This document shows positions 1-40,234 of a DNA stretch of 40,234 nt, piece after piece. This DNA is from Candidatus Latescibacterota bacterium. Lineage in GTDB: Bacteria > Latescibacterota > UBA2968 > GCA-2709665. Position 1 is the first letter of the stretch. Every line of letters starts with the position of its first letter. The position numbers and the translations under genes were made by a program. The stretch is taken from positions 1 to 40,234 of the forward strand of contig JAAXHE010000222.1 in assembly GCA_012271065.1 (NCBI GenBank). Direction: 5' to 3'. Below the pieces are notes generated by a model. That model ran no database searches. It saw only the letters and a list, made by a program, of their open reading frames with translations, and was not told where the DNA came from.

Positions 1-78
1 CGGTCGCGCGCCTTGTCTTCGGCCACTATGGCTCGGCCTCGCCTGCAGAACGACTTTATCAACGGACTGTTAGAAGCT

Positions 79-1284
79 TTATCCCGCGTTGCCTCTTCCC
101 GGCTTCAGGGACCCTGCCCCCAGCGCGACCAGGGCGACTGCCTGAGCGGCGATTCCCTGCTCCATTCCTGCAAATCCCAGGCCCTCGGTCGTCGTTGCCT
201 TCACCGACAGCCGTTCCGTCGCGATTCTGAGCGCCCCGGCCATCCTTTCACGCATATGGGCGGCGTGCGGCGCAAGCTTCGGGCGCTGCGCGATCACGGT
301 GGCATCCACGTTTACAATTTCGGCCGCATTCTCGCGTGCCAGTTCCGCCACCCGCTCCAGCAGAATCAGGCTTGAAATCCCGGCGTATTCCGGATCGTCG
401 TCGGGAAAGTGATCACCGATATCGCCCAGACACATCGCGCCGAGTACGGCATCCGCAACCGCATGGGAAAGCACGTCGGCGTCGGAATGCCCGTGCAGGC
501 CCCGGTCGAACGGAACGGTCACCCCGCCCAGAATCAACGGGCACCCGGAAACCAGCCTGTGCACGTCGTAACCGTGACCCACGCGGAGATTCGATGGCAC
601 GCTCACCGTTCTGGATCTCAGGATCGAATCCGCCATCGCCAGATCCTCGGGCGCAGTAATTTTAAGATTATCCTCCCGGCCCCCCACCACGTATACCGGC
701 ACATTCAGTTGTTCGACAAGCGACGTATCGTCCGTACCTCCATACCCCCTCCGCGCGGCCTCGCCGTGCGCTTCCCGAAATATCGTCGCGCGAAACGCCT
801 GCGGGGTCTGAACGCACCACATTCGCGACCGGTCCAGCGTGTGCAGAACCCGTCCGTCTTCAATCTTCTTTACCGTGTCCGTTACGGGCGTACCCAACAC
901 AGCTGAGCCCTTCCTGCGCGCCAGATCGACGACAGCGTCGATCTGTTCGGGCAGTATCAGCGGCCGCGCCCCGTCATGGACGGCAATGACACTCGCGGCG
1001 GCCGGCACCGCCCCAAGTCCCTCTGCAACGGAGTCCTGACGCCGTTCCCCGCCCGCTACAACGGCGGTGACTTTTCCCATGTCCCACCGGCGGACGTCCT
1101 CCCGGCATCGATCCACGCGATCCGCCAGCGTGACAAGCGCCACGCGGTCGACCTGACTCGCGCGTTCGAACGCCGCCAACGCATGGAAAAGCAACGGACG
1201 CCCGGCCAGACTCATGAACTGCTTGGGCGGACCGCCACCCATCCGCCGGCCCTGGCCGGCGGCAAGCACAATGGCGTAGACCAT
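79..1284 (-). CDS. ispDF: Bifunctional MEP cytidylyltransferase / MECDP synthase (IspDF)
   Basis: Catalyses two steps of the non-mevalonate isoprenoid pathway in the cytosol: CTP-dependent activation of methylerythritol 4-phosphate and cyclisation to the 2,4-cyclodiphosphate. Residues 1 to about 228 are the IspD half, with the glycine-rich nucleotide motif LAAGQGRRMGGG at 8-18 and PKQ at 20-22. Residues 234 to about 395 are the IspF half, with metal ligands D240 and H242 in GYDVHR and H274 in LSHA; the H242-to-H274 spacing matches E. coli IspF. Both halves look complete, so this is a natural fusion of 401 residues. It lies 53 bases downstream of queA on the same strand and is probably cotranscribed. 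The intermediate enzyme IspE is not in the window. The ribosome site is weak, and the start was chosen because it begins directly at the IspD fold. Confidence 0.96.
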   Translation of the reverse strand: MVYAIVLAAGQGRRMGGGPPKQFMSLAGRPLLFHALAAFERASQVDRVALVTLADRVDRCREDVRRWDMGKVTAVVAGGERRQDSVAEGLGAVPAAASVIAVHDGARPLILPEQIDAVVDLARRKGSAVLGTPVTDTVKKIEDGRVLHTLDRSRMWCVQTPQAFRATIFREAHGEAARRGYGGTDDTSLVEQLNVPVYVVGGREDNLKITAPEDLAMADSILRSRTVSVPSNLRVGHGYDVHRLVSGCPLILGGVTVPFDRGLHGHSDADVLSHAVADAVLGAMCLGDIGDHFPDDDPEYAGISSLILLERVAELARENAAEIVNVDATVIAQRPKLAPHAAHMRERMAGALRIATERLSVKATTTEGLGFAGMEQGIAAQAVALVALGAGSLKPGRGNAG

Positions 1285-1337
1285 AACGACAGACGATTCC
1301 TGAACTCCGCCGGCAGAGCGACGTTATCAACTGACCG

Positions 1338-2375
1338 TTAGAGAATCAACATCGCGTCGCCGTAGCTGTAAAACCGATACCGCTTCCGCACCGCCTCTTT
1401 GTACGCCTTCAGTATAAACGCCCGGTCGGCAAATGCGGAAACAAGCATCAGCAGCGTAGAGCGGGGAAGATGAAAATTCGTCACCAGCGCGTCTATCAGC
1501 CTGAACCGGTACGGGGGATAGACAAACAGCCGGGTCCATCCCGAACCGGGATTCAGAGTCCAGCTGTCGCCCGACTGCGAAGCCGAGGACTCCAGCGCGC
1601 GCACGGTGGTCGTACCAACCGCGACAACGCGCCCTCCATTCCTCCGGCTTTCGTTCACCTTTTCGGCGGCGGCGGGTCCGATCTCAAAGTACTCGGCGTC
1701 CATTTCGTGCCGGCGCGGGTCCGTCACTTCCACGGGCTTGAACGTCCCCGGACCCACGTGGAGCAGAACGGGCGCGACTTCCACCCCGGATACACGGATA
1801 CGTTCCAGCAGATCCGGCGTAAAATGCAGCCCCGCCGTGGGCGCGGCCACGGCCCCGCGGGTTCGCGCGTAAACCGACTGATATCGTTCCCGATCGGCCG
1901 GTTCCTCCTCCCGCCTGATGTATGGCGGCAGCGGGATGCGTCCCCGGCTTTCCAGCACCTCCGCGAGAGACGAACCGCCCTTGAACCGGACCATGCGTCG
2001 TCCCGAGGGCAGTACCTCGGTCACCTGCGCTACGAGGTCCACGTCCGGAAAGGCCACCTCCGCGCCCTCCCGAAGCCTGCGGCCGGGACGAACGAGCACT
2101 TCCCAGCAATCTCCGTCGCAACGAACCAGCAACAATTCAACGGATCCGCCCGTGCCGGGACGGTACCCGTTAAGGCGGGCCGGGAAAACGCGGGTCTCGT
2201 TGACGACCAGACAATCACCGGGACGCATCAAATCCGGAAACGACCGGAACACCGTATGGTCGATCCGCCCGGTCTTCCGATCCAGAACCATCAGCCGGGC
2301 GGCGTCCCGTTCGGAGGCCGGGTACTGCGCGATCAGTTCCTCGGGAAGCTCATAATCGAAGTCGGCGAGGTCCAT
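1338..2375 (-). CDS. queA: tRNA preQ1(34) S-adenosylmethionine ribosyltransferase-isomerase (QueA)
   Basis: Transfers and isomerises the ribosyl part of SAM onto preQ1 at tRNA wobble position 34, giving epoxyqueuosine. The N-terminus MDLADFDYELPEELIAQYPA and the segments RDAARLMVLDR, PGDCLVVNETRVFPARL and GTTTVRALE are family hallmarks, and the 345-residue length is typical. The frame stays open to about 2552, but the added 59 residues look unlike any QueA, so I chose the ATG at 2375. The Shine-Dalgarno sequence there is poor. It follows a DUF2905 gene at 120 bases and precedes ispDF; DUF2905 genes are often found beside queA. No other queuosine genes are present in the window. Confidence 0.96.
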   Translation of the reverse strand: MDLADFDYELPEELIAQYPASERDAARLMVLDRKTGRIDHTVFRSFPDLMRPGDCLVVNETRVFPARLNGYRPGTGGSVELLLVRCDGDCWEVLVRPGRRLREGAEVAFPDVDLVAQVTEVLPSGRRMVRFKGGSSLAEVLESRGRIPLPPYIRREEEPADRERYQSVYARTRGAVAAPTAGLHFTPDLLERIRVSGVEVAPVLLHVGPGTFKPVEVTDPRRHEMDAEYFEIGPAAAEKVNESRRNGGRVVAVGTTTVRALESSASQSGDSWTLNPGSGWTRLFVYPPYRFRLIDALVTNFHLPRSTLLMLVSAFADRAFILKAYKEAVRKRYRFYSYGDAMLIL

Positions 2376-2494
2376 TGAGCCCGATGTCCGGACACGTATG
2401 TTTACGTTTGGTCGCGCATAGCAGGCTTTTCGGGTCGGCTGCCGGAGGGCGACCTCAGGCGGAGTCTGCCGTTGATGGATTCGCTCGATTCGGG

Positions 2495-2719
2495 TCAGCG
2501 ACGGGAAATCAGGTTCAGCACGAGTGTAAGAACGATGCTGACCACGATGCACGTCACAACAGGGAAATAGAGTCTGAAACCCTCGCGGCGAACGACGATA
2601 TCTCCCGGCAACCGCCCTGCAAAAGGAATCCGGTCTCCGATCCAGAGTACCAGGCCCACGGAAAACAGGAGAATCCCAGCAATCATCAGGACCCTGCCAA
2701 AGCCGGAAAACTCGCTCAT
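2495..2719 (-). CDS. DUF2905 family small membrane protein
   Basis: A 74-residue protein with two predicted membrane helices, roughly residues 6-27 and 51-71. They are separated by a basic, glycine-rich loop containing GRLPGDIVVRREGF, which is typical of DUF2905. The function of the family is unknown; it probably sits in the cytoplasmic membrane. An AAGG ribosome site lies nine bases before the ATG. It shares strand and neighbourhood with queA (120 bases downstream), an arrangement seen in many bacteria. The alternative of a chance open frame is unlikely because the motif and both helices are intact. Confidence 0.88.
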   Translation of the reverse strand: MSEFSGFGRVLMIAGILLFSVGLVLWIGDRIPFAGRLPGDIVVRREGFRLYFPVVTCIVVSIVLTLVLNLISRR

Positions 2720-2959
2720 GACAACGACCTTTCAGAGAAGTGAAAACTTACAGAATTCTCTATCCGTCGTCAAGGTATTGCGGCCCGAGAGGAGGTCCCT
2801 GAACCAATGGGCGGGCAGCCGGAGCCGGTCGTATCCGCTCTCCGGAATCCCGGATTGACAATCGGGTCCGGACCCGCGGTTTTCGCAGAAAAAAACGTGA
2901 AACGCGCCACGCCGCGGCGGCGGGCAGTTTCACGTCTGTTGGCTGGCGGAGGGTTTCAC

Positions 2960-3994
2960 TCAGGGCGTAAATACGACCTTCAATGCCTCCATATTCTCGG
3001 CTGCCGCGAAGCCTTTCTCCCAATCCGAAAGGGGCAGGCGGTGTGTAATGATGGGATCCACGTCGATCTTGCCGTCGGCAATCATCCAGATGGTTTTGTC
3101 CCAACTCGCGTATTCGGTGGACATGTTGAAAAAGAGCGTTACGACTTTGGTCATCGCCGCGTCCCAGTCCAGTTGCACGGGTCGCTTTCCTGTGAGGCCG
3201 ATGCCGCATATCCGGCCCCACTTGCATACCAGATCGACAGCCTGGGCAATGGCCGGAGGCGCACCCGAGCACTCGATCACCAGGTCCGCCCCTTTCCCGC
3301 CGGTCAATTCCAGGCAGCGCTCCACGGGATCCGCTTCCGCGAAATTCACCACGTGCTCGACGCCCAACCTGTGCGCCGTCGCCAGGCGCAATTCCTCGTC
3401 CGCCGGCGCGCCTACGATCATCACTTCGCGTGCCCCCGCCACCCGGGCAACCTGTGCGGCCAGCAGGCCGATAGGCCCCGGCCCCAGAACCACCACGAAA
3501 TCGCCCACCTCGATCGCCTGCCGATCGATGATATCCGTTACCGTATTGGCCGCCGGTTCAACCAGCGCACCCTGCTCGAAAGTCATATGGTCGGGAATCC
3601 GGTGCAACAGGTTCGTGGGATATTTCATGAATCTCGTAAACGCACCGTCGATTCCCCAGCCGGGCGATCGTTTCTCCAGGCAGTTCTGAATGTGCCCCTT
3701 TCGACAGAGGAAACACTTGCCGCAGTGCAATGTATGCGGCTCGCCAACCACGCGGTCGCCCACCTTCCAGTCCGATACCGATCTTCCGGCCTCTACGATC
3801 TCGCCCGAGAATTCATGGCCCAGGATCACAGGCGGCCAGTACGGAAATGTATCGTGTTTCACGTGTACATCCGTTCCGCAGATGCCTGCCGCCTTTATCT
3901 CTATCAGAACCTCGTCGTCCGTAATTTCGGGCTCTGGCACGTCCTGCAATTCCAGAAACCCAACGCCCCGTTTGGTCTTGACAACCGCCTCCAT
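2960..3994 (-). CDS. Zinc-dependent medium-chain dehydrogenase (threonine/sorbitol dehydrogenase-like)
   Basis: An NAD(P)-dependent alcohol/polyol dehydrogenase of the MDR superfamily, 344 residues. The catalytic zinc site is C39 in AGICGTD with H60-E61 in LGHEF. The four structural-zinc cysteines C91, C94, C97 and C105 are present. The Rossmann motif VVVLGPGPIGLLAAQ begins near residue 168. A clear AAGGAG ribosome site lies seven bases before the ATG. The substrate cannot be read from sequence; threonine, sorbitol and other polyol dehydrogenases share this pattern. It is the first gene of the leftmost minus-strand group but is separated from the DUF2905 gene by 240 bases, so cotranscription is uncertain. 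A second MDR gene at 19.2-20.2 kb lacks these zinc ligands, so the two are not duplicates. Confidence 0.9.
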   Translation of the reverse strand: MEAVVKTKRGVGFLELQDVPEPEITDDEVLIEIKAAGICGTDVHVKHDTFPYWPPVILGHEFSGEIVEAGRSVSDWKVGDRVVGEPHTLHCGKCFLCRKGHIQNCLEKRSPGWGIDGAFTRFMKYPTNLLHRIPDHMTFEQGALVEPAANTVTDIIDRQAIEVGDFVVVLGPGPIGLLAAQVARVAGAREVMIVGAPADEELRLATAHRLGVEHVVNFAEADPVERCLELTGGKGADLVIECSGAPPAIAQAVDLVCKWGRICGIGLTGKRPVQLDWDAAMTKVVTLFFNMSTEYASWDKTIWMIADGKIDVDPIITHRLPLSDWEKGFAAAENMEALKVVFTP

Positions 3995-4074
3995 AATCCG
4001 CTCCTTTTATATCAGCCCGCTTTCGAAAAAAGATAGCCGCTAAATCGACCATAAAAAGCCTGAACGCGGGGAGC

Positions 4075-4200
4075 CGGTAGAGGTGAGACGGGAGAAGAAG
4101 CCCATGCCCAGTATGTTCTTACTCCTTGAGCCTTCGGCGCGAGAAGAATCCTCACAAGGCAGGAAATCTCTACCCTCTTCCGTCTCACGTCTCCCTGCTT
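4075..4200. repeat. MITE-like inverted-repeat element, copy A
   Basis: This noncoding stretch begins with GTGAGACGGGAGAAG (4084-4098) and ends with the near-complement of GTGAGACGGAAGAGG, so it has imperfect terminal inverted repeats. A clearly related copy lies at 17187-17320, sharing both ends and the internal block around GAGAAGAATCCTCACAAGG. Length about 125 bases, no open frame of interest. This suggests a small non-autonomous element or a REP-type dispersed repeat. The rest of the spacer 3995-4488 holds only an imperfect hairpin just to its right and no recognisable gene. Confidence 0.6.
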
Positions 4201-4250
4201 CTAGGGAACCGGGGGGAGAGGTCCCGAACACGTACAGTGAACCTATACGT

Positions 4251-4280
4251 CCTGCCTGCCTTTAAAACCTGGCAGACAGG
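4251..4280. repeat. Imperfect 10-bp hairpin
   Basis: CCTGCCTGCC at 4251-4260 pairs with GGCAGACAGG at 4271-4280 with one mismatch, around a ten-base AT-rich loop. It has no T-tract, so a terminator is not supported. It lies in the gene-free spacer next to the MITE-like copy. Confidence 0.4.
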
Positions 4281-4488
4281 CAACTCCAACGTCAATTCGC
4301 CTTCGTTCCATGGCTTTGGAGATGTCGTAGCCTACGTCTCCTCTGAAGACGAAAATGCGGTGAATTCCAGCGAAAGAGGCGCGCACGACGCGAATTAACC
4401 TTGAATTAACAGGTAGGATACTGTATAATCAATTTCACGTCGCGGCCGACCGGATTTCACCGGTCGGCTGATCCGGTTGTAACCGCTG

Positions 4489-4680
4489 TCAGCCGCAATC
4501 CAGACAACGAACTTCGTCAAAAATCCGGTCCTGCTCATCCGGCTCGTCAATTGCAAAATTAACCAGGCAGCGCACGGCCTTGGAAGCGTCTTCGAGACGG
4601 TATCGGGCGGCGACTTCATTCAGAAACGCCATCTGGTGTGTTTCCAGCGAGATCTCGAAGGTCTGCTTATCCTTGAACAC
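4489..4680 (-). CDS. Small uncharacterised protein with C-terminal CxxC
   Basis: A 63-residue protein. I chose a GTG start at 4680 because a near-perfect AGGGAGGT ribosome site sits six bases upstream of it; an upstream in-frame ATG at 4716 would place that site inside the gene. The sequence has an alternating strand-like N-terminus (QTFEISLETHQ), two predicted helices (about 15-27 and 32-44), C38, and a final VRCLDCG with C59 and C62. The layout resembles small RHH-like or metal-binding proteins, but no family is assigned. It stands alone, divergent from dinG, with an AT-rich 196-base spacer between them that should contain promoters for both. Confidence 0.7.
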   Translation of the reverse strand: MFKDKQTFEISLETHQMAFLNEVAARYRLEDASKAVRCLVNFAIDEPDEQDRIFDEVRCLDCG

Positions 4681-4686
4681 GCCAGC

Positions 4687-4694
4687 ACCTCCCT
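4687..4694 (-). promoter_or_regulatory. Strong Shine-Dalgarno deciding a GTG start
   Basis: AGGGAGGT on the minus strand, six bases before the GTG at 4680. It fixes the start of the small CxxC protein. Confidence 0.75.
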
Positions 4695-4876
4695 GTAAAC
4701 TCGGATTCCACCGCATTGCGCGAAATATCCCTGCGTTTTCAACTATTCATGATAGGGTTTCCGCAGTGTATTGTCAATGGGGATTCATCTTTCCACACCC
4801 GTTCCTGCCGAAGGGGCCGGTACCCGAAAATCCTTTGCGACGTCTGGTGGAATTCTGATCGCCGGCGCCCGATTTC

Positions 4877-7735
4877 ATGTCAATACTCGACTCCTTCATC
4901 GCCATCGATCTCGAGACCTCCGGGCTCGAACCCCCTGGCGCCGAAATCCTGGAAATCGGCGCGGTTCAGGTGGAAAACGGCAAGATCGTCGACCGCTTCC
5001 AGACTTACGTCAAACCCGTGGGGAACATCTCCGAAGAGACCGTCCGCCTTACAGGGATAACCTCCGAAACTGTCAGGAATGCGCCGCTCATCCACGCCGC
5101 CATGGGTCGTTTCCGGCATTTCGTGTCCGACATGCCCCTGATCGCCAACCAGGGCCGCTTTGAATCCCGTTTTCTTGACGCCGCTGGCGATTCCTCCGTT
5201 AAGAATTCCGTGCACGGCGTCCGCGAACTCGCCCGCGCCGCCCTCCCCACCCTCCACGATCATCGCGTTGAGACCCTGGCCGGACACTTCACCATACATT
5301 GCGACACGCCCCATAAAGCCCTGGCCGACGCGGAAACCCTTGCGGGGATCTACCTCAAACTCGTAGAACTGCTCCGATCCGTATCGCTGCAATTGAAACA
5401 GCAGATGCTTCGATTGCTGCAGGGCTCCGGATCCGATCTGCTTCCCATTCTGGTCGAATTGGCAAGCGAAGGCGCGAGGAAGGAATTTCTGAGCTCGAAG
5501 CCGGGGGGCGGGTTACCGGACGCCCCGCTGTTCAATGCCGGCGGGGAGGCGCGTCAGATTCAGCGAGACCCTTCCGATGAGCCGCTGGACGTATCGGCGG
5601 TCTGCGACATGCTGAAGCCCGGCGGATGCTTCGAGGAAGGAATCTCCGGGTATGAATTCCGTCCCCAGCAGGTCGAAATGGCGCAGGCGGTTACCGAAGC
5701 CATCAACAACGGGCGGCACCTGGCCGTGGAAGCCGGTACGGGCGTGGGTAAGTCGATCGCCTACCTCGCGCCGGCCATACTGTATTCCGTACAGAACAAC
5801 ATTCGATTCATCGTGTCGACCAACACCAAGAACCTCCAGGAACAACTTTTCTATAAGGATCTTCCGTCGCTCGCGGCGATCCTGGACGTGCCTTTCCACT
5901 TCGCTCTGCTCAAGGGTCGCAATAACTACATGTGCCTGAACAGGTGGGAGTCCGCACTGGCCAATCCGGACGCAAGCTTCACGCAGAACGAACGCATCGG
6001 CGCCCTGCCCCTGGTGCTTTGGGCGGAAACAACAAGAACGGGAGACATCACCGAAAATACCGCATTCAACGCGGCGCGCCACGCCAGCCTTTGGGCCAAG
6101 ATCTGTTCCGACCCGGGCTTTTGCCGCAGCCAGCGGTGCCGCAACAACGGCCGGTGTTTTGCGAACAACATTCGGAGAACCTCCGCACGGGCGCATATGG
6201 TGGTAATCAATCATTCGTTGCTCTTCTCCGACCTTGTCACCGAAAACGCGATCCTCGGGGAGTACTCCCACCTGGTCCTGGACGAGGCGCACAACCTTGA
6301 GAAAGTGGCCGCGCACTACCTGGGCAGGGAACTCAGCATCTGGCGGGTCAGAAACATCACCGACCAGTTGTGCGGGCCGGGTACGTCGGACGCGGGTACG
6401 CTGCCTACCCTGAGACACTGGATTGCAGTTGCGGATCCCGATCCTGCAACAGTCAGAGCCTATGACGCCGGAATCAAATCCGCGACGGCCGCGACGGAGG
6501 ACCTGTGGCTGCGTGCCAGGGCCTTTTTTGAAGACCTTACGCAGCACTTCGTGCAACAGACGGGGAGGCCGGGAAGCCCGTACAGAGAGAAGATCCGCTA
6601 TCGGCGGGGCGAATCCACCTTCGAAGCCCTGACGGAATCGCTGGACCCGTTTTCGCATGCCCTGGGCGCGCTAAGCAGCCGGCTCACGGACCTCTCGGAC
6701 TGGCTTCGAGACCTGCCCGGGCACACGTTTGTAAACCAGGACGAGATCTGCAACGAACTTGGCGGGTGCATCGAGACCACCCAATCCGTTCTTAAAGACC
6801 TGAATGAACTCATCGCCGCCAGCGATGAAAACGCCGTCTACTGGCTGGAATTGCCCGGCCGGGAAAAAAGCGCCGACACCCGTCTCTTTTCCGCTCCACT
6901 GGATGTTTCCGAGATGTTGAACGGCGGACTGTACGAAGGCAAGTCCTCGATCGTATTCACATCCGCCACGCTGGGCATCCGGGGCAAGCTGACCTATTTT
7001 CTCCGGCGCGCGGGCCTGGAATCCATGCCCGGGACCCGCCTTCAGACCCTCTGCCTGGGCTCCCCTTTCGACTATCGAAAACAGGCTCTCGTGTGCGCGC
7101 CGCGCTTCATGCCGTCGCCCAAATCCGCCGAATATCAGGACGCCGTCGCCACGCTGCTGCACAAACTGGCGTTGAAGACGAAACGGGGTACTCTGGCCCT
7201 TTTCACGTCCTACGGGATGCTGAACCGTACATACGATGCCATCAAGCCCGACCTGCGCTCCAACGGCGTTCTCGTACTTGGACAGGGTATCGACGGCTCC
7301 CGAACCAATATCACCGACCGGTTCAAGCTCGAAGAATCCGCGATGCTTCTGGGAACCGACAGCTTCTGGGAAGGCATCGACGTACCCGGCAACGCGCTCC
7401 AGATTCTGGGAATTGTGCGTCTGCCATTCGCAGTGCCATCCGAACCACTCGTAGCGGCACATATCGAGGAACTCGAAAAACAGGGCAAAGATCCGTTCCT
7501 GAATTACTCCGTGCCGGAAGCCATTCTGAAGTTCCGGCAGGGCTTCGGGCGACTCATCCGTAAAAAGACCGACCGGGGCGCCGTCGTCGTGCTGGACAGC
7601 AGGGTGCTGAGAACCCGGTACGGCCGGGCGTTTCTGGAGGCCCTGCCGGTGGGACATCATGCATTCAACACCCAGGACGAGATGATCGGCGCCATTGCCG
7701 ACTGGTTTGAAGATACAAACGGAACGAGCCATTGA
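4877..7735 (+). CDS. dinG: DinG-type helicase with N-terminal DnaQ-like 3'-5' exonuclease domain
   Basis: An XPD/DinG-family superfamily 2 helicase, 952 residues, expected to act in DNA repair or in unwinding replication obstacles. Residues 1 to about 165 are a DEDD exonuclease: D11 and E13 in AIDLETSG, and H146/D151 in HKALAD. The Exo II position, usually aspartate in HNAxFD, is NQGRFE here, so an E may replace the D. The helicase follows: Walker A AGTGVGKS at 286-293, DEAH at 469-472, and cysteines C353, C410, C416, C421 and C427 that can supply a 4Fe-4S cluster as in E. coli DinG. The exonuclease fusion resembles the Firmicutes DinG architecture. Its TGA stop overlaps the TTG start of the RSH gene (TTGA), so the two are translationally coupled. 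Confidence 0.93.
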   Translation: MSILDSFIAIDLETSGLEPPGAEILEIGAVQVENGKIVDRFQTYVKPVGNISEETVRLTGITSETVRNAPLIHAAMGRFRHFVSDMPLIANQGRFESRFLDAAGDSSVKNSVHGVRELARAALPTLHDHRVETLAGHFTIHCDTPHKALADAETLAGIYLKLVELLRSVSLQLKQQMLRLLQGSGSDLLPILVELASEGARKEFLSSKPGGGLPDAPLFNAGGEARQIQRDPSDEPLDVSAVCDMLKPGGCFEEGISGYEFRPQQVEMAQAVTEAINNGRHLAVEAGTGVGKSIAYLAPAILYSVQNNIRFIVSTNTKNLQEQLFYKDLPSLAAILDVPFHFALLKGRNNYMCLNRWESALANPDASFTQNERIGALPLVLWAETTRTGDITENTAFNAARHASLWAKICSDPGFCRSQRCRNNGRCFANNIRRTSARAHMVVINHSLLFSDLVTENAILGEYSHLVLDEAHNLEKVAAHYLGRELSIWRVRNITDQLCGPGTSDAGTLPTLRHWIAVADPDPATVRAYDAGIKSATAATEDLWLRARAFFEDLTQHFVQQTGRPGSPYREKIRYRRGESTFEALTESLDPFSHALGALSSRLTDLSDWLRDLPGHTFVNQDEICNELGGCIETTQSVLKDLNELIAASDENAVYWLELPGREKSADTRLFSAPLDVSEMLNGGLYEGKSSIVFTSATLGIRGKLTYFLRRAGLESMPGTRLQTLCLGSPFDYRKQALVCAPRFMPSPKSAEYQDAVATLLHKLALKTKRGTLALFTSYGMLNRTYDAIKPDLRSNGVLVLGQGIDGSRTNITDRFKLEESAMLLGTDSFWEGIDVPGNALQILGIVRLPFAVPSEPLVAAHIEELEKQGKDPFLNYSVPEAILKFRQGFGRLIRKKTDRGAVVVLDSRVLRTRYGRAFLEALPVGHHAFNTQDEMIGAIADWFEDTNGTSH

Positions 7736-9204
7736 ATCCCCAGGGCCTGACATCCATCAAGGAGCCCCTGGCGAAGCTGCTCGCGCAGGTGCCCCAGACA
7801 AACCATCCGCTGATCGGGCATGCGTATCACCTCGCCAACGCAAGCCACGAAGGTCAGCACCGCGACGAGGGGCAGCCGTTCATTACCCATCCTATTGCCG
7901 TGGCGCTCATCCTTGCATCCGAACTCGGCTTCGCGAGAGATACGGATATGATATCCGCCGCCCTGCTTCACGATGCCGCGGAAGACTCCGTACTGACGCC
8001 CGACGAGGACATTCTTCCCACATTCGGCGCCCGGGTTACCGAACTGGTAAAGGGCGTAACCAAAGTAGACGAACCCAGCACGCGCAGTCGGTCCGCCCGC
8101 CGGTCCGCTACGCTCCAGCGTCTCTTCACCGCCGCACACCGCGATCCACGGGTACTTATTCTGAAACTGGCGGACCGGGTTCACAACATGCGCAGCATCG
8201 CGGGCATAAAGGACATCAAGCGGCAACACCGGATTGCACAGGAAACCGTCGACGTCTACGCGCCGCTCTCCCGCCTGCTGGGCATGGACCGCATCCGCAG
8301 GGAACTGGAAGACCGCAGCTTCGGATGCCTGCACCCAAGAGTCTACGAGCAGCTTGTCCGCCTCATGCAGGATGGCCCGCCGCAATCCTATCTGGATTTC
8401 CAGACCGAGATGCGCAATATTGTGACGCGCAACGGCGTCCGCACCCGTATCCGCCTTCAATCAAAGAGCCTGAGGAGTATCTACGGCAAGGCCACTGGCG
8501 CCGGTTCCGGCGAGTCATCCTTCCCGGTGGAAAACGTCCACGACCGATACACCGTCATTGTGATCACCTCCAACCGTTACACCTGCTACAGAACACTGGG
8601 ATTGATCCATCACAGGTTCACACCCTTAATGGATGGAATAAAGGACTTTATCGCCCTGCCCAAACGGAACGGCTATCAGGCGCTGCAGACAACGGTCATC
8701 TACCAGGGACAGCGATTCGAAGTCGCCGTCCAGACGCCTTCCATGTACAGAATGAGTGAACTGGGGGTCGCGACCCTGCGCGGCGGACAACTCCAGGAAG
8801 AGCGGAGGACCCGTTGGCTCCAGGAACTCGCCGAATGGCATGAACATGCCGGTTCCGGTGTTCACTTCCTGGACGAAGTCAAACGCATGCTCTTTGTCCA
8901 TGAAATGGCCGTTTTCACCCCAAACGGGGATCCCATTATCCTTCCCGAAGGCGCCACCCTCACGGATTTCGCTTTTGCCGTCCATACGGACCTCGGCCTC
9001 CATTGTATCGGCGGGCGCATCAACGGAAGATCCGCATCGCGTTTTTCGGTTCTTAACTGGGGCGATACGATTGAAATTGAAACTGCGCCCCACCATCAGA
9101 CGAAACGCAGCTGGCTGCGCTACGTAAAGACCTACCGCGCCCGCCGCCTCATCCGGCGTCACATCACACGGGCCGAATCGTCGGGCGAACAGATCATCAA
9201 GTAA
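7732..9204 (+). CDS. RelA/SpoT (RSH) family protein with intact HD hydrolase and altered synthetase
   Basis: Metabolises the alarmone (p)ppGpp. 490 residues, shorter than typical long RSH proteins and without a C-terminal ACT domain. The HD hydrolase is intact: H53, H80-D81 in LLHDAAED, and D148 in LKLADRVHNMR. In the synthetase half, D271 (HDRYTV) and E330 (FEVAVQT) remain. The usual GYQSLHTT reads GYQALQTT (Q319 for H), and the usual ExQxRT reads EVAVQT, losing Q and R. A TGS domain follows from about 392 (MAVFTPNGDP). I infer a hydrolase-biased enzyme, though synthesis cannot be excluded. The TTG start overlaps the dinG stop by four bases. It is the second gene of a dinG-RSH-lipoprotein-RNB run. 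Confidence 0.88.
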   Translation: MNPQGLTSIKEPLAKLLAQVPQTNHPLIGHAYHLANASHEGQHRDEGQPFITHPIAVALILASELGFARDTDMISAALLHDAAEDSVLTPDEDILPTFGARVTELVKGVTKVDEPSTRSRSARRSATLQRLFTAAHRDPRVLILKLADRVHNMRSIAGIKDIKRQHRIAQETVDVYAPLSRLLGMDRIRRELEDRSFGCLHPRVYEQLVRLMQDGPPQSYLDFQTEMRNIVTRNGVRTRIRLQSKSLRSIYGKATGAGSGESSFPVENVHDRYTVIVITSNRYTCYRTLGLIHHRFTPLMDGIKDFIALPKRNGYQALQTTVIYQGQRFEVAVQTPSMYRMSELGVATLRGGQLQEERRTRWLQELAEWHEHAGSGVHFLDEVKRMLFVHEMAVFTPNGDPIILPEGATLTDFAFAVHTDLGLHCIGGRINGRSASRFSVLNWGDTIEIETAPHHQTKRSWLRYVKTYRARRLIRRHITRAESSGEQIIK

Positions 9205-9300
9205 CCGGAAATCCGCGTCAGCGCAGGCGGCGTATGCGGGCGGCGATTCCCGCCTGCAGCCTTTCATTCACGTCTTCATTGATTTTGCAGGAGTCACACT

Positions 9301-9642
9301 TTGAGAGCCCTCCTTTTCCTTTTCGCCGCCCTGTTGACCCTCGCGGCCTGCAGCCGGGACGACGAGCGCCTGATGGCTGAAATCGCCGCGCAGGAAGAGA
9401 AAATCGTCCAGGCACGGACGATCCTTCAATTCGAACAGAAGCGTAAGGAAGCGTTACAGGACAGCCTCGAAATCAACATCCGGCAGAATATCGCCCTGAA
9501 CATGGACTCAACCGCTGCCGCGTCGATCGAGAAAGACCGCCTTGAACTCCAGGGGACGATCGTCGAATCGGCGAAACGCAACCTGGACGGCCAGCGGGAA
9601 TTCCTGGCCCACCTGAAGAAACGCCTTCAAGCGCTCAGATAA
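9301..9642 (+). CDS. Small lipoprotein with coiled-coil
   Basis: A 113-residue putative lipoprotein. The signal peptide MRALLFLFAALLTLAAC ends in a lipobox (LAAC, lipidated C17), followed by SRDD; the acidic residues at +2/+3 leave sorting uncertain. The mature part is nearly all charged helix (about 25-113), consistent with a coiled coil. The TTG start is supported by a CAGGAG ribosome site ten bases upstream. I know no specific family. It lies between RSH and the RNB-like gene and is probably cotranscribed, but nothing in sequence links its role to theirs. Confidence 0.78.
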   Translation: MRALLFLFAALLTLAACSRDDERLMAEIAAQEEKIVQARTILQFEQKRKEALQDSLEINIRQNIALNMDSTAAASIEKDRLELQGTIVESAKRNLDGQREFLAHLKKRLQALR

Positions 9643-9670
9643 CCCATACGGCCTTCGTGTGAGGTGCATC

Positions 9671-11932
9671 GTGAAAATTCCGCCGAAGGAATTCACGGTT
9701 TCGAATCGGTTTATCTATTATTACGCCAACTTTGTGGAACGCTTCTACGGCTATGTCCTGCGCCGGGATGGCCGCAATATTCCCGAAGAGCATTACGTGG
9801 GGCGCATGAAAGAATCAGGACGGTCGTCACGTTCCCTCCCCGGAAGGAACCCACTCCATCCCGCGGTCCGACGCCGTTGGCGCGAACTGCGTCTTCCTCA
9901 ATCGCCTTCCGGACGGAAAGGCCTGTCCGAAACGGCTGCCGACGAGATCGTACTCTTTCTCTATCGTAAGCGTCTGATGCTGGGATGTTGTGCTCATCGA
10001 CTCTGGGGGAACCGGATCTCCGTTGTCGCGGAAGACGGAAGGCGCCTCACCATCCGCAGAAAATCCCTGGTCTACCTTTCCGGCGTCGGCGTCAGGGACA
10101 ATCACGACTTCCTCCGAACCTACGGCGCGTCGGTACGCGCGCTGGCGAAGCACATCGACCTCAGGGAGATCTGGCACGCTTTTAAAGACGACCACTCCGT
10201 TATCGGCATCCCGGACATCGGCGCGCTTTACTGGGGCGACGACCCCGACCCCTCACGCTGGCTTGCGCTCTACATTCACCTGGATTCCGCGTGCCCTTAC
10301 TTCGTACGGACCCGACTGGACGCCTGTCGTCCGCTCGAAGCGCACCAGGTAAAAAACCGAAGCAACCAGCTCGCGGGCAAGGAGAGAATCACCCACGAAC
10401 TGACGGAATTCCTTTTCTGGCTTGGGAGCGACGAGGAGGGTTACGATCCGGAAACGCTTACGGGAAAGCAACGCAACTGGCTCGAACAGATCAGGAGCTA
10501 CGCGCTGTGGGGAACGGAAGCGGATGGGGGCGGGCGAACCCGGGAGATGCTCCGCAAAATGAATGTCGTGAAAGGAGACCTTCAGCAGTACGCATTCGAG
10601 CTGATGGTCCGAAAACGCATCTGGCGCCCCGACGAGAATCTGGACCTCCTCCGCGCAGGTCTCACACCTGACTTTCCGGCCGACGTCCTGAAAGAGGCCG
10701 AAGATATCGACCTGTCGCGAATACTGAAAGGCCGTCGAAGACTCCGGCGCGCGTTTTTCTCCCTGCGCACGGGCTCCGACGAACAGCCGGAACTCGCTTT
10801 CTCACTCAGACGCCGGTGGCGGGGCGGATACGAACTGGGCATCCATGTCCCGGATATTTCCGCCTGCATACCCGCCGGGTCCGCGCTGGACAGGACGGCT
10901 TCCGACAGGCTCGCAACGCTCCGGCTGCCCGACCTTTCACTGACCATGCTGCCGCCGCGATTCGCGGACGACATCGGCAGGTTCAGCGTGAATCATCATC
11001 GTCCCGCGCTCAGCCTGCTATGGAAGCTCGATCGAAGTCTGAATATCGGAGACCTCCGCATCGTCCGCTCGGCGATCAGGCTGCGAACCCGTCTCTCCGC
11101 CGATGAGGTCCAGGGGCTGGAAGAGGAGCAACAGCATCCCCTTGCCGGAACCCTTCGAATCCTGGGAAACCTGGCCGACTCCCTCCGCGAACAACGCAGG
11201 CGCAACGGCGCGTTTGAGCGTTTCGGCCACGCGCAGATCAAGGCCGTGAAGGAGGGGATCGTCATCCATCGTACGGACCCGACCGACCTCACAACCGCAG
11301 TTCACGACGAAATGGCCCTGCTTGCCGCCGTGGAAACAGGTAAGTGGTGCGTGCATCGCAATATCCCCGCTGTTTTCATTGTCCAGGACGCGGTCGAAGA
11401 CCGGCGCGAACTCGAGGAAATCCGGCATCCGATCGTGCGCCGCCACGAAATCAGCCGCCGAATCCCCTACCCGGCGTACAGCGCCGAACCCTCCGCACAT
11501 TTCGGACTCGGGGTTCGCGCGCGCTGCGCCGCCGTCGCTCCCGGAGACCGTTACGTGGACCTGTTGATCCAGAGACAGATCGTGCATCATCTGAAAACCG
11601 GCGATCCACTTTACACCGCTGCTGAACTCGATCCCGTCCGGTATCGCGCACACGAGGAAAACGCGCGCCATGCGAAGCTCCGCTTCCGTCGCGAGCGTTT
11701 CATGACGTTGAACCTGCTCGAGGCATCGGCGGACCGTACGTTTCCCGCTGTCGTGCTCCATCCTGGTCGCAACGGCGCCCTCGTCGAACTCGAGGCGTTT
11801 CCCGTCAAGACCCGGGTCCACGCGCCGTGGCCCGTGAACGCGGGCGACACGCTTCGACTTCGCCTGACCGGCGTCGATCGCTGGCGCTGCAACCCCCGTT
11901 TTCTTGTCTTGCGGGCGTCCCTGGAAACTTGA
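9671..11932 (+). CDS. RNase II/R (RNB) family protein with degenerate active site
   Basis: 753 residues. The N-terminal part has a small beta domain and winged-helix-like region resembling the cyanobacterial type of RNase II. The RNB domain starts near 365: GGYELGIHVPDIS at 385-397, DRTASDRLATLRLPDLS, SAIRLRTRLSADEV, and a C-terminal S1-like barrel from about 690. In active enzymes the strand before GGY carries DxxxxxDxDDA; here it reads DEQPELAFSL, so the metal-binding aspartates are essentially gone. The TSPIRRYxDL motif reads VAPGDRYVDL, losing the first arginine. I infer an RNA-binding pseudoenzyme or strongly changed nuclease. I prefer the GTG at 9671 (GAGGTG four bases upstream) over the GTG at 9659. 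It is the last gene of the dinG group. Confidence 0.8.
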   Translation: MKIPPKEFTVSNRFIYYYANFVERFYGYVLRRDGRNIPEEHYVGRMKESGRSSRSLPGRNPLHPAVRRRWRELRLPQSPSGRKGLSETAADEIVLFLYRKRLMLGCCAHRLWGNRISVVAEDGRRLTIRRKSLVYLSGVGVRDNHDFLRTYGASVRALAKHIDLREIWHAFKDDHSVIGIPDIGALYWGDDPDPSRWLALYIHLDSACPYFVRTRLDACRPLEAHQVKNRSNQLAGKERITHELTEFLFWLGSDEEGYDPETLTGKQRNWLEQIRSYALWGTEADGGGRTREMLRKMNVVKGDLQQYAFELMVRKRIWRPDENLDLLRAGLTPDFPADVLKEAEDIDLSRILKGRRRLRRAFFSLRTGSDEQPELAFSLRRRWRGGYELGIHVPDISACIPAGSALDRTASDRLATLRLPDLSLTMLPPRFADDIGRFSVNHHRPALSLLWKLDRSLNIGDLRIVRSAIRLRTRLSADEVQGLEEEQQHPLAGTLRILGNLADSLREQRRRNGAFERFGHAQIKAVKEGIVIHRTDPTDLTTAVHDEMALLAAVETGKWCVHRNIPAVFIVQDAVEDRRELEEIRHPIVRRHEISRRIPYPAYSAEPSAHFGLGVRARCAAVAPGDRYVDLLIQRQIVHHLKTGDPLYTAAELDPVRYRAHEENARHAKLRFRRERFMTLNLLEASADRTFPAVVLHPGRNGALVELEAFPVKTRVHAPWPVNAGDTLRLRLTGVDRWRCNPRFLVLRASLET

Positions 11933-11969
11933 ACCGGGACGGACAGACGTACCAACGAGGGAGAACCCG

Positions 11970-13535
11970 ATGAGCGAAGACTCAGCCTTGATCGCACACT
12001 GGAAACTTAATGGCGACTGCCGGGACCATGCCGGCGTCAGCCACGGCGAGAATCACGGCGTGGCCTTTTCACCCGACGGCGCGCGGTTCGACGGCCGCGG
12101 CGCCCATATCCTGGCGCCCTCCACCCGGCCGCTCGACTTCGGTTCGGATGACTTCTCCATATCCGTTCACATACATACCGACGAAATTCTGGACGACATA
12201 CCGGGAGACATCCTCAGCAAATACGATCCCGACGCGCGCGCCGGCGTCAACTTCGGCCTGGCGAACAACGCCGGCGTTACGGCGGCCCAGGCCAACTACC
12301 GCCACCTTCATTTCGGGATCGACAGCGGGCATACGGGCGAATGGATCGACTGCGGCCGCCCCGGAAACAACCTGCGCGTCTATTCTCTTTGCGTCTTCGA
12401 GGGCGATCTCTACGCCGGCACGTTCGAGACCGGCGCACACGAGTCCGGAGGCGTCTACAGATACGACGGAGACGCGGGATGGATCGACTGCGGGCGCCCG
12501 GACACATGTAATACCATGGCATCGCTATGCGTGTTCAACGGCACGCTGTACGCGGGTTCGTCCCGCTACAAGGCCGGAGGTTCAGCCCTCCCGGAATCCG
12601 AGAACCAGAACCCGGGCGGCAACATGTTCAGGTACGAGGGCGGCTCCGACTGGACACCCATCGGCCACATGAAAGGCGCCGATTCCTGCGCCGGAATGGC
12701 CGTGTACCGGGGCAGGCTCTACGCAATCCCGCTCTACAGCCAGGGCGTTTTCCGCTACGACGGCGGCGAGGTGTGGAGCCACTGCGGCACCCCGGGTCGA
12801 CGCATGATGTCCCTGGGCGTCTTCAACGGACATCTATACGGCGCGGGAAACGAAGGGGAAAGCGCCGGCGGCGTCTTCCAATACGACGGCGGGACCGGGT
12901 GGGCGCACGCCGGCGGTCAGGAGGGCGTGAACCAGGTCTATTCCTTCGCCGCCCACAACGGCAGACTCCACGTGGGCACCTGGCCGGAGGGCAAGGTCTT
13001 CAGGGACGACGGCAATGATCCATGGACGTGCGCCGGACGCCTGGGAGAAGAAATGGAAGTCATGGCGATGGCCGTGTACAACGGCAAGCTCTACGCCGGC
13101 ACATTGCCCCTTGGCCAAGTCTACCGGTACGACGGGGGTGACACCTGGACCCTGACGGGCCAGCTCGATACGACCCCGGACGTCAGATACCGCCGGGTCT
13201 GGTCCATGGCCGTCTACCGGGGAAAACTGTTCGGGGGCACGCTGCCTTCCGGTCGCGTCTACGCGATGGAGGCCGGCGCCAACGTGAGTCACGATCACGA
13301 ACTCGCGCCGGGTTGGCGGCATCTCGTGGCGGTCCGCCGGAACAACCGACTCCTCCTGTACGTCGACGGCGAGCAGGTTTCCGCCTCTTCGACCTTCAAT
13401 GCATCGGAATTCGATCTTTCAAACGATAAGCCCCTCAAGATCGGCGCCGGAGGCGTCGACACCTTCAACGGGCGGCTCAGGGACCTTCGACTCTACCGCC
13501 GCGCACTCACCGCGGAGGAGATCGCAAACTCGTAG
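11970..13535 (+). CDS. LamG (concanavalin-like) domain with an inserted seven-blade propeller
   Basis: 521 residues, starting at the ATG with GAGGGAG upstream; the frame is open further left but only over the end of the previous gene. Residues 5-122 form the first half of a LamG jelly roll (IAHWKLNGD at 9-16, then FDGRGAHI). Residues 445-521 form its second half (WRHLVAVRR, LLLYVDGEQV, RDLRLYRRALTAEEI). Between them lie seven repeats of about 42 residues, starting at W125, W171, W228, W269, W311, W352 and W393. Each has the pattern W-x-x-x-G, then a VFNGxLYAGT-like strand and VYRYDGG. This fits a seven-bladed beta-propeller inserted in a carbohydrate-binding-type fold. No signal peptide is visible, so the location is unclear. 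Two ceramidase-like genes follow on the same strand. Confidence 0.85.
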   Translation: MSEDSALIAHWKLNGDCRDHAGVSHGENHGVAFSPDGARFDGRGAHILAPSTRPLDFGSDDFSISVHIHTDEILDDIPGDILSKYDPDARAGVNFGLANNAGVTAAQANYRHLHFGIDSGHTGEWIDCGRPGNNLRVYSLCVFEGDLYAGTFETGAHESGGVYRYDGDAGWIDCGRPDTCNTMASLCVFNGTLYAGSSRYKAGGSALPESENQNPGGNMFRYEGGSDWTPIGHMKGADSCAGMAVYRGRLYAIPLYSQGVFRYDGGEVWSHCGTPGRRMMSLGVFNGHLYGAGNEGESAGGVFQYDGGTGWAHAGGQEGVNQVYSFAAHNGRLHVGTWPEGKVFRDDGNDPWTCAGRLGEEMEVMAMAVYNGKLYAGTLPLGQVYRYDGGDTWTLTGQLDTTPDVRYRRVWSMAVYRGKLFGGTLPSGRVYAMEAGANVSHDHELAPGWRHLVAVRRNNRLLLYVDGEQVSASSTFNASEFDLSNDKPLKIGAGGVDTFNGRLRDLRLYRRALTAEEIANS

Positions 13536-13627
13536 GACCTGCGATCCAATTCACACATTCGACGATGGCCGGAACCGCTCCGGGGGAGGCATTGAAGCCG
13601 GACGCCGGCGAATTCTGGAGAACAACC

Positions 13628-14809
13628 ATGCTCAGGGCAGGCGCCTCAAAAGTCAACATCACCCCGTTTCTGGGCGGTCCGATGGCCGGTTATTCGGCAC
13701 GCGACCGCGGAAGCGAGAGTATCCACGACGAACTTCACGCAAAAGCACTGGTGCTGGATGACGGGAGCACCGGCGTCGCGCTGATTACCACCGACCTCAT
13801 CGGCATCCACCGGGAGCTAGCGGCGCAGGTCCGCGGGCTCGTCGAAGCAAGTGTCGGACTTGGCCCCGACCGGGTGTGGATGACCGGGTCCCACACCCAC
13901 TTCGGTCCGGCCGTCAGCCCTGGCGGGACCGAGGACGAACAGGCGGGCCCGCATGACCGGTCGTATGCGGACGTACTGGCCGCGAAGCTGACAACCGCCG
14001 TCAAGCTCGCGCACGACCGGCTTCGCCCCGCCCGCCTCGGCGCGGGCGCCACCCGCGCCGAAGGCATCAGCTACAACCGGCGGCTCATCCGCCAGGACGG
14101 AAAGGTGGAAATGAGTCTCACGCTGCCGCCCCCCTACGAGGGATTGAAGTTCGGTCCGGTGGATCCGGAGGTGGGCGTGCTTAGAGTGGAAGGCGAAGCC
14201 GACGGCGAATCCATCGCCTCGCTCGTCAACTTTGCCTGTCACCCCGTCTCCAGCACGGACCGCAGGTACGAAATCACCGCCGACTATCCCGGTTACGCCA
14301 TGGACCTCATCGAGTCCGTGGAAGGCGGGACCTGTCTGTTCGCCCTGGGCTGCGCAGGCAATATCGTACCCATCCAACGCCAGGGCCGGTCCAAACGCCA
14401 TGTGGGTCTGTCGCTTGGCGGCTGCGCGTTGAACGCGCTTCAGTGGATCCGGACGACCGACCGGGTCCGTATCCGCGCGGCCAGAAGATCGATTGAATTG
14501 CCGCTGCGCAATCGTCGAGGCCGAGGGCGCAAAACCCGCCCTACGGAAATCCAGGTGTTCTGGCTCGGCGATATCCCCGTGGTCGGGCTGCCTGGTGAAG
14601 TCTTCGTCGAACTCGGACTTCGTATCAAGAAAGCCCTGGATGCCTCTCCGGTCCTGGTTGTGAGTCTCAGCAACGACAGTGCAGGATACATTCCGGTCCG
14701 CCGGGCGTACCGGGAGGGCGGCTATGAATCCCGCGTGTCTCCCTACGCCCCAGGCTGCGGTGAACTGCTCGTGAAGGAAGCCCTGGACCTGGCCGAATCG
14801 GTTCGTTAA
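13628..14809 (+). CDS. Neutral/alkaline ceramidase-like hydrolase, cytosolic form
   Basis: 393 residues, matching the N-terminal domain of the neutral/alkaline ceramidase family, whose founding members cleave ceramide amide bonds using one zinc. The ligand motifs are visible: GSHTHFGP near 97, NFACHPVSS near 203, and LPGEVF near 337. The family's usual C-terminal immunoglobulin-like domain is absent, so the true substrate may be another amide. No signal peptide is seen. The ATG at 13628 has TGGAGAA upstream; the frame is open to 13565 but that extension lacks conserved sequence. A secreted-looking paralogue follows 44 bases downstream, so the two are probably cotranscribed. Confidence 0.85.
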   Translation: MLRAGASKVNITPFLGGPMAGYSARDRGSESIHDELHAKALVLDDGSTGVALITTDLIGIHRELAAQVRGLVEASVGLGPDRVWMTGSHTHFGPAVSPGGTEDEQAGPHDRSYADVLAAKLTTAVKLAHDRLRPARLGAGATRAEGISYNRRLIRQDGKVEMSLTLPPPYEGLKFGPVDPEVGVLRVEGEADGESIASLVNFACHPVSSTDRRYEITADYPGYAMDLIESVEGGTCLFALGCAGNIVPIQRQGRSKRHVGLSLGGCALNALQWIRTTDRVRIRAARRSIELPLRNRRGRGRKTRPTEIQVFWLGDIPVVGLPGEVFVELGLRIKKALDASPVLVVSLSNDSAGYIPVRRAYREGGYESRVSPYAPGCGELLVKEALDLAESVR

Positions 14810-14853
14810 AAATAACCGGGTCTGCTGGCGCGACCCGGGACAAGGCAACGCTT

Positions 14854-16167
14854 ATGTCGATACTTGCGATTCTTCTACTCTTTGCCGTCGTGCTGCACGT
14901 TACAAGATCTCGTGCGTCAGCCGCTGATGTCACGCTTGCAGCCGGCGCGGCAAGGACCGACGTCACACCCGATCCGGCGATGGTGAACTGGGTGGATGAC
15001 AGACCCTACGACGGCGTTCTGGATCCGCTCGTCCTGCGTGGACTCGTTCTCTCGGACGGCGCTACCGAGTTCGGCTTGATTTGCTGGGACCTCATCGACG
15101 CCACGGAGGAGTGTGTCATCGACGTGCGCCGGGCGGTTCGGGACGCAACGGGCATCCCCGATTCGCATGTCCTCGTGGCCGCATCGCACACCCATTCCTC
15201 GCCCCGGTCTCCGTTTGCCCCATCCACGTTTACCGGCCGCAAGAGCGAACGGTTGAGAGCGATCCTGGACGATCCCGTCTTCGAGGCCTGGAGCCGGCGT
15301 CTGCCCGGACAATGCGCGGAGGTGCTGAAACGCGCCCGTGACCGCCTGCAGCCCGTCACGATGAACATCGGCCGTGCGAATGCCTCGGAATGGCTGTTCA
15401 ACCGGCGGCCGCTGGATCCCGACGGCAACGTCGTTACGATGTTTCGGCCCGGCGATCCGCATTCGCTGCCCGACGGCCTGCGTTTCGGATCGCTGGATCC
15501 CACCCTGACCGTCCTCTCCCTTCAGAACCCCGGCGGCGCAAACGTCGCGACGCTGTACAGCGTTCCCTGCCATCCCGTTTCCATCTATCCCTGTCACCGC
15601 GGCGTCTCGGCGGACTGGCCCGGGCCGGCCAATCAGCGGATTTCGGAAGTCCTGGGAGGCGAAACCTTCTTCCTGCAGGGCTGCGCCGGAGACATCGTCC
15701 CGGCTGTTCGGGGAGAAGAAGCGCGCACGGAAATGGCCCGTTTCTTCGCGGAACGGGCCATCGCGGCGGCTGGGAATTCGCACCGCCTGCCGTCTTCACC
15801 GCTGAAAGTCGCTACCGGGATTGTCGGCTTGCCGCTCGTATCCGAAGCGCGAAACATTGCAGGCGCCGACATCCGGCCGGTCGAGATTCAGGTGGTCGTC
15901 TGCGGACCCTTCGGCCTGGCCGTCCTTCCCGGAGAACCCCTCAACGGGCTCGCGCGCGAGATTCAGGCGCGATCACCGCTCCCGCACACGCTTGCGATCG
16001 GCTATGCCAATGGGCGCGGCGTGAGCTACGTGGGACTTCCCGGAGAAAAAGCCAGGGGCGGATACGAAGCAGGGGCGGGGCAGGGTACCGAAGAAGCCGG
16101 CGACTTTATGATCCGGACCGCCGTTCGGCTTCTGCAGGAAACGGTTGACGGCACTTCAGAGGGTTAA
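14854..16167 (+). CDS. Neutral ceramidase-like hydrolase, exported form
   Basis: 437 residues, a paralogue of the preceding gene. It starts with a hydrophobic signal segment (ILAILLLFAVVL, about residues 3-14) and a likely cleavage after SRASA, so it is exported. The zinc-ligand motifs are ASHTHSSP, VPCHPVSI and LPGEPLNGLA. Like its neighbour it lacks the C-terminal domain of classical ceramidases. Its last 62 bases overlap the end of the convergent Gfo/Idh/MocA gene; both reading frames look genuine up to near the overlap. The pair of exported and cytosolic paralogues may act on the same type of amide on the two sides of the membrane, which is inference. Confidence 0.85.
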   Translation: MSILAILLLFAVVLHVTRSRASAADVTLAAGAARTDVTPDPAMVNWVDDRPYDGVLDPLVLRGLVLSDGATEFGLICWDLIDATEECVIDVRRAVRDATGIPDSHVLVAASHTHSSPRSPFAPSTFTGRKSERLRAILDDPVFEAWSRRLPGQCAEVLKRARDRLQPVTMNIGRANASEWLFNRRPLDPDGNVVTMFRPGDPHSLPDGLRFGSLDPTLTVLSLQNPGGANVATLYSVPCHPVSIYPCHRGVSADWPGPANQRISEVLGGETFFLQGCAGDIVPAVRGEEARTEMARFFAERAIAAAGNSHRLPSSPLKVATGIVGLPLVSEARNIAGADIRPVEIQVVVCGPFGLAVLPGEPLNGLAREIQARSPLPHTLAIGYANGRGVSYVGLPGEKARGGYEAGAGQGTEEAGDFMIRTAVRLLQETVDGTSEG

Positions 16168-17119
16168 ACGACGAATTCCCCGAGATGGCGTCGATCATCT
16201 CCATCGTCTTCACCGCGTCGTCCATACTGCAGGCCGGGAACGGAAGTGCGCCTCCATTCCCGACCCATCTCAAGAACGTGCGATCCTGCTGATAGAATCC
16301 TGGTTTGTAGCGGCGATCAAAGTCATCCCCTTCGACGTTCTCAGGCTGTACATCCCTGCGTTTGATCGTTGCGGACTGCCCAGGAGCGGACGTGAAGGTA
16401 ACTCCGTTGCCGCGCACTTCCACACGGTGCCCTCCCGGAGCGAACCAGTCCATAGAGGCACGCCCGACCGCCCCGCCCGCGAAGGTCAACAGCGCCGAAC
16501 AGCAGTCCGGCATGGGACCTTCCACCGTGTGGTGCATCGGCTGGACGCTCGCCACGTCACCTCCGAAGAATCGCAACAGGTCCAGGGCGTGGATGCCGTT
16601 TGCTACGCTCCAGCGTTTCAGGACCTCTTCCGGAAATTTCGGGTTTACCCGGACCCGCTGGATATCTTCGTGGGCGTCCACAGTGACACTTTGAACCGGC
16701 CCGGATTCGAGGATCAGCTCCCTGCCCTTGAGAAGCGTGGAATAGAACCGGCGATTTACACCCACCATCGCCGGCGTACCCGCCGCTCGCGCCAGATCCG
16801 CCAGCGCACGGGTCTCGGACGTATAAAGGCCGGGAGGCTTTTCCAGAAAAGTCGGGATACCGGACCGAATGAAGTCTGCGGCGACCGCCGCGACCTGGAG
16901 AACACTCACGAGAACGAAGACGGCGTCGGGCCGATCCCCTTCCAGCAGGCTCTCGTGCGAGTTCAGGCGATTCGGCACGCCGAACCGCGCTCCAGTCTCT
17001 TCCAGAACGCGGAGGTTGGTGTCCACAAGCGTCGTCACACACCCCTCGTGAAGGTCGGTGAGTACTTTCAGGTGCCTCTGGGCAATGTTTCCGGCTCCGA
17101 CTACCGCAATGTTCAGCAT
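16106..17119 (-). CDS. Gfo/Idh/MocA family oxidoreductase
   Basis: An NAD(P)-dependent sugar or cyclitol oxidoreductase, 337 residues. The N-terminal Rossmann motif is AVVGAGNIAQRHL (5-17), and the conserved EKPPG motif lies near residue 93. The C-terminal beta-sheet domain is complete. The final stretch after the usual end of the fold (PFPAEAERRSGS) lies in the 62-base overlap with the convergent ceramidase-like gene and may be a late extension. The substrate is unknown. It is the most downstream gene of the central catabolic cluster, separated from the symporter partner gene by about 200 bases that contain the second MITE-like repeat. Confidence 0.9.
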   Translation of the reverse strand: MLNIAVVGAGNIAQRHLKVLTDLHEGCVTTLVDTNLRVLEETGARFGVPNRLNSHESLLEGDRPDAVFVLVSVLQVAAVAADFIRSGIPTFLEKPPGLYTSETRALADLARAAGTPAMVGVNRRFYSTLLKGRELILESGPVQSVTVDAHEDIQRVRVNPKFPEEVLKRWSVANGIHALDLLRFFGGDVASVQPMHHTVEGPMPDCCSALLTFAGGAVGRASMDWFAPGGHRVEVRGNGVTFTSAPGQSATIKRRDVQPENVEGDDFDRRYKPGFYQQDRTFLRWVGNGGALPFPACSMDDAVKTMEMIDAISGNSSFNPLKCRQPFPAEAERRSGS

Positions 17120-17186
17120 CTGGTCCTGTTTCCTGTTGGCATTGTACTCGCATGATGTACTATTCGGGCGACCGCCGGTCGCTTAA

Positions 17187-17320
17187 AGGCGGTAAGACGG
17201 TAGAGGGTAGACGGGAGAAGACATCCTTACCCGATGCATAATTCCTCATTGCCTCCGGCACGAGAAGAAACCTGACAAGGCAGGCAATCTCTCCCGGCTC
17301 CCGTCTTGCGTCTCCCCGCT
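17187..17320. repeat. MITE-like inverted-repeat element, copy B
   Basis: Related to the element at 4075-4200: it begins with GGTAAGACGG and GTAGACGGGAGAAGA and ends with TCTCCCGGCTCCCGTCTT, so its ends form an imperfect inverted repeat. It shares the block CGAGAAGAAACCTGACAAGG with copy A at two or three differences. It abuts the stop codon of the small membrane protein gene at 17322 and separates it from the Gfo/Idh/MocA gene. Confidence 0.6.
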
Positions 17321-17321
17321 C

Positions 17322-17480
17322 TTATTCCTTTTCATCTTCGATCCGATGCTGGCGATCGATGGATTCGAAAAGGGACCGGACGTTGAAAAAGCCGCCGATT
17401 CCCACGATGACGGTGACCATTGCGAAAATCAGCAATCCGATGAGGAGCACGGCGCCCCAGAAAGGAACCCAGAATGCCAT
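17322..17480 (-). CDS. 52-residue single-helix membrane protein, probable symporter partner
   Basis: A 52-codon frame read directly from the sequence, too short for usual gene callers. It begins MAFWVPFWGAVLL, has one long membrane helix (about 8-31: WGAVLLIGLLIFAMVTVIVG) and ends in a charged tail (RQHRIEDEKE). It starts three bases after the symporter stop and has its own AAGGAG site nine bases before the ATG. The position, spacing and composition suggest a small accessory subunit of the sodium:solute symporter. Two-gene symporters with a short membrane partner are known in this superfamily, but I cannot name the family here. The MITE-like copy B begins right after its stop. Confidence 0.72.
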   Translation of the reverse strand: MAFWVPFWGAVLLIGLLIFAMVTVIVGIGGFFNVRSLFESIDRQHRIEDEKE

Positions 17481-17483
17481 GGA

Positions 17484-19031
17484 TCACGTCTCCTTTTCGT
17501 CTCGTGAACGGTCGGGAAACAGAAGAGAGCCGAGAACCATCAGGACGAGCGCCAGAACGGTCACCCCCAGGCCGATGTGCGCACCGGTGAAGGCGTCCAG
17601 ACCCAGTGCCCTTTTCACCGGAGTCAGGCCGGTAACGGCAGCGGCGCCGGCCACAAGGGCGAGGTACGCCCCGGCGGTGCTGGCGCGCTTCCAGTAGAGG
17701 CCGGCGAGAAGCAGGGCGAACGCGCCCGTGAAGTAGATGGCGCCGCTCACGAGCATGTAGTCCCAGAGGTCCTGGCCGAGCTCGTACCAGAGCCCCCACA
17801 CGAGCAGAAAGGCGCCGATGACAAATATAAAGATCCGGGAGAGCGTCAGGCGCGCGCGCGTGGAAAGGGTATCGCCGGTGGCGGGGGCGACCACGTCGTG
17901 CGTGAGCACCGAGGACCAGCAAAGCAGGTAGCTGTCGTGGGTGGACATGAATGCGGCAAGCAGCCCCGCGCCTATCAGACCGATGAGACCGGCGGGCAGG
18001 ATCTGGCTGAGGAAGACGGGCATGGCCATAAGGGTCAGGTCGGCATTCCCCGTGGGCGCCCCGGCGGCGGAGAAGAAGACCGAACGGGTCACATCGTTCT
18101 GGTAGAGATAGACAAGGGCGCAGATTCCCAGAAACTGGGGCACCATGAATCGAACGAGGAATCCGATGGCCGACCAGGCGTAGAGTTTTTTCACCACCGA
18201 GGTACTCTCGGCGGCGCATGCCCTCATGACAGCGGTCTGCCACACGGCGCAGGAGACGATCCCGGCAGTGAAGATCATCCAGACGACGTACGACGGCCCG
18301 AATCCACCCCCCGCATGAAGTGGATCGAACCCGGGTTCGCCGTGAATCGACGCAACCGTATCCACGATCGCCGACCAGCCAAGCCTGTCCACGGCGATAC
18401 CGCAGGTGACGATAACGCCCACGGAAAGCACGATAAACTGGATGTAGTCGGTGAGCACAACCGAGACCATGCCCCCGAGAATGGTATATATTAGAACCAG
18501 CAGGAGCATCACGGTCATGATCAGGCCGACCGACGTGGGGTTTGTGATACCGGTCAGGCCCGCAACAAAGATCGCGCCCGCTTTGAGGAACAGACCCATA
18601 TTGAGGATCCCGGAAAGGGCGAGAAGCAGGCCGCCGAAGATGCGGACGCCCCGGCTGAACCGTTTTTCGTAGAATTCGGGAATCGTCATCACGCCCAACT
18701 CGCGAAGCGGGACCACGATAAACCCGGTCAGGCCGATGATCAGGGTCACAATGCCTGCGATGAGACCGATGTGAAAGGCGGCGAACCCGCCCGTGAATCC
18801 CTTCTGGGCGGAATACATGACCGTCACGAGCCCCAGTTCGCTGCCGATCATGGTGGCAACGGCGAGATACGGTTTCAACGAACGACCGGCGACGATATAG
18901 TCGCTCATGTTGCGAATGTAACGGTTGGCGTATAGACCGATCGCAACCGTGCCCAGCATATACAGGCCGACAATCGCCCAATCGATTGCGCCGAAGTTGG
19001 AACTGATGCTGTTCAGGAGGTCGGATGACAT
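17484..19031 (-). CDS. Sodium:solute symporter family transporter
   Basis: A 515-residue integral membrane protein of the SSS family with about 13 predicted helices. Family features include the N-terminal YIVAGRSLKPYL, the LLALSGILNMGLF helix, and VVLTDYIQFIVLSVGVIV near the sodium-site region. It would import an organic acid, sugar or amino acid with sodium. Its neighbours (enolase superfamily, beta-decarboxylating dehydrogenase, M19 and M20 hydrolases) point to a hydroxy-acid or amide-linked substrate, which is inference. A 52-residue one-helix protein follows three bases downstream. A longer open frame on the same strand (17332-18981) is a shadow with no hydrophobic pattern. Confidence 0.93.
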   Translation of the reverse strand: MSSDLLNSISSNFGAIDWAIVGLYMLGTVAIGLYANRYIRNMSDYIVAGRSLKPYLAVATMIGSELGLVTVMYSAQKGFTGGFAAFHIGLIAGIVTLIIGLTGFIVVPLRELGVMTIPEFYEKRFSRGVRIFGGLLLALSGILNMGLFLKAGAIFVAGLTGITNPTSVGLIMTVMLLLVLIYTILGGMVSVVLTDYIQFIVLSVGVIVTCGIAVDRLGWSAIVDTVASIHGEPGFDPLHAGGGFGPSYVVWMIFTAGIVSCAVWQTAVMRACAAESTSVVKKLYAWSAIGFLVRFMVPQFLGICALVYLYQNDVTRSVFFSAAGAPTGNADLTLMAMPVFLSQILPAGLIGLIGAGLLAAFMSTHDSYLLCWSSVLTHDVVAPATGDTLSTRARLTLSRIFIFVIGAFLLVWGLWYELGQDLWDYMLVSGAIYFTGAFALLLAGLYWKRASTAGAYLALVAGAAAVTGLTPVKRALGLDAFTGAHIGLGVTVLALVLMVLGSLLFPDRSRDEKET

Positions 19032-19176
19032 AGAAAATACCTAAAGAAATCCTGAAGTCGAGGCACGACGATGGCGTTGAAGGGATCGCGGCGCAGCCCG
19101 TGGCCTTCCGACGTCCTGTAAAACATGTTCGCGGCCTCCCTTTCCGGATGTCAAGCCGCTTTCTTTCCAGCAGGTA

Positions 19177-20178
19177 CTACCTCCACTTGAACAAGACACC
19201 CAGCGCATCTGTCGGGCTATCGGCGAGCATGGTGTAGATCTCCTGGCACTGTTCCGGATCCGCGACATGGGTGATAAGGTCTTCGACCGGCAATTTGCCC
19301 TCGCCCATCAGGCGCATCACCAGCCTGCGGTCCCGTTCCTTCGCCCATCGGTAATATATGTGGTCGGCCTCCGGCGTCTTGGGCTGGTGGGCGCCCAGGA
19401 TGCTGACTTCCCGCAGATGCACGTCGGCCAGGAAATCCATGTCCACGGTGCCGCGCGGCGAACCCAACGCGACCACGCGGCCCGCGGTGCACGCGACCCG
19501 GACGGCGGTGGGATACACGGCGGGCTTGCCGGTCGCTTCGATGACGACGTTGGCGCCGTCTTCCACGCAGCATTGTCCGACCACATCCCTGACGTCGTCC
19601 ACGTCGCCGGGATTGATACAGATGCCGGCGCCACGGCTGCGGGCAATATCCAGGCGAAAACCGTCCAGATCGATGGCGATAACCGGAAGGGCGCCGGAGA
19701 GCCGCGCGAGGGTTGCCGCGAGCTGACCGACAATACCCAGGCCGATGACAACGACAACCTCGCCCAGTTCGATGCGCGCCACGCGGACTCCGTGGATGGC
19801 GATAGCGCCCATGACCATAAAGGCGGCGGCCCTGGACGACACGGAATCCGGGACCTTCACGTAGAAGGCCCTCCCGCCGTAGAGAATGCAATGGCTGGCG
19901 TGGTTACCCTGGCCGGCGACGCGGTCGCCCGGGCGGATGCCTTCAACGTCTTTGCCGACTTCCAGCACGGCGCCGACGTTGCAATACCCGGTGGCGCGGG
20001 GAAACCTTGCGGGATTCCCGGGTTCTCCGCCGTGGGTCCATCCGTGGATCTCGGTGCCCACGCTGACGGCGGTGTACTCGTTTTCGAGAAGGATGCCGTC
20101 ATCCGGCAAGGGCCCCGTTTCGAACGGCGCGACCTCCATCCGCCGAATACCGGGAATCAGGAGACGACTCGCTTTCAT
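19177..20178 (-). CDS. Medium-chain dehydrogenase lacking the catalytic zinc ligands
   Basis: 333 residues of MDR fold. The usual CGTD motif of zinc enzymes reads SVGTE, and the structural-zinc cysteine cluster is absent, so it probably works without zinc. The Rossmann motif VVVIGLGIVGQLAATLA is intact, followed by the acidic nucleotide-binding residues in IAIDLDGFR. The ATG at 20178 has AAAGGA seven bases upstream; the further 48 residues of open frame to 20322 look non-coding. It lies between the M19 peptidase and the symporter in the same direction, so it is probably part of the catabolic operon. Its substrate is unknown. Confidence 0.88.
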   Translation of the reverse strand: MKASRLLIPGIRRMEVAPFETGPLPDDGILLENEYTAVSVGTEIHGWTHGGEPGNPARFPRATGYCNVGAVLEVGKDVEGIRPGDRVAGQGNHASHCILYGGRAFYVKVPDSVSSRAAAFMVMGAIAIHGVRVARIELGEVVVVIGLGIVGQLAATLARLSGALPVIAIDLDGFRLDIARSRGAGICINPGDVDDVRDVVGQCCVEDGANVVIEATGKPAVYPTAVRVACTAGRVVALGSPRGTVDMDFLADVHLREVSILGAHQPKTPEADHIYYRWAKERDRRLVMRLMGEGKLPVEDLITHVADPEQCQEIYTMLADSPTDALGVLFKWR

Positions 20179-20264
20179 CTGTATGTCCTTTCGGGTGCTT
20201 GAAGGCCGGCAGGTACCCGTATCAGCAGCGGATGCAGGTACCAGCCAGGGGCCGGGCGCGGTCT

Positions 20265-21302
20265 CTACGCCTGCCCGCGGTCCAGGGTTTGGCGGAAGAG
20301 CCGAAGGAAGTTCCCTCCCCACACCTTTCGGATTTCGTTTTCGGTAAGACCGCGAGCGAGCATGGCGCGGGTGAGGCGCACAAGCTTCGAGACGTCCCCG
20401 AAAACAGGCGTCTGTGAACCCATGCCGTCGTAATCGGAACCGACGCCGACGTGGTCGATGCCGACCAGGTCCGCCACGTGACAGATATGGTCGACCATCC
20501 GGTCCACGGAAGGATTCTCCGGATCGATAAAACCCGGGAGAAACGCGATGCCCATCACCCCGCCGACCCCGGCCAGCGCCCTGAGCTGATCGTCGGTCAG
20601 GCAGCGCCAGTGGTTGCAGACGGAGAAGGCCGCGGTGTGGGTCATCGTCACCGGGAGCGAAGACTGCTCCAGCACCTCGTAGAAAGCCTTATCGTTAATA
20701 TGGGCCAGGTCCGTGATGATGCCCAGCCGGTTGCTCTCCTCGAGTACGGACCTCCCGAAGTCCGTCAACCCGACGGCATTTCTGCGTTCGCGGTCGCGCT
20801 CTACAGGCGTGCAAGGCCCGAAAGAACTCCTGCTGCCCTGCAGCAGCGACGGGTCGTCGCCGCCTTCGCCGTGGGTGATTCCGATACACCGAACTCCCAG
20901 GCGGTGGTAGAGACGCAGTGTATCCATTTCGCCTTCCAGCCAGCGTCCGGCGCCTTCGATAGTGAGCAGGATCCCGATTCTTCCGGACGTTCTTGCCCGT
21001 TCAACATCCCGTGACGAGAACACCAGCATCAGGTCGTCGGGATAGAGTTCCACCGACGCCAGGGTCTGCTCCAGGGTAACCCTGACGTTCGCCGTGGGCC
21101 CGTTGCCGACCACGAAGAAGCCGGCGTCGAACCCGCCTTCTCGCATCCGCGGAATGTCCATGTGATACGCGAGGTCCCGTCTTTTCAGGTCCATGGGACG
21201 ATCGCCCCGGTGTACGTGCTCCACCGGCGTGTCGTTGTGGCCGTCAACGATAAGGCAGCGGTCGTGTGCCGCCTGCGCTTCTTCAAGGGTGATTTTCGGC
21301 AT
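20265..21302 (-). CDS. Membrane (renal-type) dipeptidase, peptidase family M19
   Basis: 345 residues. Family M19 enzymes are binuclear zinc hydrolases that cleave dipeptides and related amides. The metal ligands can be placed by comparison with renal dipeptidase: H22 and D24 in VDGHND, the bridging E116 in LLTIEGAG, H201 in DLAHIND and H222 in MTHTAA. GVGSDYDGMGS carries the late catalytic aspartate. There is no signal peptide or lipobox, so it is cytosolic, as most bacterial members are. An AGGA site lies eight bases before the ATG. Together with the M20 enzyme just upstream it gives the cluster two amide hydrolases. Confidence 0.93.
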   Translation of the reverse strand: MPKITLEEAQAAHDRCLIVDGHNDTPVEHVHRGDRPMDLKRRDLAYHMDIPRMREGGFDAGFFVVGNGPTANVRVTLEQTLASVELYPDDLMLVFSSRDVERARTSGRIGILLTIEGAGRWLEGEMDTLRLYHRLGVRCIGITHGEGGDDPSLLQGSRSSFGPCTPVERDRERRNAVGLTDFGRSVLEESNRLGIITDLAHINDKAFYEVLEQSSLPVTMTHTAAFSVCNHWRCLTDDQLRALAGVGGVMGIAFLPGFIDPENPSVDRMVDHICHVADLVGIDHVGVGSDYDGMGSQTPVFGDVSKLVRLTRAMLARGLTENEIRKVWGGNFLRLFRQTLDRGQA

Positions 21303-21360
21303 GTGGTTTATCCTGGGCTGAGTGGCTTTGCAGAACGGATGGATGGTTTTTGCACGTGCG

Positions 21361-22683
21361 CTACGGCGGATCGACGGGTACTTTCTGTCTCTTGCTGACC
21401 AGTGGATCGTAGGTAAATCCTTCGGCGCGTTTTTCGAACTCCGCGCGCGCTTTTTTCAATTTCTCCGGGTCCCGGCACAGGTCGACAGCGCTCCCGGCGA
21501 AGACTTTGGCTGTCTGCCGGACCGCGCGCTCGGCGAAGGGCAGGGCGGCCTGCGCGGCCATGTCCCGGTGGTGGCCGGGGGTTCCCTTCGCATAACAGAC
21601 CATCTCGAAGCGTCCCAGAGGGGCCAGCCAGGATACGTTATCCTCGTCCGTAGATCCCCTGCCCTGCGAGCCGCTGCCCTTCGCGATTTTCGTATTGAAA
21701 CCCTTCTTGTAGCCAAGGGCCTCGGCGTGCTCTATGTCGGCTTCCGTCGGTTTGGGAGGCCCGAAGAGTTTCAGGTTCTTCCGGACGATCTCACACATCG
21801 CCTTATTGGGCAGACGCGGGTACACGGCGGTGATACGCGACCATTTCATCTTCGTATCCGTCGCCCTGGCGGCGCCCCGGGCGCAGGCGGTGAGGCGTTC
21901 ACGCACTTCGTCGACCTGCGCGCGGTCCTTGCCTCGAACGAAGTACCAGATCTTGGCATAGGCCGGCACCACGTTGGGCGCGTCGCCTCCATCGCGGATC
22001 ACGGAGTGGATCCTGACGTTTTCGGGGACATGCTCCCGGAGATAGTTGGCGGCGATATCCGTGAGCATCACCCCGTCCAGCGCGCTGCGGCCCCGGTGGG
22101 CCGACGCGCCGTGGGCGGTGCGGCCGAAGAACTCATAGACGAGGGAGTCCAGCGACGACCCGCCGTGGTTGTTGACGCCCGAAGCATCCTCCGGATGCCA
22201 CGCAAGGCAGACGTCCAGGTCCCGGAAGGCGCCGTCGCGGGCCATGTATACTTTGCCTCCCAGGGTTTCCTCCGCCGGACAGCCATAATAGACGATTTTG
22301 CCCGGTGTTCCGGTTGATTCGAGGACTTTCGCAGCGGCGACCGCACCCACGGCCGGGGCAACGCCCAGGAGGTTGTGACCTCAGCCGTGACCCCATTGAC
22401 CTTCTTCGGGGCCGCAGCTGGGCAGCGCGTCGTACTCCCCCAGCAGTCCGACCGCCGGTTCTCCGGTTCCCCGGGTAGCGCGAAATGCTGTGGGAATTTT
22501 CGTGAACGGAAATTCGACGTCGAAGCCCCGTGAGTCCAGGTAGTCCCCGATGGCCCGGGAGGACTTGACCTCGCGGAAGGGCCGCTCCGCCCAGCCGTGC
22601 ACCTTCCTCGAAAGTACCCTTGCCCGTTTCGACTCGGCCGCGACCGCGCGGTTGACGAGACGCTTCTTTTCTTTTCCTGTCAT
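21361..22683 (-). CDS. M20 amidohydrolase (AbgB-like) with in-frame TGA, candidate selenoprotein
   Basis: Read through one TGA at codon 101 (22381-22383), this gives a 440-residue M20 peptidase resembling p-aminobenzoyl-glutamate hydrolase subunit B and aminoacylase-1-like proteins. The TGA lies inside GQWGHG-*-GHNLLG, where the family has cysteine (GHGCGHN), a metal ligand. The other ligands are intact: H103, E138/E139 in CPAEETLGGK, and H163 in AWHPED. Both halves are in the same frame and read as normal protein. Just after the TGA is a hairpin with a GUU loop, as in bacterial SECIS elements. The ATG at 22683 has GAGGG seven bases upstream. Alternatives are a TGC-to-TGA mutation, giving a recent pseudogene, or a sequencing error. 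Confidence 0.75.
22353..22383 (-). promoter_or_regulatory. Candidate bacterial SECIS next to in-frame TGA
   Basis: On the minus strand the TGA at 22383-22381 is followed after 11 bases by CCTGGGC-GTT-GCCCCGG. This folds as a stem of two GC pairs, one U-C mismatch and four pairs, with a GUU triloop. The loop G is base 19 after the TGA, close to the loop G position in E. coli fdhF and inside the spacing reported for bacterial SECIS elements. The fold was judged by eye. Confidence 0.5.
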
Positions 22684-22790
22684 GTGAAATCCCTCTTGTG
22701 AACACCCGGATTCGCGAACGATCGGGTTGACGAAATCTTTCGTCGAGCGTACCGGCTCGAACACTATCCAGGGTAATCAATCGATGGTTT

Positions 22791-23879
22791 CTACGGATGA
22801 ACGATGGCATCCACGACCGCGTCGCCCACCCCGGTTGTCCCGGCGGCGCCTCCGAGATCGGCCGGGTGGTTCTTCGGATTCTCCAGCGCCCGATCGACGG
22901 CGCGGTCGATTGTGTCGGAGGCGGCGATGGCCTCCTGATCGTCATGGCGGGCACCCAGCCAGGACAGCATCATCCCGGCGGAGAGGATCTGGGCCATGGG
23001 GTTGGCGATGCCGTTCCCGGCGATATCCGGCGCGGTGCCGTGGGATGGCTGGAAGACGCCGTAACGGTCGCCGACGTCGGCCGAGGGCGCCATCCCCATG
23101 CCGCCGATGGTTGCGGCGGCCAGGTCCGAGATGATGTCGCCGAACATATTTTCGGCGACGACGACGTCGTACCAGGAGGGGTTTCGCAACTGGTACACGG
23201 TGAACGCGTCCACGTAGGCGTAGTCCCGTTCAACGTCGGGATAGGATTCCGCGACCTCGTCGTAGATCTGTCTGAAAAACGCCATGCTCTTCAGAATGTT
23301 GGCCTTGTCGACGGAGGTGACGCGGCTCCTGCCGTCGGCGTGCGCCCCCTTCCGCTGCCTTGCGATTTCAAAGGCGTATCTGACGATCCGCTCGGTACCG
23401 GCGCGGGTGATGACCATGTTATCCACGGCAAGGCTGTCTCCAAGCCGGACCCCGGCGCCGCGGGAGGCGTAGAGGCCCTCGGTATTCTCACGCAGGATAA
23501 CGTAGTCGAGCGGCGGATTCCCGTTCAGAAGCGGCGGCACGCCATGATATTTCTTGATTGGCCTGATTCCGGCGTAGAGGTCCAGTTCGAAGCGCAGCGT
23601 CAGTTGCGGCGCGATTTCCGTGCCGTCGGGAAAGCGGATTTCCGGGTCGCCGGCGGAACCGAAAAGCACGGCGTCCGCCTTCTTGCAGGCGTCGAGCGTG
23701 GCTTCGGGGAGGTCATCTCCGGTTTCGGCGTAACACCCGGCGCCGACCGGATGTTCGGAGAAGGTGAAACGAAGATCGGGATGCGGCTCCTCGAGCGCCA
23801 GAAGCACTTTGAGCGCTTCCGCGACGACTTCCGGGCCGACGCCGTCTCCGGGGAGTACGGCGATGTTGTACGTGGGCAT
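22791..23879 (-). CDS. Isocitrate/isopropylmalate dehydrogenase family (possibly tartrate/malate type)
   Basis: A 362-residue beta-hydroxyacid oxidative decarboxylase. Motifs: IAVLPGDGVGPEVV at the start, DYVILRENTEGLYASRG for substrate binding, SVDKANIL with the catalytic lysine, the metal aspartates in FGDIISDLAA, and the NAD loop HGTAPDIAGNGIANP. Without leuB-type neighbours, and next to an enolase-superfamily enzyme, it is more likely to act on a tartrate- or malate-like acid than in leucine synthesis; this is inference. An AAGGA site lies six bases before the ATG. It starts 24 bases after the enolase-superfamily gene. Confidence 0.9.
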   Translation of the reverse strand: MPTYNIAVLPGDGVGPEVVAEALKVLLALEEPHPDLRFTFSEHPVGAGCYAETGDDLPEATLDACKKADAVLFGSAGDPEIRFPDGTEIAPQLTLRFELDLYAGIRPIKKYHGVPPLLNGNPPLDYVILRENTEGLYASRGAGVRLGDSLAVDNMVITRAGTERIVRYAFEIARQRKGAHADGRSRVTSVDKANILKSMAFFRQIYDEVAESYPDVERDYAYVDAFTVYQLRNPSWYDVVVAENMFGDIISDLAAATIGGMGMAPSADVGDRYGVFQPSHGTAPDIAGNGIANPMAQILSAGMMLSWLGARHDDQEAIAASDTIDRAVDRALENPKNHPADLGGAAGTTGVGDAVVDAIVHP

Positions 23880-23903
23880 GCACGTCCTTTCAGGATTTGT
23901 GGT

Positions 23904-25085
23904 TCAGCGGGATCGCTGGCGATCATCGATGCTGACACGGAATCCGCCCTCCGACTTCACGCCCCGTTCCAGCGCGTCCGGTTCGACGTCGAATCCCGCG
24001 CCGGGCGTCTCGGGCACGATCAGCCTGCCGTTGCGCATCTGCCATCCGTCCAGGGCGATGCCCGGCATGTCCGCCGGGGCCGCTTCCAGGAGGCTGTAGT
24101 TGGAAATGGAAGCGGCGAAGTGAGCGTGGGCGAATCGTTCGACGACACTTCCCCAGCAATGAGGGGCGCACTTCGCACCCCAGGGCTCGATGCGGTCCGC
24201 GGCGGCTTTCCACCACGTCAGCCCCTTGTAGCGAAAATCGTGCTGCACGATATCGATCCATCCACTTTCGACCATATCGAAGAAGTCAGGCGGAGGCGGC
24301 CCGGACTCGCCGTCCGCCACGAGCGTATTGTAACCCTTCCGGTCGATGGCTTCCTTGAACGCCTCGTTGAACGCCCGGTCTTCCGGGAAGGGCTCTTCGA
24401 ACCAATAGACTCCGGCATCCCGGCAGCGTTCAAGGATGTCAAGAGCGATATTGAGCGTGGTTCCGTTGTTGGCGTCTATGAGGATTTTCGCATCCGGTCC
24501 CGCAGCCTCCCGGACCGAGTGGATCACCAGCACGTCCCGGTCCGTTCCTTCCCGGACGGGCATCCACCGCGCGCCGCGCCCGATCTTGATTTTGAAATTT
24601 CGGTAGCCGTAATCGTGCCCGGTTCGGACTTCCTCGCGGAAGATCCTCCGCGCCTGGTCGTCGGTCGCTCCCAGATCGTCGATGTAGACGGAGCCGTCGT
24701 AGAGTTCGACTTCCCGGGAACCGCGCGCGCCCAGGAGTCGATAAAGGGGCACGCCTTCACATCTGGCGGCCAGATCCCACAGTGGAAGGTCTATGGCCGC
24801 GCCATCGCCGGTTGACCCGACCGGAAATTGAAAAAGCTCCAGGGGGCGCATTCCGAGAAGTGCTTCGGCGCGCGCCCGGTCGAGGGTAGACCAGCCGATG
24901 CCCACGGCGCCGCCAGCGGTGCCGATGCGCACGACCGGATCGGTGACCGCCGGACCGTGTACGCCGATACGCGCGTTGGATCCGATGTTGCGCGGGCGCG
25001 TGCCGTGGAGGACCACCTTTTCGATTCTGACGATAGGATCGGAAAAAGCACTGCGCATAAGGGGTTTCCGGGAACCGGGTTGCAT
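23904..25085 (-). CDS. Enolase superfamily enzyme (mandelate racemase/sugar acid dehydratase type)
   Basis: About 393 residues. Members abstract the proton alpha to a carboxylate with magnesium, acting as acid-sugar dehydratases or racemases. Visible residues: the KIKIGRG (KxK) motif, metal ligands in LIDANNG, WFEEPFPED and ADGES, and a histidine in CAPHCWGS as second acid/base. The start is uncertain: ATG at 25085 (weak GGAT site) or at 25058; the frame is open to 25235. It is the first gene of the central cluster and diverges from smc. The 358-base spacer 25086-25443 should carry promoters for both; TTGACC at 25179 is a possible -35 but no convincing pair was found. Confidence 0.88.
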   Translation of the reverse strand: MQPGSRKPLMRSAFSDPIVRIEKVVLHGTRPRNIGSNARIGVHGPAVTDPVVRIGTAGGAVGIGWSTLDRARAEALLGMRPLELFQFPVGSTGDGAAIDLPLWDLAARCEGVPLYRLLGARGSREVELYDGSVYIDDLGATDDQARRIFREEVRTGHDYGYRNFKIKIGRGARWMPVREGTDRDVLVIHSVREAAGPDAKILIDANNGTTLNIALDILERCRDAGVYWFEEPFPEDRAFNEAFKEAIDRKGYNTLVADGESGPPPPDFFDMVESGWIDIVQHDFRYKGLTWWKAAADRIEPWGAKCAPHCWGSVVERFAHAHFAASISNYSLLEAAPADMPGIALDGWQMRNGRLIVPETPGAGFDVEPDALERGVKSEGGFRVSIDDRQRSR

Positions 25086-25430
25086 GTTCGATCCGGTAAA
25101 GTACGCCAAAAACCGGCGGTTGGAAATCAAAAAAGCCGGTGTCGAAAGGCCCCGTCTGTCGCACACGGGAATTAGGTCTTGACCGGCGCTACAAGATATA
25201 GTACTTTTCAGACACCGCAGCGGATTATTCCCCAATCTGTTGCGTATTCCTCACCTCCCCTTCGTTCCCCTTTCATTCTCATACTCGCTATTTCAGGCCA
25301 ATAGCGAGCGTCCGGCACAGTCCGGGTCATCATACGGCGGATCGGCGCGGCCTCGTTTCCTCCTTGCCGTCGCGCTGCATCTGACTCGTCCCGTTCGTAT
25401 GTACATACAGGCCGGATGCGTATGTCTTTC

Positions 25431-25436
25431 AGGAGG
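25431..25436 (+). promoter_or_regulatory. Shine-Dalgarno fixing the TTG start of smc
   Basis: AGGAGG seven bases before the TTG at 25444. The frame is open to 25240, but SMC homology begins right after this TTG (LSRLTALGFKSF). Confidence 0.85.
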
Positions 25437-25443
25437 CGGAACT

Positions 25444-28400
25444 TTGTACCTTTCCCGACTGACGGCATTGGGTTTCAAATCCTTCGTACAACAACTGGAT
25501 CTCTCGCTGCAGAAGGGCATTACGTGCGTTGTGGGTCCCAACGGCTGCGGCAAATCCAACGTGGTGGACGCCCTTCGCTGGGCGCTGGGCGAGCAGCGGG
25601 TCAGGTCGCTGCGCAGCAACAATATGGAGGATGTGATCTTTTCAGGCACGCGGAACCGGAAACCGCTGGGCATGGCCGAAGTGTCCATCACCGTCGACAA
25701 TGCGGAACGGATTCTGCCGATTGACTACACCGAAGTGACCGTGACCCGCCGGCTGTTCCGGTCCGGAGACAGCGACTATCTGCTCAACAAGGTCCCCTGC
25801 AGGTTGAAGGATATTCAGAATCTCCTGATGGATACGGGGCTGGGCGCACACGCCTATTCCGTAATCGAGCAGGGGATGATGGACGAGATCATCAGCGACA
25901 AACCCGAAGAGAGGCGGCGGCTGTTCGAAGAGGCGGCGGGCGTAACGCGGTACAAAGTACAGCGTCGGGCGGCGTGGAACCGTCTGGAGTCCGTCAGGCA
26001 GGACCTGCAGACAGTGGATGCCGTGATGGCGGAAGTCGAGCGCCAGGTGAAGTCACTCGCCCGGCAGGAGCGGAAAGCCCGCCTCTACGGGCAACTATCG
26101 GACCAGATGAAGGACCTCGAAGTCCGGCTGGGAAGATACCGGTTCTTTCGGATGTCCGAAAGGTCCCGCCCGATCGCGGATGAGACGGCATCCCTGAAAG
26201 AGGACGTCGAGGTGGCCGCGGGGGACATCGTCCGACTGGAAGCCCGACTCGAGGAAGTCAGGTCTGAACTGACCAGACGTGATCAGGCGCTCAGAGAAGC
26301 GAACGCGGAAGTGAGCAGGCAGAGTCAACTCGTGCACGGGAAAGACACGCATATCCAGGTGGCGCAGGAGAGAATCCGATCCATTGACGCCTTCCTGAAG
26401 CAGGCGGACCGGCGACAGGAAGACATGGCGGTCCGGCGGGATACGGCACGGAAGGAAGCAGCGGAGGCGCGGCGGCTGGGGGTGGAGGCCCGCGAGACAT
26501 TGCAGCACGCGGAAGGCGCATTGGAGGCGGAGCGCGACGAACTGGAAGACAGGAACCGGGCGCTTGACGCGCGGAGAACGCGCGCGGACGAACAAAATAC
26601 CCAGCTGATAAGCGCCATGGATGAACTCAGTGAAGGAAGCGTCCGGCTGGAACGCGGACGGGAAAGACTGGAGGGAATTGAGCAACGTCAGGCCCGTCTT
26701 CAAGCCGACGCGAGGCAGTCGGCGCTACGCAAAGAGGAGGCGGACGCCACAAGCCTGGAGGCGGAACGGCAGATCGATCGCCTGGAACGCGACGTGGCCG
26801 ACAAGGTCCGTCTCAGGCAAGCTGACGCCGCGGAGTACGGACGGCTACGCGAACAACAGGAGAAAATGACGGAAGCGCGCAACCGGCTGCTGGCCAGCAG
26901 GGAGGCCGACGATGCGAGGATCGGACTGCTGAAAAAGCTTCGCGAGGGATTCGAGGGGTATTCGAGCGGCGTCCGCGCGCTGGTTGTGGAATCTCCATTT
27001 GTCGATCGCGTGCGCGGCGTGGTTGCGGACCGGATTGAAGTGGACGGGCGGTACGCGACAGCCATCGAAGCTGCCCTGGGGCGTGCGCTGGAATGTCTGC
27101 TGGTGGACGAAACGGCAGATGCATTGAAAGCCATCGACTATCTGCAGGCGGGCGACCTCGGTTCGGCGGCATTTCTGCCCCTGGACTCCCTTTCGAACGG
27201 TAACGGCGCGCCCTGGACGGCGCCGGATGCGGACGGCGTGGTGGGTAGAGCGTCTGACCTCCTTAAGGGCGAGGATTCTCCGGTACACGCGCTGCTTCAC
27301 CGGACGCTCGTGGTGAAAGAAACCGAAAACGCGCTTGCGCTGTTGGAAGAGATGAGGTCCCTCGGCGTCGACCTGGTTACCGAGGGCGGCGAGTTATTCT
27401 CGGCTGACGGTACGATATACGGGGGTAAGACAACCGAGAATGGAACGGGCCTGATCGGGCGCAGGCAGGAGATCGAAACGCTGGAAGCAAACCTGAGCGC
27501 TGCAGGCGCGGATCTGCAGTCGCTGGATACGAGGCTCGAGGAGACCTCTACGTCGCTGGTCGAAATTCAGACCCGAATAGACGAAACAGACGGGATTCTG
27601 GCGGACCTGAACACCCGCCTGGCCGCACTCCGCAGGGACCTGCAGATCGCGCAGGAGGAAGAACAGCGACAGTTGCGCGTGGAGGTGGACTTGCGGAATG
27701 AAATCGCTGCGGTGACGTCCGACGAAACCGGGCTGAGAGAAGCAATCGCTTCCGAGGCAGCGGAATTGAACGTGCTCGAGAAACGCCGGGAGCAGCTGGA
27801 AGCGGCGACACGTGACGCGGACGCGGCGCTGCGGGAGCAGGAACATCAGCAGCGGGCCGGACAGGACGCGTTCTCAAGTCGGCAGGTGGAAATCGCTTCG
27901 CTGACAGCCAGAGTGGACCGTCACGAACACGAAGGACGAAGGTGGACGCGGGACCTGACGGAAACCGACAGAGAGATGAAACGACTGGCCGCCGACTGCG
28001 AGGAACGGCGTAGGGAAAGACTCGGACTGGAGAATGCCGCGCGGGTTTCCGGGAAGGAACTGCAGACCCTGCATCGCACGCAGGACGAACTGGAAGCTAA
28101 GCGGGACAAGCAGGCGGAGCGCCAACAGGCGTTGTTGACGGATGCCCGGCAACTGGAAGAAGAAGTGAGGGACAAGAACCGTCGCGCGAGTCAGAACCGG
28201 GATCGGCTGGGTGAACTGCAGGCAGAGATGGCGGAACTGAAAACCGGAGCCGAGGCGTTGCGGGCGCGAATCCTGGATGAGTACGAAGTGGACGTCAGAG
28301 AAGCGGGCGCATTGGACGATCCGGAATTCAGCGAAGACACAACGGAAAGGCTAAAAGACGAGCTTCGCGAACGCATCCGGCGGATGGGTCCGGTAAATCC

Positions 28401-29040
28401 GGGCGCCGTGGAAGAATACGAGGAACAGAAGAAACACCACGAGTTTATGTCAAAACACAGGAGCGATCTGCTCGAGGCGGCCGAAACCCTCCAGCGGACG
28501 ATATCCCGGATCGACAGGACGGCCCGCGGAAGATTCATGGCCACGTTCGATCAGATCAAGGAGAACTTCCGGAATACTTTCGAGGCGTTTTTCGACGGAG
28601 GCCAGGCGGACCTCCTGATGCCCCCGGACGAGGATCCGCTGGAGGCGCCGCTGGAGATCATCGCCCGCCCGAGAGGCAAGCGGCTCCAGCACATCAATCT
28701 ACTTTCGGGAGGAGAGCGGGCGCTCACCGCGATTGCGCTTCTATTTGCGATCTATCTGGTTAAACCCAGCCCGTTCTGTATCCTCGACGAGGTCGACGCC
28801 CCCTTGGACGACGCCAACGTCACCCGTTTCGTGCGGGTGCTCAAGAGGTTCGCGGCCGACACCCAGTTCATCGTGGTAACTCACAACAAGGTAACGATGG
28901 ACGCGGCGGACTGCCTGCACGGGATCACAATGGAAGAACCGGGGGTGTCCAGGCTGGTATCGGTCAGGCTGGACCACGAAACCCACGGCGGCAACGGGCA
29001 GGCGGAAGCGGTGGCGGAGACCACGGCCGCGGACGATTGA
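25444..29040 (+). CDS. smc: Chromosome segregation/condensation protein SMC
   Basis: 1198 residues, normal for bacterial SMC, the ATPase core of the condensin-like complex with ScpA and ScpB (not in the window). Walker A is GPNGCGKS at 31-38. Long coiled coils run from about 170 to 500 and 660 to 1010. The hinge lies between, starting near GYSSGVRALV at about 505. The signature LSGGE is at 1087-1091 and Walker B with the catalytic glutamate is ILDEVDAP (D1115, E1116). The TTG start is chosen for the AGGAGG site. It is monocistronic here: divergent from the catabolic cluster and followed by a strong terminator. Confidence 0.97.
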   Translation: MYLSRLTALGFKSFVQQLDLSLQKGITCVVGPNGCGKSNVVDALRWALGEQRVRSLRSNNMEDVIFSGTRNRKPLGMAEVSITVDNAERILPIDYTEVTVTRRLFRSGDSDYLLNKVPCRLKDIQNLLMDTGLGAHAYSVIEQGMMDEIISDKPEERRRLFEEAAGVTRYKVQRRAAWNRLESVRQDLQTVDAVMAEVERQVKSLARQERKARLYGQLSDQMKDLEVRLGRYRFFRMSERSRPIADETASLKEDVEVAAGDIVRLEARLEEVRSELTRRDQALREANAEVSRQSQLVHGKDTHIQVAQERIRSIDAFLKQADRRQEDMAVRRDTARKEAAEARRLGVEARETLQHAEGALEAERDELEDRNRALDARRTRADEQNTQLISAMDELSEGSVRLERGRERLEGIEQRQARLQADARQSALRKEEADATSLEAERQIDRLERDVADKVRLRQADAAEYGRLREQQEKMTEARNRLLASREADDARIGLLKKLREGFEGYSSGVRALVVESPFVDRVRGVVADRIEVDGRYATAIEAALGRALECLLVDETADALKAIDYLQAGDLGSAAFLPLDSLSNGNGAPWTAPDADGVVGRASDLLKGEDSPVHALLHRTLVVKETENALALLEEMRSLGVDLVTEGGELFSADGTIYGGKTTENGTGLIGRRQEIETLEANLSAAGADLQSLDTRLEETSTSLVEIQTRIDETDGILADLNTRLAALRRDLQIAQEEEQRQLRVEVDLRNEIAAVTSDETGLREAIASEAAELNVLEKRREQLEAATRDADAALREQEHQQRAGQDAFSSRQVEIASLTARVDRHEHEGRRWTRDLTETDREMKRLAADCEERRRERLGLENAARVSGKELQTLHRTQDELEAKRDKQAERQQALLTDARQLEEEVRDKNRRASQNRDRLGELQAEMAELKTGAEALRARILDEYEVDVREAGALDDPEFSEDTTERLKDELRERIRRMGPVNPGAVEEYEEQKKHHEFMSKHRSDLLEAAETLQRTISRIDRTARGRFMATFDQIKENFRNTFEAFFDGGQADLLMPPDEDPLEAPLEIIARPRGKRLQHINLLSGGERALTAIALLFAIYLVKPSPFCILDEVDAPLDDANVTRFVRVLKRFAADTQFIVVTHNKVTMDAADCLHGITMEEPGVSRLVSVRLDHETHGGNGQAEAVAETTAADD

Positions 29041-29105
29041 ACGCGGAGGCGGGATTTCGCAAACCGGGACTCGACGATCCGGCGATAAATTCACAACGAA
29101 AAGCC

Positions 29106-29141
29106 AAAGGATCGGCTGCTTGAAAGCTGCCGATCCTTTTC
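29106..29141 (+). terminator. Rho-independent terminator of smc
   Basis: AAAGGATCGGC pairs perfectly with GCCGATCCTTT (11 pairs) around a 12-base loop, followed by TTTTCT, 66 bases after the smc stop. Confidence 0.85.
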
Positions 29142-29490
29142 TACGGTGAATTATTCACGAAGACCGGTGTTTGAGTTTTGTAACCGATTGTATTTCTATC
29201 AATCCAGCGAAGTCTTGTACGACAGCGTCCAAAAAAACGGGGATCTGATTATTCAGTGTGATGTTGCGCGGCATTCATAGGTAAGGATTCATCGCTTTGG
29301 CCCTGAGAAGTGAGCATTCATCCTGCGCCTGGCTTCTAAGCCTGCCGTTCGGTTTTGGTCTTTATCCTGCATATCCTGTTTATCCATGTTAGATTGGGTT
29401 CTTGAATAAAGGACGCTATAAGCGCGAAACCCGTGCGATGACGTACTCGGCCGCGGGCCTGACATCAGGGTTGACGCAAACGGGATGTGT
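29142..29490. other. Gene-free spacer with one dispersed-repeat-like phrase
   Basis: No coding frame with normal composition. The phrase CCTGCATATCCTGTTTATCC near 29366-29385 is of a kind often scattered in intergenic DNA of environmental genomes, but it occurs once here. The end of the minus-strand thioredoxin-like gene borders it; no terminator for that gene was identified. Confidence 0.35.
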
Positions 29491-31632
29491 TCACACGGAA
29501 CCCAGGCTCTTCAGGATCTTCGCGACAACACCATCCGCATTGGTGACTTCGAATCCGTCCAGCCGCTCGACGATAATCCCTCTCGGATCCACAAGGAAAT
29601 ACGCGGGTATCGCCCGCACGTTGTAGGCGTTGGTCGTGCCGGAACCCCACACCCCGGAACGCACGTGCACCCCTTCGATCCCGTGTTTCTCGATGGCTTT
29701 ACGCCACGCGGCGTCGCTCGAATCCAGCGAAAGGTTGACGAAAACCACCGGTAGATCGGCGGTTTTCTTCTTTAATTCCCGGATGTGCGGCAGGTTGGCG
29801 ATGCATGGCCCGCACCAACTCGCCCAGAAATCCAGCAGGACTACCTTGCCCCTGAACTGGCTCAGCGACACGGGTTGACCTTCCGGATCCCTCAATGTGA
29901 AATCCGGCGCAGGACGGCCCGGCCGCAGCGCCATCGCCTTGTCTAGCGCCGCCAGAACTGCCGCGTTGTATTCCGGATAGGGGTTGGTCGCCCGGAATTC
30001 CTTCCAAGCGCGTTGGAGTGACGCGAAGCTTTGCCTGCCGCGTTCAAAACCACGGATCAATTCTCCGGCGAGGAACCAGTAGCGCACTCTCCCCTTAAGC
30101 TTCTTCTCTGCCAGATCGTACCGGCTTGTAAGCGAGGAAACAACCGTTCGTTTTTTAATTGCGTAGATCGAGTCGAGCTTCGCCTGTACCGACTGAGACA
30201 GACCCAATCCCGAGAGGTCGAGCTTCTGAGACAGCCTGAGCGGTTGACGGTTATTGTAAATTGAGTCAATCTGAGCCTTTTGCCCTTTCGACAGTTCAAA
30301 TTCAATAAGATCGATCTTCTCTGAGAGCTTGAATGGCTCCCTTGCCAGAGAATCCATTTTTATTTCGAGAGGCAAGTAAAACGCCAACATCCCGCCCGTT
30401 GTAGCCACCCTGGGTTCCTTCTCCTTACTGGAAGAGGTTATGCTATAGGTCTTGGATTTTTCGTAGAGGGAGTCGACTTCAGCTTGCGCGGTTTCCGAAA
30501 GTCCAAAGGCCGAGAGATCGTAACGCTCGGAGAGTGTGGGGAGTCGTTTATTTTTGTACATCGAGTCGAGCCGCGCCTGAACAGCCGGAAAGAAGCCCAA
30601 CGCTGACAGATCGACCAATTTCGACAGCATCGGGCGTAGACCGTACCTTTCGTAAAGAGAGTCAAGTTGGGCCAGAGTCTTCTCCGACATCCCCAATCCC
30701 GACAGGTCATAGCGTTCGGACAGCCTCGTTAGCCTAGATCGCCTGGGCTCCTCGAATTCCCCGCGGTCTCTCGGTGGGCGGCCAATCACCCCACTTGGCA
30801 GCATGGATGGTCTGGACAATATGGCATCTGAGAACTCCCGATCCAGTACATCGATGAGAAATGACTGATAGGGTTCCACCCCAATTGCCCCTTCATCGAC
30901 CAGGGGTACTTCTTTGACAAAGTCGTAATATTGCGGCGGAATGCTTTTGTCGATGCTTCCCACGGCGAACCGGAAATTGGCCGCGTAGGAAAACCTCAGG
31001 TCGGCCCAGAGGTAATTCAAGTAGCGCGATGAATATTCGACAAATCCGGGAGAAAACGCGTATTTTGTGCGCCGCATTTCCATGTATTCGAGCTGATCGG
31101 TGCGCCACCTGTCCGCTATGCGAGTAAAGACATCCACGTCCAGATCCTCAGAGGCTACTTCGCGCTGGAACGCCGAGAATTGCGGGACCCACTCGGCGAT
31201 AAAGCGGCTGTTGTCCGCGTTCCTGCCACTGAACCGATAGGAGGTATAGAGATGTCCGGGATGGATTGAAATATGCAGACTGTCCCCCGGTTCGACGAAG
31301 CAAATCAGCGGACTTTGCTTCATAAGAAACGCCACCGCCTGCCGCACCGGTTTCCAAGGGACGCGCTTGCCCTTGTAGCTGCCACGCACGAGGGTACCGC
31401 GCACGACTGGAATCTCCAAGACGAAGCGGTTCCGACTGTCCAGATTCACGCGCTGCTCGGCCTTCCTGCCCAGCGCAGCAGGCGTGTCGTACTTGAACGT
31501 GATTTCCCGCGAGACCGGGTCCCGGACTTCGCCGGTGATAATCGCGACCGATGACTCACTGCTTTCCGCGGCCGGACCGGCAGTTGACATCACGAGTATC
31601 GCGACGAGGATAAGTCTGGATATATTCTTCAT
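29491..31632 (-). CDS. Secreted TlpA/ResA-like thioredoxin-fold protein with novel tandem repeats
   Basis: 713 residues. A signal peptide (MKNISRLILVAILVMSTAGP) is followed by a region of about 270 residues resembling the extra N-terminal domain of TlpA-like proteins. A repeat region spans about 303-510. The C-terminal thioredoxin/AhpC-like domain starts at 573 (PAPDFTL) with the redox motif WCGPC (C607, C610) and the cis-proline region AIPAYFL. The repeats follow LSERYDLSGLGLSE-x-x-QAxLDSLY, starting near 304, 335, 367, 436 and 467, with a partial unit at 501 and a degenerate one between 400 and 434. I know of no named family for them. The likely location is periplasmic or exported. An AGAGGA site lies eight bases before the ATG. 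It has no obvious operon partner. Confidence 0.88.
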   Translation of the reverse strand: MKNISRLILVAILVMSTAGPAAESSESSVAIITGEVRDPVSREITFKYDTPAALGRKAEQRVNLDSRNRFVLEIPVVRGTLVRGSYKGKRVPWKPVRQAVAFLMKQSPLICFVEPGDSLHISIHPGHLYTSYRFSGRNADNSRFIAEWVPQFSAFQREVASEDLDVDVFTRIADRWRTDQLEYMEMRRTKYAFSPGFVEYSSRYLNYLWADLRFSYAANFRFAVGSIDKSIPPQYYDFVKEVPLVDEGAIGVEPYQSFLIDVLDREFSDAILSRPSMLPSGVIGRPPRDRGEFEEPRRSRLTRLSERYDLSGLGMSEKTLAQLDSLYERYGLRPMLSKLVDLSALGFFPAVQARLDSMYKNKRLPTLSERYDLSAFGLSETAQAEVDSLYEKSKTYSITSSSKEKEPRVATTGGMLAFYLPLEIKMDSLAREPFKLSEKIDLIEFELSKGQKAQIDSIYNNRQPLRLSQKLDLSGLGLSQSVQAKLDSIYAIKKRTVVSSLTSRYDLAEKKLKGRVRYWFLAGELIRGFERGRQSFASLQRAWKEFRATNPYPEYNAAVLAALDKAMALRPGRPAPDFTLRDPEGQPVSLSQFRGKVVLLDFWASWCGPCIANLPHIRELKKKTADLPVVFVNLSLDSSDAAWRKAIEKHGIEGVHVRSGVWGSGTTNAYNVRAIPAYFLVDPRGIIVERLDGFEVTNADGVVAKILKSLGSV

Positions 31633-31942
31633 AAAACGATTCCTCTGTTCGGTTTCCGCAGTACCGGCTACCTGATAAGAGGCCGATCCTACATAGATGA
31701 TATCTCACGGATGGCTCTCAAACATCCCTGGCGCTGACAGCAAGGGATACATCCGTGCGACAACTAAATTTCCAACTAACGGGGCCAGTGGAAATTGCAC
31801 GTGATTCGACGGTCATGATTCCGCCATCCATGCCACTTCAAAGATAGCCAAATTGCCGCCTGGAAGCGAACAGAAATGTCATACCGACGGGGTTATTGTA
31901 TTGGCGACAGGTGGCGGAGGTGATCAGCCGAATGCCCGTTAG
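31633..31942. other. Intergenic spacer without recognisable feature
   Basis: About 310 bases between two minus-strand genes. It should hold the promoter of the thioredoxin-like gene, but I found no convincing -35/-10 pair, hairpin or repeat. Confidence 0.3.
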
Positions 31943-33688
31943 TCATTCCACTTTCCTCGGATTCTCGAAGATGGCCAGGTGGTTTTTCAGAATGGCGTAG
32001 ATGTGCTCGCCGGCCACGATAAACATGTCTCGGCCACGTGGCGTGTCTTCCGAAGTGGATTCAAAAAAGCTCCGGCTTAGCCGATACCTGAACCGATCAG
32101 ACAGCCCGAGCGTCTCCTTCCGCTTATACGCGCCGTAAACGGTCCTGGCGTACGTCTGGACCGCGTTTCCTATCAGGGCGTAGGCGGATTCCCCGTCGAT
32201 TATCATCATCGTAGGCAGTCGGGTCCAGGGGAGGTAATCGACCTCAATCGGCTTTCGTGGATCGCTGATGTCCATGATCGCGATTTCGCGGGGGAGATGT
32301 CGTTCGATGTAGACCCTGTCTTTGGTAACGGTTAGGGGCCCCAATCCGGGAGGCGCCGCAATCATGTAGGATTGCAGCCCGCGGGACTCGAAGAAGCGCC
32401 AATAAGCCGGCCCGATTCTGCGCCTTGTTTCCTCAAGTTTCTTCTTTATGCGTTCCTTAATCGAGCCGGAAGCCAGTCCTTCAAGGACCTCATTTACCAA
32501 TTTCTCATAGTCGACGGAACGCCCGAAACGACGCAGCGGAGTCCGGCTCAGTACTTTGGGACCACCTGGGTCGTCCAGATCAAGAACTACGAAATCGTGT
32601 CCGATATTCAGAAACACGCGAGGCCCAACAACGCGCATTGCCCACTCGTTGTTCCAGACATGTTTGTTTGTTTCTACGATTGGAAACGCACGAATGTATG
32701 GGGGCGAACCTTTCTCCCGCATGTCGAAACTGTGTAACTTCAGAAAGTCGTTACTGAGTAAACCGACGTATAAACGGCTATCCCAGACGCCCCATCCCAC
32801 GAGCCTGGGAACGCGCTGCAGCCACGGGGTTGGACCCTCTTCAACCGGTTGCAACAGGTTCACTGCCTGCACGAGGGGGCGGTCGGGCCGGCTGAGATTG
32901 AACACGGCTACACCCACACTGTCCCGATACTTGCCCCATACATAGGCGCGGGTCGCAGACAGGGCCAACCGTTGGAACCGCCATCCAGGCTTCTCCACCC
33001 GACCAATCTCGGCGGGCGCCTGCGGGTCCGATAGGTCCACTACGCTCAGGCCACGCTCAAGAAGCACGACCGCCATTCCATCCTTTAACGCCAGGTCCGC
33101 CACGTCCATCCTGTATGACAGGCTGCCAATCGGCTGCACCGGCGGCTCCGGCCTGCGTCCATAGCGGGACCAGTAGACATCCATCCCAACGACTGCAATC
33201 GCACAGATCGCCGCGAGCCCCCCTACGGTCCATTGAAAGCGCTTGCCGACCTGCTGTTTGAACACTCTACACGACAATACCAGAATGGCACCGGCCACCA
33301 AGACGCCTGCCGCCCCCCTGGTTAACAAAAGGGGTATGTCGAACGCCTTTCGAAGGATTCCGGCGTGTCTGTCCACGCCAATGGAGAACAGGAGCCTGAA
33401 GTAGAATGCCACGATTGGCGGCCCCCAGTTCCACGCGATCCCTATGAATACGGTTGCCACCCATGCTGCCATCAGGCACATCACCGCGGCCTTGAAGGGA
33501 TGATCGGTAAGGGTCGATACCAGTACGGCCGCGCTGTACGGAATCAGGAAGACCAGGAACCACAACAACAGTACACGGACGAACCCGACGTCCGCCAGAG
33601 TCTCCTCCGCCGGGATAGACGACGTTATGGAAAATACAGTCGTGTGGAACCCTCCCTCACCTAAGATCGAGCTTCCATCCAGTGACAT
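31943..33688 (-). CDS. C-terminal part of ABC-2 permease fused to a beta-propeller (frameshifted)
   Basis: 581 residues from the first ATG; the frame is open for several more residues upstream (SAAYWGGIFVG), which reads as the continuation of the neighbouring N-terminal fragment. It has four or five membrane helices between about 38 and 165 (VLLLWFLVFLIPYSAAVLV, VMCLMAAWVATVFIGIAW, and others). A large extracytoplasmic beta-propeller from about 185 has LVIVD-like repeats such as LSVVDLSDPQAP, IAIMDISDPRKP and VVLDLDDPGGP. Together with 33657-34034 it forms one ancestral permease-propeller gene of the GntR-ABC operon. The intact ancestral product would have been close to 700 residues. Confidence 0.75.
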   Translation of the reverse strand: MSLDGSSILGEGGFHTTVFSITSSIPAEETLADVGFVRVLLLWFLVFLIPYSAAVLVSTLTDHPFKAAVMCLMAAWVATVFIGIAWNWGPPIVAFYFRLLFSIGVDRHAGILRKAFDIPLLLTRGAAGVLVAGAILVLSCRVFKQQVGKRFQWTVGGLAAICAIAVVGMDVYWSRYGRRPEPPVQPIGSLSYRMDVADLALKDGMAVVLLERGLSVVDLSDPQAPAEIGRVEKPGWRFQRLALSATRAYVWGKYRDSVGVAVFNLSRPDRPLVQAVNLLQPVEEGPTPWLQRVPRLVGWGVWDSRLYVGLLSNDFLKLHSFDMREKGSPPYIRAFPIVETNKHVWNNEWAMRVVGPRVFLNIGHDFVVLDLDDPGGPKVLSRTPLRRFGRSVDYEKLVNEVLEGLASGSIKERIKKKLEETRRRIGPAYWRFFESRGLQSYMIAAPPGLGPLTVTKDRVYIERHLPREIAIMDISDPRKPIEVDYLPWTRLPTMMIIDGESAYALIGNAVQTYARTVYGAYKRKETLGLSDRFRYRLSRSFFESTSEDTPRGRDMFIVAGEHIYAILKNHLAIFENPRKVE

Positions 33689-34034
33689 TCCTACAAAAAT
33701 CCCGCCCCAGTACGCGGCGGATTGTCAGCAGGGCTACTGCACCCACCACGAATTTTACGATCAGCATCTTCCGGGTTTCAAGGGGCCGACACAACAGAAA
33801 TGGCAGCGTCGTCCGGCTACGCTCCCGTGCGATCGCATCCATCCCCATCAGCACCGCTCCAATGAGCCCGACGAAGTGGCCAACTGTACTGACGTCTGCG
33901 CCGGGACCGACGCGTTGGGGATACTCCCAGAGGTTCTGAACCAGCCCCGCGATCAGCGCCAACCCCGCGCATGCGACGACTTTATAGGCGGCCTCGCGTC
34001 CTTCTTTCCAGAGCAGTGCCAGAGTCGGGTTCAT
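33657..34034 (-). CDS. N-terminal fragment of ABC-2 type permease, split by a +1 frameshift
   Basis: 125 residues. MNPTLALLWKEGREAAYK, a first helix, and the conserved ABC-2 segment ARERSRTTLPFLLCRPLETRK are normal. After VGAVALLTI the frame turns into RRVLGRDFCRN, which is non-membrane and ends soon. Skipping one base near 33726-33730 restores LLT-SAAYWGGIFVG and joins the downstream frame. The ATG overlaps the stop of the ATPase gene by four bases (ATGA), typical of a coupled operon. No recognised slippery sequence is present, so mutation or sequence error is more likely than programmed shifting. Confidence 0.7.
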   Translation of the reverse strand: MNPTLALLWKEGREAAYKVVACAGLALIAGLVQNLWEYPQRVGPGADVSTVGHFVGLIGAVLMGMDAIARERSRTTLPFLLCRPLETRKMLIVKFVVGAVALLTIRRVLGRDFCRNVTGWKLDLR

Positions 34035-34930
34035 GGCTGTCCTCCCGGGTCAGATCGGACGTGGGCGACGAATGCCTCCTCAAGACCCACGTCCATAACG
34101 TCCTCGATATGCCCGCCCTGCGCCTGGATGCGCGCGGCCTGCGCCTCGCCATATCCCACCACCGTCAGCAGCCGCCGGGACCCCTCTCCCTGCACCTGGC
34201 GCAGGCCTTCAATATCCGACAGTTCAACCGCGCCATCCGGCATGCGCGCCACCACCCGCTTGACCGACTCTTTCACCTCGTCCACGGCGCCGTCGGCCAC
34301 CAGGCGGCCGTTGTCGATGATGGCGACACGGTCGGCCACGCGCTCCACCTCGTGGACGAGATGCGAGGACAGGAAGACCGTGCGCCCTTCCTCCTGGATG
34401 AGTCCGATAATGCTCTCCAGAAAATCGCGGCGCACCACCACGTCCAGCCCCGAGGCCGGCTCGTCCAGGATCAGCAGGCGGGGCTCGTGACCCAGGGCCA
34501 GGGCGAGTGCCAACTGGGCGTTCATCCCGCGGGACAGATGCTTGACCTTCTGTTCCGGGTCCAGACCGAACCGGCTGATAAGGCCATCCACCCTGGCCTG
34601 ATTCCAGGTCTCGTAGAACTGCCCGGTGAACCAGACGAGTTCCCGCACCTTCATCCAGCCGTACATCACACGGTTTTCCGCTACGTACCCCACCTGCCGC
34701 CTGAGCGCCAGGGAGTCCGCAGCGGGATTAAGCCCCAGAACCTCGACCGCCCCGGCTGTGGGCCGCAGCAGGTTCATGAGGATCTGGATCGTGGTGGTCT
34801 TGCCGGCGCCGTTGCGGCCAAGGAATCCGCACACGGCGCCCGCGGGCGCCTCCAGATGCAAATCGTCCACGGCCGTGAGTTTGCCGAAGCGATGGGTCAG
34901 GCCCTCTGTCGCGATCGCTATTCCGCTCAT
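34031..34930 (-). CDS. ABC transporter ATP-binding protein (YtrB-like)
   Basis: 299 residues. Walker A is GRNGAGKTT at about 38-46. The signature motif is LSRGMNAQ instead of LSGGQ, as in several exporters of this subgroup. Walker B is LLILDEPASGLD, followed by the switch histidine in SSHLVHE. The C-terminal extension of about 80 residues is usual for ABC-2 exporters of antibiotics, lipids or peptides. It starts 19 bases after the GntR gene and overlaps the permease start, so the three form one operon. By analogy with ytr operons it may respond to cell-wall stress, which is inference. Confidence 0.92.
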   Translation of the reverse strand: MSGIAIATEGLTHRFGKLTAVDDLHLEAPAGAVCGFLGRNGAGKTTTIQILMNLLRPTAGAVEVLGLNPAADSLALRRQVGYVAENRVMYGWMKVRELVWFTGQFYETWNQARVDGLISRFGLDPEQKVKHLSRGMNAQLALALALGHEPRLLILDEPASGLDVVVRRDFLESIIGLIQEEGRTVFLSSHLVHEVERVADRVAIIDNGRLVADGAVDEVKESVKRVVARMPDGAVELSDIEGLRQVQGEGSRRLLTVVGYGEAQAARIQAQGGHIEDVMDVGLEEAFVAHVRSDPGGQP

Positions 34931-34949
34931 AACGACTCCTTCCTCCCGG

Positions 34950-35348
34950 TCAATCGTCTCCCTCCTGCTGCCGAAACCGGTCGAGACGTTCCCGGATCAC
35001 CTGCGCCATCTCCTCCGGGCTCAATTCCAGTTCCACGCCCTGCACGAGCGCCCTGTCGAGCAGTTCTCTGACAATCTCCAGCTTTTCTTCGCGGGATATG
35101 GTGACGTCCCGCTCGGCGACGTACGTTCCCAATCCCCGTTTCTTGTAGATCAGGCCGTCGCGCTCCAGCTCCCGATAGGCACGCGCCACGGTATTCGGGT
35201 TGATCAGGTACTGGCCGGCGAGTTCCCTCACCGAGGGCAGTTCTTCGTGCGGCTTCAGCACGCCGCGGGCCATCTGGTACCTGATCTGTTCGATCATCTG
35301 CAGGTAGATGGGTACCCCATTGACTGAATCGATGCGCAAGGGCAGCAT
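34950..35348 (-). CDS. GntR family regulator, YtrA subfamily
   Basis: 132 residues. The N-terminal winged helix contains YLQMIEQIRYQMARG, the recognition region LPSVRELAGQYLINPNTVARAYRELERDG and the wing GLGTYVAE. The short all-helical C-terminus with no effector domain is typical of the YtrA subfamily, which usually represses its own ABC transporter operon. It is the first gene of the GntR-ATPase-permease operon, and a large palindrome lies 126-157 bases upstream, a good candidate operator. Confidence 0.93.
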   Translation of the reverse strand: MLPLRIDSVNGVPIYLQMIEQIRYQMARGVLKPHEELPSVRELAGQYLINPNTVARAYRELERDGLIYKKRGLGTYVAERDVTISREEKLEIVRELLDRALVQGVELELSPEEMAQVIRERLDRFRQQEGDD

Positions 35349-35473
35349 GAAGGCGCTCCTGGTGCTTTCCTGGGTTCTGCTAAACGCGATGAAAACGACG
35401 CGACCGGCATCTGCACGGGCAACCTGTCGGCTATCAGGTCTCGCGCTACATTTCAGAGTGCCATTTCAATCAG

Positions 35474-35505
35474 TATTACTGTATCAGTGAACCGATACAG
35501 TAATA
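35474..35505. promoter_or_regulatory. Probable GntR operator palindrome
   Basis: TATTACTGTATC at 35474-35485 and GATACAGTAATA at 35494-35505 are perfect 12-base inverted repeats around eight bases. They lie upstream of the GntR gene in AT-rich promoter-like DNA. There is no T-tract and the arms are AT-rich, which argues for protein binding rather than termination. Confidence 0.75.
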
Positions 35506-35583
35506 TACTAACCAATCACGTCCGGAAATGCAAGTTTTTTTCATCAACCACGAAAAAATAGACCGTCGACCGCCGCGGAAGGC

Positions 35584-35607
35584 AGGGCGCCCACGAGGGA
35601 CGCCCCT
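35584..35607. repeat. GC-rich hairpin repeat
   Basis: AGGGCG and CGCCCCT flank CCCACGAGGGA and can form a hairpin with a bulge. Phrases of this kind are commonly dispersed in intergenic DNA of environmental genomes; only one copy is in the window. Confidence 0.4.
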
Positions 35608-35658
35608 ACAATGGCGAGGGGGAAGCAATCAGTACGATGGATGCGCACCGAATCGTAG

Positions 35659-35757
35659 CGCGAATTGCCAATTTGAGGCACGGCATTTGCATGATCATGC
35701 GGCGGAGACTGGCAGTTTGCGGATCCGCGGCAATGCGGCCCGATTTGGCAATTCGCG
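35659..35757. repeat. Long-range inverted repeat enclosing nested palindromes
   Basis: CGCGAATTGCCAA at 35659-35671 and TTGGCAATTCGCG at 35745-35757 are perfect 13-base inverted repeats. Inside lie two exact palindromes, GCATGATCATGC (35689-35700) and GCGGATCCGC (35719-35728). The stretch has no credible gene and could be a structured RNA, a transposon remnant or a REP-type unit. The rest of the gap 35349-35922 holds the operator, a hairpin and a promoter. Confidence 0.55.
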
Positions 35758-35861
35758 GCACGGCGGGCGGGGGAAGTGGTGGGATGGAGAAGGCGTCGGG
35801 GAAGTTAGCGTGAAGGAGGGGCGGACAATCCTGTATGCCCTTTTCATTATAGCGCTTCCCA

Positions 35862-35891
35862 TTGACAACCCGCGGCTTTTTTCGTTATTTT
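35862..35891 (+). promoter_or_regulatory. Sigma-70-type promoter
   Basis: TTGACA at 35862-35867, an 18-base spacer and TATTTT at 35886-35891, 31 bases before the ATG of the following small membrane protein gene. Confidence 0.6.
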
Positions 35892-35922
35892 AATCTATTG
35901 GCGCGAGAGGGAAAAAACCGGA

Positions 35923-36312
35923 ATGAAGTGGGTGTCCATCTGGAGCGTCAAACAAACTGACAGGATCTTGTTTGGGGTTGTTTCGGTTCTGTTGTTCTTG
36001 TATGGCGTGTGGGATCTCGTTTCCAGAAAGAACTGGTCCAGCCTTTATTTCTCCGAAGACATTGTCATTTTGGGCGCATGGTCGGTCACTGTCGCCTATT
36101 TCACCATAGGGGCAATTGACATCATGGTTATGATTGTCGGTACGATGACAGAATTTGTGGCCGAATGGTATAAAAACAGAGTTCTCGAAAATGCGCGGGA
36201 AGAGATCCGGGAACAGGTTCGAGAAGAGATCCGGGAACAGGTTCGAAAGGAAGTCCTTCAGGAACTACGTGAGGGCGGGCAGGACAATACAGATGGGGAT
36301 GAAGTGAGATAA
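35923..36312 (+). CDS. Small membrane protein with charged coiled-coil tail
   Basis: 129 residues, no family recognised. Two hydrophobic helices (about 15-33 and 47-74) are followed by a highly charged helix from about 78. That helix contains a near-exact repeat, REEIREQV-REEIREQV-RKEVLQEL, which should form a coiled coil in the cytosol. A good TTGACA promoter lies just upstream; the ribosome site (GAGAGGG) is spaced rather far from the ATG. It sits alone at the left edge of the AT-richer right end. Confidence 0.7.
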   Translation: MKWVSIWSVKQTDRILFGVVSVLLFLYGVWDLVSRKNWSSLYFSEDIVILGAWSVTVAYFTIGAIDIMVMIVGTMTEFVAEWYKNRVLENAREEIREQVREEIREQVRKEVLQELREGGQDNTDGDEVR

Positions 36313-36350
36313 ACATTTCGCGTCGACAACCGTCTTCAAACCGATCACAG

Positions 36351-36378
36351 AAAAAGCCGCTCAATATATGGACGGCTT
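36351..36378. terminator. Short hairpin terminator, stronger on the minus strand
   Basis: AAGCCG (36354-36359) pairs with CGGCTT (36373-36378). On the minus strand it is followed by TTTTT. It is 40 bases after the small membrane protein gene but the T-tract on the plus strand is poor, so it may be bidirectional. Confidence 0.45.
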
Positions 36379-36519
36379 ATTCCATGATGCCATCTTCGAT
36401 AGCCGTGGTCAAGTGCAACGTCCTGGCAATGCAATTGGAGTCGTTCACGTAAGCAAATAGCCCCTGAATTCCCATTGTGCCTGGAATTTCGCCCCCCGGA
36501 GGATAGCATTCTCCGGCCG

Positions 36520-36550
36520 ACGCTCCTGTCCGCGGCAGGGGCGTTTCTTT
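36520..36550 (+). terminator. Terminator-like hairpin without an adjacent gene
   Basis: ACGCTCCTG pairs with CAGGGGCGT (nine pairs, one G-T) around TCCGCGG and is followed by TTTCTTT. A second hairpin, CCGGAG/CTCCGG, lies just upstream at 36496-36516. No gene ends here, so it may end a small RNA or be part of a degenerate element. Confidence 0.45.
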
Positions 36551-36614
36551 GTGCATACAACACGAGCGTGTTCGTGCGATTGACAACCCCCACCGCATCA
36601 GCCGTCGCCGGTGT

Positions 36615-36772
36615 CCCCTTCGACACCCTTCGACAGGCTCAGGACAAGTGCTTTGGGGACCGGCTCGGCTTCTGCGACTCCCCCTCAAGGGGGGAGTGAT
36701 TTGGTTGCACGGGCATTCTATTTCTTTACCCTGAACAATAGGTCAGGTCTTCAGTCATTCTGAGCGAAGTGG
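36615..36772. repeat. Cluster of dispersed-repeat-like intergenic phrases
   Basis: This gene-free stretch holds CCCTTCGACAGGCTCAGGAC (near 36627-36645, with a partial tandem duplication of CCCTTCGACA), a seven-pair hairpin CTCCCCC/GGGGGAG at 36678-36696, and CATTCTGAGCGAAGTGG near 36756-36772. Phrases of these types are often seen repeated between genes in environmental bacterial genomes. The remainder of 36313-37017 contains only spurious open frames. Confidence 0.5.
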
Positions 36773-36943
36773 AAACGCACCAACCGAAACGCGGTCATTG
36801 AGCTCGCCGAAATGCCCGAGTTGCGCTACTCAATCGGTACTCTTCGATACCCCCTTTTTGCCCCTCGCTCACTGTCGCCACTAAGCCGATCATGAGTGGC
36901 GTCAGTGCACCGATCATTGACAATGCAATTAACCAGAATAATC

Positions 36944-36973
36944 TTGCAACTCTTCAAGTCGGAATGTTATATT
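36944..36973 (+). promoter_or_regulatory. Possible promoter
   Basis: TTGCAA at 36944-36949, an 18-base spacer and TATATT at 36968-36973, 44 bases before the ATG of the next gene. Confidence 0.45.
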
Positions 36974-37017
36974 TCAAGCGTCCACACACTGGCAATGTAT
37001 GATATGGAAATATCCCC

Positions 37018-37329
37018 ATGGCGAACGACAAGATGACTCATGAAGAAATGATCCAGCGCATGCTGAAATTGGACATCGACGTTATGATTCTCCGCATAGT
37101 CCTCTTACAGGTAATTCGTTCAATCGGAAAAGATCGTCCCGACCTAATTCAGCAGCTCCTCGTGACAACCGATCCGATAAAGGCTTCAGAGAAGACGTTC
37201 CCGATAAAGGTCGCTCTTGGAAACGTCATTCCGAAGTTAGTGCCACTGCCGGTATTTAATGAAATCTTCGATGACGCCTTTAAAGAAATCTACAACAACA
37301 TCGTCGCAATCGCCAACCTGGACCACTAA
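37018..37329 (+). CDS. Hypothetical protein of 103 residues
   Basis: No family recognised. The sequence is mostly predicted helix and mildly acidic: MTHEEMIQRMLKLDIDVMIL, then a hydrophobic helix LRIVLLQVIRSIG, and a C-terminal helix FNEIFDDAFKEIYNNI. It has no signal peptide and no clear membrane segment. It is supported by a promoter-like pair upstream, a perfect terminator 53 bases downstream and normal amino-acid composition. It is a single-gene unit convergent with the methyltransferase of the restriction system; a link to that system is not shown. Confidence 0.6.
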   Translation: MANDKMTHEEMIQRMLKLDIDVMILRIVLLQVIRSIGKDRPDLIQQLLVTTDPIKASEKTFPIKVALGNVIPKLVPLPVFNEIFDDAFKEIYNNIVAIANLDH

Positions 37330-37381
37330 GACACTCAAAATCAATAAACTGGATGACCCCAGACCACAGAAACCACAAAAA

Positions 37382-37422
37382 CAGGGAGAGGCAAGACGAA
37401 GCGCCTCTCCCTGCTGCTTTTT
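37382..37422. terminator. Bidirectional rho-independent terminator
   Basis: CAGGGAGAGGC pairs perfectly with GCCTCTCCCTG (11 pairs) around a ten-base loop. TTTTT follows closely on the plus strand and immediately on the minus strand. It separates the convergent hypothetical gene and methyltransferase gene. Confidence 0.85.
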
Positions 37423-37508
37423 ATGACGTGGCTCTTTCGGTTATGAATCCCAAATAAAAAGTAGGACGGGGAAACCGGCCCTATTGGTATCTAATGATGC
37501 AGTCATCC

Positions 37509-38711
37509 CTAGAACAGATCCCGTTGGATCGACAGAATTCCATCCCGAGATTTCGATTCCTCAGTGCGCCGGATTGCATCCAGTTGACCATCCGTTGAAT
37601 CGCATTTTACCTCATCGTGTTCATCGTACAATCCGCAGTATTTCTTCTGCGGATTTGGATCATAGAGCAATTCGATTTGCTGGTTCGACAGCATGCGGAC
37701 CTCCCTGACGTCATTGATCAATATTCCGACCTCCTGTTTCGTCATAACGGGAAATCCGTAGTTTTCGTTTTTGTATTTTAGCGAACGTCCAGAAGCCACT
37801 CTCTTAGATACGAATTCCAGGTGCCTGGCCAGCCTTTCGTCAATATACTGATTAGATGATGCCACAATGTCGTTTGTTATTTCAGCTACCGCATCCGAGA
37901 AATTTGGGTCGATTTCATAGCCTACACTGTTTCTGCAAGAGGCCATCGCAGCAGCCATTGAAGTGCCTGTCCCTAAGAATGGATCCAAGACAACATCACC
38001 TTTCACGGAGAACATGTTTATGAGCCTGTACGCAAGTTCAAAAGGAAAGGCCGCGCTTCTCTTGCGGAGATTTTCGTTTTCAAGGTCCTGCCTCGCTCCC
38101 TTCATGTCCATCCATATATCGGAAAACCAGATATTCCGTTCTTCCCAGAAATAGGCGCTCCTCTTCCGACGTCGTCTGTCTGCTTGTCTTTCGAATTTCC
38201 TCTTCCCCCCTTTTCTCAATACAAGGATGAACTCGTGCTCTAACGTAACGTAGGCCCCGGGCGGCAACATTCCACTGCCCATAAATTTGTTAGGTGCGTT
38301 CGTCTGCTTTCTCCAAAGAATCTCCGGCAATGCCTGAAATCCCGTCTTCAAACAATGGCTCATTATTCTTGAATGGCTGGGATAGAGTTTGAAATCTCCG
38401 TCAATCGTCCTTGTGGCATCTCCCACATTTATGCAGGCAATCCCTCCTGGCCTCAGAATTCTATAGACCTCCTGCCATACGCCGTCGAGAAGTTGATTCA
38501 TCAACTCAAATGCAAGATTGCTGTTCTTGTCCCTCAATGCCTCCCCTATTGCAGGATTCTCCTTCGCGAATACTTCATCCCACATCTCAATCATGGGATA
38601 CGGTGGAGAAGTAATCATCAAGTCCACAGATTCATCGTTAAGTTCTTTCATCCGATTGGAGTCTGCGTAGAATATCGTGTGCGTTGTTCTTATCTCACCC
38701 ATCTTTCCCAA
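37509..38711 (-). CDS. Type II DNA methyltransferase, probably N4-cytosine, MjaI-like (CTAG)
   Basis: 400 residues. The catalytic motif TSPPYP lies at 34-39 and the SAM motif DPFLGTGT at 243-250. This order (catalytic first) is the beta class, and SPPY favours N4-cytosine methylation. It protects DNA from the endonuclease encoded just upstream. Specificity for CTAG is inferred from that endonuclease. The start is uncertain: TTG at 38711, four bases after GGAGG, or ATG at 38702, thirteen bases after it. The region is more AT-rich than the catabolic cluster. It is transcribed after the endonuclease gene with a 94-base gap. Confidence 0.85.
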   Translation of the reverse strand: MGKMGEIRTTHTIFYADSNRMKELNDESVDLMITSPPYPMIEMWDEVFAKENPAIGEALRDKNSNLAFELMNQLLDGVWQEVYRILRPGGIACINVGDATRTIDGDFKLYPSHSRIMSHCLKTGFQALPEILWRKQTNAPNKFMGSGMLPPGAYVTLEHEFILVLRKGGKRKFERQADRRRRKRSAYFWEERNIWFSDIWMDMKGARQDLENENLRKRSAAFPFELAYRLINMFSVKGDVVLDPFLGTGTSMAAAMASCRNSVGYEIDPNFSDAVAEITNDIVASSNQYIDERLARHLEFVSKRVASGRSLKYKNENYGFPVMTKQEVGILINDVREVRMLSNQQIELLYDPNPQKKYCGLYDEHDEVKCDSTDGQLDAIRRTEESKSRDGILSIQRDLF

Positions 38712-38805
38712 TCATCCTCCGGTGTTTTCCCTAACGACAATTTCCATATCCAGTTTATTTTCAATTTGATATCTTATCTAAAACGAGCATCCTGTGTCGA
38801 TCCGG

Positions 38806-39405
38806 TCAAAAAAGCGTCGGGGGATCTTCATCTGGAATTTCTATTGTAATTCCGTCGCCCTTCTTATCATAATATATAATGGTCACGTAAATTGCATCAG
38901 CCAAACTTGGCTTTGATTTAAACGTATTCGGCTTGATTGAATACGGATGGTCTCCGACAAATCCATCTATTCCCTGACTTTCTTCGTATGGCGCGGCCAG
39001 ACGATAATCGCAGCCCTTCATCTCAGCCAGTCTTTTCAGAATCGCTTCTTGAAACCTAAGGCCTACGAAAGTCTTCACGAGCACCAAATCCTCGACCCAT
39101 CTCTTAACGAGCTCTCGACCGATAACCGGGAATGCCGTCTGTAAATTTTCGAGCATCGACGTAATTCGATCGGTCGCCTGGTCAATCGCGTCAGGGTTTC
39201 TTTCAAGATACCACTGAACCCACTCTTTATACGTATTGCCAGGAAACTCCTGAATCAAATCACTCATCTGCCCGACTACCTTCGGTCTGGTACCCTGCGC
39301 GTTTTGATTAGCCAGGTTCATTATCTGTGTTGTGTATTTGGGGAACTCGGAAATTGGGGCTTCCAAGTACTCCTGAATATCTACATTCTTCAGCTTAATC
39401 TTCAT
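38806..39405 (-). CDS. MjaI-family type II restriction endonuclease
   Basis: 199 residues, matching my knowledge of the MjaI endonuclease family, whose founder cuts CTAG. Characteristic segments are YTTQIMNLANQNAQGTRPKV (residues 24-43), LVLVKTFVGLRFQEAIL, and ESQGIDGFVGDHPYSIKP. The last fits a PD-(D/E)xK nuclease core with the aspartate of GID and the lysine of SIK. An AGGG site lies five bases before the ATG. It forms an operon with the downstream methyltransferase. Such pairs are often mobile, which fits the base composition here. Confidence 0.85.
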   Translation of the reverse strand: MKIKLKNVDIQEYLEAPISEFPKYTTQIMNLANQNAQGTRPKVVGQMSDLIQEFPGNTYKEWVQWYLERNPDAIDQATDRITSMLENLQTAFPVIGRELVKRWVEDLVLVKTFVGLRFQEAILKRLAEMKGCDYRLAAPYEESQGIDGFVGDHPYSIKPNTFKSKPSLADAIYVTIIYYDKKGDGITIEIPDEDPPTLF

Positions 39406-39583
39406 GAATTCCCTCGAATAATCGTGGCCTCTTGTGTCTTGTTCGTCATAATTTCATGGTAGTCTTTACATTTGTGGCCAGCACCGGTATTCTTGCCTAT
39501 TGTATACATCTGCCAAGCGTCAACTATCGCTAATTTCCGATATTTTCAATGAGTGGTGAATATTTCCGCAATACCTGTCGTCG

Positions 39584-40129
39584 TCATTTCTTTCGTTTAG
39601 ATTTCCATCTCTCGGGACAATATAAACCGTAGCCATTCGCTTTGGTTACCTTTTCCGGTAACATACTCAATTGAAGCTTCCTTCTGCCAATCACAAATGA
39701 ACCAGTAGCCAATGCGCTCAATGCTCCGGATGTTCTCGATGGAGGAAACGCGACAACAATACGCTTTCGATACAAATCGGTCACCCTTTTAACCGGCGGA
39801 ACAAGGTCGCTGTCGCCCGAAATCAAGATCGCAGTGTCGAATCTGTCCTGTTGAGCATCAACCAACATTTCCACCGCAATCGCGACGTCCGTCCTTTTTT
39901 CTTCCGGACTGTCCCAATTGAAATTGCAGGAAGGACAATGCATCTTCTTTTGAACATAGTGTCCCCAATGGAATTTGATGCCACCCCTCGCTTTTAGTGC
40001 TTCAAGGTATGTGTTTTGTCTCTTCCACTTGCCGGGGTCTCTCTTGTTCTGAGACACACGGGACGTGAAATAGTTCACCTCTACCAACGACTGAGCCTCG
40101 CGAAGGAGATTTCGAGATAGCAGTCTCAA
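39584..40129 (-). CDS. NYN domain (LabA/DUF88-like) putative nuclease with damaged 5' end
   Basis: At least 181 residues of the NYN domain family, PIN-like metal-dependent RNases. Visible features are TDVAIAVEML (D81), LISGDSDLVPPV (D106, D108), and HCPSCNFNW before them, half of a possible zinc knuckle. The fold clearly extends upstream of the nominal TTG at 40129: in the same frame one reads GLNLYYGLKSKWKNRFLWLD, the family N-terminus. But the usual start and the first catalytic DG are missing, and the frame meets a stop at 40229-40231. A one-base frameshift near 40190 could explain this. It may be a pseudogene, a sequence error or a gene with an unusual start. Confidence 0.7.
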   Translation of the reverse strand: MRLLSRNLLREAQSLVEVNYFTSRVSQNKRDPGKWKRQNTYLEALKARGGIKFHWGHYVQKKMHCPSCNFNWDSPEEKRTDVAIAVEMLVDAQQDRFDTAILISGDSDLVPPVKRVTDLYRKRIVVAFPPSRTSGALSALATGSFVIGRRKLQLSMLPEKVTKANGYGLYCPERWKSKRKK

Positions 40130-40234
40130 ATCCAGCCAAAGAAATCGATTCTTCCACTTTGACTTTAAACCATAGTAAAGATTGAGTCCCCTCCGAAAAC
40201 GGGTGTAATGGGGGCATCGTGAAGTTGGTCAGCG

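Follow-up and report, generated by a model that had tools for sequence, protein, structure and literature searches.

Does the single TGA that interrupts a putative amidohydrolase gene end a protein, or is it read as selenocysteine (Sec), and what would selenium then be doing in a hydrolase? The gene lies on the minus strand of the window, by which we mean the whole stretch of 40,234 nucleotides that was analysed, and it appears to specify a bacterial amide-cutting enzyme in which selenocysteine, encoded by the in-frame UGA, replaces a metal-bridging cysteine. The gene and the codon in question are the following.

21361..22683, minus strand: M20D-type amidohydrolase with one predicted selenocysteine, 440 aa; ATG at 22683, TAG at 21363-21361; profile TIGR01891
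22381..22383, minus strand: in-frame TGA, codon 101, at the position of the homologues' metal-ligand Cys; predicted to be read as selenocysteine from TGA orthologs and Cys homologues

The TGA codon and its relatives

Counted from the ATG at 22683, 440 codons precede the final stop and the TGA at 22383-22381 is the sole internal stop, which sequence comparison places on the cysteine of the motif GHGCGHN. With U at the TGA codon, the protein scores 181.1 bits against the NCBIfam profile TIGR01891 (curated cut-off 153.75) and exceeds the Pfam cut-off for M20_dimer (PF07687); Peptidase_M20 (PF01546), listed for relatives such as P0008, is not reported for the query at E 0.001. Since TGA terminates 13 of the 26 open reading frames of the window chosen as likely genes, the codon is not generally reassigned. 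Rfam and tRNA scans of the whole window gave no match.

A search of 60 related genomes, the nearest of which (G001) encodes a protein 96% identical, recovered a TGA-interrupted ortholog in 23 (G001-G004, G006-G021, G026, G029 and G039), and a search of 64 genomes of the phylum at E 1e-60 yielded no further ones. Together with the window this makes 24 TGA sequences, including a partial one (L026) that runs off its contig without a visible end; the other orthologs terminate in TAG or TAA. The TGA is the identical Cys codon of GHGCGHN in all 24, exactly where the initial annotation had put the sole in-frame stop of the window's gene. The orthologs are free of scattered stops, the extra ones of L007, L008, L013 and L020 all being situated upstream of the start. 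Crude Nei-Gojobori estimates for nine of the 23 partners gave dN/dS values of 0.09-0.24 upstream of the TGA (the six of nine pairs that were unsaturated) and of 0.07-0.15 downstream (seven of nine), the latter indicating that the downstream half is not dead. Purifying selection thus acts on both sides of the codon, synonymous divergence among the TGA orthologs reaches saturation, and the initial annotation's argument against random decay is borne out by the retention of the codon in 23 other genomes.

Database homologues tell a complementary story. Among the best 120 of 7,997 matches (8,000 scored), 104 proteins cover the TGA column and every one of them has Cys there, with no other residue in any, so the Sec/Cys pairing sought among homologues does exist (24 TGA sequences against these 104). 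The remaining 16 of these best 120 start only after the site; they represent 456 member sequences and include P0014, which shares 97% identity with the window. The tree places 15 of them, all but P0041, inside two groups holding TGA genes, and we take this as a sign that gene finders truncate the protein at its TGA.

The Sec rows form two groups in this tree (family f1, and f2 with f4), and Cys rows lie both next to and within these groups. The history of Sec may accordingly be read either as a single gain followed by loss or as two gains. Two Cys proteins nested in the second Sec group, P0003 and P0004, both known from the protein alone, are better candidates for a Sec-to-Cys reversion than the gene of G024, which we considered as a clean case and rejected, its protein (L025) falling in a separate Cys clade. 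Ten Sec loci carry the labels Latescibacterota/Latescibacteria (three), Gemmatimonadota/Gemmatimonadetes (six) or simply 'bacterium' (one), and P0077 is labelled Candidatus Latescibacteria; Latescibacterota are often filed near Gemmatimonadota. The genomes with known record titles are metagenome assemblies throughout.

No second Sec family emerged from the M20 matches with stray stops, namely L069, L070 and L071. In L069 the TGA precedes the probable start, and L071, a broken fragment, stops short of the metal site. L070 (contig C97 of G040), a different M20 paralog, has one in-frame TGA, elsewhere in the protein and not at a cysteine (RLG-TGA-VKEG), and keeps Cys at the metal site; this TGA is probably a lesion or an error.

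Putative recoding hairpin and selenocysteine machinery

The sequence just after the TGA contains two overlapping features.

22338..22355, minus strand: SECIS-type hairpin after the published bacterial SECIS model; 7-bp stem, 4-nt loop, 32 nt after the UGA
22342..22365, minus strand: codons +6 to +13, with frozen synonymous sites; invariant codon in 6 of 6 testable columns here and in 1 of 117 outside

Synonymous sites were assessed in 123 testable columns, those in which a residue with four- or six-fold degeneracy never changes. The codon is likewise unchanged in only seven of the 123, six of which lie within codons +6 to +13 (hypergeometric p 1.6e-9); in a sliding scan of 287 nine-codon windows, the ten most constrained all begin between +1 and +10. 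In numbering that starts from the U of UGA, stem positions 29-35 pair with 40-46 around an RGGU loop, which reads GGGU in the window and four relatives and AGGU in the remaining 19 of the 24. Pairing holds in all 140 cells, two of the pairs varying (G-C/G-U and C-G/U-G), and the spacing of 32 nt, the 4-nt loop and the 7-bp stem are common to 24 of 24 rows, in which the hairpin alone folds at -9.3 to -11.4 kcal/mol. The hairpin fits the published bacterial SECIS model, and a hairpin of this type is conserved downstream of the TGA in every row.

Some observations count against the hairpin or carry no weight for it. Covariation is uninformative because the stem is nearly invariant across the 24 rows and contains no compensatory double changes. 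When the 3' partners were slid as a control, those at +3 paired in 85.7% of cells and those of the other five slides in 28.6-57.1%, against 100% for the real register. Compared with synonymous recodings drawn from the gene's own codon usage, codons +6 to +16 fold with no lower energy: across the 24 Sec rows, 20-83% of 500 recodings do equally well or better. As GC-rich sequence folds well anyway, this comparison is not evidence here. The minimum-energy fold of the 33-nt stretch contains the hairpin in 17 of 24 rows, and the window is among the seven that prefer another fold, as it does also in a 60-nt fold.

The genes selA, selB, selC and selD were seen in the genomes of relatives, the nearest ones included. 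Across the 23 TGA genomes, tRNA-Sec (65-75 bits) and selD are over the cut-off in all, selB in 22 (G014 having a fragment at a contig end) and selA in 21, with a contig-end fragment in G039 and no selA found in G014. Contig C25 of G001 carries tRNA-Sec, selB and selA together, and ARAGORN reported the anticodon tca in seven tRNA-Sec loci of the eight fetched. The selD of G001 (L066) is a UGA gene itself, with a GGUC-loop hairpin. More broadly, a single internal TGA interrupts 40 of the 47 over-cut-off selD matches of the 60 genomes; its place was examined in G001 and G022.

The sole genome with a close Cys ortholog (66%), G024, has none of tRNA-Sec, selA, selB and selD over the cut-off; its best tRNA match reaches 46.1 bits against a cut-off of 47, the level of secondary matches in other genomes, and as the genome is 86% complete this absence is not certain. 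Three of the seven hairpin pairs are lost in its Cys gene. Sec forms of the gene are seen only in genomes with the machinery, a pattern that the Cys form of G024 fits; the link is one-way, since the machinery also occurs in genomes without the gene.

Predicted metal site, gene neighbourhood and competing readings

The residues predicted to hold the metals can be assigned by comparison with 6slf, the structure of an M20D relative.

22375..22377, minus strand: His103, predicted metal ligand (U-G-H); invariant; counterpart of 6slf His-107
22267..22272, minus strand: Glu138/Glu139 (PAEE), predicted general base and metal ligand; invariant; 6slf Glu-141 is a ligand
22195..22197, minus strand: His163, predicted metal ligand; invariant; likely counterpart of 6slf His-168
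21571..21573, minus strand: His371, predicted metal ligand; invariant; likely counterpart of 6slf His-370

Which of Glu138 and Glu139 serves as general base and which as ligand is our assumption. With U counted as C, the columns C/U101, H103, E138, E139, H163 and H371 do not vary across the window and 23 homologues, down to 36% identity; the ligands H103, E138/E139 and H163, which had been described as kept, are thus present throughout, and H371 joins them. In 6slf the cysteine matching codon 101 (Cys-105) bridges two zincs. From the solved Cys relatives we infer selenium as a metal ligand, and by the same analogy Sec101 is likely to play a metal-bridging role.

For the substrate, the genes around the locus offer a clue. 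The neighbourhood sample comprised ten Sec loci (L055-L064) with up to 6 kb of flank, from the same records as ten of the 23 TGA-genome contigs, and the following genes of the window recur in it.

22791..23879, minus strand: isocitrate/isopropylmalate dehydrogenase family (PF00180), conserved neighbour; 8 of 10 Sec loci, within 6 kb
23904..25235, minus strand: enolase-superfamily (MR/MLE) enzyme (PF13378), conserved neighbour; 8 of 10
20265..21302, minus strand: M19 membrane-dipeptidase family (PF01244), neighbour; 5 of 10
19177..20187, minus strand: zinc-type alcohol dehydrogenase family (PF00107), conserved neighbour; 8 of 10
17484..19031, minus strand: sodium:solute symporter (PF00474), neighbour; 4 of 10

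None of these neighbours is shared by L061 and L062 (7 kb) or by L065, a 35% relative from Synergistaceae. Given the make-up of this conserved cluster, the enzyme probably acts in catabolism, on an N-acyl amino acid, a dipeptide or a similar amide.

Other parts of the window merit a brief mention. The plus-strand gene at 13565-14809 matches the N-terminal family of neutral/alkaline ceramidases (PF04734) and adjoins another at 14854-16167, plus strand, with no Pfam match; the relative of the latter in L056 is also weakly matched by the former (28% over part). On the minus strand, 29491-31632 encodes a protein of 713 aa, whose C-terminal end is a redoxin/thioredoxin-type domain and whose long N-terminal part contains several copies of a motif like LSERYDLSGLGLS...LDSLY, and 79-1284 is a single frame that we take, from its motifs, to resemble fused IspD and IspF.

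The locus very probably encodes a full-length M20D-type metal amidohydrolase in which UGA101 is read as Sec. Comparative evidence supports decoding of the codon through the standard bacterial SelA/SelB/SelC/SelD system under the direction of the hairpin just downstream; Sec101 would replace the Cys that bridges two metal ions in 6slf, and its selenolate would bridge a dinuclear centre at which water is activated for cleavage of an amide or peptide bond, presumably in the catabolism of the amides named above. The most serious competitor, though an improbable one, keeps the selenocysteine and gives it a redox or regulatory role rather than, or besides, metal bridging, for example as an oxidation switch that disarms the enzyme, perhaps with a cysteine 11 residues upstream. 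Most uncharacterised selenoproteins probably serve redox functions, according to PMC13188914, and the cysteine concerned (Cys90, codon 22416-22414, minus strand) occurs in 24 of 24 Sec rows. Yet its counterpart is found equally in 104 of 104 Cys homologues (among the best 120 of 7,997 matches) and is absent from the four most distant rows of the M20D alignment, so it is not tied to Sec, and the position of codon 101 is that of the bridging ligand in 6slf, with the other ligands invariant.

Readings that dispense with selenocysteine are less probable still. Were the UGA a true stop, a split gene would yield a product of about 100 residues and, from GTG 22350, a second, independent protein of about 329 residues, in keeping with the 16 of the best 120 matches that start downstream of the site; we regard this as very unlikely, since in 24 of 24 sequences the stop coincides with the metal-ligand codon and is followed by frozen synonymous sites and a SECIS-type hairpin, 104 homologues among the same matches unite both halves in one protein, and the downstream starts vary between relatives, as expected from gene finders cutting at TGA. 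A suppressor or altered tRNA inserting Cys or Trp, of which Cys would give back the family residue, is slightly more doubtful again: TGA is a general stop in the window, the relatives possess the Sec machinery with a UCA tRNA-Sec, and the hairpin would be left without purpose. For a sequencing error or recent single-base decay no supporting point was found, and its probability is negligible given the same codon in 23 other genomes at synonymous divergence up to saturation. Decoding of codon 101 as Sec has, then, roughly the strongest support that sequence alone can give.

Relation to known selenoproteins and metal hydrolases

No M20 enzyme or amidohydrolase figures in the table of 119 selenoprotein families and subfamilies of PMC13188914, in the 87-family table of PMC9312934 or among the nine new deep-Sep families of PMC12013277, and a Sec bridge in a hydrolase is absent from these three published lists. 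Full-text literature searches, which covered the main texts of largely open-access papers and were in part judged by title and the start of the abstract, listed no report of a Sec M20 amidohydrolase. It is likely that what the locus adds is a selenolate bridging the two metal ions of a hydrolase, with selenium tuning Lewis-acid hydrolysis and not redox chemistry, in at least three bacterial families and in proteins that appear in databases without their first 100 residues.

A bridging ligand of a hydrolase would, if true, be an unusual role for selenium. The predicted Sec enzyme and its close natural Cys versions (P0003/P0004) make a matched pair for testing selenium at a metal centre, with respect to metal preference, the pKa of the bound water and resistance to oxidation. 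The 16 of the best 120 of 7,997 matches that start after the site suggest, moreover, that gene finders lose the first ~100 residues.

Among structurally characterized enzymes, the M20D-like HmrA (3ram) and human PM20D2, or Xaa-Arg dipeptidase (7yh4), each 28% identical in the structural alignment, have Cys at the metal position where Sec is predicted here; in the N-alpha-acyl-glutamine aminoacylase CsAga (6slf, 17% identity) it is Cys-105 that bridges the zincs. The YgeY family selenium metabolism-linked hydrolase (NF009555) is likewise of M20 type, and one of 24 A1 members matches it weakly (E 7.9e-5); its selenium link lies in its name, and to our knowledge it is not itself a selenoprotein. 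Hydrolase-named selenoproteins have been predicted before, as the published lists record: the UshA-like proteins, which differ from the present enzyme in family and in their CxU or CxxU motifs, and a trypsin-like serine protease of the 2022 list, again of a different family. Sec as a metal ligand is already known, since formate dehydrogenase and [NiFeSe] hydrogenase carry it on the active-site metal (PMC13188914); those enzymes perform redox chemistry at Mo/W or Ni, whereas the present one is a hydrolase in which Sec is predicted to bridge two metals.
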